Position numbers and translations under genes: made by a program. From positions 1 through 37,623 of the IMG/VR virus record IMGVR_UViG_3300008266_000598: DNA of 37,623 nucleotides; one strand, 5' to 3'. The notes beneath the pieces were generated by a model that saw only the letters and a program-made list of their open reading frames with translations, searched no databases and was not told where the DNA came from. Origin of the DNA: a virus. Numbering within the stretch: the stretch's first letter is position 1; the number at the start of each line of letters is the position of its first letter. Of this stretch, positions 1-37,623 are shown in pieces.

Positions 1-103
1 AGCAGGCTATTTACTTTTTAATTCAGCGTCAAGTGGTGCGGCTTTAATTTCAGGAACTTATACATTAGTAAATATTTCAGGAAATACTTGGATTGGAAGT
101 GGT
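1..103. repeat. Terminal overlap, left copy (same as 37521-37623)
   Basis: Bases 1-103 are identical to 37521-37623. The overlap lies inside a coding gene and the frame continues across it. This fits a circular or circularly permuted molecule assembled as a linear contig better than a biological direct terminal repeat. The unique length would be 37,520 bp. Confidence 0.95.
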
Positions 104-244
104 GTTCATAAAATGATTACAACGCAAATGCTTTTTTCAGGTGGAAGCAAAGCCCTTTCTGATGTTTTAACTCAAGTTCGCATTACGACAGTAAACGGCA
201 CAGATACATTCGATGCTGGTTCTATAAATATTCTTTACGAGTAA
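2..244 (+). CDS. C-terminal part of fibre-tip-like paralog III (gene begins at 37231)
   Basis: This is the 3' part of a gene whose 5' part is at 37231-37623; joining the two through the 103-base terminal overlap gives one uninterrupted 177-residue protein. Position 2 is the first full codon in the window. The tail ends in TVNGTDTFDAGSINILYE, almost identical to the ends of the proteins at 35802 and 36593. The stop (242-244) is 3 bases before the next start. The location at the end of the tail-fibre cluster suggests a receptor-binding or fibre-tip component; this is inferred from context and paralogy, not from a named family. Confidence 0.85.
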   Translation, partial: AGYLLFNSASSGAALISGTYTLVNISGNTWIGSGVHKMITTQMLFSGGSKALSDVLTQVRITTVNGTDTFDAGSINILYE

Positions 245-247
245 GCT

Positions 248-589
248 ATGACCGTTTACGTCAAAGTTCTGATCCCCGCCAAGATTGCTGAAAACACGCA
301 GACCACGCAGTACACTGCGGGTAACAACATCAGCGCTATCATTGACAAATTCACGGCGACTAACTTTAGTGGGTCTAGCGCCTCGTTGAGCGTGAACATT
401 GTCACGGTAGCGGATACGTCGGGCAATAAGAACTTGATTGTTAAGACTAAGAGCCTAGCCGCAGGCGAAACCTACACGTTTCCTGAGATCGTTGGGCAAG
501 CGCTAGAACCAGGTGGCTTCATCTCAACCATTGCTAGTGCAGCCACCGCCATTAACATTCGGTCTAACGGCCGTGAGATCTCAAGCTAA
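248..589 (+). CDS. Hypothetical virion-associated protein, 113 aa
   Basis: I do not recognise a named family. The protein is rich in Thr, Ser, Ala and Val with alternating polar and hydrophobic residues, as in small beta-sheet virion proteins. It has no signal peptide, membrane helix or catalytic motif that I can see. It starts 3 bases after the last fibre-tip paralog, and its stop codon shares one base with the ATG of the cupin-SET gene, so it sits inside the late structural operon. A minor tail or fibre-associated role is likely from context only. Confidence 0.8.
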   Translation: MTVYVKVLIPAKIAENTQTTQYTAGNNISAIIDKFTATNFSGSSASLSVNIVTVADTSGNKNLIVKTKSLAAGETYTFPEIVGQALEPGGFISTIASAATAINIRSNGREISS

Positions 590-1455
590 TGTTGCACACA
601 GTCAACGTCACTTACGGCAAAGGGTTTAAGGTACTGCTTCCTTTTGCACAAAAGATTGAGGCTTTACAAGAAAATCTTTTACAGATGCCTCAAGCTGACA
701 TTGTGACAACGCATACCTTTAAACCTAACATATACGAACGCGCTATCCGTATTCCCGCTTGGACTGTGCTAACAGGCGCAGAACATAAGACAGATTACAA
801 GATTCGCCTTGAAAAAGGTACGATTGCGGTCAATGTAGGTGATGAAGTCAAAATAATGACTGCGCCGTGTGAATTTGAAGCTAAAGCAGGCGCGCAACGC
901 GTAGGCCGCGTGTTTGACGAAGAAGTAGTTTGGGTTGATATTTATGACAACCCAGACAATTGCAAAGATATTGCAGTGCTTGAAGAACGTTTGTACGTTG
1001 TACCTGCTTGCGGTTTAGGTGAAAATAGAGTTGCATTAATGATTCAAAACGCACAAAATGACTATAATCTGTTTGTATCTCAACTTGGTCTTGACCAAGC
1101 GCAAATAAATGCGATTGTGCAAATTGAGAGTGACTTAATTGATATGCCTGAAGGATACGCTGTAGAGCTTAGAGATTCTAAGATCCACGGCAAAGGGTTG
1201 TTTGCAACCAAGCGTTTTGAAGCAGGTGAAGTCATCTGCCCAGGACGAATTAACGGTAAACGTACGCCTGCAGGCCGATTTATTAATCATTCTTTTGATA
1301 GTAATGTTATCCCAACGCTGGTTGGTGATGATATTAACGCCGTAGCTAAACGTATTATTCACATAGGTGAAGAATTATTAGTAGACTATAGATCATCAAT
1401 GAGAGTTAATTTTGGTATTGCTTTACAAGGAGAATTGCCATGTCAGGATGGGTAG
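589..1455 (+). CDS. Cupin-like / SET-domain fusion protein (putative protein lysine methyltransferase)
   Basis: This 288-residue protein has two parts. Residues about 40-137 look like the cupin-like domain common in phage proteins (HTF near 42, IPAWTVLTGAEHK at 55-67, a Trp/Asp-rich strand near 115-119). Residues about 190-270 form a compact SET domain with GKGLFA (201-206), the RFINHS core (230-235) followed by N239, and GEELLVDY (260-267), whose Tyr is the expected catalytic residue. SET domains transfer a methyl group from S-adenosylmethionine to lysine. No post-SET cysteine cluster is present. The gene starts by a one-base overlap with the gene before it and runs 16 bases into the next. 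The substrate is unknown; a virion or host protein is possible. Confidence 0.85.
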   Translation: MLHTVNVTYGKGFKVLLPFAQKIEALQENLLQMPQADIVTTHTFKPNIYERAIRIPAWTVLTGAEHKTDYKIRLEKGTIAVNVGDEVKIMTAPCEFEAKAGAQRVGRVFDEEVVWVDIYDNPDNCKDIAVLEERLYVVPACGLGENRVALMIQNAQNDYNLFVSQLGLDQAQINAIVQIESDLIDMPEGYAVELRDSKIHGKGLFATKRFEAGEVICPGRINGKRTPAGRFINHSFDSNVIPTLVGDDINAVAKRIIHIGEELLVDYRSSMRVNFGIALQGELPCQDG

Positions 1456-2186
1456 CCGGTGCCGTAGTAGTAGGATCAGTAGCCTCTGGCTATATGAGTT
1501 CACAAGCCGCTAAAAGCGCCGCTAGAACACAGGCCGAGGCGTCAGATAGGGCTATTGCAGCGCAACAAGCGGGGTTGTCAGAACAACAAGCTATTAGCGC
1601 CCCTTATGTAGATAAAGGTACGGAAGCCATGAACCGCCTTGCGGCCATGACTGAACCTGGCGGCGAGTATTATGAACCTTTCTCCCAGACCGATTTTAAA
1701 CAAGACCCTGGTTACGCTTTTAGGCTTAAAGAAGGTATAAAAGCGCTCAACGCAAACGCAGCCGCTAGGGGTGGTTTAATCTCTGGTAACGCGCTAAGAG
1801 CCGCTACAGCCTACGGTCAAGAAATGGGATCGCAAGAGTACACCAACGCGTTCAATCGGTACTATGCCGAACGTAGCAACAAAATGGATCCGTTAAAATT
1901 CTTAACTGGTGTGGGGCAAGCTGCGGGTGCAGGGCAAGCGTCTAACATCGGCGCAGCAACAGGAAACATAGCTAATTTGACAACAGGCGCTGGAAACGCG
2001 ATGGCAGCGGGGCAAGTTGGCTCTGCTAATGCGTATGCCAATGCTATTGGGCAAGGCATTAGCCAATATCAAACAAATCAATTAATAAATAGATTTACCC
2101 CACAAAACTCACCTAATTTTTACTCTAATACAAGAGCAGGTGGCCCCGCGCCCGTCACCGATTACAGCACTGCATATACAGGGTAA
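1440..2186 (+). CDS. Probable DNA-ejection (internal virion) protein, 248 aa
   Basis: The N-terminus is a Gly/Ala/Val hydrophobic segment (about residues 4-20), then an Ala/Gln-rich helical region, a conserved-looking stretch around PGYAFRLKEGIKALN and AARGGLISGNALRA, and an Ala/Gly-rich tail. This layout matches phage DNA-transfer proteins that are ejected with the genome in short-tailed phages. It is the first of three consecutive genes of this sort (to 5805), and its start overlaps the SET gene by 16 bases. The ejection role is inferred from family resemblance and position; the exact P22 or T7 equivalent cannot be assigned. Confidence 0.7.
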   Translation: MSGWVAGAVVVGSVASGYMSSQAAKSAARTQAEASDRAIAAQQAGLSEQQAISAPYVDKGTEAMNRLAAMTEPGGEYYEPFSQTDFKQDPGYAFRLKEGIKALNANAAARGGLISGNALRAATAYGQEMGSQEYTNAFNRYYAERSNKMDPLKFLTGVGQAAGAGQASNIGAATGNIANLTTGAGNAMAAGQVGSANAYANAIGQGISQYQTNQLINRFTPQNSPNFYSNTRAGGPAPVTDYSTAYTG

Positions 2187-2195
2187 GGAATAATT

Positions 2196-3479
2196 ATGCC
2201 AATCGATCCAAGTATTCCCTTACAAGTTAAGAATATAAAACTAGAGTCGCCTATGAATCAATTGGCGATGATGGGTGAGGCCGTCAAATTAGGCGAAATG
2301 CAACGCGGCGTAGATACACAAAACAAGCTGCGCGAATTGTATTCCCAAGGCATCGACGTTAGTACACCTGAAGGGTTTAAGCAAGTAGCATCCCTTGACC
2401 CTGCAACCGCGCTAAAGCTAAGGGCTGACGCGTTGCAAGGGCAAAAACTTCAAGGCGAGATTAAGAAAACAGGTTTTGAACTTACCGAAAAAGGTATGAA
2501 TATTATGCGCGAGCGTAGTAAAGACCTTCTTCAAAATCCATCAAACGAAAATTATATTGCCCATATACAAGAAGGTTTACGTGACGGTTTAATTAGCCCA
2601 GAACAAGCAAAGCGCAGCGTACAAATTTACACAGCTATCCCCGCTAATGAGCGTGTGGCGTACATTACACAAGGTTTAGCTAAAGCCGAAAAACTTTACG
2701 AAACAAAAACCATTAGTGCAGCGCAACAACAATCTGATCTTACAGCGCGCCGTGGTCAAGACATTACCGCTCAAACAACCATGCGTGGTCAAGATATTGG
2801 TCGTATTCCTGTAGGCTACCGTATGACGCCAGAAGGTACAATTGAAGCAATTCCCGGTGGCCCAACTACTACGCCAATTTCGCCTAAAGAAATGCAAGTA
2901 CGAGAGGCTAAGTTTCCACAAGCTACGTCCGCACTTAAATCGTTTGACGCTAAATCTGATGAACTTATTCGCGATATTCAACGTTTGCGTAATCATCCTG
3001 GTCTTAACAGCATTACAGGTATTGTTTACGGTCGTACGCCTAGCGTTACTAAAGAAGGTCGTGAAGCACAGGCTTTATACGATAAAGTTACCGCAGGTTT
3101 GCAGTTTAAAGAACTTCAAGATATGCGTAACGCTTCACCCACAGGTGGCGCATTAGGTAACGTATCGAACCAAGAAGGTCAGTTCTTACGTCAAGCCGCA
3201 GGCGCACTAGATCGTACGCAAGAACCCGGAAGCGTTCAAGCTGAATTAGATCGTATTGCTAACTCTGTTAGTGGATCAAAACAACGGCTTCGTGAAGCCT
3301 ACGATATGACCTATGATTACAAAGGTCTTGGTGGCGGTGCGGCTGCACCTAGCGCTGCGCCTGCTACTCCTTCCGCGCCAAGTGCAGGCGGTAACAGCGT
3401 AACAATCCCTGGCGGTAAAGTATTAACGTTCCCAACACCAGAAGCGGCAGCAGCGTACAAAAAAGCAGCGGGGTTATAA
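2196..3479 (+). CDS. Probable internal virion / ejection protein, 427 aa
   Basis: This is a long, mainly helical and polar protein with no enzymatic motif that I can see. The middle has repeated GQDI-type segments (RRGQDITAQ and MRGQDIGRI near residues 186-205), and the C-terminus is a low-complexity Ala/Pro/Ser/Gly linker followed by a short conserved-looking tail (FPTPEAAAAYKKAAGL). It lies 9 bases after the gene before it and ends one base before the next start, within a row of three large late genes preceding lysis. That position is typical for podovirus ejection proteins. The function is inferred from context. Confidence 0.6.
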   Translation: MPIDPSIPLQVKNIKLESPMNQLAMMGEAVKLGEMQRGVDTQNKLRELYSQGIDVSTPEGFKQVASLDPATALKLRADALQGQKLQGEIKKTGFELTEKGMNIMRERSKDLLQNPSNENYIAHIQEGLRDGLISPEQAKRSVQIYTAIPANERVAYITQGLAKAEKLYETKTISAAQQQSDLTARRGQDITAQTTMRGQDIGRIPVGYRMTPEGTIEAIPGGPTTTPISPKEMQVREAKFPQATSALKSFDAKSDELIRDIQRLRNHPGLNSITGIVYGRTPSVTKEGREAQALYDKVTAGLQFKELQDMRNASPTGGALGNVSNQEGQFLRQAAGALDRTQEPGSVQAELDRIANSVSGSKQRLREAYDMTYDYKGLGGGAAAPSAAPATPSAPSAGGNSVTIPGGKVLTFPTPEAAAAYKKAAGL

Positions 3480-3480
3480 C

Positions 3481-5805
3481 ATGGCCGTAGACTACGAAGC
3501 CCTTGCAAAGCAATTTGGTGGCTCGGCTGCCCCTGCGCCTGATACTAAGATTGACTATGAAGCCTTAGCCAAACAGTTTGGCGGTGGCGTAGCAGAACAA
3601 GTCAGCCCTCGTCGGCAAATGGTTGAGGCAGAGTTGCGTAGCGCTGTTGCGCCTTTTGCGGGTTTTAGTAAAGGTGCAGGCAACATTATGTTTGGTGGTC
3701 AGCGTTTAGTTGGTAAGGGTTTAGAAGCCGTAGGAAATTTATTCCCTGCCGATCAAACTTTATCTAGTTTAGTTACGGGGCAACGTGTATTAAATCCAGT
3801 TGAACAAGCTGGTCGTGCCTTAATTGAGGACGCTGCACGTCGCCAAGCCGAACAAGAAGCGTTTATAGTCCCCTATAAAGCCGTAGCACCTACCGCAACA
3901 GGCGCAGGTGAATTTACAGGTGAAGTTGTTAGTACCTTGCCAGTTGGCGGTGTAATTGCCAAAGGCGTTAGCAAGATACCAGGCGCAGGCAATGTGGCAG
4001 AAGCCATTAGAACAGGTGGCTTTAGAACAGGCGCAGCTGCACCCACTACTTTTGGTGGCCGTGCTGCCGATGTAGCAACACGGGCTGGTGGCGGTGCTGT
4101 AGTGGGCGGTACATCCGCTGCCCTTATTAACCCTGAAGAAGCTGGTACAGGTACAGTAATTGGCGCTGCTGCGCCGTTTGTATTGCCTACTGTTGGCAAA
4201 TATGTTGCCCAAGCAGGCGGTAAATTTATTGATGCCGTAACAGGCAAATTAGCCAATGTTGAAGCGGGTAAAGTTGCCCGTGAAGTAGCAGGCGATCAGA
4301 TCAATCAGATTCGTGCCGCTAACAAATTAGCGCCTTTAGACATTAGTGCAGCCCAAGCCGCTGCCGGTATTGACAACGATGTATATCAGGCGTTTTTAGA
4401 CTTTGTGGCGGGTAAAGACAAGTCTAGTTACTTCCGCGTGTTAAAAGACACGCAAAAAGCAGATCAATTAAATCGTTTAGCGCAGTTAGCTGGTGGGCCA
4501 ACTTTGACCGAAAACTTAACGTCGGTTGGTCAATTTAAAAATGCGCTTAACAATTTAATGACCCCAATCCGTGAAACCGAGTTGGCAGCTGCCAATATTG
4601 CGGGTACAACCGGCAAGCGTTTGCAACAAGAAGCCAACGTATTAGCCGAAGCTGCTACAGGCAAGGTTCAAGATGTACGGCGCTTTGTAGGTGCTATACC
4701 CCGTGCAGAAGCACTAGCCAAAGGCAAAGTAACTGTAACAGGATTACCTGCTAGTTCGCTTTACAACTATCCTGCTGAATTAGCCAAAAAAGCCGATGAG
4801 GTGGCTTCACAAGCTGCCGAGGCATCTTTACGCTTTGGTGAAGCTGGGCGGTTTAAACAAGCTGCCGTAGATAGCTTAGAGGCATACGGCCTTAGACCAT
4901 TAACATCCGACTCTATTTTGAGCCGTTTGGGTGGCATTTTGCGTAACCCTGAGTTTGCGGGTAACGATGTCATTGAAGGCGCTGTCCGCAATTTTGGTGA
5001 TGACGTAGTTAAGTGGACTGACCAAGGCGGTGTTATTGATGCTTTTGCCTTGGATAGCCTACGCAAGAACTCAGTCAATGCAGCCATTGAAAAGCTACGC
5101 CCAGGCTTAGATCAAACATCCAAAAAGAACTTGGCTGCGGGTGTGTTAGCTCAACTTAAAACACCAATTATTAACGCCGTTGAAGAAGCGGGCGGTACAG
5201 GCTATGGTCAATACTTGCGTGATTATGCTGCAAACGCACAGTTAATTGACCGCCGTAAGTTGGCAGGCAAAGCCCTAGAAATGCTTAACAAGTCGCCTGA
5301 CGAGTTTACGCGTCTAGTTAAAGGCAACAATCCTGATGCCGTAGAAGCCGTCTTTGGCCCCGGCAGTTTTAATATTTTTAAAGAGATGGGTACAGACATC
5401 AAGCCCATGCAACAAATTGCTGATGAGTTGTTGCGTGACGCTAAAATTGGCGAACAAGTCAAAGCAGGTCGCCGCGCTTTAGGTCTTGAAAAAGAAAGCA
5501 TGGCAGAAAAGATTCCAGGCTTCGTAGGCTACAAGACTGCAATTGCCAAAAAAGTATTGCAAACGCTAGAAGGCAAAGTAAGCAAAAAGACTATTGGCAT
5601 TTTGTCGGATGCAGCCAAAACAGGCAAAGCGATGAATGAAGTGTTAGACACGCTCCCAGCTGATGAGCGTATTAAAGCGTTTGACCTTTTGACCAAAAGC
5701 AAAGATTGGAACCGCGCTGTAACATCTGGCGCAATTATGCTTACAATACCCCCAGCTAACAACTTAGCACCTGACCAACAAAACCAAAATGCACTGGCTC
5801 GTTAA
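3481..5805 (+). CDS. Large internal virion / ejection protein, 774 aa
   Basis: This is one of the longest proteins of the genome. It opens with a duplicated motif, DYEALAKQFGG at about residues 4-14 and again at 25-35, separated by an Ala/Pro linker. A Gly/Ala-rich segment (about 140-260) could be membrane-active, and the rest is a long helical region. I see no catalytic motif. The last base of the stop codon is the first base of the next ATG. Its length, Gly/Ala-rich stretch and position just before the lysis genes fit an ejected DNA-translocation protein of a short-tailed phage. Homology to a named protein is not claimed. Confidence 0.65.
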   Translation: MAVDYEALAKQFGGSAAPAPDTKIDYEALAKQFGGGVAEQVSPRRQMVEAELRSAVAPFAGFSKGAGNIMFGGQRLVGKGLEAVGNLFPADQTLSSLVTGQRVLNPVEQAGRALIEDAARRQAEQEAFIVPYKAVAPTATGAGEFTGEVVSTLPVGGVIAKGVSKIPGAGNVAEAIRTGGFRTGAAAPTTFGGRAADVATRAGGGAVVGGTSAALINPEEAGTGTVIGAAAPFVLPTVGKYVAQAGGKFIDAVTGKLANVEAGKVAREVAGDQINQIRAANKLAPLDISAAQAAAGIDNDVYQAFLDFVAGKDKSSYFRVLKDTQKADQLNRLAQLAGGPTLTENLTSVGQFKNALNNLMTPIRETELAAANIAGTTGKRLQQEANVLAEAATGKVQDVRRFVGAIPRAEALAKGKVTVTGLPASSLYNYPAELAKKADEVASQAAEASLRFGEAGRFKQAAVDSLEAYGLRPLTSDSILSRLGGILRNPEFAGNDVIEGAVRNFGDDVVKWTDQGGVIDAFALDSLRKNSVNAAIEKLRPGLDQTSKKNLAAGVLAQLKTPIINAVEEAGGTGYGQYLRDYAANAQLIDRRKLAGKALEMLNKSPDEFTRLVKGNNPDAVEAVFGPGSFNIFKEMGTDIKPMQQIADELLRDAKIGEQVKAGRRALGLEKESMAEKIPGFVGYKTAIAKKVLQTLEGKVSKKTIGILSDAAKTGKAMNEVLDTLPADERIKAFDLLTKSKDWNRAVTSGAIMLTIPPANNLAPDQQNQNALAR

Positions 5806-6059
5806 TGGAACAAACTCTTATCAACTGGATTTTTGCCGGCGGTGGCGCGGCTTTTGGCTGGGTGCTTAAAGTCGTGTGGGACGCTATTCAAGACTTAAAA
5901 AAGGACATTCGCCAGATCGAGCGTGATCTGCCCGAAGTCTATGTGCGCCGTGATGATTTTAAAGACGCCGTTAAAGAAATTAAAGATGACATGAAAGCGG
6001 GGTTTGCGAGTGTTGACTCTACCCTACGTTTAATTTTTAAAAAACTTGACGAAAAATAA
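5805..6059 (+). CDS. Small membrane-anchored coiled-coil protein, 84 aa
   Basis: One hydrophobic segment (about residues 5-27, with a Gly-Gly-Gly-Ala core) is followed by a charged helical tail with heptad-like spacing and the string YVRRDDF near residue 46. Many tailed phages carry such a protein next to the ejection and lysis genes, without a firm function. The start overlaps the previous stop by one base. It could be an accessory holin or spanin-like protein, but I see neither a lipobox nor the paired spanin arrangement. The call rests on topology and position. Confidence 0.7.
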   Translation: MEQTLINWIFAGGGAAFGWVLKVVWDAIQDLKKDIRQIERDLPEVYVRRDDFKDAVKEIKDDMKAGFASVDSTLRLIFKKLDEK

Positions 6060-6097
6060 CTGCCACACTTTTAAAATGACCTACGTTAACTTAATTT

Positions 6098-6550
6098 ATG
6101 GCAGACGAACTTGGACTATCGGCAGGCGCCAAAGGCATTAGTGAAGGCTTTAAGACTGGTCGAGAAGCTGGGCGGGAGATTGGCAAGAATATTGAAGAAG
6201 TACAGAAGGAAGCGGTAGATGTAGCAAGACAAAGAGCGCAAGCCAAGATTCGTGAGCGCAGAGAAGCAGAATTAAAGAAGGAACGGGCAATATATAAAGC
6301 CCTTGAGCAGTACAAGCATGAAAAAAAGATTTCGGATGAAGAATACAAGTTACGGATTGATTTTATCAAGCAGTACGGAACTAAAGAGTGGCAAAAATTG
6401 ATAGATATTAAGACCCAAATTGAGAAGTTAGAAAAAGCAGATAAGGCGTACTTTGACGCTGAATTAGCCAAAGTTCGTTGGGTGCAATTTTGGTGCTTTT
6501 TAATTGCTGCTTGGATTTCGTGGTATATCGTATGGGGGAGTAAAAAATAA
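6098..6550 (+). CDS. Coiled-coil protein with C-terminal membrane anchor, 150 aa
   Basis: The N-terminal 25 residues are Gly-rich and polar. Residues about 30-125 are dominated by Lys, Glu, Arg and Ala, as in a long helix or coiled coil. The last 25 residues contain one Trp-rich membrane segment (VQFWCFLIAAWISWYIVW). The protein is therefore probably tail-anchored in the inner membrane with its coiled coil in the cytoplasm. It sits between the 84-residue membrane protein and the holin, and its stop shares one base with the holin start, which points to a lysis-linked role. No family assigned. Confidence 0.7.
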   Translation: MADELGLSAGAKGISEGFKTGREAGREIGKNIEEVQKEAVDVARQRAQAKIRERREAELKKERAIYKALEQYKHEKKISDEEYKLRIDFIKQYGTKEWQKLIDIKTQIEKLEKADKAYFDAELAKVRWVQFWCFLIAAWISWYIVWGSKK

Positions 6551-6960
6551 TGTTTCCACTAACCGCATTAGTTGATGTTGGGATGAAGGTCTTAGACAAG
6601 TTCATCCCTGATCCAGAAGCCAAAGCCAAAGCCCAAGCCGAACTCCTCAAGATGCAGCAAGAGGGCAGACTAGCTGAACTAAACGCCGACATGAACGAGC
6701 AAAACAATATCTCGGATCGTTGGAAAGCTGACCTTGCTAGTGACTCGTGGTTGTCTAAAAACATACGGCCTATGTCATTGGTAGCTATTTTTGCAGGTTA
6801 CTTCTTGTTTGCCATGATGTCTGCATTTGGCTATGACGCTAAAGAATCGTATGTAAACCTGTTAGGTCAATGGGGTATGCTGATTATGAGCGCATATTTT
6901 GGCGGGCGTACCCTAGAAAAGATCATGGATATGAAATCCAAGGAAAAAAAAGATGCTTGA
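6550..6960 (+). CDS. Holin, 3TM / GTA-holin type
   Basis: The 136 residues have the layout of the GTA_holin_3TM family: a short amphipathic N-terminus with FIPDPEAKAKAQ near residue 18, a charged helix, a Trp-Ser-Asp-containing stretch before SKNIRPMSL, then hydrophobic segments at about 76-95 (LVAIFAGYFLFAMMSAF) and 104-120 (LLGQWGMLIMSAYFGG). Holins form the inner-membrane lesion that lets endolysin reach the cell wall. The gene starts on the last base of the gene before it and overlaps the endolysin by 8 bases, consistent with coupled expression of a lysis cassette. Confidence 0.85.
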   Translation: MFPLTALVDVGMKVLDKFIPDPEAKAKAQAELLKMQQEGRLAELNADMNEQNNISDRWKADLASDSWLSKNIRPMSLVAIFAGYFLFAMMSAFGYDAKESYVNLLGQWGMLIMSAYFGGRTLEKIMDMKSKEKKDA

Positions 6961-7540
6961 GTCGCAACTGCTTGCCCTTGGCATTGACGGCAAATGGAAA
7001 GAGCCGTTAGAAGAAACCTTTGCTAAATACGAGATCAACACCAATGACCGCCAGGCGTGCTTTCTTGGTCAATGTATGCACGAATCAGGCGGGTTTAAGT
7101 TCTTGCGTGAGAACCTCAATTACAGCGCCAAGGCGCTTATGGCTACATGGCCGTCCCGCTTTCCTGATTTAGACACGGCTACGGCGCATGAACGCCAGCC
7201 TGACAAGATCGCCAATAAGGTTTATGGCGGTCGGATGGGTAATACTGAAGATGGCGATGGAGCCAAGTACATTGGCAGAGGGCTAATCCAAACCACCGGC
7301 AAAGAGAACTATACGCACTGTGGTGAGGCGTTAGGCATCGACTTAGTATCTGCGCCCCAACTTTTAGAAGAACCGCGCTACGCTGCTTTATCGGCGGGTT
7401 GGTTCTGGAATAAACGGGGGTTAAACGCTTTAGCCGATCAAGGCGATATTGACACCATGACCAAACGGATCAATGGCGGCAATATCGGTCTAGCTGATCG
7501 TAAGGCTAAAATTGATAAAGTGCGGTCTATTCTTGGTTAA
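6953..7540 (+). CDS. Endolysin, glycoside hydrolase family 19-like
   Basis: The 195-residue protein is a single-domain chitinase-class lysozyme of the type that cuts the glycan strand of peptidoglycan. The expected landmarks are present: the catalytic-site string MHESGGF (42-48, E44), the KIANKVYGGRMGN segment (85-97) and GRGLIQTTGKENY (108-120). There is no signal peptide or cell-wall-binding domain, so export depends on the holin just upstream, with which it overlaps by 8 bases. It is the last gene of the rightward late block. A small leftward gene overlaps its 3' end by 14 bases. Confidence 0.9.
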   Translation: MLESQLLALGIDGKWKEPLEETFAKYEINTNDRQACFLGQCMHESGGFKFLRENLNYSAKALMATWPSRFPDLDTATAHERQPDKIANKVYGGRMGNTEDGDGAKYIGRGLIQTTGKENYTHCGEALGIDLVSAPQLLEEPRYAALSAGWFWNKRGLNALADQGDIDTMTKRINGGNIGLADRKAKIDKVRSILG

Positions 7541-7613
7541 TCATAAAAACAATAACCGCAATAAACCCTAAAATTATGATCGCATCAAAAAGTAGCGCTT
7601 CGTCGTTGCTCAT
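7527..7613 (-). CDS. Tiny membrane protein, 28 aa
   Basis: The short frame encodes an acidic start (MSNDEALLFD) followed by one strongly hydrophobic stretch (about residues 11-25) and a short polar tail. Its ATG overlaps the stop of the upstream gene as ATGA, which supports translational coupling, and it ends 14 bases inside the convergent endolysin gene. It is the last gene of the leftward block. No known family; a membrane micropeptide is the plain reading. Confidence 0.5.
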   Translation of the reverse strand: MSNDEALLFDAIIILGFIAVIVFMINQE

Positions 7614-7819
7614 CGGATTCTAGCTACCTTGGCTTTACGAAGAACCATTTCGTATTCTTCTTTAGCCTTATCGTCTAATTTGCGTAAGGGTAATTCCTGA
7701 TAATACTTCCACTTCTGTTGATACTCGACTAGTTCAGAAGGGGGCGTCCAGCCGTGCTGGGTTCTCCAACGCTCGGCAATGTCGGTGCCAGAAGGTGTCC
7801 AAATATGTGGGTTTTTCAT
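7610..7819 (-). CDS. Hypothetical protein, 69 aa
   Basis: This small basic protein (start MKNPHIWTPSGT) has several Trp residues in its first half and a Lys/Glu/Arg-rich helical C-terminus. A good ribosome binding site (GGGAG) lies about 8 bases upstream of the ATG, overlapping the end of the gene before it. Its stop overlaps the start of the 28-residue membrane protein. I do not recognise a family. It belongs to the run of small leftward genes downstream of the helicase. Confidence 0.7.
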   Translation of the reverse strand: MKNPHIWTPSGTDIAERWRTQHGWTPPSELVEYQQKWKYYQELPLRKLDDKAKEEYEMVLRKAKVARIR

Positions 7820-7821
7820 GC

Positions 7822-8136
7822 TTATCTCCCAAAAATTGCGTCAAACTGTGGGGTCAGGGACGGCGATTGAAACATCGGTACAGGGATGACCAAGGGTACG
7901 TTGTTGTTAAAGAGTTGACCTTGGTATTGACCCGTTGCGCCGTATAGCGAAGTGGTATTACCGCTTTGAAACGCCTGCCCTTGATACTGACCTGTTGCGC
8001 CATAAAACGAAGTGACGTTGCCACTTTGGAAGGTCTGCCCCAAGTATTGCCCGTTGGGGCCATAGATCGAGGTTGATTGTGCTGCGACGTTAACGCTGAT
8101 TAATGCTGTTGCTATTATTAGACTGAACTTCATCAT
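7822..8136 (-). CDS. Exported repeat protein, 104 aa
   Basis: The first 19 residues form a classical Sec signal peptide (MMKFSLIIATALISVNVAAQ, likely cleaved near the Ala-Gln). The mature part holds three tandem repeats of about 20 residues with the core YGxxGQYxGQxFxSGNxTS, then a hydrophobic Pro/Val segment and a short tail. The repeats should form a small beta-rich, Gly/Gln-rich structure in the periplasm or at the cell surface. An AGGAGA ribosome binding site lies just upstream; two adjacent ATG codons (8136 and 8133) are possible, the second better spaced. Its start overlaps the previous gene by 47 bases. Function unknown. Confidence 0.75.
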   Translation of the reverse strand: MMKFSLIIATALISVNVAAQSTSIYGPNGQYLGQTFQSGNVTSFYGATGQYQGQAFQSGNTTSLYGATGQYQGQLFNNNVPLVIPVPMFQSPSLTPQFDAIFGR

Positions 8137-8275
8137 ATTTTCTCCTTTTGTTTAAATCGCGATACGCTTCTAGTGCTGTTTTTAAATCAGCTTGCAAGTG
8201 CAATATTTCTTGATAACTAGCGTTTGCAAACTGCTCTAAATTCTCACGGCTCCATGTCTTAAAGTCTGGTGTCAT
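8090..8275 (-). CDS. Hypothetical protein, 61 aa
   Basis: This small, mostly helical polar protein starts MTPDFKTWSREN and has Leu and Ala spacing that suggests one amphipathic helix (about residues 12-45). The ATG overlaps the previous stop as ATGA. Its last 47 bases overlap the start of the exported repeat protein in another frame. No family recognised. The tight overlap on both sides supports it being a real member of the leftward operon. Confidence 0.6.
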   Translation of the reverse strand: MTPDFKTWSRENLEQFANASYQEILHLQADLKTALEAYRDLNKRRKYDEVQSNNSNSINQR

Positions 8276-8466
8276 GGTTGCGTAGCTTCTTTCATCAGTT
8301 CAATGCGCTCTCTGGCGCACCGCAACATGGTGTAGCGCTGATGTAGGCGTTGTAATACAGACGACCTACGGCTATGAATCCTTTCTTCGTTTAGCATAGC
8401 CAAGACTTCTTGTTCCGTCAACTGACTTAAAATGTCGTTAAGTTTTCGCCAAGTTACTTTTTGCAT
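8272..8466 (-). CDS. Hypothetical basic protein, 64 aa (73 aa if TTG start)
   Basis: The protein is basic and helical (MQKVTWRKLNDILSQLTEQE...), with Arg-rich segments that could contact nucleic acid, though no motif proves it. I prefer the ATG at 8466. A TTG at 8493 would add nine residues but has its purine-rich GAGG only 3 bases away. With the ATG start it overlaps the previous gene by 29 bases. Its stop overlaps the next ATG. Function unknown. Confidence 0.6.
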   Translation of the reverse strand: MQKVTWRKLNDILSQLTEQEVLAMLNEERIHSRRSSVLQRLHQRYTMLRCARERIELMKEATQP

Positions 8467-8611
8467 ACTGTTCAACTTTCTTTTGTAATTCAATAACCTC
8501 TTTAGCAGTACGGGCTAACGCTCGTTGTGCCTGGTTGTATTCACGCACCCGAATAATCTCCTCGGCCTGCGCAGCCTTTAGTTTTGCTTTGTAATACAGT
8601 AAGCGATCCAT
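8438..8611 (-). CDS. Small helical protein, 57 aa
   Basis: The frame from the ATG at 8611 encodes a Lys/Ala/Glu/Arg-rich helical protein (MDRLLYYKAKLKAAQAEE...). It begins on the last base of the preceding stop (TGATG) and ends inside the next gene. The composition and heptad-like Leu/Val spacing fit a short coiled coil. No function can be assigned. It is included because the junctions fit the coupled pattern of the block. Confidence 0.5.
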   Translation of the reverse strand: MDRLLYYKAKLKAAQAEEIIRVREYNQAQRALARTAKEVIELQKKVEQYAKSNLAKT

Positions 8612-8760
8612 CAACATCTCCCGTCTATATCAAAATCTTCTTTGCCGTTAAGCCGGTCAATCTCGGCTACCAGACGGCGGATAACATCGGCAATATTGGT
8701 GTTTGGTGCATACTCGTCAATATCGTCGGCTAGTTTTAACGCTTCTTCTCGTAGGGTCAT
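8611..8760 (-). CDS. Small acidic protein, 49 aa
   Basis: The frame from the ATG at 8760 encodes an acidic helical protein (MTLREEALKLADDIDEY...). The ATG overlaps the helicase stop as ATGA, with a GGAGG ribosome binding site inside the end of the helicase gene 8 bases upstream. Its stop overlaps the next start (TGATG). No family recognised. The strong ribosome binding site and both overlaps support a real gene. Confidence 0.65.
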   Translation of the reverse strand: MTLREEALKLADDIDEYAPNTNIADVIRRLVAEIDRLNGKEDFDIDGRC

Positions 8761-10091
8761 TTCAATTCCTCCAATGCAATATCTGAAATAGCGCGTTTGT
8801 CATGCAACGCTGCCCAAATCCGTTCATCCACGGACTTATTGGTTAGCAAAATGTAACACCATACATCCTCGGTCTGCCCAGAGCGATGTAAGCGCCCAAC
8901 AGTCTGCTCAAAGAGTTCTAGGCTCCACGGCAAAGATACAAAAACAATCTTGCTACCGCCGTGCTGTAGGTTCAAGCCATGCCCAGCCGACTTGGGGTGG
9001 ATCAGCAACAGTTCAATCTTGCCCTCGTTCCAACGCTCAATCGCCTTGAAGTCGTTAATCGTCTGGGCGTGTGGGTAACGGCGCTTGAGTTCAGCCAATT
9101 CCTCAACAAAGTTGTAAACCACGATAGTGTTAGCGTGTTGGTTTTCTTCCAGCAACTCGTCTAGCAAATCAAACTTGTGGCTAGAAAACCACACAGGCGT
9201 ATTGGTGACGTTCATCTTGCCAGGCGTGTCCGATGCCGTTGTTTCGCTCTTGTAAATAAAGCCTGACGACATCTGTTGTAGCTTACCTGTGACGACTGCA
9301 GCGTTCATGGCGGTAATCTGCTCGGTGCCAAACTCAACGGCAAACTCTTTTTTCATCTTTTCGTATGGGGCGCGGTCTGCCATGTCGCAGCGCATCTCAA
9401 TCGTATGCAAGTCAGGCAGCTTGTCTTTATACGCACCAGCTTCTAGCACAAAGGTTGCGGGTTTAATCTGTTTCATTACGGCCTCCAAAGAACCTACACG
9501 GGGCGCCCATTCGCCAAAATCCTTATTGATGCACACAAAATACTGTTGCATGAACGCACCTTTGCTGCGCCCTAGCAAAGATTGATCGACAATCTTGCAC
9601 TGCCCAAAGACGTCCTCAAGCCCGTTGCTAGTAAATGATCCGGTCAAGCCCCACCGCACCTTGATCTTGTCAATAATCTTGATAAGTGCCTTAAACCGCG
9701 CCCCGCTTGGGTTTTTAAGACGGGTCAATTCGTCAAACACAATGGCGTCAAAGTCTAATGGCTCTTGGGCTAACCATTGGATATTGTCGTAATTAGTTAC
9801 CACTACGGGAAAACCCGAATGGAGTGCTTGGCTGCGCTGGGCAGCCGTGCCGACCGCTACGGCTAGTGGCATATCAGGCGCCCACTTAGGCTGCTCAATT
9901 GGCCATACGTCCGTACAGACCCGTTTAGGGGCTAAAACGAGCCACCGCTTGACGATCTTGTGCCTGAGCATCTCATCCATACCCGTGAGCGTAATGGCGG
10001 TCTTGCCAGCGCCTACAGGGGCTAGGATCATGCCTCGGTCGTTGGAGTACAAGAAGTCAACGGCACGCTCTTGGTAGGGGCGCAGATTCAT
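8757..10091 (-). CDS. SNF2-like superfamily 2 DNA helicase / ATPase
   Basis: The protein (444 residues from the ATG at 10091) has the helicase motifs in order: a Q-like element LRPYQERAVDF, Walker A APVGAGKTA, a DEAD-like FDELTRLKNPSG, motif III LTGSFTSNG, motif V-like SAGHGLNLQHG, and motif VI VGRLHRSGQ near the end. Phage proteins of this layout are SNF2-type translocases thought to act in replication or recombination. A TTG at 10109 would add six residues, but the ATG overlaps the VRR-NUC stop as ATGA and has AAAGAGAA just upstream. It is co-transcribed with the nuclease gene, a pairing common in phages. Confidence 0.9.
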   Translation of the reverse strand: MNLRPYQERAVDFLYSNDRGMILAPVGAGKTAITLTGMDEMLRHKIVKRWLVLAPKRVCTDVWPIEQPKWAPDMPLAVAVGTAAQRSQALHSGFPVVVTNYDNIQWLAQEPLDFDAIVFDELTRLKNPSGARFKALIKIIDKIKVRWGLTGSFTSNGLEDVFGQCKIVDQSLLGRSKGAFMQQYFVCINKDFGEWAPRVGSLEAVMKQIKPATFVLEAGAYKDKLPDLHTIEMRCDMADRAPYEKMKKEFAVEFGTEQITAMNAAVVTGKLQQMSSGFIYKSETTASDTPGKMNVTNTPVWFSSHKFDLLDELLEENQHANTIVVYNFVEELAELKRRYPHAQTINDFKAIERWNEGKIELLLIHPKSAGHGLNLQHGGSKIVFVSLPWSLELFEQTVGRLHRSGQTEDVWCYILLTNKSVDERIWAALHDKRAISDIALEELK

Positions 10092-10363
10092 TGGTTCTCT
10101 TTCATCCAAGTGTCAATATGATCGGTTGACCATAGGCAGGCGTAGTTCTGATGTAGGGTCTTGAGGTTATGGGCGTGAACCTTTTGTAACATGGACAGCT
10201 TGCCACCCTCGGTCTTGAGTTCCACAAACCACACAATCCCGCCTGGCAAACAGACCACTCGATCCGTTACGCCACGTTGGTTTGGCGACTTAAACTTGTA
10301 CGCAATCCCGCCCATCTTGCTGACGGCCCAAACAAAATATTTTTCAATGTCTTTTTCTTTCAT
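10088..10363 (-). CDS. VRR-NUC domain nuclease, 91 aa
   Basis: This is a stand-alone VRR-NUC (PD-(D/E)XK type) domain. It has the N-terminal helix KDIEKYFVWAV, the SPNQRGVTDRVV loop with the metal-binding Asp, and the FVELKTEGGKLS strand with the E-x-K pair. Such proteins cut branched or structured DNA and often pair with the SNF2 helicase encoded next. A GTG at 10417 would lengthen it by 18 residues, but a leftward promoter-like sequence lies inside that extension, so I choose the ATG at 10363. It is the first gene of the leftward block. Confidence 0.85.
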   Translation of the reverse strand: MKEKDIEKYFVWAVSKMGGIAYKFKSPNQRGVTDRVVCLPGGIVWFVELKTEGGKLSMLQKVHAHNLKTLHQNYACLWSTDHIDTWMKENQ

Positions 10364-10384
10364 GTAAAAAAGTTTAGCACAACA

Positions 10385-10413
10385 TTTATTTTTGTGATAC
10401 AGTGAAGTTTCAA
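10385..10413 (-). promoter_or_regulatory. Putative leftward promoter for the nuclease-helicase block
   Basis: On the minus strand TTGAAA (10413-10408) is followed after 17 bases by AATAAA (10390-10385), a fair sigma70-type match. Transcription would start just upstream of the nuclease ATG at 10363. It overlaps a rightward box in the same divergent gap. Confidence 0.4.
10395..10403 (+). promoter_or_regulatory. TGATACAGT box upstream of the rightward replication block
   Basis: The 9-mer could serve as an extended -10 element (TG-A-TACAGT). A very similar box precedes the genes at 20971 and 34853. No convincing -35 element is present, so this is a weak call. A ribosome binding site AGTAAAGGA follows at 10421-10429. 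Confidence 0.3.
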
Positions 10414-10435
10414 TCACTACAGTAAAGGAAAGTAA

Positions 10436-11566
10436 ATGGCCTCACATTCTCAGATCGTCGGCGGCTCAACCGCCAAGCGGGTAATGAACTGCCCAGGCTC
10501 TGTCGCTCTATGCGCCAAGATGCCCCCACAGCCTTCTAGCAAGTACGCCGATGAAGGCACACTCTTACACAACATCATTGCCGAGGTGCTAGAACATGAT
10601 AAAAAACCAACCGACTTCTTGGGAACCACGTATGAGTCGATTACGTTCACTAAAGCTCTTTTGGAAGATAAGCTCTATCCTGCTCTTGATCTACTTAACC
10701 AGGTTGACCCTGACTGCCAAATGGATATTGCCGTCGAAACAAGAGTGGGTTTTGGGGATTTTCTTAGCGATGTTTTTGGTTCTACTGATTTGCTTGGTAG
10801 GATTGGGAAACGCGCTATCGTTTTGGATTGGAAGTTTGGTGACGGCGTAGCCGTAGAAGCCGAGGAGAATCCGCAACTGATGTTCTATGCGGCGGCTGCC
10901 ATGCGTACCCCTGAAGTGCAATGGGTGTTTGAGGACTGCGACGAGATCGAGTGCATCATTGTGCAACCCCCTGAAATTAAACGCTGGACGACTACACCTG
11001 AGCGCATTAAAAAGTTTGAGCAAGAACTCAAGATGGCCGTCAAGCTCTCGCAAGCCAAAGACGCACCGCTTAAAGTTGGCGATCATTGCCGTTGGTGCAG
11101 CGCAAAACCAACCTGCCCACTAATGACAGGCGCTGTTGATCGTGCCTTAGCCTTAGCGGTCAAGGACATTGATGTAAATCAAATTAGCGACTATCTCAAC
11201 AAAGCCGATATGCTTGAACAATGGGTGACGGACTTACGGGCATTGACTCACACCATGCTAGACGCTGGCGCAGTTGTGCCAGGCTGGAAGTTGGTTGCCA
11301 AGCGTGCTACACGCCAATGGGTCGATGAAGATCAAGCGCTAGTAGCCATGATGAATGAGGGTATTCCTGAAGAAGAACTCATGGTTTCTAAGGTAATATC
11401 TCCTGCTCAAGCAGAAAAAGTATTGAAAAAGCATGGCAAACCATTGCCTGCCGATCAAGTAGTAGCAGTTAGTAGTGGCAGTACGTTGGCACCTGAGAGC
11501 GATCCCAGACCAGCGGTTTTACAACTAGGTAAGCAGTTATCTGCTGCCTTTTCTAAACTTCAATAA
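10436..11566 (+). CDS. DUF2800 PD-(D/E)XK nuclease with Fe-S-type cysteines
   Basis: The 376-residue protein matches the phage DUF2800 family, which resembles Cas4/RecB-type nucleases. Visible are the N-terminal STAKRVMNCPGSV with C19, the EGTLLH motif (40-45), D118, the D131-x-K133 pair in VLDWKFG, a QLMFYA helix (147-152) and a C-terminal cysteine group C218, C221 and C227. C19 plus the last three fits a 4Fe-4S cluster. It probably acts as an exonuclease in recombination or replication. It is the first gene of the rightward replication block, preceded by AGTAAAGGA. Confidence 0.8.
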   Translation: MASHSQIVGGSTAKRVMNCPGSVALCAKMPPQPSSKYADEGTLLHNIIAEVLEHDKKPTDFLGTTYESITFTKALLEDKLYPALDLLNQVDPDCQMDIAVETRVGFGDFLSDVFGSTDLLGRIGKRAIVLDWKFGDGVAVEAEENPQLMFYAAAAMRTPEVQWVFEDCDEIECIIVQPPEIKRWTTTPERIKKFEQELKMAVKLSQAKDAPLKVGDHCRWCSAKPTCPLMTGAVDRALALAVKDIDVNQISDYLNKADMLEQWVTDLRALTHTMLDAGAVVPGWKLVAKRATRQWVDEDQALVAMMNEGIPEEELMVSKVISPAQAEKVLKKHGKPLPADQVVAVSSGSTLAPESDPRPAVLQLGKQLSAAFSKLQ

Positions 11567-11577
11567 AGGAAACAGTA

Positions 11578-12243
11578 ATGTCCAATAACATCGTAACTTT
11601 CGCAGGTGCAAACCTACCTTCCGTCAAAGACCTTTCCACCGCTTTGCGTTCCATCGAAGCTGAGATTGGGCCAGCAGGCACAGTCATCATTAAGATGGAC
11701 AAGACCGGCCATTGGGTATTTGGTGCAGATCAAACTGAAATTGAGGACGACTCCACTTGGGCTGTCAATCCATTGTCATTCGTGCATGGCTATATCGCTT
11801 GGGGTGATGGTGAAGTTCTTGGTGAGAAGATGGTGTCTGTATCTCAGCCATTGCCTGAACTAGAGCCTGCGCCACCTAACGCCAAAAAGGGTTGGGAAAC
11901 GCAAGTTGGCTTGTCAATGAAGTGTATCTCTGGCGAGGACAAGGGCTTGGAAGCACGTTACACCACCACTTCGGTCGGCGGTAAGCGTAGCGTACAAACC
12001 CTAGCCGTAGCTATCGCTACGCAAGTGGATAAGGATCAAAGCAAACCTGTGCCGATTGTGACTCTTGGAAAAGAGCATTACACGCACAAGAGCTATGGTC
12101 GCATCTTTACACCGGTCTTTAATATTCAAGAGTGGGTAGGCATGGATGGTGATGCAAAAGAGGCAGAACCAAACTTGGAGATCGAATCTGAGTTTGAGGA
12201 CGCTAAACCCGCAGCACCAGCACGTCGCCGTAGGGGTGCTTAA
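11578..12243 (+). CDS. Possible single-strand DNA-binding protein, 221 aa
   Basis: The protein follows the DUF2800 nuclease by 11 bases and precedes the polymerase, where many phages place an ssDNA-binding protein (often DUF2815). The body is beta-rich with Trp, Lys and Gly residues (TGHWVFGAD, WAVNPLSFVHGYIAW, KKGWETQVGLS). The C-terminus has an acidic stretch (about 200-210) and then a basic RRRRGA end. The acidic tail is reminiscent of SSB-type proteins. I do not see a diagnostic OB-fold motif, so the function is inferred mostly from position. Ribosome binding site: AATAAAGGA. Confidence 0.55.
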   Translation: MSNNIVTFAGANLPSVKDLSTALRSIEAEIGPAGTVIIKMDKTGHWVFGADQTEIEDDSTWAVNPLSFVHGYIAWGDGEVLGEKMVSVSQPLPELEPAPPNAKKGWETQVGLSMKCISGEDKGLEARYTTTSVGGKRSVQTLAVAIATQVDKDQSKPVPIVTLGKEHYTHKSYGRIFTPVFNIQEWVGMDGDAKEAEPNLEIESEFEDAKPAAPARRRRGA

Positions 12244-12244
12244 T

Positions 12245-12400
12245 ATGTTGATTAACGTACAACTGACGATTGAAGAAGTAAACCAAGTGCTGTCTGCTTT
12301 GAATGTTGGTCTAGTAGATAAGATCAAAACGCAAGCAATGGCACAGCTACAAGCGGCGCAAGCGCCTTCAGTCGTAACTGAAGAACCAATCGCCGAGTAA
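12245..12400 (+). CDS. Small hypothetical protein, 51 aa
   Basis: The frame from the ATG at 12245, two bases after the previous stop, encodes a helical protein (MLINVQLTIEEVNQVLSALN...) with an Ala/Gln-rich middle and an acidic end. A longer upstream extension in the same frame would lie inside the preceding gene and is not needed. Small proteins with this TIEEVNxVLxAL pattern occur beside phage replication genes, but no function is established. Confidence comes from spacing and from the regular helix pattern. Confidence 0.65.
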   Translation: MLINVQLTIEEVNQVLSALNVGLVDKIKTQAMAQLQAAQAPSVVTEEPIAE

Positions 12401-12526
12401 CGGATAGGGGTGGTTAGGCAGACGTTCGAGGATGTTGCAAGTGTGGGTTTTTTCTGCCTTCAACTACACAAGCATTAGCAACCAAATCGACACCCCAACC
12501 TATAAAGTACAGTAAAGGACAATAAA
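12401..12526 (+). other. Intergenic leader with nested inverted repeats
   Basis: The 126-base gap has two nested inverted repeats: GGGGTG (12407-12412) with CACCCC (12491-12496), and AGGCAGA (12416-12422) with TCTGCCT (12453-12459). TATAAAGTAC and the ribosome binding site AGTAAAGGA follow at 12501-12519. It could be a structured leader for the polymerase genes; I do not see a gene in it. Confidence 0.35.
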
Positions 12527-12709
12527 GTGAACCCATATTTACAAGAAATTCTTGCTGATTTTTCTACACGCATAGCAAAATTAGAAAAACAAAATGCTTG
12601 GCAAAACGAAATAATTGATGAGTTGCGTATGAAACTGCTTGGTGAAATAATTAAAAATACATACGCAAACAGAACTATAGAAAATCTACAAGCTAAGGAT
12701 GATGAATGA
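12527..12709 (+). CDS. Small coiled-coil protein, 60 aa
   Basis: The GTG start at 12527 follows AGTAAAGGA at 12511-12519. The protein is almost entirely helical, with heptad-spaced Ile and Leu residues (LADFSTRIAKLEKQN, IIDELRMKLLGEII), so a short coiled coil is likely. Its stop overlaps the polymerase ATG by four bases (ATGA), which suggests coupled translation. No family recognised; an accessory of the polymerase is possible from position only. Confidence 0.65.
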   Translation: MNPYLQEILADFSTRIAKLEKQNAWQNEIIDELRMKLLGEIIKNTYANRTIENLQAKDDE

Positions 12710-14667
12710 GTATCCTTTGGCTTGATTACGAAACCCGTAGCCGTTGCGACTTACCTAGTCGCGGCGGGTACAACTATGCACGCGATCCGAGTACGCAAGT
12801 GCTGTGCATGAGCTATGCTTTTGACGATGAAGATGTCGTTACGTGGCTTCCGGATCAACCATTTCCCGCCCGTGTAGCTAATTACACGGGTCAAATACGA
12901 GCGCACAACGCTGCCTTTGAGCGCCTAATCTGGTGGTATGTCCTGTGCGCAGACGAAGGTATCCCTGAACCAAAGCTAGAACAGTTCTATTGTACGGCAA
13001 CCCAAGCCCGTGCCAACTGCGCTCCAGGCTCATTAGAGGATGTCGGTCGTTTTGCTAGTAGCAATATGCGCAAGGATCACCGAGGCAATCAGTTAATCCG
13101 TGCCTTATCAATCCCACGCTCTGACGGGTCGTTTAATAACGACGCTGCTCTTATGGCCGAGATGGTGGCGTATTGCGAACAGGATGTGCGTGCCATGCGC
13201 TCAATCAGCAAGGCGATGCGTGACTTGTCAGAACAAGAACTCATGGATTACCATGTCAATGAGCGCATCAATGATCGCGGTGTGTTGCTAGATAAAGCAC
13301 TTGCCGAGTCTGCGATTCAGTACGCCAGCCATGAGTTAGGCGAGATTGAGTCCATTGTGGACGAAGTGACCAACGGAGAGATTACATCGGTGCGCTCCCC
13401 TCGCATGAGGGAGTGGGTGCTAGAGCGTGTTGGCTCTGAAGCCAAGAAGCTGATGGAGTCGTACAAAGATGGCGAGAAGAAGTACAGTATTGATAAGACT
13501 GTACGAGCCAATTTATTAATTTTAGCGGAGGAAAACCATGACGAAATCCCGCCCCACGTTGCTGACGTTATCCAATGCGCAGATGACCTCTGGGCATCCT
13601 CAGTCGCCAAGTTCAAACGAGCAGCAGACTTGGCAGACGAGGATGATGGCAGAGTCCGAGGAGCTTTTGTCTTTGCTGGTGGAAGTGCCACTGGGCGAGC
13701 TTCAAGCTATGGATTACAAGTACACAACTTCCCACGACGTTGCGCTAGCGATCCTGAAGCCGTTAGACAGGCGATGGTTAGACGCCACGCAATCGTCCCT
13801 ACCTTTGGACGACGAGTTACCGATGTCCTCAAAGGAATGTTACGGCCAGCTTTGGTACCCTCTGTGGGAAAAACCCTCGTCGTAGCCGATTGGTCTGCGA
13901 TTGAGGCACGCGTTACGCCCTGGGCATCCGCCCACCGTTCTAGCATTGATAAGCTCGACCTGTTCCGCACAGGCGAGGATGTTTACAAGGTCAATGCAGC
14001 TAAGACTTTTAATGTGCCGTTGCACGATGTTGATAAGGATCAGCGTCAGATCGGCAAAGTGCAAGAGTTGGCGTGCGGATTCGCAGGCGGTGTGGGCGCG
14101 TTTGCCGCGATGGGTCGCATTTACGGCATCTTGATGAACGAGTCGGACTCTAAGCGCATGGTCAACGGCTGGCGTTTAGCGAACCCGTGGGCGGTGTCGT
14201 ACTGGAGTGATCTTGAGGACGCCTACACCCGTGCCATGCGCAACCCCAAGCATGAGTTCACCGCAGGCAGAACGACCTATATGTATGATGGTTTACACCT
14301 ATGGTACGCACTTCCGAGCGGGCGCGTGTTATGCTATCCATTCGCCCAAATTGATGTTGACGGAGTGTCCTACGCCAAAGCGTCTTGGAAACCTGCCGCT
14401 GACGCAAAAGAATGGCCTAGGGCGCGTTTATGGAAAGGATTAGCTTGCGAGAACATTACTCAAGCCGTAGCCAACGATCTGCTTCGGCACTCGTTACGGC
14501 ATTTAGACGATGTAGTTCTTCACGTTCACGATGAAATTGTGATCGAAACAGCAGAACCCGAAGCAGTACAAGCAGAAATGGAGCGCGTGATGTGTACGCC
14601 ACCCGATTGGGCTAAAGGCTTGCCTTTAGACGTCGAAGTGTCGGTGATGTCACGCTATGGTAAATAA
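12706..14667 (+). CDS. Family A DNA polymerase with 3'-5' exonuclease domain
   Basis: The 653-residue protein carries a proofreading domain followed by a polymerase domain. Exonuclease motifs: LDYET (Exo I, near residue 6), AHNAAFERLIW (Exo II, near 66) and YCEQDVRAM (Exo III, near 151). Polymerase motifs: VVADWSAIEARV (A), QIGKVQELACGFAGG (B) and VLHVHDEIVIE (C, the catalytic HDE). There is no 5' nuclease domain, as usual for phage enzymes. It replicates the phage genome together with the primase-helicase encoded next. The start overlaps the coiled-coil gene by four bases. Confidence 0.95.
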   Translation: MSILWLDYETRSRCDLPSRGGYNYARDPSTQVLCMSYAFDDEDVVTWLPDQPFPARVANYTGQIRAHNAAFERLIWWYVLCADEGIPEPKLEQFYCTATQARANCAPGSLEDVGRFASSNMRKDHRGNQLIRALSIPRSDGSFNNDAALMAEMVAYCEQDVRAMRSISKAMRDLSEQELMDYHVNERINDRGVLLDKALAESAIQYASHELGEIESIVDEVTNGEITSVRSPRMREWVLERVGSEAKKLMESYKDGEKKYSIDKTVRANLLILAEENHDEIPPHVADVIQCADDLWASSVAKFKRAADLADEDDGRVRGAFVFAGGSATGRASSYGLQVHNFPRRCASDPEAVRQAMVRRHAIVPTFGRRVTDVLKGMLRPALVPSVGKTLVVADWSAIEARVTPWASAHRSSIDKLDLFRTGEDVYKVNAAKTFNVPLHDVDKDQRQIGKVQELACGFAGGVGAFAAMGRIYGILMNESDSKRMVNGWRLANPWAVSYWSDLEDAYTRAMRNPKHEFTAGRTTYMYDGLHLWYALPSGRVLCYPFAQIDVDGVSYAKASWKPAADAKEWPRARLWKGLACENITQAVANDLLRHSLRHLDDVVLHVHDEIVIETAEPEAVQAEMERVMCTPPDWAKGLPLDVEVSVMSRYGK

Positions 14668-14673
14668 AAAAAA

Positions 14674-14702
14674 CCCTTACAAGCACGTGAAACTTGTAAG
14701 GG
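14674..14702 (-). terminator. Perfect 10-bp hairpin oriented as a leftward terminator
   Basis: CCCTTACAAG (14674-14683) pairs perfectly with CTTGTAAGGG (14693-14702) over a 9-base loop. On the minus strand the stem is followed by a run of eight T, the form of a rho-independent terminator. On the plus strand no T-run follows. The genes on both sides are rightward, so its orientation is odd. Its CCCTTA/TAAGG arms match the palindrome family near 17.4 and 20.8 kb. Confidence 0.6.
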
Positions 14703-14727
14703 CGAACCCCAGTAAAGGAGTAGTCAC

Positions 14728-17028
14728 TTGAATAACTTTTTAGAATATATCACAGGTTTAGCCCTTGAGGGTGAAACAGCCCTAATCGTCCGCCAAAAAC
14801 CACAATTACAGGGTGGTGAGTTGCAATTCCATGCCGATGGCGTGATTAAATGCACTTGGCCGTCTTTTTTGCCCAATCACAAAATGCGTGATAACGAGGC
14901 ATGGTACGGCAACACCGGCAGCTTCATTGTGGATCGCTTTACCGATGGCAAGCCTAGCGCCTCGTCTGCCAACTGCGAATATGTCCTGTGCATGATGCTT
15001 GATGATATTGGCACCAAGTCTAAAGAGCCACCACTTGCGCCGACATGGATTATGGAAACGTCTGAGGGGTCATTCCAATGGGGGTATGCGTTTATTGAGC
15101 AGCCGACCAAGGGTGAGTTTACGGCAGCAATCAAGGCGATTGCCAAGGCAGGCTTTACCGATCCGGGTGCTACCAACGCCGTTCGCAATTTCCGTTTGCC
15201 AGGCTCAATTAATCTGAAGCCTGGACGCAACAACTTTGCTTCCCGCTTAATTGAGTTCCACCCTGAGCGTGAGTTCACCTTACCGCAAATCTGCGAGGCT
15301 TTGGGTGTGGTGCCTGAACCAGCTGACACCGCTACGGCAGAGTCGGTCAAGCTCGTTGATACAGGCAAAGACAAGGTATTGACGTGGCTTAACGATCAGG
15401 GCTTAGTATTGTCGCCTGTCAATCGTGAGGGCTGGGTAGCAGTCGTTTGCCCCAATAGCGCTGAACACACCACGGGCGAGGTCGAAGCACGTTACAAGCC
15501 CCTTGACCGCTCCTTCTGTTGCTACCACGGCCATTGCCAGCACTTAAGCAGCCGTGAATTTTTAGATTGGGTTGCCGAAAATGACGGCCCAAGTGTCGAT
15601 CACGGCCTGCGTGATGAATTATTAGCCGAGCGAATGAACATGGTTTTAGACAAGATCAAGCCCACCGAGGCGTTCCCTGATGATGCACAGAAGATCATTG
15701 CCGAGGTCGAGCGTAAGCAGTTGGGTCGCGTTGAGCGTGAACAATGGTACAAGCGTTTTGCGTATGTGCAAGACGATGAGAGTTTCTTTGATCTGCAAGA
15801 CCGCCGTGAGATCGGGCGTACGACCTTTAACGCTCTTTATCGCCATATCTCTTGCAAGTCCCTTCACACAGGGCGTCGCATTGAGGCGTCCGTCTGTTTT
15901 GACGAGAACCGCCAAGCCAATGGTGCGCAGGCACTTGTGGGCATTACTTACGCTGCTGGTGAGTCGGTGGTAGTTGAGCGTGATGGCGACTTGTACGGCA
16001 ATCGTTGGCGTGACGCTCGCCCTGACGTATCGGGCGTAAAAGTCGGCGACATTTCCTTATGGCTCAATCATGCCAAGACGCTTGTGCCTGAGCCTGATGA
16101 ATTGAATCATATCCTTGACGTAATGGCGTTCAAAGTTCAGCACCCTGAGATCAAGGTCAATCACGCTATTCTGCATGGTGGCGATCAAGGTGCGGGTAAA
16201 GACACCTTTTGGGCGCCGTTCATTTGGGCAATCTGTGGACCGCACCTGAAGAATCGCGGCATCATGGATAACCAAAGCATGAATAGCCAATGGGGTTATC
16301 AGTTGGAGTCTGAGATTCTGTTGATTAACGAATTGAAAGAACCCGATGCGGCGACTCGTCGGCAGTTGGCGAACCAACTCAAACCCATCATCGCAGCACC
16401 GCCTGAGATGCTCTCGATTAACCGCAAAGGCTTGCACCCTTACCAAATGGCCAATCGCCTGTTTGTGTTGGCGTTCTCTAACGACCCTGTACCGATTAGC
16501 TTAGACAGCCAAGATCGTCGGTGGTTCTGCGTGTGGAGTTCTGCACCCAAGATGAACGCTGATCGTGCCAAGGCGATGTGGGCGTGGTATCGGTCGGGTG
16601 GTTTTGAGCAGATCGGTCGCTTTTTGCGTGATAGAGATATTTCAAAATTTAATCCCGCAGCACCCCCCGCTTGGACTGAATTCAAAGCCAACTTGGTTGA
16701 GCATGGCATGAGCATGGCAGAGTCGTTCTTGGTGGATATGCTTCGTAATCGTACAGGCGAGTTCGCAAAAGGCGTGATAGGCTCACCCTTCTTTGCCTTG
16801 TGCGATCGCTTGGCAGGCACAGCCCCATCAGGCGTGAAAGTACCGCAGGCTGCGCTTTTGCACGCTCTCAAAGAAGCCGAATGGGTGGACTGTGGTCGCA
16901 TCAAGTCGAGCGAATTTCAATCTAAAAAGAACGTGTGGTGCGCGCCTGATATGGCAGATTTAAGCAAGTCCGAACTGCGACGTATGGTTGAAGTCGATCC
17001 TGTACCGCATTTGGTTAGGGTCAAATAA
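14728..17028 (+). CDS. Primase-helicase (prim-pol-like N-terminus, SF3-like ATPase C-terminus)
   Basis: The 766-residue protein has three recognisable parts. The N-terminus resembles a RepB/AEP-type primase, with an acidic LDDIG (near residue 92) and NFRLPGSINLKPG (near 154-166). A Cys/His group (CPNSAEH, CCYHGHCQH, about 239-273) could bind zinc. The C-terminal half is a phage DUF5906-type ATPase with Walker A GGDQGAGKDT (484-493), an acidic INELKEPD segment and FVLAFSNDPVPI as a sensor-like strand. It probably primes and unwinds DNA for the family A polymerase just upstream. A TTG start is chosen because AGTAAAGGAG lies 7 bases upstream. Confidence 0.85.
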   Translation: MNNFLEYITGLALEGETALIVRQKPQLQGGELQFHADGVIKCTWPSFLPNHKMRDNEAWYGNTGSFIVDRFTDGKPSASSANCEYVLCMMLDDIGTKSKEPPLAPTWIMETSEGSFQWGYAFIEQPTKGEFTAAIKAIAKAGFTDPGATNAVRNFRLPGSINLKPGRNNFASRLIEFHPEREFTLPQICEALGVVPEPADTATAESVKLVDTGKDKVLTWLNDQGLVLSPVNREGWVAVVCPNSAEHTTGEVEARYKPLDRSFCCYHGHCQHLSSREFLDWVAENDGPSVDHGLRDELLAERMNMVLDKIKPTEAFPDDAQKIIAEVERKQLGRVEREQWYKRFAYVQDDESFFDLQDRREIGRTTFNALYRHISCKSLHTGRRIEASVCFDENRQANGAQALVGITYAAGESVVVERDGDLYGNRWRDARPDVSGVKVGDISLWLNHAKTLVPEPDELNHILDVMAFKVQHPEIKVNHAILHGGDQGAGKDTFWAPFIWAICGPHLKNRGIMDNQSMNSQWGYQLESEILLINELKEPDAATRRQLANQLKPIIAAPPEMLSINRKGLHPYQMANRLFVLAFSNDPVPISLDSQDRRWFCVWSSAPKMNADRAKAMWAWYRSGGFEQIGRFLRDRDISKFNPAAPPAWTEFKANLVEHGMSMAESFLVDMLRNRTGEFAKGVIGSPFFALCDRLAGTAPSGVKVPQAALLHALKEAEWVDCGRIKSSEFQSKKNVWCAPDMADLSKSELRRMVEVDPVPHLVRVK

Positions 17029-17029
17029 A

Positions 17030-17119
17030 GCGTGCCAGTCGCTTTTTGCGTGCCAGTCGCTTTTTGCGTGCCAGTCGCTTTTTGCGTGCCAGTCGCTTTT
17101 TGCGTGACCATTACTTTTT
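17030..17119. repeat. 18-bp tandem repeat, 4 perfect copies plus 1 degenerate
   Basis: The unit GCGTGCCAGTCGCTTTTT occurs four times without change (17030-17101), and a diverged copy follows to about 17119. It begins one base after the primase-helicase stop codon. The next 70 bases (17121-17190) are AT-rich, with runs of A and T. Tandem repeats beside an AT-rich segment directly downstream of a replication gene are typical of origins or of Rep-binding sites, but this is inference. Confidence 0.9.
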
Positions 17120-17190
17120 ACAGCCGAAATTCAAAATTTATATATTGATATAAGTCAAAAATTTCAGCAAAAAAATTTGGCAAAAATCGG

Positions 17191-17334
17191 GTCGAGCTGG
17201 TCGAGCTGGTCGAGCTGGTCGAGCTGGTCGAGCTGGTCGAGCTGGTCGAGCTGGTCGAGCTGGTCGAGTTGGTCTAGCTGGTCGAGCTGGTCGAGTTGGT
17301 CTAGCTGGTCGAGTTGGTCTAGCTGGTCGAGCTG
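17191..17334. repeat. 9-bp tandem repeat array, 16 units
   Basis: Sixteen consecutive 9-base units of GTCGAGCTG fill this interval. Units 1-8, 11 and 16 are identical; the others differ at position 4 (G to T) or position 7 (C to T), and variants at units 9-10, 12-13 and 14-15 occur as an 18-base pair. In one minus-strand frame every unit reads Gln-Leu-Asp and both variants are silent. A 64-residue frame (17358 to 17164) spans the array, but it lacks a clear ribosome binding site and lies beyond a strong terminator, so I list the DNA as a repeat. Confidence 0.95.
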
Positions 17335-17360
17335 ATACAGTGTATTTTTAAGGGTCATTA

Positions 17361-17542
17361 GCCTTGTTTTATAAGGGTTTGCGGATTAGGCTCGTTTTGC
17401 CCTACCCTGTAAGCCTTATAAAATAAGGGTTTTGCTTGTCCAGGTCGCTGCCAAATTGTCCGCAAACCCTTACAGGGTAAGGCTTGATCTATTAGGTTTA
17501 ATTTAAGCAGTCTGCAAACCCTTATAAACAGGTCTGTAAGGC
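17361..17542. repeat. Four copies of an interrupted palindrome, consensus CAAACCCTTA-n-TAAGGC
   Basis: Copies lie at 17361-17384 and 17413-17434 (minus orientation) and at 17461-17483 and 17513-17542 (plus orientation). Each has CCCTTA and TAAGG arms that can pair; the intervening bases differ. Two more copies lie at 20783-20808 and 20824-20846, on the other side of the amidoligase operon. They could be binding sites, small hairpins or remnants of a mobile element. I see no gene here: the only long frame (17603 to 17358, minus) crosses a terminator and has no recognisable product. Confidence 0.7.
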
Positions 17543-17543
17543 A

Positions 17544-17574
17544 TAAAAAAACCCCCAGAGGGTTAGTCTGGGGG
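17544..17574 (-). terminator. Rho-independent terminator of the amidoligase operon
   Basis: On the minus strand CCCCCAGA, a 7-base loop and TCTGGGGG form a perfect 8-bp stem (17574 to 17552) followed by a T-run (17551-17544). It lies 18 bases after the last small gene of the leftward operon and faces the end of the rightward replication block. Confidence 0.9.
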
Positions 17575-17592
17575 TCAAGGGTAAAGAGCTGG

Positions 17593-17655
17593 TTAAAGGT
17601 CAAATAAGAGAGCCAATAACCAAATGATTAAAAATACACATAGAGCGATCATCAT
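17593..17655 (-). CDS. Membrane micropeptide, 20 aa
   Basis: The frame encodes MMIALCVFLIIWLLALLFDL, a single hydrophobic helix and nothing else. Its ATG overlaps the stop of the preceding 29-residue peptide by four bases (ATGA). It is the last frame before the operon terminator. So short a frame could be chance, but the overlap, the hydrophobic sequence and the position make a real micropeptide plausible. Confidence 0.4.
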   Translation of the reverse strand: MMIALCVFLIIWLLALLFDL

Positions 17656-17741
17656 GGCAGTAAAAACAAGAGCATGAGTAAAACTACCCCAAATAGTAAA
17701 AAACAGCTTATATCGTCTTTTGTGAGCTTATCGTGGTTCAT
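17652..17741 (-). CDS. Small membrane peptide, 29 aa
   Basis: A polar start (MNHDKLTKDDIS) is followed by one membrane helix (about residues 13-28, rich in Leu, Phe and Val). A GGAG ribosome binding site lies 9 bases upstream of the ATG. The start overlaps the end of the 66-residue gene by 14 bases, and the stop overlaps the next micropeptide. It is probably an inner-membrane peptide of the amidoligase operon; no family is known to me. Confidence 0.55.
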   Translation of the reverse strand: MNHDKLTKDDISCFLLFGVVLLMLLFLLP

Positions 17742-17928
17742 GGTTTATATCTCCTATTTCGATTGTGTCGTAATGTTCGGAAGTGCCCAAACCGCAATCC
17801 TGCCATTCTGCCAAATTAAGATCATCATTAAAAGCTCGCTCGTTTGCTTGCTCTAATGTATCTGCTTGAATGGTCTTAGAGTGCCATTGGGTAGTAGTTA
17901 ATAAAACTTTATATAGTGGCATATTCAT
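17728..17928 (-). CDS. Small hypothetical protein of the amidoligase operon, 66 aa
   Basis: The protein (MNMPLYKVLLTTTQWHSKTI...) has a beta strand, an Ala/Glu helix (LEQANERAF) and an acidic end. The strand-helix pattern is loosely like small DpnD/PcfM-type proteins, but I would not assign it. Its start overlaps the amidotransferase gene by 20 bases. AAGGA is too close to the first ATG and better spaced (9 bases) for the ATG at 17922, which would give 64 residues. Confidence 0.65.
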   Translation of the reverse strand: MNMPLYKVLLTTTQWHSKTIQADTLEQANERAFNDDLNLAEWQDCGLGTSEHYDTIEIGDINHEPR

Positions 17929-18922
17929 TATTCCTTGATAAGTATGGAAAACACTCCAGAGCGAGCTTGTGATCGGTCATAACCTTAATGAACCACTCCT
18001 CGTCAATGGCTTTGTCCATCACCATCTCGCATATCTCCTTGAAATCCTCTAGCGAGAACTTCTCAATAAAATCCAGAGCTTTTGAGCTGGAGAGCTTTCC
18101 AGCATGAGAGAAACCCATATATTTAAGATCATCAAGATATATCTCGACTTCATTACATGCGATGTCATACCATTCCGAGTAATCCAGCTCACTCTCGTCT
18201 AGGCTTGTGCCGTTGTAATCCACATACCCATAATTGCTGGCATATTTGCTGGTGTACTTGCTGGAGTAGATCGGTCTGGCTTCTGGCTTCTCCTTTGACT
18301 GCTTGATCTGCTTCTTAATACCCTTTACAGGGCTTTTACTTGCTGATTTGGTCGCACTCCAAGCATAGGTATTACTGAGCCACAATCCTGCCCAATACAC
18401 TCCAGAGCTTTGATTGATGACAGTTTGCCTACCCTCATTGTCCATTAGGATAAATTTATTACTTGCCCCAATATGCTCGCCTACTATCTCGGCAAATGCT
18501 GGAGTAAAGGCAAAGTCTGGATTAGCTGAGAGCATGGGTTTTAGATAGTCATTGATATAGTGCCATGTGTCGCTCTTGGTCTCGTCTGCTTTATTACCCG
18601 TTGATAAAATGCCATTGTGCATAAGCCATAGATCAATACCATGAACTGATCGGGTCAATACCTCGTATGGGTGACAATTATCCAGATCAATATCCCCATG
18701 GGTTCTCATACGCAAATGGAAAGCACAATCTCTACCCACTATCTCAGAGTGATAAAACTGAATGAACTCCTCTGCTGATTTGGGTAATACTTTACGAATG
18801 ATGAGATCACCATGATTTGCAGTCATTATTCCAACTCCATCAGAATTGAAAGAGTAAAAATCCTCTAACCATTCATTACTTAGGATCGGGCTTGTCGCTG
18901 ATTGTTTTACAAGTAAACACAT
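17909..18922 (-). CDS. Class II glutamine amidotransferase (Ntn hydrolase), 337 aa
   Basis: The protein begins Met-Cys, so removal of Met exposes Cys2, the N-terminal nucleophile of class II amidotransferases. Further family landmarks are SDGVGIM (27-33), FHLRMRTHGD (68-77), NCHPYEV (82-88), LMHNGIL (100-106) and SDTW (117-120). The enzyme should hydrolyse glutamine to glutamate and pass ammonia to a partner. The last 150 residues are Lys/Ser/Tyr-rich and then acidic, and I cannot assign them. The gene lies 32 bases after the amidoligase; the two activities are known to pair in peptide-modifying systems. AAGGAC upstream is a usable ribosome binding site. Confidence 0.85.
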   Translation of the reverse strand: MCLLVKQSATSPILSNEWLEDFYSFNSDGVGIMTANHGDLIIRKVLPKSAEEFIQFYHSEIVGRDCAFHLRMRTHGDIDLDNCHPYEVLTRSVHGIDLWLMHNGILSTGNKADETKSDTWHYINDYLKPMLSANPDFAFTPAFAEIVGEHIGASNKFILMDNEGRQTVINQSSGVYWAGLWLSNTYAWSATKSASKSPVKGIKKQIKQSKEKPEARPIYSSKYTSKYASNYGYVDYNGTSLDESELDYSEWYDIACNEVEIYLDDLKYMGFSHAGKLSSSKALDFIEKFSLEDFKEICEMVMDKAIDEEWFIKVMTDHKLALECFPYLSRNNEYATI

Positions 18923-18954
18923 TTTATTTTGTCCTTATTCAAGTGATTAAAAAT

Positions 18955-20280
18955 TTATGCAACTGCTAATTGTTTTTCTACTGCTGGTAATACTGCTGGC
19001 TTTACGATCTCCAGCTTCATTGGTAAAACAAAACCTTTTTCTCTCAGATAAGAGCGTAAAAACTTACTATCCTTACGATTTTCTGGTTGACAGATAAATT
19101 CTAAAAACCCAGCAGTAGTGAGCTGGCTTGTGCTGGCTTCTCTGCAAAAGTGCCATGTCGCAAAGGTGAACTCCAAGCAAGCCATAATCGTCTCGTATTT
19201 CAAAGTACCTTTGAACAATCTGAACTCGACAGTCTTATCATTCTGAAAATTGAGAGCTTCGTAGCGGTCTGGATTTAACGATTGGATCTGGTCTTTTCGT
19301 TTTGTCCTAAGCAGTGCGTTTTTAATCCAGCTCTTGTCGCTCTTTTTATCGTAGATTTTGCAGTAGCTCGATTGATCTCGTCTGGCTAATGCAAACACTA
19401 GATCATGGTTTGCTGGATCATTGATAAAGAGAACCATTTTGCTCGCATGAAGTGTTGTCATGTCGCTTTTGCAAATATGCACATGGAGACCGCAAGTGCT
19501 GGTATTGTGGCTTGTTGCACCTTTGAACCTTGTATCAAAAAACTCCAACTGCTTCGCATGAACCTCTAAGCCTGTATAAGCAGTCACTAGCTCAAACCCT
19601 CTATCGATTGAGCAATCTTCTTCGCATAAGGCATAAAGGTAATTGTCGCTAGGGGTCTGGTATTGACCCAATGAACTCAATAACAATCCAGCTCGATCAT
19701 CAAGGTCGTATTTGCTTTCAATCTCCATCTCCAGCTCAAGACCTAGCAATACTCTAGGCTTACGCTGGTCGTACAGACTAGGAATATGACCCAGCTCATG
19801 CTTGCTGGAGTGTCTGCCCCCAATATTTTCGTATTCCCTATTCTCCTCGTCATAGTCTGGATCGTCTGTGTAGTAATTGTGATACTCACTCCAATGATAG
19901 TTATCCACACAATGGTCGCAAACCCCATAATCATCATGCACATTATGGTATTCATCATTCACAAAATAATCCGAGCAGTCTCCACATTGAAATATTGATT
20001 CATGGAAAACCGACTCAAATATGTCGCAAAAATTGTGACTGACCTCTTTTGACCGATACTCATTGATTAAGCCTAGAGCTTCGTTTGGGTCTTGATCTCG
20101 TACACATTGACCAAATGATTCTGCAAACTGCTTACGATTTGCTCTCCGTCTTTCGATCTGTGCAAGGGTTGTATTTGTCCGATATTGATAACAGTCTCTA
20201 TCGGGTCTATTGATCCTAAGATTGCTATCAATACGATCTTTTACACTCCAGCCCCTATGCTTTACTTCGATTAGATTCAT
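18955..20280 (-). CDS. COOH-NH2 amidoligase (Amidoligase_2, glutamine-synthetase-like fold), 441 aa
   Basis: Residues about 175-400 carry the amidoligase signature: LGLELEMEIE (179-188) with several acidic metal ligands, TCGLHVHI (262-269), and RYEALNF...TVEFRLFKGTL (339-360). The family joins a carboxylate to an amine at the cost of ATP. Upstream is a probable zinc ribbon with C99, C102, C121 and C124 inside a Tyr/Asp/His-rich stretch that could bind substrate. I chose the ATG at 20280, which has AAGGA 6 bases upstream; a longer frame from 20343 has no comparable site. It is the first gene of the leftward operon and would receive ammonia from the amidotransferase next to it. The substrate is unknown. 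Confidence 0.85.
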   Translation of the reverse strand: MNLIEVKHRGWSVKDRIDSNLRINRPDRDCYQYRTNTTLAQIERRRANRKQFAESFGQCVRDQDPNEALGLINEYRSKEVSHNFCDIFESVFHESIFQCGDCSDYFVNDEYHNVHDDYGVCDHCVDNYHWSEYHNYYTDDPDYDEENREYENIGGRHSSKHELGHIPSLYDQRKPRVLLGLELEMEIESKYDLDDRAGLLLSSLGQYQTPSDNYLYALCEEDCSIDRGFELVTAYTGLEVHAKQLEFFDTRFKGATSHNTSTCGLHVHICKSDMTTLHASKMVLFINDPANHDLVFALARRDQSSYCKIYDKKSDKSWIKNALLRTKRKDQIQSLNPDRYEALNFQNDKTVEFRLFKGTLKYETIMACLEFTFATWHFCREASTSQLTTAGFLEFICQPENRKDSKFLRSYLREKGFVLPMKLEIVKPAVLPAVEKQLAVA

Positions 20281-20374
20281 TTTGATTCCTTTCGTTTGGT
20301 AAAAATCAGAGCGAAATACCCTGACCGCTTGATTGTAAAACAATCTTTTACAGTTTTGTTGGGTTTTTTGTTTG

Positions 20375-20899
20375 GGGTCATTGTTGGGGTCAATTGGGTC
20401 ATTGTTGGGTCATTTGAAAATGGTCTAAATGACCCATAAAAATGACCTGTTGGGGCTTATAAAATATAGAGTATGGGTCAAATGGGTCATTGTATTTGGC
20501 TTATTTAATAAGGTTTACAAGTCTGGTATTGGCTCTGCACGAATGTTGCAGGCTAGCGATTATTTTTGCCTGTCCAAATGACCCATATGACCCATAAAAT
20601 CCAGCTCTCGCCTACCCGTCTTTTTAGCTCGCTGGAAAATGCCAAGAGCTTTATGGGTCATATGGGTCATTCAAAACTATATGACCCCAATGACCCCAGA
20701 GCTTGTTTGTTTGTGTCCCAGAGCTTGTTTGTGTGTCGCTGAACTTTTAACAAACATAAAATGACCCCAATGACCCATAACCCGCAAACCCTTATTCTAT
20801 ATGGCTTTCAGGCTTGCATGACCCGCAAACCCTTACGCAGTAAGGCTTTCAGGTCAATGCTTAAAAATTAGGCAGGCACCCCCCCAGGGCCGGGGGTCA
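20375..20899. repeat. Iteron-like field: 17 copies of GGGTCA/TGACCC
   Basis: GGGTCA starts at 20375, 20387, 20396, 20407, 20475, 20484, 20655, 20664 and 20894; TGACCC starts at 20430, 20579, 20588, 20682, 20691, 20762, 20771 and 20819. Six pairs (20387/20396, 20475/20484, 20579/20588, 20655/20664, 20682/20691, 20762/20771) are direct repeats exactly 9 bases apart. The field fills most of the gene-free stretch 20344-20970 between divergent operons, and a T/A-rich tract (20931-20953) lies beside it. It looks like a binding field for a phage protein: origin, packaging site or operator. Confidence 0.9.
20783..20846. repeat. Two more copies of the CAAACCCTTA palindrome family
   Basis: Copies at 20783-20808 (CGCAAACCCTTATTCTATAT then GGC) and 20824-20846 (CGCAAACCCTTACGCAGTAA then GGC) match those at 17461 and 17513. 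The second can form a CCTTAC/GTAAGG hairpin. Both are followed by TTTCAGG. They lie inside the GGGTCA field. Confidence 0.7.
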
Positions 20900-20954
20900 G
20901 GGCCTTGTGTTGCCGGTGGTATTACGAACAATTTTTTTATTTTTTATTAAAAAG

Positions 20955-20963
20955 TGATACCAT
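20955..20963 (+). promoter_or_regulatory. TGATACCAT box upstream of the terminase genes
   Basis: The box resembles those at 10395 and 34820 and could be an extended -10 element following an AT-rich stretch. A start point about 7 bases downstream would fall at the ATG at 20971, giving a leaderless or nearly leaderless message. No clear -35 element. Confidence 0.3.
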
Positions 20964-20970
20964 CACGCGT

Positions 20971-21315
20971 ATGTTTAACAGCTATCCGTACGAACCTCGC
21001 AAGCTAGAAGCCACCGAAGTACGGCTCGAAGCAATTAAGGCCGCAGCCAAGCTCGGTCTAAAAGGCGACGCGTTAGCGATCGCTGCTGGAATGTTGCCCA
21101 CTGAATATCGGCAGTTGTGCCTGATGGATCCAGCTGCCGAGTTTGCTATGCGAAAGCCGCCCTCGCCATCCTCCAGCACCAGCACGGATGGGTCGCCAAG
21201 CAACAACTTTCAATCGATATTGAGCAACGAATTAGCGTTACGCAGGCTCTTGAAGACGCACAGCGTCGAGTCATCGAAGGCGTGTTTACTGACGTCACCG
21301 CGCCCAAACAACTAA
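20971..21315 (+). CDS. Terminase small subunit, N-terminal frame
   Basis: From the ATG at 20971 this frame encodes a helical protein (EPRKLEATEVRLEAIKAAAKLGL) whose first 60 residues look like a DNA-binding terminase small subunit, up to MDPAAEFA. After about codon 62 the frame turns into a Ser/Pro-rich sequence of no recognisable kind, while the expected continuation is in the -1 frame (21117-21371). The real product is therefore probably a frame-shifted or broken small terminase. A TTG at 20905 would extend the frame upstream, but its sequence is not convincing. It lies directly upstream of the large terminase region. Confidence 0.6.
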   Translation: MFNSYPYEPRKLEATEVRLEAIKAAAKLGLKGDALAIAAGMLPTEYRQLCLMDPAAEFAMRKPPSPSSSTSTDGSPSNNFQSILSNELALRRLLKTHSVESSKACLLTSPRPNN

Positions 21316-21371
21316 GTAATAACCCTGAGTTTCATGTGAAACCTAACAAGCAGAAGCAGAAAGTAGCCTGA
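21117..21371 (+). CDS. Terminase small subunit, C-terminal frame (-1 relative to 20971)
   Basis: This frame carries AKAALAILQHQHGWVAKQQL and ISVTQALEDAQRRVIEG, which look like the C-terminal half of phage small terminase subunits. Its own first codons (a GTG, then PDGSSCRVC) look like out-of-frame sequence and there is no good ribosome binding site. A -1 shift at A-AAG (21153-21156) would read MRK then AALAIL and give one protein of about 133 residues. Homologs as I know them are longer between these two parts, so an out-of-frame deletion is the alternative. Confidence 0.6.
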   Translation: MPDGSSCRVCYAKAALAILQHQHGWVAKQQLSIDIEQRISVTQALEDAQRRVIEGVFTDVTAPKQLSNNPEFHVKPNKQKQKVA

Positions 21372-21372
21372 T

Positions 21373-21786
21373 ATGCCATCAATTAGCGCAGGATTTCCTA
21401 AAGGTGTTTACGGTATAGGCGTCCGTGACCAACTATTTCCAGGTGAAGATGAATATTTCAAAACAAACCCGAACGTTACGGGTATGGCTGCGGACGACGA
21501 TAAAATCATTCTTAACCCATACAGCAAGATTTCTGATAAAGAAAAAGAAGCGGTAATGCTAAACGAAGCTGCACGGGTGCATATGAGAAATAAGCTGATT
21601 GACGCACCTAGCTATGATTTAACACCTGAACAAACAGAAAAATTTGGCTCATACTCCAAAGACATTAATGACATTCGGCAAACTATTGCCGCGCGTATTC
21701 TGTCGGGCGACCCGTCCGCAGGCCAACCGACCCAAGCGCAACAAGAATACGTTAGCCGTTTACGTCAGTTTATGGGTGTAAAGTAA
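21373..21786 (+). CDS. Hypothetical protein between the terminase subunits, 137 aa
   Basis: This protein (MPSISAGFPKGVYGIG...) contains NPYSKISDKEKEAVMLNEAARVHMR in the middle and a helical C-terminus with GDPSAGQPTQAQQEYVSRLRQFMG. Proteins with this type of sequence sit next to phage terminase genes, but no function is established. The start is one base after the end of the small-terminase frame, and its stop abuts the TTG start of the large terminase. No membrane or catalytic motif seen. It may be a packaging accessory, from position only. Confidence 0.75.
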   Translation: MPSISAGFPKGVYGIGVRDQLFPGEDEYFKTNPNVTGMAADDDKIILNPYSKISDKEKEAVMLNEAARVHMRNKLIDAPSYDLTPEQTEKFGSYSKDINDIRQTIAARILSGDPSAGQPTQAQQEYVSRLRQFMGVK

Positions 21787-23313
21787 TTGCAAACCACAAT
21801 CTATAGTGCGCAAGACGAACAAGAGTTGATGGCGCGGCTGTGGTCGCCCATCATTAAAGACAATCCGTTAGCGTTCGTGCTGTATACGTTCCCGTGGGGC
21901 AAAGCGGGTACGCCCTTGGAACACTTTAGTGGGCCAAGAAAATGGCAACGCGAAGTGTTGACCGAACTGACTGAACACATTAAACAGAACAACGGCAAAG
22001 TGGACTTTGATACATTCCGCATGGCCACCTCATCTGGGCGTGGTATTGGCAAGTCGGCGCTGGTGTCCTGGCTAGTGATTTGGATGCTGACCACCCGCAT
22101 TGGCTCGACCACCATTGTGTCGGCTAATAGCGAAGCGCAGCTCCGCTCGGTCACATGGGCGGAGATCACTAAGTGGCTGTCAATGTCCATGAACACCCAT
22201 TGGTTCGAGGTGTCCGCTACGCGTGTGATGCCAGCCAAATGGCTGACTGAACTGGTCGAGCGGGACTTGAAGTTGGGTACCCGCTACTGGGGCGTGGAAG
22301 GCAGACTGTGGTCAGCGGAGAATCCAGACAGTTACGCGGGGGTGCATAACTTCTCAGGCGTGATGTTGGTGTTTGATGAGGCGAGTGGTATTGACGACTC
22401 GATCTGGTCGGTAGCAAGTGGCTTCTTTACGGAGAATACGCCAAACCGTTTTTGGTTAGCGTTCTCCAACCCACGGCGCAATAGCGGGTACTTTTATGAA
22501 TCCTTCCACTCCAAGCGGGAGTTTTGGAAGAATAAGATTGTGGACGCTAGAACCGTAGAAGGTACGGACAAAGCCGTGTACCAGCAGATCATTGACGAAT
22601 ATGGCGCGGATTCTGCCCAGGCGCACGTTGAGGTGTTTGGAGAATTTCCAAGCGCAAGTGACGATCAGTTTATTGGCGCTGATATTGTCGATGAAGCCAT
22701 GAATCGAGACAAGTACAAAGACCTATCCGCGCCCATCATATTGGGTGTTGATCCTGCACGGTTTGGGGCGGACTCGACTGTAATTGCCGTGCGCCAAGGG
22801 CGTGACATTATTGCGATCAAGCGCTACAAAGGCGACGATACGATGGAAACGGTGGGGCGCATCATTGAGTGCATGGAAGAATATAAGCCGGTGTTGGTCA
22901 ATATTGACGAAGGCGGGCTAGGCGCTGGTGTGGTGGATCGCTTAAAAGAACAGCGCTACAAGGTCAAAGGCGTGAACTTCGCCAATAAGTCCAAGAACAT
23001 GATGATGTATGGCAACAAACGGGCGGAGATGTGGGGCGACATGAGGGAATGGCTGCGCAGTGCCAGCATACCCAAGGACAGAACGCTCAAGACCGACCTG
23101 ATCTCACCGCTAATGAAGCCCGACAGTAAGGGCGCGATCTACTTGGAAGGCAAGAAGGAGATGAAGGCAAGAGGACTAGCGTCGCCAGACGCAGCAGACG
23201 CTATCGCGCTGACGTTTGCGTTTCCTGTTGCAAACCGCGAATATAAAGGTACAATCCGCAAATCGACGTATCAATCACAGGGCGCTGCCCTCAACTCATG
23301 GATGGGATCGTAA
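21787..23313 (+). CDS. Terminase large subunit
   Basis: The 508-residue protein has a packaging ATPase domain with Walker A SSGRGIGKSA (82-91) and Walker B VMLVFDEASG (D197, E198), followed by an RNase H-like nuclease domain beginning LGVDPARFGADST (D322) and a later acidic ADAIALTFAF segment. It would cut concatemers and drive DNA into the prohead through the portal. The TTG start directly follows the upstream stop; the next in-frame ATG (21829) would lose 14 residues. The last base of its stop is shared with the next ATG. Confidence 0.95.
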   Translation: MQTTIYSAQDEQELMARLWSPIIKDNPLAFVLYTFPWGKAGTPLEHFSGPRKWQREVLTELTEHIKQNNGKVDFDTFRMATSSGRGIGKSALVSWLVIWMLTTRIGSTTIVSANSEAQLRSVTWAEITKWLSMSMNTHWFEVSATRVMPAKWLTELVERDLKLGTRYWGVEGRLWSAENPDSYAGVHNFSGVMLVFDEASGIDDSIWSVASGFFTENTPNRFWLAFSNPRRNSGYFYESFHSKREFWKNKIVDARTVEGTDKAVYQQIIDEYGADSAQAHVEVFGEFPSASDDQFIGADIVDEAMNRDKYKDLSAPIILGVDPARFGADSTVIAVRQGRDIIAIKRYKGDDTMETVGRIIECMEEYKPVLVNIDEGGLGAGVVDRLKEQRYKVKGVNFANKSKNMMMYGNKRAEMWGDMREWLRSASIPKDRTLKTDLISPLMKPDSKGAIYLEGKKEMKARGLASPDAADAIALTFAFPVANREYKGTIRKSTYQSQGAALNSWMGS

Positions 23314-23600
23314 TGGCTACGAAGAAACATGACAAACCCATAGCTCGTACAACCACGGGTAAAGGCGCGAACTACAAACCCACCGAAAAAGGTGCGGGTA
23401 TGACTGCCAAAGGAAGGGCTGAGTACAATGCAAAAAATAATGCAAATCTTAAGGCGCCTGCGCCAAATCCTAAGACTAAAGCCGACGCTGGCCGCAAATC
23501 CAGCTTCTGCGCCCGAATGTCAGGTGTCGTCGCCCACGCCAAAGGCGACGCCCCGCGCGCGAAAGCCGCGCTCAAAAGTTGGAATTGCGGTAAAAAATAA
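23313..23600 (+). CDS. DUF6321-type basic phage protein, 95 aa
   Basis: The protein is rich in Lys, Ala and Gly and ends with RKSSFCARMSGVVAHAKGDAPRAKAALKSWNC, the conserved part of a small phage family (DUF6321). I place the start at the ATG sharing a base with the terminase stop (TAATG); an ATG at 23298 would add five residues. Two Cys residues flank the conserved region. Function unknown. It is the first of three small Lys-rich proteins lying between terminase and co-chaperonin, which may be virion or DNA-binding components. Confidence 0.75.
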   Translation: MATKKHDKPIARTTTGKGANYKPTEKGAGMTAKGRAEYNAKNNANLKAPAPNPKTKADAGRKSSFCARMSGVVAHAKGDAPRAKAALKSWNCGKK

Positions 23601-23610
23601 GGAGAAAACT

Positions 23611-23775
23611 GTGGCTACTAAACCTGGATTGTATGCAAATATTCATGCTAAACAAAAGCGCATTGCGGCTGGTAGTGGTGAGAGGATGCGTAAAGTTGGC
23701 GCTAAGGGCGCGCCTACTGCGAAGGACTTTAAAGAATCAGCTAAAACGGCTAAACCCGCTAAGAAAGGCAAATGA
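23611..23775 (+). CDS. Small Lys-rich phage protein, 54 aa
   Basis: The GTG start is preceded by AAGGAG at a suitable distance (7 bases). The sequence KPGLYANIHAKQKRIAAGSG and KVGAKGAPTAKDFKESAKTA is of a type very common in phages between terminase and portal, with no known function. The protein is strongly basic, so DNA or capsid-lumen contact is possible. A longer frame upstream (from 23428) overlaps the preceding gene and is unlikely. Its stop overlaps the next start. Confidence 0.75.
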   Translation: MATKPGLYANIHAKQKRIAAGSGERMRKVGAKGAPTAKDFKESAKTAKPAKKGK

Positions 23776-23918
23776 TGCCACTCAAGAAAAGCACAAGCAA
23801 AGAAGCCTTCCGTCAGAACATCAAAGCTGAGGTCAAAAGTGGCAAGCCCGTCAAGCAGGCAGTGGCAATTGCGTATTCGGTAAAGCGTGAAGCAGCTAAA
23901 GGTAAAAGTAAAAAATGA
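23775..23918 (+). CDS. Small Lys-rich protein, DUF6496-like, 47 aa
   Basis: The sequence MPLKKSTSKEAFRQNIKAEV followed by SGKPVKQAVAIAYSVKREA matches a widespread short phage family (DUF6496-like) with a conserved KQAVAIA core. It is basic and helical. Two adjacent ATG codons (23772 and 23775) are possible; both overlap the preceding stop. The stop overlaps the GroES start as ATGA, so translation is probably coupled through this whole set of small genes. Function unknown. Confidence 0.75.
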   Translation: MPLKKSTSKEAFRQNIKAEVKSGKPVKQAVAIAYSVKREAAKGKSKK

Positions 23919-24193
23919 GTTTAAAGCCGTTAAGTAATTGCGTGTTAATTCGTCAAGATATAGAAAAGTTGTCGGATTTAATAGTTTTACCCCAAAACAA
24001 ACTTTTTAGCGGTATCATTGTGGCAATTGGTGAAGGTAAGAAAAGTCCTAAAGGGCATACCGAACCTATGAACGTCAAAGAAGGTGACCATGTGCTATTT
24101 GGTGAGTATTCCGGGCAAAAGGTTACTATTGACGGCGAAGAATTGTTGATGATGCGCGAACCTGATGTGATTGGAATACTAAATGGCGTATGA
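23915..24193 (+). CDS. GroES-like co-chaperonin
   Basis: The 92-residue protein follows the Cpn10 pattern: LKPLSNCVLIRQD at the start, a mobile-loop position with SDLIVLPQ (about 17-24), SGIIVAIGEG, a Gly/Lys-rich roof loop, VKEGDHVLFGEYSG and the terminal ELLMMREPDVIGIL. Phage co-chaperonins such as T4 gp31 replace host GroES so that GroEL folds the coat protein. Its place just before portal and coat genes supports that role. The stop lies 11 bases inside the portal gene. Confidence 0.9.
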   Translation: MSLKPLSNCVLIRQDIEKLSDLIVLPQNKLFSGIIVAIGEGKKSPKGHTEPMNVKEGDHVLFGEYSGQKVTIDGEELLMMREPDVIGILNGV

Positions 24194-26423
24194 CCAAACC
24201 TCGATGAATATCGTCGGCAAAGTAGCCGAAATAGGTAGCAACCCTACTAATACCCCAAATGAGCAATCAGATGTTTTAGCTACTATGCGCCATCGCTTTC
24301 AGATGGCAATGTCTGCATATTCTGAGTCGCGCGAAGATGAGTTAGATGATTTACGGTTTATGGCTGGTTCGCCAGACAACCAATGGCAATGGCCTGCTGA
24401 CGTATTGGCTACCCGCGGCTCTGTCCAAGGGCAAACCATCAACGCGCGCCCATGCCTGACCATCAACAAACTGCCGCAGCACGTCAAACAGGTCACCAAC
24501 GAACAGCGTCAGAATCGCCCATCTGGTAAGGTAATCCCTGCCGATGACAAGGGCGACATTGAGGTAGCAGAGATTTTTGAAGGTATGGTTCGCCATATCG
24601 AGTATATGTCTGACGCCGATGTGGTGTATGACACCGCCTGCGAGAACCAAGTAACGTACGGTGAAGGCTATTTCCGCATTTTGACCGAGTTTTGTAACGA
24701 TGACTCGTTCGATCAAGACATCCGCTTAGGCCGTATCCGCAACGCTTTTTCAGTCTACATGGATCCAATGATCCAAGACCCTGCTGGCTGCGATGCCGAG
24801 TGGTGTTTTATCAGCCAAGACATTGAAAAAGACGAATACGAGCGCCAGTTCCCGAACGCCGCGCCCATCACAACGATTATGTCCCAAGGCGTAGGCGATT
24901 CGTCCCTATCCCAATGGATTGACGAGAACACCATTCGGATTGTTGAGTATTTTTACTACAAACATATCCCAACAAAGCTAAATCTGTACCCAGGCAACCA
25001 GTCGTTTTACAACGGCAGCCTTGAAGATAAAAACATGAAAGAAATGGGCTTAAAACCCATTAAATCCCGCACCGTAGACGTCAAAAAAGTCATGTGGATA
25101 AAGTCCAACGGCTTTGAAGTGCTTGAAGAACAGGAATGGGCGGGTAAATGGATTCCCGTGATCCGTGTAATTGGCAACGAATTTGAGGTAGATGGCCGTA
25201 TCTATGTGTCTGGTTTGGTTAGAAACGCTAAAGATGCACAGCGTATGTACAACTACTGGGTATCCCAAGAGGCAGAAATGCTTGCATTGGCTCCAAAAGC
25301 ACCGTTTATCGGTTACGGCGGTCAATTTGAGGGCTACGAACAACAATGGAAAACCGCTAACACGACCAATTGGCCGTATTTAGAGGTTAATCCCGACGTA
25401 ACTGATGGAATGGGCGCAACTCTGCCACTTCCACAACGCGCCCCACCTCCTTTGGCACAAACTGGACTTATCCAAGCCAAAATGGGCGCGTCTGATGATA
25501 TCAAGTCCACCACTGGACAGTATGACTCGAGCTTAGGTGCCACAAGCAACGAACGCTCGGGGAAAGCTATTCTTGCCCGCGAACGCCAAGGCGATGTGGG
25601 TACATTCCACTACGGCGACAACCTAACTAAAGCGATTCGCTATGCAACGCGGCAGTTAATTGACCTTATTCCTAAGATTTACGACACCGAGCGCATTGCT
25701 CGCATCGTAGGTGTTGATGGTGAAGTGTCAATGGTTAAGCTAAACCCCGACCAGCCCGAAGCAGTCAAGAAAATCGTTGACCAAACAGGCATTGTGATCG
25801 AAAAAGTCTACAACCCAAGCGTCGGTATCTATGATGTTGTGGCTACTACAGGCCCAGGCTACATGACTAAGCGCCAAGAAGCCCTTGAAGCTATGGCACA
25901 GATTCTTCAGGGTAATCCCGAACTTTGGAAAGTGGCTGGCGATCTGTTTGTTAAGAACATGGACTGGCCTGGCGCCCAAGAGATGTCTAAACGCTTGGCT
26001 AAGACGATTGATCCTAAGCTCATTTCCGATACAGACGAAGATCCAGCACTACAAGCTGCACAGCAACAAATGCAAGCGATGGCGCAAGAGATGGAAGGCA
26101 TGGCTCAAATGCTTGAAAACGTCAATAAATCAATGGAAGCACAAGATTTAGAGCGCAAGAACTTTGAGGCTGATATTAAGGCATACCAGGCTGAAACCCA
26201 GCGAATTAGCGCCGTTCAAGCTGGCATGACCCCAGAACAGATCCAAGATATTGTCATGGGTACTATTGCAGCCGCTTTAGATACAGGCGATTTGGTTAGC
26301 GGCGAATTACAGCGTGAACCAATGGAAATGCCCGAAATGGCCCCTGAAATGATGCCACCTGAACAACAGATGGCTCCCGAAATGATGCCACCTGAGCAAC
26401 CTGTACCCCCACAAGGAATGTAA
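24183..26423 (+). CDS. Portal protein, P22 type
   Basis: The 746-residue protein has the features of the P22-like portal family: an N-terminal helical region with DDLRFMAGSPDNQW, TINKLPQHVKQVTNEQRQNRP, and QVTYGEGYFRIL, a long central part, and a C-terminal Gln/Met/Glu-rich helical barrel. The end contains a duplicated motif MAPEMMPPEQ. The portal forms the dodecameric entry ring for DNA and the docking point of terminase and tail. The start overlaps the co-chaperonin gene by 11 bases. Its length (746) matches P22 gp1 (about 725). Confidence 0.9.
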   Translation: MAYDQTSMNIVGKVAEIGSNPTNTPNEQSDVLATMRHRFQMAMSAYSESREDELDDLRFMAGSPDNQWQWPADVLATRGSVQGQTINARPCLTINKLPQHVKQVTNEQRQNRPSGKVIPADDKGDIEVAEIFEGMVRHIEYMSDADVVYDTACENQVTYGEGYFRILTEFCNDDSFDQDIRLGRIRNAFSVYMDPMIQDPAGCDAEWCFISQDIEKDEYERQFPNAAPITTIMSQGVGDSSLSQWIDENTIRIVEYFYYKHIPTKLNLYPGNQSFYNGSLEDKNMKEMGLKPIKSRTVDVKKVMWIKSNGFEVLEEQEWAGKWIPVIRVIGNEFEVDGRIYVSGLVRNAKDAQRMYNYWVSQEAEMLALAPKAPFIGYGGQFEGYEQQWKTANTTNWPYLEVNPDVTDGMGATLPLPQRAPPPLAQTGLIQAKMGASDDIKSTTGQYDSSLGATSNERSGKAILARERQGDVGTFHYGDNLTKAIRYATRQLIDLIPKIYDTERIARIVGVDGEVSMVKLNPDQPEAVKKIVDQTGIVIEKVYNPSVGIYDVVATTGPGYMTKRQEALEAMAQILQGNPELWKVAGDLFVKNMDWPGAQEMSKRLAKTIDPKLISDTDEDPALQAAQQQMQAMAQEMEGMAQMLENVNKSMEAQDLERKNFEADIKAYQAETQRISAVQAGMTPEQIQDIVMGTIAAALDTGDLVSGELQREPMEMPEMAPEMMPPEQQMAPEMMPPEQPVPPQGM

Positions 26424-26425
26424 TT

Positions 26426-26788
26426 ATGAGCTGCGAAAAATTTATTGGGATGTTGTTTTTAGCACGGGATGTCACCCATTCAGCGCACCTCAATACCCGT
26501 AGCTATGCCAAACATAAGGCGTTACAAAAGTTTTACGAGAACATTATCGACAGAGCAGACGCGTTTGCCGAGGCCTACCAAGGCCGAAAAGGGCTGATTG
26601 GCCCGATTGCGTTAGCGTCAGCCAAAAAGACCAATAACGTCCTTGAGTTTTTAGAAGATCAACTTGCCGAGTTAGAAATCATGCGTTACGATGTGTGTGA
26701 TAAATCAGACGCGCCGTTGCAGAACTTAATTGACGGTATTATTGAGCTGTACCTTTCAACCCTCTATAAGTTGAGGTTTTTAGCATGA
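26426..26788 (+). CDS. DUF5856-like, ferritin/Dps-like helical protein, 120 aa
   Basis: The protein is a helical bundle candidate. MLFLARDVTHSAHLNTRSYAKHKAL near the start and FYENIIDRADAFAEAYQGRKG match phage DUF5856 proteins, which look like Dps or ferritin relatives. His19, His22 and the acidic residues of the second helix could be metal ligands, but I cannot confirm a ferroxidase site. It sits between portal and scaffold, with its stop overlapping the next ATG (ATGA). The function in the phage is unknown. Confidence 0.65.
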   Translation: MSCEKFIGMLFLARDVTHSAHLNTRSYAKHKALQKFYENIIDRADAFAEAYQGRKGLIGPIALASAKKTNNVLEFLEDQLAELEIMRYDVCDKSDAPLQNLIDGIIELYLSTLYKLRFLA

Positions 26789-27564
26789 ACCTATACGCAT
26801 CGCAGACCCAATATGGTAAGAACGAAGATTTTACCCTTCAAGTAGCCCGCGGATTAGTGCCAGGTCATAGCGTTATTACTGTTTTTGGTTATAATGCTGA
26901 CGTTGACATCGGCGAAGAAACTGTGTGGCCTGACGGCGGCACAATCCCCCACCCAACCGCTGCGTCTGTTTTGAAAATTAGTTCGTCAAGCGCAAGTGAT
27001 ACATCTGCTGGTACTGGCGCACGTACAGTATTTATTGAAGGCGTAGACGGAAACTACAACGTTGTCAGTGAGACTGTAATACTAGCTGGTCAAACCGCAG
27101 TCGACACAATCAATTCTTACTTATATGTAAATTCGTTTTATGTGGCTACAGTAGGTTCTGGCGGCGAAAACGCTGGCAATATCAATGCAGGCACCGGAAC
27201 CGTTACATCAGGTGTTCCTGCCGTGTTGTACGACATCATCGCCGCGGGCTATAACAACCGCACCACTGGACACTATTGTGTGCCCGCGGGCTACACCGGC
27301 TACATGGTCGAAGGTTTATTTTCCGCTGGTCAAGCGTCTGGATCAACTGCGGTCACTGGCTTTTTGAAACAGCACGGCCCTGACGGGATTCTTCGTGTTG
27401 GCGCCGTGGCAACAGTTAACAATAGTTCGGCTGTGTTTATGTTCCAATTCCCTTACGCAATCCCAGAAAAAAACTGCGTTGGCGCTACAGCAATTGGATC
27501 AGCAAACAACAATGCGGTAAGTTCATACTTTAATATTATTTTGATTAAAAATTATCAAGGCTAA
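26785..27564 (+). CDS. Putative virion structural protein, 259 aa
   Basis: The protein is Gly/Ser/Thr/Val-rich with alternating hydrophobic residues, as in beta-sandwich virion proteins. Similar proteins occur between portal and coat genes of many environmental podoviruses and myoviruses. There is no enzymatic motif or membrane segment. The start overlaps the previous gene by four bases, and the next gene follows 2 bases later. A head decoration or head-fibre role is possible. Function is inferred from composition and position. Confidence 0.7.
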   Translation: MNLYASQTQYGKNEDFTLQVARGLVPGHSVITVFGYNADVDIGEETVWPDGGTIPHPTAASVLKISSSSASDTSAGTGARTVFIEGVDGNYNVVSETVILAGQTAVDTINSYLYVNSFYVATVGSGGENAGNINAGTGTVTSGVPAVLYDIIAAGYNNRTTGHYCVPAGYTGYMVEGLFSAGQASGSTAVTGFLKQHGPDGILRVGAVATVNNSSAVFMFQFPYAIPEKNCVGATAIGSANNNAVSSYFNIILIKNYQG

Positions 27565-27566
27565 TT

Positions 27567-27833
27567 ATGGCAAACTACACATATTCAGACGCAACCGTAC
27601 AGGTAAAAGTCGGTGCAGGTAAACTTTACGGCATTTTTGTATCGACATCTTCTAGCGGCACTTTGACTGTTTATGACAGCCCTGCTAAAAGCGCTAGCGA
27701 CCCAAAAATTGCAAACACCATTACAGTATCAGCAGGCACACAATATTTAAGTTTCCCTGCAGGCGTCTTTTTTAATAAAGGCTTGTATATTGTGCTTGCA
27801 AACACAGCTACTTTTACAGTAGTCTACGATTAA
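27567..27833 (+). CDS. Small beta-rich virion-like protein, 88 aa
   Basis: The protein (MANYTYSDATVQVKVGAGKL...) is rich in Ser, Thr, Val and Tyr with a strand pattern like a small beta-sandwich and no charged clusters. Such proteins often decorate heads or fibres. It lies 2 bases after the gene before it and 55 bases before the scaffold. No family recognised. Confidence 0.7.
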   Translation: MANYTYSDATVQVKVGAGKLYGIFVSTSSSGTLTVYDSPAKSASDPKIANTITVSAGTQYLSFPAGVFFNKGLYIVLANTATFTVVYD

Positions 27834-27888
27834 TCAATTTTTAAATCGTACTGGCGCGATACACCAGGGTTTCTAAGGAAACATCGAA

Positions 27889-28674
27889 ATGGACGAAAGT
27901 CAAGAAGTAGTACCAGCGGAAGTATCCGCGCCAGAGCAGGTGGCAACGGCTGCACCTGAACCTGAAGTAACAGCGCCGGAAGCAGTAGAACCAGCAGCAG
28001 AAGCACCTAAGACCTTCTCACAAGAAGAACTTGATGCCGCTATTGGTAAACGACTTGCTAGAGAACAACGTAAGTGGGAAAGAGAGCAGGCAGCTAAAGC
28101 CGCTGAAAAGCAGCTTAAAACTCCAGTAGAAATCCCGCCGATTGAGCAGTTTGCTTCACCAGACGAATATGCTGAAGTTTTGGCAGAACGTAAGGCAGAA
28201 GAATTGCTTGCTAGGCGTGAACAAGCTAGGGTGCAGTCCGAAACTCTTGAGGCATTTCACGACAGAGAAGAAGAAGCTCGGAATAAGTACGATGACTTTG
28301 AACAAGTAGCGTATAACCCCAAGCTCCCAATCACTAACGAGATGGCTCAAACGATTCAGTCTTCCGAGGTTGGCCCCGACATAGCTTATTACTTAGGGTC
28401 TAATCCAAAAGAAGCAGAACGTATTTCTCGTTTATCGCCGCTTTCGCAAGCCAAAGAATTAGGGAAAATTGAGGCTAAATTAGCTGATAACCCAGTAGTA
28501 AAAAAGACTTCGAGCGCCCCAGCACCAATTGCTCCGATTACGGCAAGATCCTCTGGATCGCCTGCAACAGACACGACCGACCCTCGTTCGATTAAATCGA
28601 TGAGTACGTCAGAGTGGATTGAAGCAGAACGCCAACGTCAGATCAAGAAGTGGGAAGCGCAGAGAAACCGCTAA
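27889..28674 (+). CDS. Scaffolding protein
   Basis: The 261-residue protein has an acidic Pro/Ala/Glu N-terminus (about 1-45), a long charged helical middle (ELDAAIGKRLAREQRKWEREQ), a Pro/Ala/Ser linker, and a basic helical end (WIEAERQRQIKKWEAQRNR). This is the usual layout of phage scaffolds, whose basic C-terminal helix binds coat protein. Its position just upstream of the coat gene supports the call. AAGGA lies about 9 bases upstream of the ATG. Confidence 0.85.
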   Translation: MDESQEVVPAEVSAPEQVATAAPEPEVTAPEAVEPAAEAPKTFSQEELDAAIGKRLAREQRKWEREQAAKAAEKQLKTPVEIPPIEQFASPDEYAEVLAERKAEELLARREQARVQSETLEAFHDREEEARNKYDDFEQVAYNPKLPITNEMAQTIQSSEVGPDIAYYLGSNPKEAERISRLSPLSQAKELGKIEAKLADNPVVKKTSSAPAPIAPITARSSGSPATDTTDPRSIKSMSTSEWIEAERQRQIKKWEAQRNR

Positions 28675-28700
28675 CTATTTTTTTTAATTAGGACTTTATT

Positions 28701-29915
28701 ATGTCAAATTCGATCTTAACCATCGACATGATTACAAGAAAAGCTCTCGAAATCCTCGAGAACAACCTTGTACTCACACGTAACGTAAACCGCCAGTATG
28801 ACGATTCTTTCGCTGTTGAAGGCGCAAAAATCGGTTCTACTCTCCGTATCCGCTTACCAGACCGCGCTTTGGTAACTGACGGTGCCGCCCTGCAAGTTCA
28901 GGACGACAACGAGCAGTTCACAACTTTGTCTGTTGCTAGTCAAAAGCACATTGGTGTTAACTTCACCTCTGCTGAATTGACAATGCAGTTAGATGACTTC
29001 GCAGAGCGTGTTCTAAAACCACGTATTTCGCAGTTGGCTTCTTCTATTGATGCAGACGTAGCAAACAGCTACAAAGCAATCTATAGCTCAGTTGGTACCC
29101 CTGGCACAACTCCTTCTACTTCTTTGGTGCTGTTACAAGCTCAACAGAAGCTGAACGAAAACGCTGCTGTTATGTCCCCACGTTACGCTACTGTTAACCC
29201 AGCAGCCAACGCAGGTCTAGTTGAAGGCATGAAAGGTCTGTTTAATCCTACAGACACAATCAGCCGTCAATTCAAGAATGGCATGATGGGCATGGGCGTA
29301 TTGGGCTTCGACGAAGTTAACATGAGCCAGTCTATCAAGCAACACACAACTGGTACACGTTCTACAAGCGATACTATCCTTGTAAACGGTACTGTAACAA
29401 CTGAAGGCCAAACAACTATCAGTATTGATGGTGGTACTGGTTCTGCAACTGTTACCGTTGGCGATGTATTTACCATTGCTAACGTGTTTGCTGTTAACCC
29501 ACAAACCCGCGAGTCAACAGGTAGCTTGCAACAGTTCACTGTAACTGCTGCTAACACTGCTTCTGGTGGTGCTTGGACTAACATCGCTATTTCACCAGCT
29601 ATGTTTACCTCAGCTAACGCTTTGGCAACTATCAATGCGTTCCCACAAGACGGCGCAGCGGTAACTTTCTTAGGCGCAGCTTCTACCCAGTACGCTCAAA
29701 ACTTGGTTTACCACAAAGATGCGATCACTTTTGCGACCGCTGACTTGTTGTTGCCACAAGGTGTTGACATGGCGTCCCGCCAGGTTCACAACGGTATCTC
29801 TATGCGTGTTGTACGTCAGTACGACATCAATAACGACCGTTTACCTTGCCGTATTGACGTTCTGTACGGTTACAGCACAATTCGTCCACAAATGGCTTGC
29901 CGTATCTGGGGCTAA
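28701..29915 (+). CDS. Major capsid (coat) protein, P22 type
   Basis: The 404-residue protein matches the P22 coat family: ILTIDMITRKALEILENNLVL at the start, KIGSTLRIRLPDRA, VNFTSAELTMQLDDFAERVL, and a Gly/Thr/Val-rich inserted domain near residues 220-290. HK97-fold coat proteins build the icosahedral head. It follows the scaffold by 26 bases, with TAGGA as ribosome binding site, and is followed by a strong terminator. Its codon use leans to well-translated codons, as expected for the most abundant virion protein. Confidence 0.9.
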   Translation: MSNSILTIDMITRKALEILENNLVLTRNVNRQYDDSFAVEGAKIGSTLRIRLPDRALVTDGAALQVQDDNEQFTTLSVASQKHIGVNFTSAELTMQLDDFAERVLKPRISQLASSIDADVANSYKAIYSSVGTPGTTPSTSLVLLQAQQKLNENAAVMSPRYATVNPAANAGLVEGMKGLFNPTDTISRQFKNGMMGMGVLGFDEVNMSQSIKQHTTGTRSTSDTILVNGTVTTEGQTTISIDGGTGSATVTVGDVFTIANVFAVNPQTRESTGSLQQFTVTAANTASGGAWTNIAISPAMFTSANALATINAFPQDGAAVTFLGAASTQYAQNLVYHKDAITFATADLLLPQGVDMASRQVHNGISMRVVRQYDINNDRLPCRIDVLYGYSTIRPQMACRIWG

Positions 29916-29923
29916 AACTAAAT

Positions 29924-29948
29924 GCTCCCGCGCAAGCGGGGGCTTTTT
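29924..29948 (+). terminator. Terminator after the coat gene
   Basis: GCTCCCGC (29924-29931), a GCAA tetraloop and GCGGGGGC (29936-29943) form an 8-bp stem with one G-T pair, followed by TTTTT. It probably limits read-through from the highly expressed coat gene. Confidence 0.9.
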
Positions 29949-29975
29949 AAATCAATTTTTTAAAGGAATTTCATC

Positions 29976-30374
29976 ATGGCTCTCCCAAATGGTGCAGGTG
30001 GTTATCAAGTTAATGACGGTAACGTCGGTGAGGCACTGCTGTTTGTACAAGGCGCTCCAACAAGTTTGACCGCTGGCGCAACTGCAACGGCTGCTCAATT
30101 AGCAAATGGCTTGTTTGTATTTAACGGTACTGCTGGCAATTTAGTTCTGCCAACCGTAGCTTTGCTTGAAGCTGATATTTCTAGCGCAACTAAAGTAGAC
30201 GCTGCGTTTGACTTTATCGTCATCAACGCTGATGCTTCAACTGACGACGTTACGTTGACTGTTGGCACAGGCTGGACAATTGTTGGCAATGCAGTTGTAA
30301 CTGAAGCTACTTCAGCTCAGTTCCGCGCCCGTAAAACCGGCGAAGGTACTTGGACTTGCTATCGTATTGCTTAA
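29976..30374 (+). CDS. Putative head decoration or structural protein, 132 aa
   Basis: The protein (MALPNGAGGYQVNDGNVGEA...) is rich in Ala, Thr, Val and Gly, contains LVLPTVALLEADI and VTLTVGTGWTIVGN, and looks like a small beta-fold virion protein. Genes of this kind follow the coat gene in many podoviruses. AAAGGAA precedes the ATG, and the gene is bracketed by two terminators, so its level can be set separately from the coat gene. No named family. Confidence 0.7.
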   Translation: MALPNGAGGYQVNDGNVGEALLFVQGAPTSLTAGATATAAQLANGLFVFNGTAGNLVLPTVALLEADISSATKVDAAFDFIVINADASTDDVTLTVGTGWTIVGNAVVTEATSAQFRARKTGEGTWTCYRIA

Positions 30375-30382
30375 TGTAACGC

Positions 30383-30409
30383 CCCGCCCTTCGGGGCGGG
30401 TTTCTTTTT
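30383..30409 (+). terminator. Terminator with UUCG tetraloop
   Basis: CCCGCCC (30383-30389), TTCG and GGGCGGG (30394-30400) form a perfect 7-bp stem closed by a very stable tetraloop, followed by TTTCTTTTT. A strong rho-independent terminator for the rightward late operon. Confidence 0.95.
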
Positions 30410-30420
30410 AAGGAAAAATT

Positions 30421-30702
30421 ATGTCTACAAATACCAAACCTATTGGGGTTGCGTATGCAGATCAATTATTAGACGGCGCCCGTTTTGTTCCTGAAGTTGC
30501 AGCTAACACTGCCGCTTTAACGACTATTACATCGACTGCTCCTGGCACTCCTGACTATGCAATTCAAGATTTAACACAAACAACTCCTTTTGGCTTTGCA
30601 ACTAAAGATGAAGGAAACTCTGTATTGGCGGTTATTGCTAACCTCCAAACCCGTGTTTCTCAACTTGAAACTAAGTTGGCTGTTTACGGCTTGCTGCCTT
30701 AA
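30421..30702 (+). CDS. Hypothetical virion-associated protein, 93 aa
   Basis: The protein (MSTNTKPIGVAYADQLLDGA...) has an Ala/Thr-rich N-terminal half and a C-terminal helix with heptad-spaced residues (VIANLQTRVSQLETKLAVYG) that should form a short trimeric or dimeric coiled coil. AAGGA lies just upstream of the ATG. Position between coat and tail-completion genes suggests a structural protein. No family recognised. Confidence 0.7.
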   Translation: MSTNTKPIGVAYADQLLDGARFVPEVAANTAALTTITSTAPGTPDYAIQDLTQTTPFGFATKDEGNSVLAVIANLQTRVSQLETKLAVYGLLP

Positions 30703-30707
30703 TAAAA

Positions 30708-30728
30708 TAGGGGGCTAAACACCCCCTA
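30708..30728. other. Short GC hairpin TAGGGGG/CCCCCTA
   Basis: A perfect 7-bp stem with a 7-base loop lies 6 bases after the stop at 30702. No T-run follows, so it is not a typical terminator. It could protect an mRNA end or be a weak pause. Confidence 0.6.
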
Positions 30729-30735
30729 ACTAAAT

Positions 30736-30945
30736 ATGACAATTTACTTAAGACATCCTGACCACGGCACTAAAGTTGCCACGATGGAATTAGAAGCAGA
30801 AAATGATGAACAAAACGGCTGGGTAAGATATACTCACGATACGCCATCAATTTCTGAGGAAGTTGAAACAGTAGAAGAAGCTACTGAAGTTGCGGCTCCT
30901 GTTAATACACTGGAAGTAAAAAGACGTCGTAAAACCGCACAGTAA
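30736..30945 (+). CDS. Small hypothetical protein, 69 aa
   Basis: The protein starts MTIYLRHPDHGTKVATM, has an acidic middle with many Glu and Val residues and a basic end (VKRRRKTAQ). The N-terminal strand pattern YLRHPDHGTKVA is seen in small proteins next to tail-completion genes, without known function. There is no clear ribosome binding site; the start lies 7 bases after a hairpin. It could be a head-tail linker accessory by position. Confidence 0.65.
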   Translation: MTIYLRHPDHGTKVATMELEAENDEQNGWVRYTHDTPSISEEVETVEEATEVAAPVNTLEVKRRRKTAQ

Positions 30946-30955
30946 GGAGTAGGCT

Positions 30956-31669
30956 ATGGCGACAACCGCCGGGGATCAAATTAACGCAGCATTACGCTTA
31001 ATCGGTATGCTCGCTGAGGGCGAAACGCCTTCTTCTAATACTTCTAATGATGCGTTAAACGCTTTGAATCAAATGATTGATTCATGGAATACTGAGCGTT
31101 TATCTGTCTTTTCCACCCAAGATCAGATCGTATCTTGGCTGCCAAACACGTACGTTCATACTTTAGGGCCTACTGGCGATACCGTTGGTAACCGCCCCAT
31201 TTTGGTTGACGACTCGTCTTACTTCCGCGACCCCCAGTCTGGCATCTCGTTTGGCATTAAGTTAATTAACCAACAACAATACAACGGTATTGCGGTTAAA
31301 ACGGTGACTTCGACCTATCCACAAGTCATGTGGGTCAATATGGAATACCCCGACATTACTATGACGGTGTACCCAGTCCCCACTAAATTACTAGAATTTC
31401 ACATTGTTTCTGTCAATGAATTGACCACGCCCGCTGTTTTAGCGACCAATTTAACCTTTCCACCAGGCTATTTAAGGTGTTTTAAATACAACTTAGCGTG
31501 TGAAATAGCTACTGAATTTGGTATTGCCCCACCAGCTAACGTAGCTAGAATCGCTATGACTTCCAAGCGCAACCTTAAGCGGATTAACAATCCTGACGAT
31601 ATTATGTCCTTGCCTTACAGCATTGTGGCTACCCGTCAGCGGTATAACATTTTTGCTGGTAATTATTAA
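30956..31669 (+). CDS. P22 gp4-like tail accessory (head-completion) protein
   Basis: The 237-residue protein has the pattern of the P22 tail accessory factor family: an N-terminal helix AALRLIGMLAEGE, ALNALNQMIDSWNTERL, and later PPGYLRCFKYNLACEIATEFG. In P22, gp4 binds under the portal and extends the channel after packaging. GTAAGGAG lies just upstream of the ATG. Its stop shares one base with the next ATG, and the next gene encodes the expected gp10 partner. The start is unambiguous. Confidence 0.85.
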   Translation: MATTAGDQINAALRLIGMLAEGETPSSNTSNDALNALNQMIDSWNTERLSVFSTQDQIVSWLPNTYVHTLGPTGDTVGNRPILVDDSSYFRDPQSGISFGIKLINQQQYNGIAVKTVTSTYPQVMWVNMEYPDITMTVYPVPTKLLEFHIVSVNELTTPAVLATNLTFPPGYLRCFKYNLACEIATEFGIAPPANVARIAMTSKRNLKRINNPDDIMSLPYSIVATRQRYNIFAGNY

Positions 31670-33108
31670 TGAAATCGCATATTTTGGGGCAATCGTATGT
31701 TGCCCGCAGCATCAATGCTGCGGACAATGTAATGGTCAACTTGTTTCCAGAAGCTACGCCTGACGCGGGCAAAGAAAACGGTTTTTTAAATAGAACGCCT
31801 GGACTGCGTAAACTTGCCACTATTGGTAAAGGCCCCATCCGCGCCCTATGGTCGCATCAGACTAATGGCACAGACGCCTATGTTGTGTCAGGCAATGAAG
31901 TTTTTAAAATTGACGCAGGGTATTTCCCAACTAAATTAGGCAATATTGCTGGTTCAGGCCCAGTATCGATTGCAGATAACGGTACACAACTATTCTTTGC
32001 CGCCAATCCTCAAGGTTATATTTATGACGAAGTAGCCAATACTTTTGTTCAAATTACTGACCCAGACTTCCCCGGCGCAGTAACGGTAGGCTATTTAGAC
32101 GGTTATTTTGTGTTTAATGAACCAAATAGCCAAAAACTTTGGGTTACTGAGATATTTGACGGCACCATAATTGAGCCGTTAGCGTTTGCTAGTGCTGAAG
32201 GATCGCCCGACTTAGTTCAAGCTATTAACGTAGACCAACGTGAGCTTTGGGTGTTTGGTACAGATACCGTTGAGGTATGGTACAACGCGGGTACCGCTAA
32301 TTTCCCTTTTGCGCGCATCCAAGGCGCTTTTAACGAGTTAGGGTGCCTAGCCCCTTACTCCGTAGCAAAACTCGATAACACGCTGTTTTGGCTTGGCAAT
32401 GACCCCCGTGGCTATGGCATCGTTTACCGTGGCGAAGGGTATCGCGGTAAACGCGTATCTACCCACGCGGTTGAGTTTGCTATCCAAAGCTACGGCGATG
32501 TATCCAATGCGCTTGCGTACACATACCAGCAAGAAGGCCATGCTTTCTACGTTTTGATATTCCCAACAGTTGATAAGACCTGGGTGTTTGATGTGGCTAC
32601 AGGCGCATGGCATGAGCGTGCAGGCTTTGATAATGGTTACTTTACCCGCCATCGTTCAAATTGTCAGATGAACTACCAAAGTCAAACCGTTATTGGCGAT
32701 TATTTAAACGGCAATCTATACGCTTTTGACTTAAATGTTTATGACGATAATGGCGCTATTCAAAAATGGGTGCGCTCATGGAGAGCGCTTCCTACAGGCA
32801 CTAATAACTTAAAACGCACCGCACAACACTCATTACAGCTTGATTGTGAGGCTGGCGTGGGTACAAACACAGGCCAAGCGCAAGATCCACAAGTCATGCT
32901 TCGCTGGTCAGATGACGGCGGTCACACTTGGTCAAACGAGCATTGGGTATCTGTTGGCAAAATTGGTGAATATTACCGCCGGGCTATCTGGCGTCGCCTT
33001 GGCATGACAATTAAACTTCGTGACCGCGTTTATGAAATTTCAGGCACCGACCCTTCCAAAATCGTTATTATGGGTGCTGAATTGATTTTAAGCGGCACAG
33101 ATGCCTAG
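31669..33108 (+). CDS. P22 gp10-like packaged-DNA stabilisation protein
   Basis: The 479-residue protein resembles the P22 gp10 family. It has NLFPEATPDAGKENGFLNRTPGL near the start and repeated Gly/Trp/Tyr-rich strand pairs (VGYLDGYFVFNEPN, LWVFGTDTVEVWYN, LFWLGNDPRGYGIVYRG), consistent with a beta-propeller-like hub. In P22, gp10 plugs the portal tail and carries the tailspikes. Its order after the gp4-like gene is the same as in P22-type clusters. The last 8 bases overlap the first fibre gene. Confidence 0.85.
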   Translation: MKSHILGQSYVARSINAADNVMVNLFPEATPDAGKENGFLNRTPGLRKLATIGKGPIRALWSHQTNGTDAYVVSGNEVFKIDAGYFPTKLGNIAGSGPVSIADNGTQLFFAANPQGYIYDEVANTFVQITDPDFPGAVTVGYLDGYFVFNEPNSQKLWVTEIFDGTIIEPLAFASAEGSPDLVQAINVDQRELWVFGTDTVEVWYNAGTANFPFARIQGAFNELGCLAPYSVAKLDNTLFWLGNDPRGYGIVYRGEGYRGKRVSTHAVEFAIQSYGDVSNALAYTYQQEGHAFYVLIFPTVDKTWVFDVATGAWHERAGFDNGYFTRHRSNCQMNYQSQTVIGDYLNGNLYAFDLNVYDDNGAIQKWVRSWRALPTGTNNLKRTAQHSLQLDCEAGVGTNTGQAQDPQVMLRWSDDGGHTWSNEHWVSVGKIGEYYRRAIWRRLGMTIKLRDRVYEISGTDPSKIVIMGAELILSGTDA

Positions 33109-34792
33109 TAATCTAACTACCATTCCCGCCCCGCGGGTTCCGTTAATAAACGCCGATACAGGGCTTATATCAACTGAATGGTATCGCTTTCTATTTAACC
33201 TTTATACGCTTTCAGGTTCGGGTAGCAATCTAGTTTCTTTAGATGACACTACTACATCAGGCGGTGGCGGTAGTGGAACGGTCACTTCGGTAGCTACAGG
33301 CACAGGGCTAACAGGTGGCCCAATCACTACTACAGGCACCATTGATTTTGTTGTTGCTGCCGTAGGTACTTGGGCTGCAACGCCGTCTAGCGCCAACTTA
33401 GCCTTGGCAATGACTGACGAAACGGGTACTGGCGCCTTAGTGTTTGCCAACACCCCTACGCTTGTAACCCCAATTCTAGGTACACCAACCTCGGGCGACT
33501 TTTCCACAGGCACGTTTACTTGGCCTACTTTTAACCAAAATACGACAGGCTACGCAGCCGGGTTAGCGGGCGGTTTAATAGGCTCATTGCCGTACCAGTC
33601 TGCGGTAAACACCACCGTCTTTTTAGCCGCAGGCACAAACGGGCAAGTCCTTACTTTAGCTGCGGGCGTACCCTCTTGGGCAACACCTACAACTGGCACA
33701 GTCACAAGCGTAAGTGGTACAGGAAGTGTCAATGGCATCACTCTGACTGGCACAGTCACTAGCTCGGGAAGCCTAACCTTAGGAGGAACCCTAGGCGGTA
33801 TCGGCAATAGCCAACTAACTAATAGTTCCGTGACCTTTAATGGCGTGGCGGTTGCATTAGGCGCAAGCGGTACGATTACAGCCACCGCAACCAACGCGTT
33901 GACCATCGGCACAGGCTTATCAGGCACGTCCTATAACGGATCAGCCCCTGTAACTATTGCCAATACGGGCGTTCTTGGTGTTACTGGAACCGCGCCCGTA
34001 GCGTCGTCTGGCGGTCAAAACCCCATCATTAGTATGCCTGCGGCTACCACAAGCGTTGATGGCTACCTAACTAGCACCGACTGGAATACGTTTAACAACA
34101 AGCAACCTGCTGGCACTTACGTTACTTCAGTAAGCGGTACAGCAGGCAGAATAACCAGTAGCGGTGGTACTACACCCGCGATTGACCTTGTTTCGGGGAT
34201 CGCTACGCCAGGCACAACAGGGTCAGCTACGCTTATTCCCGTAGTGACGATTGACACGTACGGGCGGGTAACTAGCATTACTACGGCTGCGAACCCACAA
34301 GGCACGGTTACTTCTGTAGGCGGTACTGGCACCGTTAACGGCATTACTTTGACAGGCACCGTTACTTCTAGCGGTAACTTAACGCTTGGCGGTACATTGT
34401 CAGGAGTCAGCCTAACTACCCAAGTATCTGGCACTTTACCTATCGCCAATGGTGGTACAGGCCAAACTACCGCTAGTGCAGCGTTTAACGCGCTATCCCC
34501 AATCACAACTACTGGCGACCTAATAATAGGCAACGGCGCAAACAGCGCAACTAGATTGCCTATTGGTGCAAATACTTACGTTTTGACTTCTAATGGAACG
34601 ACTGCTTCTTGGTCTGCCCCCGCAGGCGGCGGCTCTAACATTACCGCCTTTGGTCTGTGGGAAAATAACAGAACTATTAGCGCTAACTACAGTATTACAT
34701 CAGGCAACAGCGCATCATCTGCTGGGCCAATCACAATTAATTCAGGTGTTGTCGTGACCGTACCGGCTGGCAGCCGTTGGATTGTCTTGTAA
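33101..34792 (+). CDS. Tail fibre protein with repeats, 563 aa
   Basis: A short N-terminal part (about 1-45, with INADTGLISTEWYRFLFNLY) probably joins the fibre to the virion. The rest is a Gly/Thr/Ser-rich shaft with a repeated pattern like GTVTSVSGTGSVNGITLTGT, present around 200 and again around 400. The C-terminus (ANYSITSGNSASSAGPITIN and VPAGSRWIVL) matches the end of the next fibre protein. No glycan-degrading active site is seen, so binding rather than digestion is likely. The start overlaps the gp10-like gene by 8 bases. Confidence 0.8.
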   Translation: MPSNLTTIPAPRVPLINADTGLISTEWYRFLFNLYTLSGSGSNLVSLDDTTTSGGGGSGTVTSVATGTGLTGGPITTTGTIDFVVAAVGTWAATPSSANLALAMTDETGTGALVFANTPTLVTPILGTPTSGDFSTGTFTWPTFNQNTTGYAAGLAGGLIGSLPYQSAVNTTVFLAAGTNGQVLTLAAGVPSWATPTTGTVTSVSGTGSVNGITLTGTVTSSGSLTLGGTLGGIGNSQLTNSSVTFNGVAVALGASGTITATATNALTIGTGLSGTSYNGSAPVTIANTGVLGVTGTAPVASSGGQNPIISMPAATTSVDGYLTSTDWNTFNNKQPAGTYVTSVSGTAGRITSSGGTTPAIDLVSGIATPGTTGSATLIPVVTIDTYGRVTSITTAANPQGTVTSVGGTGTVNGITLTGTVTSSGNLTLGGTLSGVSLTTQVSGTLPIANGGTGQTTASAAFNALSPITTTGDLIIGNGANSATRLPIGANTYVLTSNGTTASWSAPAGGGSNITAFGLWENNRTISANYSITSGNSASSAGPITINSGVVVTVPAGSRWIVL

Positions 34793-34819
34793 TATTATGG
34801 CGATTTTTTTATATCCTTC

Positions 34820-34828
34820 TGATACACT
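34820..34828 (+). promoter_or_regulatory. TGATACACT box upstream of the second fibre gene
   Basis: The box resembles those at 10395 and 20955 and follows a T-rich stretch (34804-34810). It may provide an internal promoter for the fibre cluster. No clear -35. A GAGGTAA ribosome binding site follows 5 bases before the ATG at 34853. Confidence 0.3.
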
Positions 34829-34852
34829 AGCACGAAAGCTATGAGGTAACTT

Positions 34853-35791
34853 ATGACAACAGCCTTATCACCATCACCGAAGCAACAATTCTTTACTGCT
34901 GGCGGTGTTCCTTTGGTCGCTGGTAAACTCTATACCTACGCCGCAGGCACTTCTACGCCTTTAGCTACCTATCAAGACTCTACTGGTAATGTTAGTAATA
35001 CTAACCCAGTTATTTTGGACTCACGCGGCGAAGCAAACGTATGGCTTACGCCAAGCGATGCGTATAAATTTGTTTTACGCGACTCTACCGATGCGCTGAT
35101 TTGGACTGTAGATAACATCAATATTGGCATTAACTTTGGTAACGTAATCATTACCGGCGGTCAAATTAACGGCGCTGTAATTGGTAATATTACCCCCGCG
35201 GCTGGTTCGTTTACAGACCTTTCGGCAAGTGGCAATGTGGTGTTTAACTCTGTAACGCAGATGCAGATCCCTTCAGGCTTAACCTCTGAACGGTCGACAA
35301 CCCCTGTAGACGGGATGCTGCGGTTTAACACCACCGTTGGCGAGTATGAGGGCAACGTATCCGTTGCCGGGCAAACGGTTTCTAGCTTAGTTAATACCGG
35401 CTCCCCAGCTACTACGGCGGTAGCAACTACCACCGCGCCTCATGGCCTATCAACAGGGGACTACATTACCTTTAGCGGCTGTATTCCTACTAATTACAAC
35501 GGTTCGTACAACATTACCTATATTGACGCTACATCGTTTAGCTATGTTATGGCGGCAGACCCTGGCAGCAGCGCTTCAACCGTAGGCACCTACGTTGTCC
35601 ATACTTGGACACAAATTGGCGGCGGTGCGACAGGCGCTGGAGGTGACCAAGTATTTGTAGAAAACGGTCAATTTGTTACGGCTACCTACGCTATTCCTGT
35701 AGGCAAAAACGCGTCAACAGTTTCGCCAATCACGATTAATAGCGGTGTCACCGTTACCGTTCCTAGCGATAGTAGGTGGGTAATTCTTTAA
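34853..35791 (+). CDS. Tailspike/fibre protein with head-binding-like N-terminus, 312 aa
   Basis: The N-terminus (SPSPKQQFFTAGGVPLVAGK, YTYAAGTSTPLATYQDSTG, and VILDSRGEANVWL) is the familiar attachment domain of phage tailspikes and fibres. The central part is beta-rich, with a module SPATTAVATTTAPHGLSTGD typical of small beta domains in fibres. The C-terminus (ATYAIPVGKNASTVSPITIN and VPSDSRWVIL) is shared with the preceding fibre. It probably assembles on the gp10-like hub. GAGGTAA serves as ribosome binding site. Confidence 0.8.
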   Translation: MTTALSPSPKQQFFTAGGVPLVAGKLYTYAAGTSTPLATYQDSTGNVSNTNPVILDSRGEANVWLTPSDAYKFVLRDSTDALIWTVDNINIGINFGNVIITGGQINGAVIGNITPAAGSFTDLSASGNVVFNSVTQMQIPSGLTSERSTTPVDGMLRFNTTVGEYEGNVSVAGQTVSSLVNTGSPATTAVATTTAPHGLSTGDYITFSGCIPTNYNGSYNITYIDATSFSYVMAADPGSSASTVGTYVVHTWTQIGGGATGAGGDQVFVENGQFVTATYAIPVGKNASTVSPITINSGVTVTVPSDSRWVIL

Positions 35792-35801
35792 AGGAAAATA
35801 T

Positions 35802-36407
35802 ATGTCTATTGTCTTATTAGGCTCAACTAGCGGAAGCTGTACGCTACAAGAACAAGCGGTAGCAGGTACTAGCGTTTTAACTTTACCCGTTGGCACAGGA
35901 ACAGTCGTTGCTAATAATGTAAATAGTGCAATCGTTAGCGGAACTGCCGTAGCATCAACAAGTGGCACTTCTGTTGACTTTACTAGTATTCCTAGTTGGG
36001 TTAAAAAGATTACTGTGATGTTAAGCGGAGTATCTACTAACGGAACAAGTAATTATCAAATCCAAATTGGAGATTCTGGTGGAGTTGAAACTACTGGATA
36101 TGGTGGTTCATCAAGTGCAGTTTCAGGTGGTACAGCCGCAGGACAAGTTTATGCAGGGGCTGGATTTACTTTATTTGGTACTTATGCAGCGGCTGGAACT
36201 TATTCAGGATATATAACAATTAGTTTATTAGATAGTTCTACAAATACATGGAACGCTTTTGGTAGTTTGGCTAGGACAGATTCTGTTTATAGCATTTATA
36301 CAACTGGTTCTAAATCATTGTCTGCAACATTAGACCGAGTCCGCATAACCACAGTAAACGGCACAGATACTTTTGACGCTGGCACTATTAACATTTTGTA
36401 TGAATAA
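35802..36407 (+). CDS. Fibre-tip-like paralog I, 201 aa
   Basis: An N-terminal segment typical of fibre proteins (LLGSTSGSCTLQEQAVAGTS) leads to a C-terminal domain of about 140 residues shared by three neighbouring genes. It begins SIPSWVKKITVMLSGVSTNG, has a variable middle, and ends TTVNGTDTFDAGTINILYE. The middle differs strongly between copies while both flanks are conserved. This suggests a host-binding surface that has diverged by duplication. AAAGGAAAAT lies upstream of the ATG. No named family is assigned. Confidence 0.8.
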   Translation: MSIVLLGSTSGSCTLQEQAVAGTSVLTLPVGTGTVVANNVNSAIVSGTAVASTSGTSVDFTSIPSWVKKITVMLSGVSTNGTSNYQIQIGDSGGVETTGYGGSSSAVSGGTAAGQVYAGAGFTLFGTYAAAGTYSGYITISLLDSSTNTWNAFGSLARTDSVYSIYTTGSKSLSATLDRVRITTVNGTDTFDAGTINILYE

Positions 36408-36417
36408 GGAATAAATC

Positions 36418-36591
36418 ATGGAACGAATTGAAGTTAATATACAAACTGGTGAGCAAAAGACTGTTCAGTTAACTGCCGAAGAAATCGCCCAAGCAGAAGC
36501 CCAATATCAAGAGTGGCTTGCTAGTCAACCCACCAAAGAAGAACAGATTGCTAAACTGCAAGAGCAGATTGACGCATTGAAAGGGGCTTAA
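36418..36591 (+). CDS. Small tail-fibre assembly-like protein, 57 aa
   Basis: The ATG at 36418 follows TAAGGAATAAATC. The protein (MERIEVNIQTGEQKTVQLTA...) starts with a strand pair and continues into a long helix (EEIAQAEAQYQEWLAS, EEQIAKLQEQIDALKG). Small proteins with this layout occur downstream of phage fibres and act as assembly chaperones or remain without function. It lies between two fibre-tip paralogs, with its stop one base before the next ATG. I assign the role only from context. Confidence 0.65.
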   Translation: MERIEVNIQTGEQKTVQLTAEEIAQAEAQYQEWLASQPTKEEQIAKLQEQIDALKGA

Positions 36592-36592
36592 T

Positions 36593-37228
36593 ATGGCTGT
36601 AACCTTAAACGCATCTACATCTAGCGGGTTTGTTTCTACAGCCGATACCTCTGGTACTGTAGAGATTCAATCTAATGGAACTACACGATTAACTGTAGCG
36701 TCAGGCGGTGTAACTGCTACTAACCTAACGGCTACAGGCACATTTGGTGGTGGTGTAGTCACTAGCGGAACTGCCGTTAATCTTGCTACTGGAAGCCCTA
36801 CATCGGTTGACTTTAGTTCAATTCCATCTTGGGTAAAGCGTATTACTATTATGTTGGCTGGCGTTTCTTCTAACAGTACATCTTTAATTCAAGTTCAATT
36901 AGGTGATGCTGGCGGTATTGAAACAACTGGTTATTTGTCAACAGCACAAAACGCTGGGTCATCGGCAAACTCAACAACAGGTTATTTACTTACTCAAACA
37001 AACCCAGCCGCAGCGTCTTTAACAGGCAATGCGTTTTTGTGCAAAATTGACGGAAACACTTGGATTTTAAATGGTGACACAGCACAACAGCCTACTGTTT
37101 CTGCTTCTGTGTCGTCTTTAGGTGGGTCTAAAACATTGTCAGACACATTAACAACAGTCCGCCTAACTACAGTAAACGGCACAGATACATTCGATGCTGG
37201 CTCAATCAATATTCTTTACGAGGGTTAA
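36593..37228 (+). CDS. Fibre-tip-like paralog II, 211 aa
   Basis: A short N-terminal part (MAVTLNASTSSGFVSTADTS) resembles the start of paralog III, and a strand-rich linker like those of fibre proteins follows (VEIQSNGTTRLTVASGGVTA). The C-terminal domain contains SIPSWVKRITIMLAGVSSNS and ends TTVNGTDTFDAGSINILYEG. The middle (about 115-175) differs from its paralogs. Its last 60 bases are nearly identical to the end of paralog III, including a 32-base exact match (37169-37200 and 188-219). It lies 1 base after the small helix gene and 2 bases before paralog III. Confidence 0.8.
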   Translation: MAVTLNASTSSGFVSTADTSGTVEIQSNGTTRLTVASGGVTATNLTATGTFGGGVVTSGTAVNLATGSPTSVDFSSIPSWVKRITIMLAGVSSNSTSLIQVQLGDAGGIETTGYLSTAQNAGSSANSTTGYLLTQTNPAAASLTGNAFLCKIDGNTWILNGDTAQQPTVSASVSSLGGSKTLSDTLTTVRLTTVNGTDTFDAGSINILYEG

Positions 37229-37230
37229 TC

Positions 37231-37623
37231 ATGGCAGTAACTATTAACGGAAGTGCAGGAGTAACAACCAATACTGGTGCTGTTTATGACAGTATTCAAA
37301 GAGCAACCGCACAGGCTTCTACAAGCGGAACAAGCATTGACTTTACTGGTATTCCTAGCTGGGTGAAACGGATTACTGTGATGTTTAATGAAGTTTCTTC
37401 AAGCGGAACATCAAATTTTTTAATTCAATTAGGTGATTCAGGCGGAATTGAAAATACTGGTTATGTTTCTACTTCTAACTATACAAACCAAGCAAGCACA
37501 ACTGGTGGTTCAAACAGCACAGCAGGCTATTTACTTTTTAATTCAGCGTCAAGTGGTGCGGCTTTAATTTCAGGAACTTATACATTAGTAAATATTTCAG
37601 GAAATACTTGGATTGGAAGTGGT
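37231..37623 (+). CDS. Fibre-tip-like paralog III, N-terminal part (continues at 2-244)
   Basis: The frame starts MAVTINGSAGVTTNTGAVYD, has the conserved GIPSWVKRITVMFNEVSSSG and LIQLGDSGGIENTGY segments, and runs off the window end. Through the 103-base overlap with bases 1-103 it continues to the stop at 244, giving 177 residues. It is the shortest of the three paralogs because its N-terminal linker is shorter. Its role is presumably that of paralogs I and II. Confidence 0.85.
   Translation, partial: MAVTINGSAGVTTNTGAVYDSIQRATAQASTSGTSIDFTGIPSWVKRITVMFNEVSSSGTSNFLIQLGDSGGIENTGYVSTSNYTNQASTTGGSNSTAGYLLFNSASSGAALISGTYTLVNISGNTWIGSG
37521..37623. repeat. Terminal overlap, right copy (same as 1-103)
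   Basis: Identical to bases 1-103; see the left copy. Confidence 0.95.

What the first reader, a model, noticed from the sequence alone, without database searches (positions are those of the whole stretch)
17593..20280. Phage amidoligase plus class II glutamine amidotransferase operon
Seen: a leftward operon encodes an amidoligase (GxExExE, TCGLHVHI, EFRLFKGT) with a Cys4 zinc-ribbon-like insert, then a class II amidotransferase with Cys2 nucleophile, then a 66-residue protein and two membrane micropeptides, ending in a strong terminator. Known: amidoligases of the COOH-NH2 ligase superfamily pair with GATase II in predicted peptide-modification systems, and related genes exist in a few phages (phiEco32-like). 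Inference: the operon makes an amide or isopeptide modification of host envelope, host protein or virion. The Cys4/Tyr-Asp-His-rich N-terminal part and the membrane peptides may make it a distinct variant.
Basis: partly seen in the sequence, partly recalled or inferred. Interest (0 to 1): 0.8.

Follow-up and report, generated by a model that had tools for sequence, protein, structure and literature searches.

The report
Phage amidoligase–glutaminase pair cassette
A phage carries a compact pair of enzyme genes, one that joins a carboxyl group to an amine and one that releases ammonia from glutamine, which always travel together between phages and probably alter the infected cell's envelope; such pairing was already known, but this zinc-ribbon two-gene form with tiny membrane partners is a little-described variant.

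Summary
In detail: a leftward operon encodes an Amidoligase_2 enzyme (18955–20280) with a conserved N-terminal Cys4 element, a class II glutamine amidotransferase (GATase, 17909–18922), a 66-residue protein and two membrane micropeptides, and ends in a terminator. Folds and catalytic residues are intact. In related viral contigs the GATase directly follows the amidoligase in 88 of 88 distinct scorable genes, and the two co-diverge (r = 0.93). The pair sits at one fixed locus but is more diverged (52–54% identity) than its neighbours (74–82%), and its tree disagrees with the phage backbone: an exchangeable cassette. It is not the phiEco32/LUZ24/RIO-1 multi-gene cassette (no COOH-NH2 ligase or GGCT in 23 records); mycobacteriophage Marvin gp105–gp106 match far better. 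Micropeptides follow the GATase in 28 of 80 regions (0.6 expected). In Polynucleobacter the pair rides integrase/relaxase islands, in one lineage beside SIR2-HerA defence genes. Best reading: glutamine-fed amidation of an envelope or peptide carboxylate, favouring superinfection exclusion. The enzyme families are well supported; ammonia transfer, target and benefit are inferred. New variant of a known kind.

The parts
18955..20280 (-). Amidoligase_2 (441 aa); catalytic domain about residues 175-415, with invariant G180, E182, E184, D222, S224, G228, E230, C263, G264, H266, H268, R301, N344, T350, E352, R354
   Evidence: Pfam PF12224 E 7.5e-9; PHROG amidoligase families; 80-sequence alignment; AF2 pLDDT 89.6; Foldseek
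19909..19986 (-). N-terminal Cys4 (C99-x2-C102 ... C121-x2-C124) zinc-ribbon/LIM-like element of the amidoligase
   Evidence: All four Cys in 76 of 80 homologues; weak LIM similarity E 0.1; metal binding inferred, not shown
17909..18922 (-). Class II glutamine amidotransferase (337 aa): Ntn glutaminase domain with C2 nucleophile, R71, H84, N103-G104, D118, plus a C-terminal helical extension (about residues 248-336)
   Evidence: C2, R71, H84, N103, G104, D118 in 44 of 44; AF2; Foldseek GlmS/PurF/EgtC
17728..17928 (-). 66-aa small protein; relatives recur near other GATases
   Evidence: 11 relatives among 94 GATase-downstream regions; one relative weakly resembles DpnD/PcfM (E 0.012)
17652..17741 (-). 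29-aa single-pass membrane micropeptide, motif KDDI-x-C
   Evidence: Membrane micropeptide follows the GATase in 28 of 80 distinct regions versus mean 0.6, max 2 in shuffles and 4 on the antisense strand
17593..17655 (-). 20-aa second membrane micropeptide, start overlaps stop of the first
   Evidence: Read from sequence; similar second peptides in L031, L035, L049, L138
17550..17576 (-). Intrinsic-terminator-like stem-loop ending the operon
   Evidence: 10-pair stem, 6 GC pairs, T-run
20375..20824 (.). Upstream region with 14 ATGACCC copies on both strands; possible regulatory repeats
   Evidence: 22 copies in the window versus 3.1 expected; also in close relatives L002-L004

Best explanation
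The two genes encode one enzymatic unit. The class II GATase hydrolyses glutamine with Cys2 and supplies ammonia; the GS/GCS-fold amidoligase uses ATP and metal to activate a carboxylate, which then becomes an amide. The Cys4 element and the N-terminal helices probably bind the substrate or the partner, and the micropeptides, where present, probably place the pair at the inner membrane. The substrate is most likely a peptide carboxylate of the cell envelope (peptidoglycan precursor or similar), and the change most likely shuts out competing phages. Shown here: families, predicted folds, conserved catalytic residues, obligate pairing, co-divergence, cassette exchange. Inferred: ammonia transfer between the two, the membrane site, the substrate, superinfection exclusion.
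For: Both active sites intact over 80 and 44 homologues. GATase directly downstream in 88 of 88 distinct amidoligase genes with room, median spacing 26.5 nt (first count 82/82); reciprocal 64 of 65, the exception appearing to be a split gene. Mirror-tree r 0.93, 0.89 within the clade. Glutaminase-domain fold; carboxylate-amine ligase/GS-superfamily fold. Membrane micropeptides beyond chance. Conflict-like behaviour: fixed locus, median identity 52 and 54% versus 74-82% for primase, TerL and portal, one-clade test rejected p 4e-4, most relatives carry other cargo there. Islands with integrase and relaxase, one lineage beside SIR2-HerA. Literature predicts envelope modification against superinfection for such genes (PMC10580990, PMC5498523).
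Against: No experiment on any member was found. Many Clostridia/Oscillospirales amidoligases have no GATase next door, so the ligase fold does not always need ammonia from a neighbour. The SIR2-HerA neighbours come from two near-identical islands (93% DNA identity), effectively one event, and the third island lacks them. Alternative cargo at the phage locus is not recognisably defence. Micropeptides are absent in about two thirds of regions.
Confidence: 0.45

Rival explanations
1. Protecting-group or turnover cycle: the amidoligase attaches a gamma-glutamyl (or other amino acid) group by an amide bond and the GATase-fold enzyme is a gamma-glutamyl amidohydrolase that removes it or trims the product, as EgtC does in ergothioneine synthesis. 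No ammonia is passed.
For: Foldseek also finds EgtC, including complexes with its natural substrate (E about 1e-3). The same conserved residues would bind a gamma-glutamyl substrate. The GATase is a stand-alone protein. Ergothioneine synthesis also pairs a GCS-type ligase with a GATase-II-fold hydrolase (own knowledge).
Against: GlmS glutaminase scores better than EgtC (1.7e-6 versus 8e-4). The strict pairing and co-divergence suit a complex with channelled ammonia at least as well.
Confidence: 0.25
2. The pair modifies a phage or host protein (for example isopeptide or amide formation on RNA polymerase, translation factors or virion proteins) rather than the envelope.
For: The fold family includes the Pup ligase PafA and Dop. 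The Cys4 element could bind protein or nucleic acid; LIM-like similarity is weak.
Against: Membrane micropeptides downstream in many relatives point to the membrane. No Pup-like substrate gene seen.
Confidence: 0.2
3. Auxiliary metabolism: the enzymes make a small gamma-glutamyl or amide metabolite, or scavenge nitrogen, for phage growth.
For: Proposed for phage genes of these families in a Planctomycetes phage (PMC10945688).
Against: Accessory at its locus and fast diverging, unlike core metabolic helpers; also present on chromosomal islands.
Confidence: 0.1

Closest known systems
Mycobacteriophage Marvin gp105-gp106
   Same: Adjacent two-gene amidoligase plus class II GATase, Cys-rich N-terminus; profile E 3.5e-40 and 3.9e-21; no PF14395 in the record
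   Different: Mycobacterial host, several CxxC motifs, gp105 annotated as a GATase domain protein; micropeptides not examined there
OM43 phages MEP401/MEP402 (Zobellviridae) and ctgrD200
   Same: Adjacent amidoligase and GATase, GATase M-C start
   Different: About 29-35% identity; MEP proteins have a long divergent N-terminus; forward early operon
phiEco32/LUZ24/RIO-1 peptidoglycan-modification cassette
   Same: Contains an Amidoligase_2 and a class II GATase, predicted envelope modification (PMC5498523, PMC3890496)
   Different: Five or more genes with COOH-NH2 ligase, ATP-grasp and GGCT; UFV-P2 amidoligase only E 4e-9, RIO-1 and UFV-P2 GATases not hit; PF14395 found in UFV-P2 and phiEco32, not in 23 records of the present type
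MurT-GatD peptidoglycan amidation
   Same: Works like: ligase plus glutaminase giving an amidated Glu in peptidoglycan (PMC3267633, abstract)
   Different: Mur-ligase and class I GATase folds; unrelated (own knowledge)
EgtC with a GCS-type ligase in ergothioneine synthesis
   Same: Same two fold families (EgtC fold hit; the ligase from own knowledge)
   Different: Metabolite pathway; other partner genes

Membership tests
Amidoligase_2 (PF12224) | Profile match above the curated cut-off | tested here: met
   36.2 bits versus cut-off 22
Amidoligase_2 (PF12224) | Conserved metal/ATP and substrate residues of the GS/GCS-fold ligases | tested here: met
   16 invariant columns over 80 sequences; roles of individual residues inferred
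Amidoligase_2 (PF12224) | ATP-dependent amide ligation | not testable with these tools
   needs biochemistry
Class II glutamine amidotransferase (Ntn) | N-terminal Cys nucleophile, Arg and Asp glutamine-binding residues, HNG oxyanion motif | tested here: met
   C2, R71, D118, N103-G104 in 44 of 44
Class II glutamine amidotransferase (Ntn) | Ntn glutaminase fold | tested here: met
   AF2 plus Foldseek to GlmS glutaminase E 1.7e-6
Class II glutamine amidotransferase (Ntn) | Pfam GATase_4 curated cut-off | tested here: not met
   18.7 bits versus 23: a divergent member; this cut-off is not itself a defining property of the fold class, fold and residues decide
phiEco32/LUZ24/RIO-1 multi-gene cassette | COOH-NH2 ligase PF14395 in the record | tested here: not met
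   0 of 23 records incl. window; positive controls UFV-P2 and phiEco32 found; RIO-1 itself missed, so a divergent copy could be missed
phiEco32/LUZ24/RIO-1 multi-gene cassette | Gamma-glutamyl cyclotransferase PF06094 | tested here: not met
   0 of 23 records; control genomes rang
phiEco32/LUZ24/RIO-1 multi-gene cassette | ATP-grasp enzyme | not tested
   no dedicated search; none seen among the window genes scanned
Marvin-type two-gene pair | Cys-rich N-terminal amidoligase immediately followed by a GATase of the same profile | tested here: met
Anti-phage defence system | Listed in PADLOC | tested here: not met
   no PADLOC match for either enzyme
Anti-phage defence system | Repeated association with known defence genes | tested here: inconclusive
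   SIR2-HerA beside it in two near-identical islands only

The most novel reading that the evidence does not exclude
The Cys4 amidoligase, the GATase and the membrane micropeptides form a self-contained mobile exclusion or defence system, shared between phages and chromosomal islands, that protects a cell by amidating an envelope target; its rapid divergence would reflect an arms race with competing phages.
Probability: 0.25. Interest if true: 0.75.

Novelty: new variant of a known kind. Interest (0 to 1): 0.45.

Why it matters
Phage amidoligase/GATase genes have been annotated for over a decade and predicted to alter peptidoglycan, without a known product in the papers found here. This compact form needs only two enzymes, is always paired, and has a relative in a laboratory phage of Mycobacterium smegmatis, so a deletion and mass spectrometry could settle the question. 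The recurring micropeptides and the chromosomal islands give new handles on where it acts and who benefits.

Tried and rejected
Near-identity DNA search in phages found nothing. A prophage origin for the window phage was sought: no tyrosine integrase in the window, and only weak or partial primase matches in 399 genomes of the Polynucleobacter order. The idea that the locus is a pure defence hotspot was not supported: alternative cargo clusters read as a clamp-like protein, a metallophosphatase-like protein and small unknown proteins; this reading is by eye, not by profile. Membership in the phiEco32 cassette rejected. A first tree with loci too short to judge the backbone gave p 4e-75; I rely on the stricter one (p 4e-4), where long branches and four distant backbones remain a caveat. 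The Iyer 2009, Hardies 2013 and Marvin papers were not held and are known here only through papers that cite them. Solved-structure sequence search for the amidoligase matched only Cys-rich elements.

Full report
What is there. The window is a whole 37,623-base IMG/VR virus record, a P22-like podovirus by gene content: portal, P22-type head closure, scaffold, major head protein, ejection protein, endolysin and holin (the P22 likeness is my reading of the PHROG names). No integrase was found. Between the primase (ends 17028, +) and the terminase genes (from about 20905, +) lies a leftward operon: amidoligase, GATase, a 66-residue protein, a 29-residue and a 20-residue membrane peptide, and a terminator-like stem.

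Identity of the enzymes. The amidoligase passes the Pfam Amidoligase_2 cut-off and matches phage amidoligases by predicted fold at 3e-18. Against solved structures the matches are weak and at superfamily level (YbdK, GmaS, glutamine synthetase, PafA/Dop; TM-scores 0.2-0.4). Over 80 homologues sixteen columns never change, covering the GxExE, D-x-S, G-x-E, C-G-x-H-x-H, R, N and T-x-E-x-R motifs. The Cys4 element precedes the catalytic domain and is complete in 76 of 80. The GATase fails the Pfam cut-off but keeps the nucleophile, glutamine-binding and oxyanion residues in all 44 homologues, and its model matches the GlmS glutaminase domain, PurF and EgtC.

Pairing. In viral contigs every distinct amidoligase of this clade with sequence room downstream is followed by the GATase on the same strand (88 of 88, median 26.5 nt). 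Conversely 64 of 65 GATases have the amidoligase upstream. Distances in the two families correlate at 0.93 (0.89 within the clade), as for partners inherited together. Adjacent pairs also occur in ctgrD200 and MEP401/402 and in Marvin. Many Clostridia/Oscillospirales amidoligases lack an adjacent GATase.

A cassette that moves. In phages with the window's backbone the operon occupies the same antiparallel site, yet most relatives carry other genes there. When present, amidoligase and GATase share about 52% and 54% identity with the window's, against 74% for primase, 79% for TerL and 82% for portal. The window's GATase is closer to GATases from phages of other backbones (60-70%) than to most of its own kind, and a single clade for window-type phages is rejected (p 4e-4), with the caveat of long branches. 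In three of 151 Polynucleobacter genomes the pair sits on islands with an integrase and a relaxase. Between two of them a 2.8-kb block holding the pair is 88% identical in otherwise more diverged surroundings. In one island lineage SIR2-HerA defence genes follow.

Small partners. A short single-pass membrane peptide follows the GATase in 28 of 80 distinct regions, against 0.6 on average in dinucleotide shuffles and 4 on the opposite strand; 21 of the 28 have a ribosome-site-like sequence. Several share a (K/P)x(D/N)D-[IL]-x-C-A-like motif and occur in phages where no window-type backbone gene was seen, so they are not one lineage's oddity; related regions are not independent, however. The 66-residue protein has relatives in 11 of 94 regions.

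Comparison with the known. The literature describes phage cassettes with amidoligase, GATase, COOH-NH2 ligase, ATP-grasp and GGCT, predicted to change peptidoglycan and prevent superinfection (PMC5498523, PMC3890496, PMC11945000, PMC10580990). The present type lacks the COOH-NH2 ligase and GGCT in 23 records (controls), and its GATase profile does not hit the UFV-P2 or RIO-1 GATase, whereas Marvin gp105 and gp106 match at 3.5e-40 and 3.9e-21. I therefore file it as a Marvin-type two-gene variant.

Mechanism. The best-supported reading is glutamine-fed amidation of a carboxylate; the main rival is a gamma-glutamyl ligation and hydrolysis cycle as in EgtC. Membrane peptides and literature favour an envelope substrate, and the cassette behaviour favours a role in conflict with other phages. 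These last steps are inference. Confidence by step: enzyme families about 0.95; the two act together about 0.85; ammonia transfer about 0.6; envelope target about 0.5; superinfection exclusion about 0.45.

Noticed in passing
20375-20824: Fourteen ATGACCC copies, both orientations, often 9 bp apart, in 450 bp upstream of the amidoligase (22 in the window, 3.1 expected). Possibly operator sites.
   Followed up: partly
17373-17523 and 20784-20834: All five exact AAGGGTTTGC copies of the window lie in the two intergenic regions flanking the operon, within hairpin-like repeats; shared by close relatives. Possible cassette-boundary or regulatory repeats.
   Followed up: partly
17030-17119 and 17190-17334: Tandem repeats just after the primase stop at 17028: 18-bp unit x4.3, and 9-bp GGTCGAGCT x16.
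   Followed up: no
L307:2488-3849: Marvin gp105, annotated 'glutamine amidotransferase domain protein', matches the amidoligase profile at 3.5e-40; the GATase is gp106.
   Followed up: yes
L165:8795-11784, L166:8798-11757: SIR2-HerA defence genes next to the amidoligase-GATase pair on Polynucleobacter islands with integrase and relaxase.
   Followed up: partly
L167:9017-10267: 416-residue protein without Pfam or PADLOC match in the same island position as SIR2-HerA.
   Followed up: no
L170-L208: Butyricicoccus/Agathobaculum relatives carry several amidoligase copies per genome, mostly without adjacent GATase.
   Followed up: no
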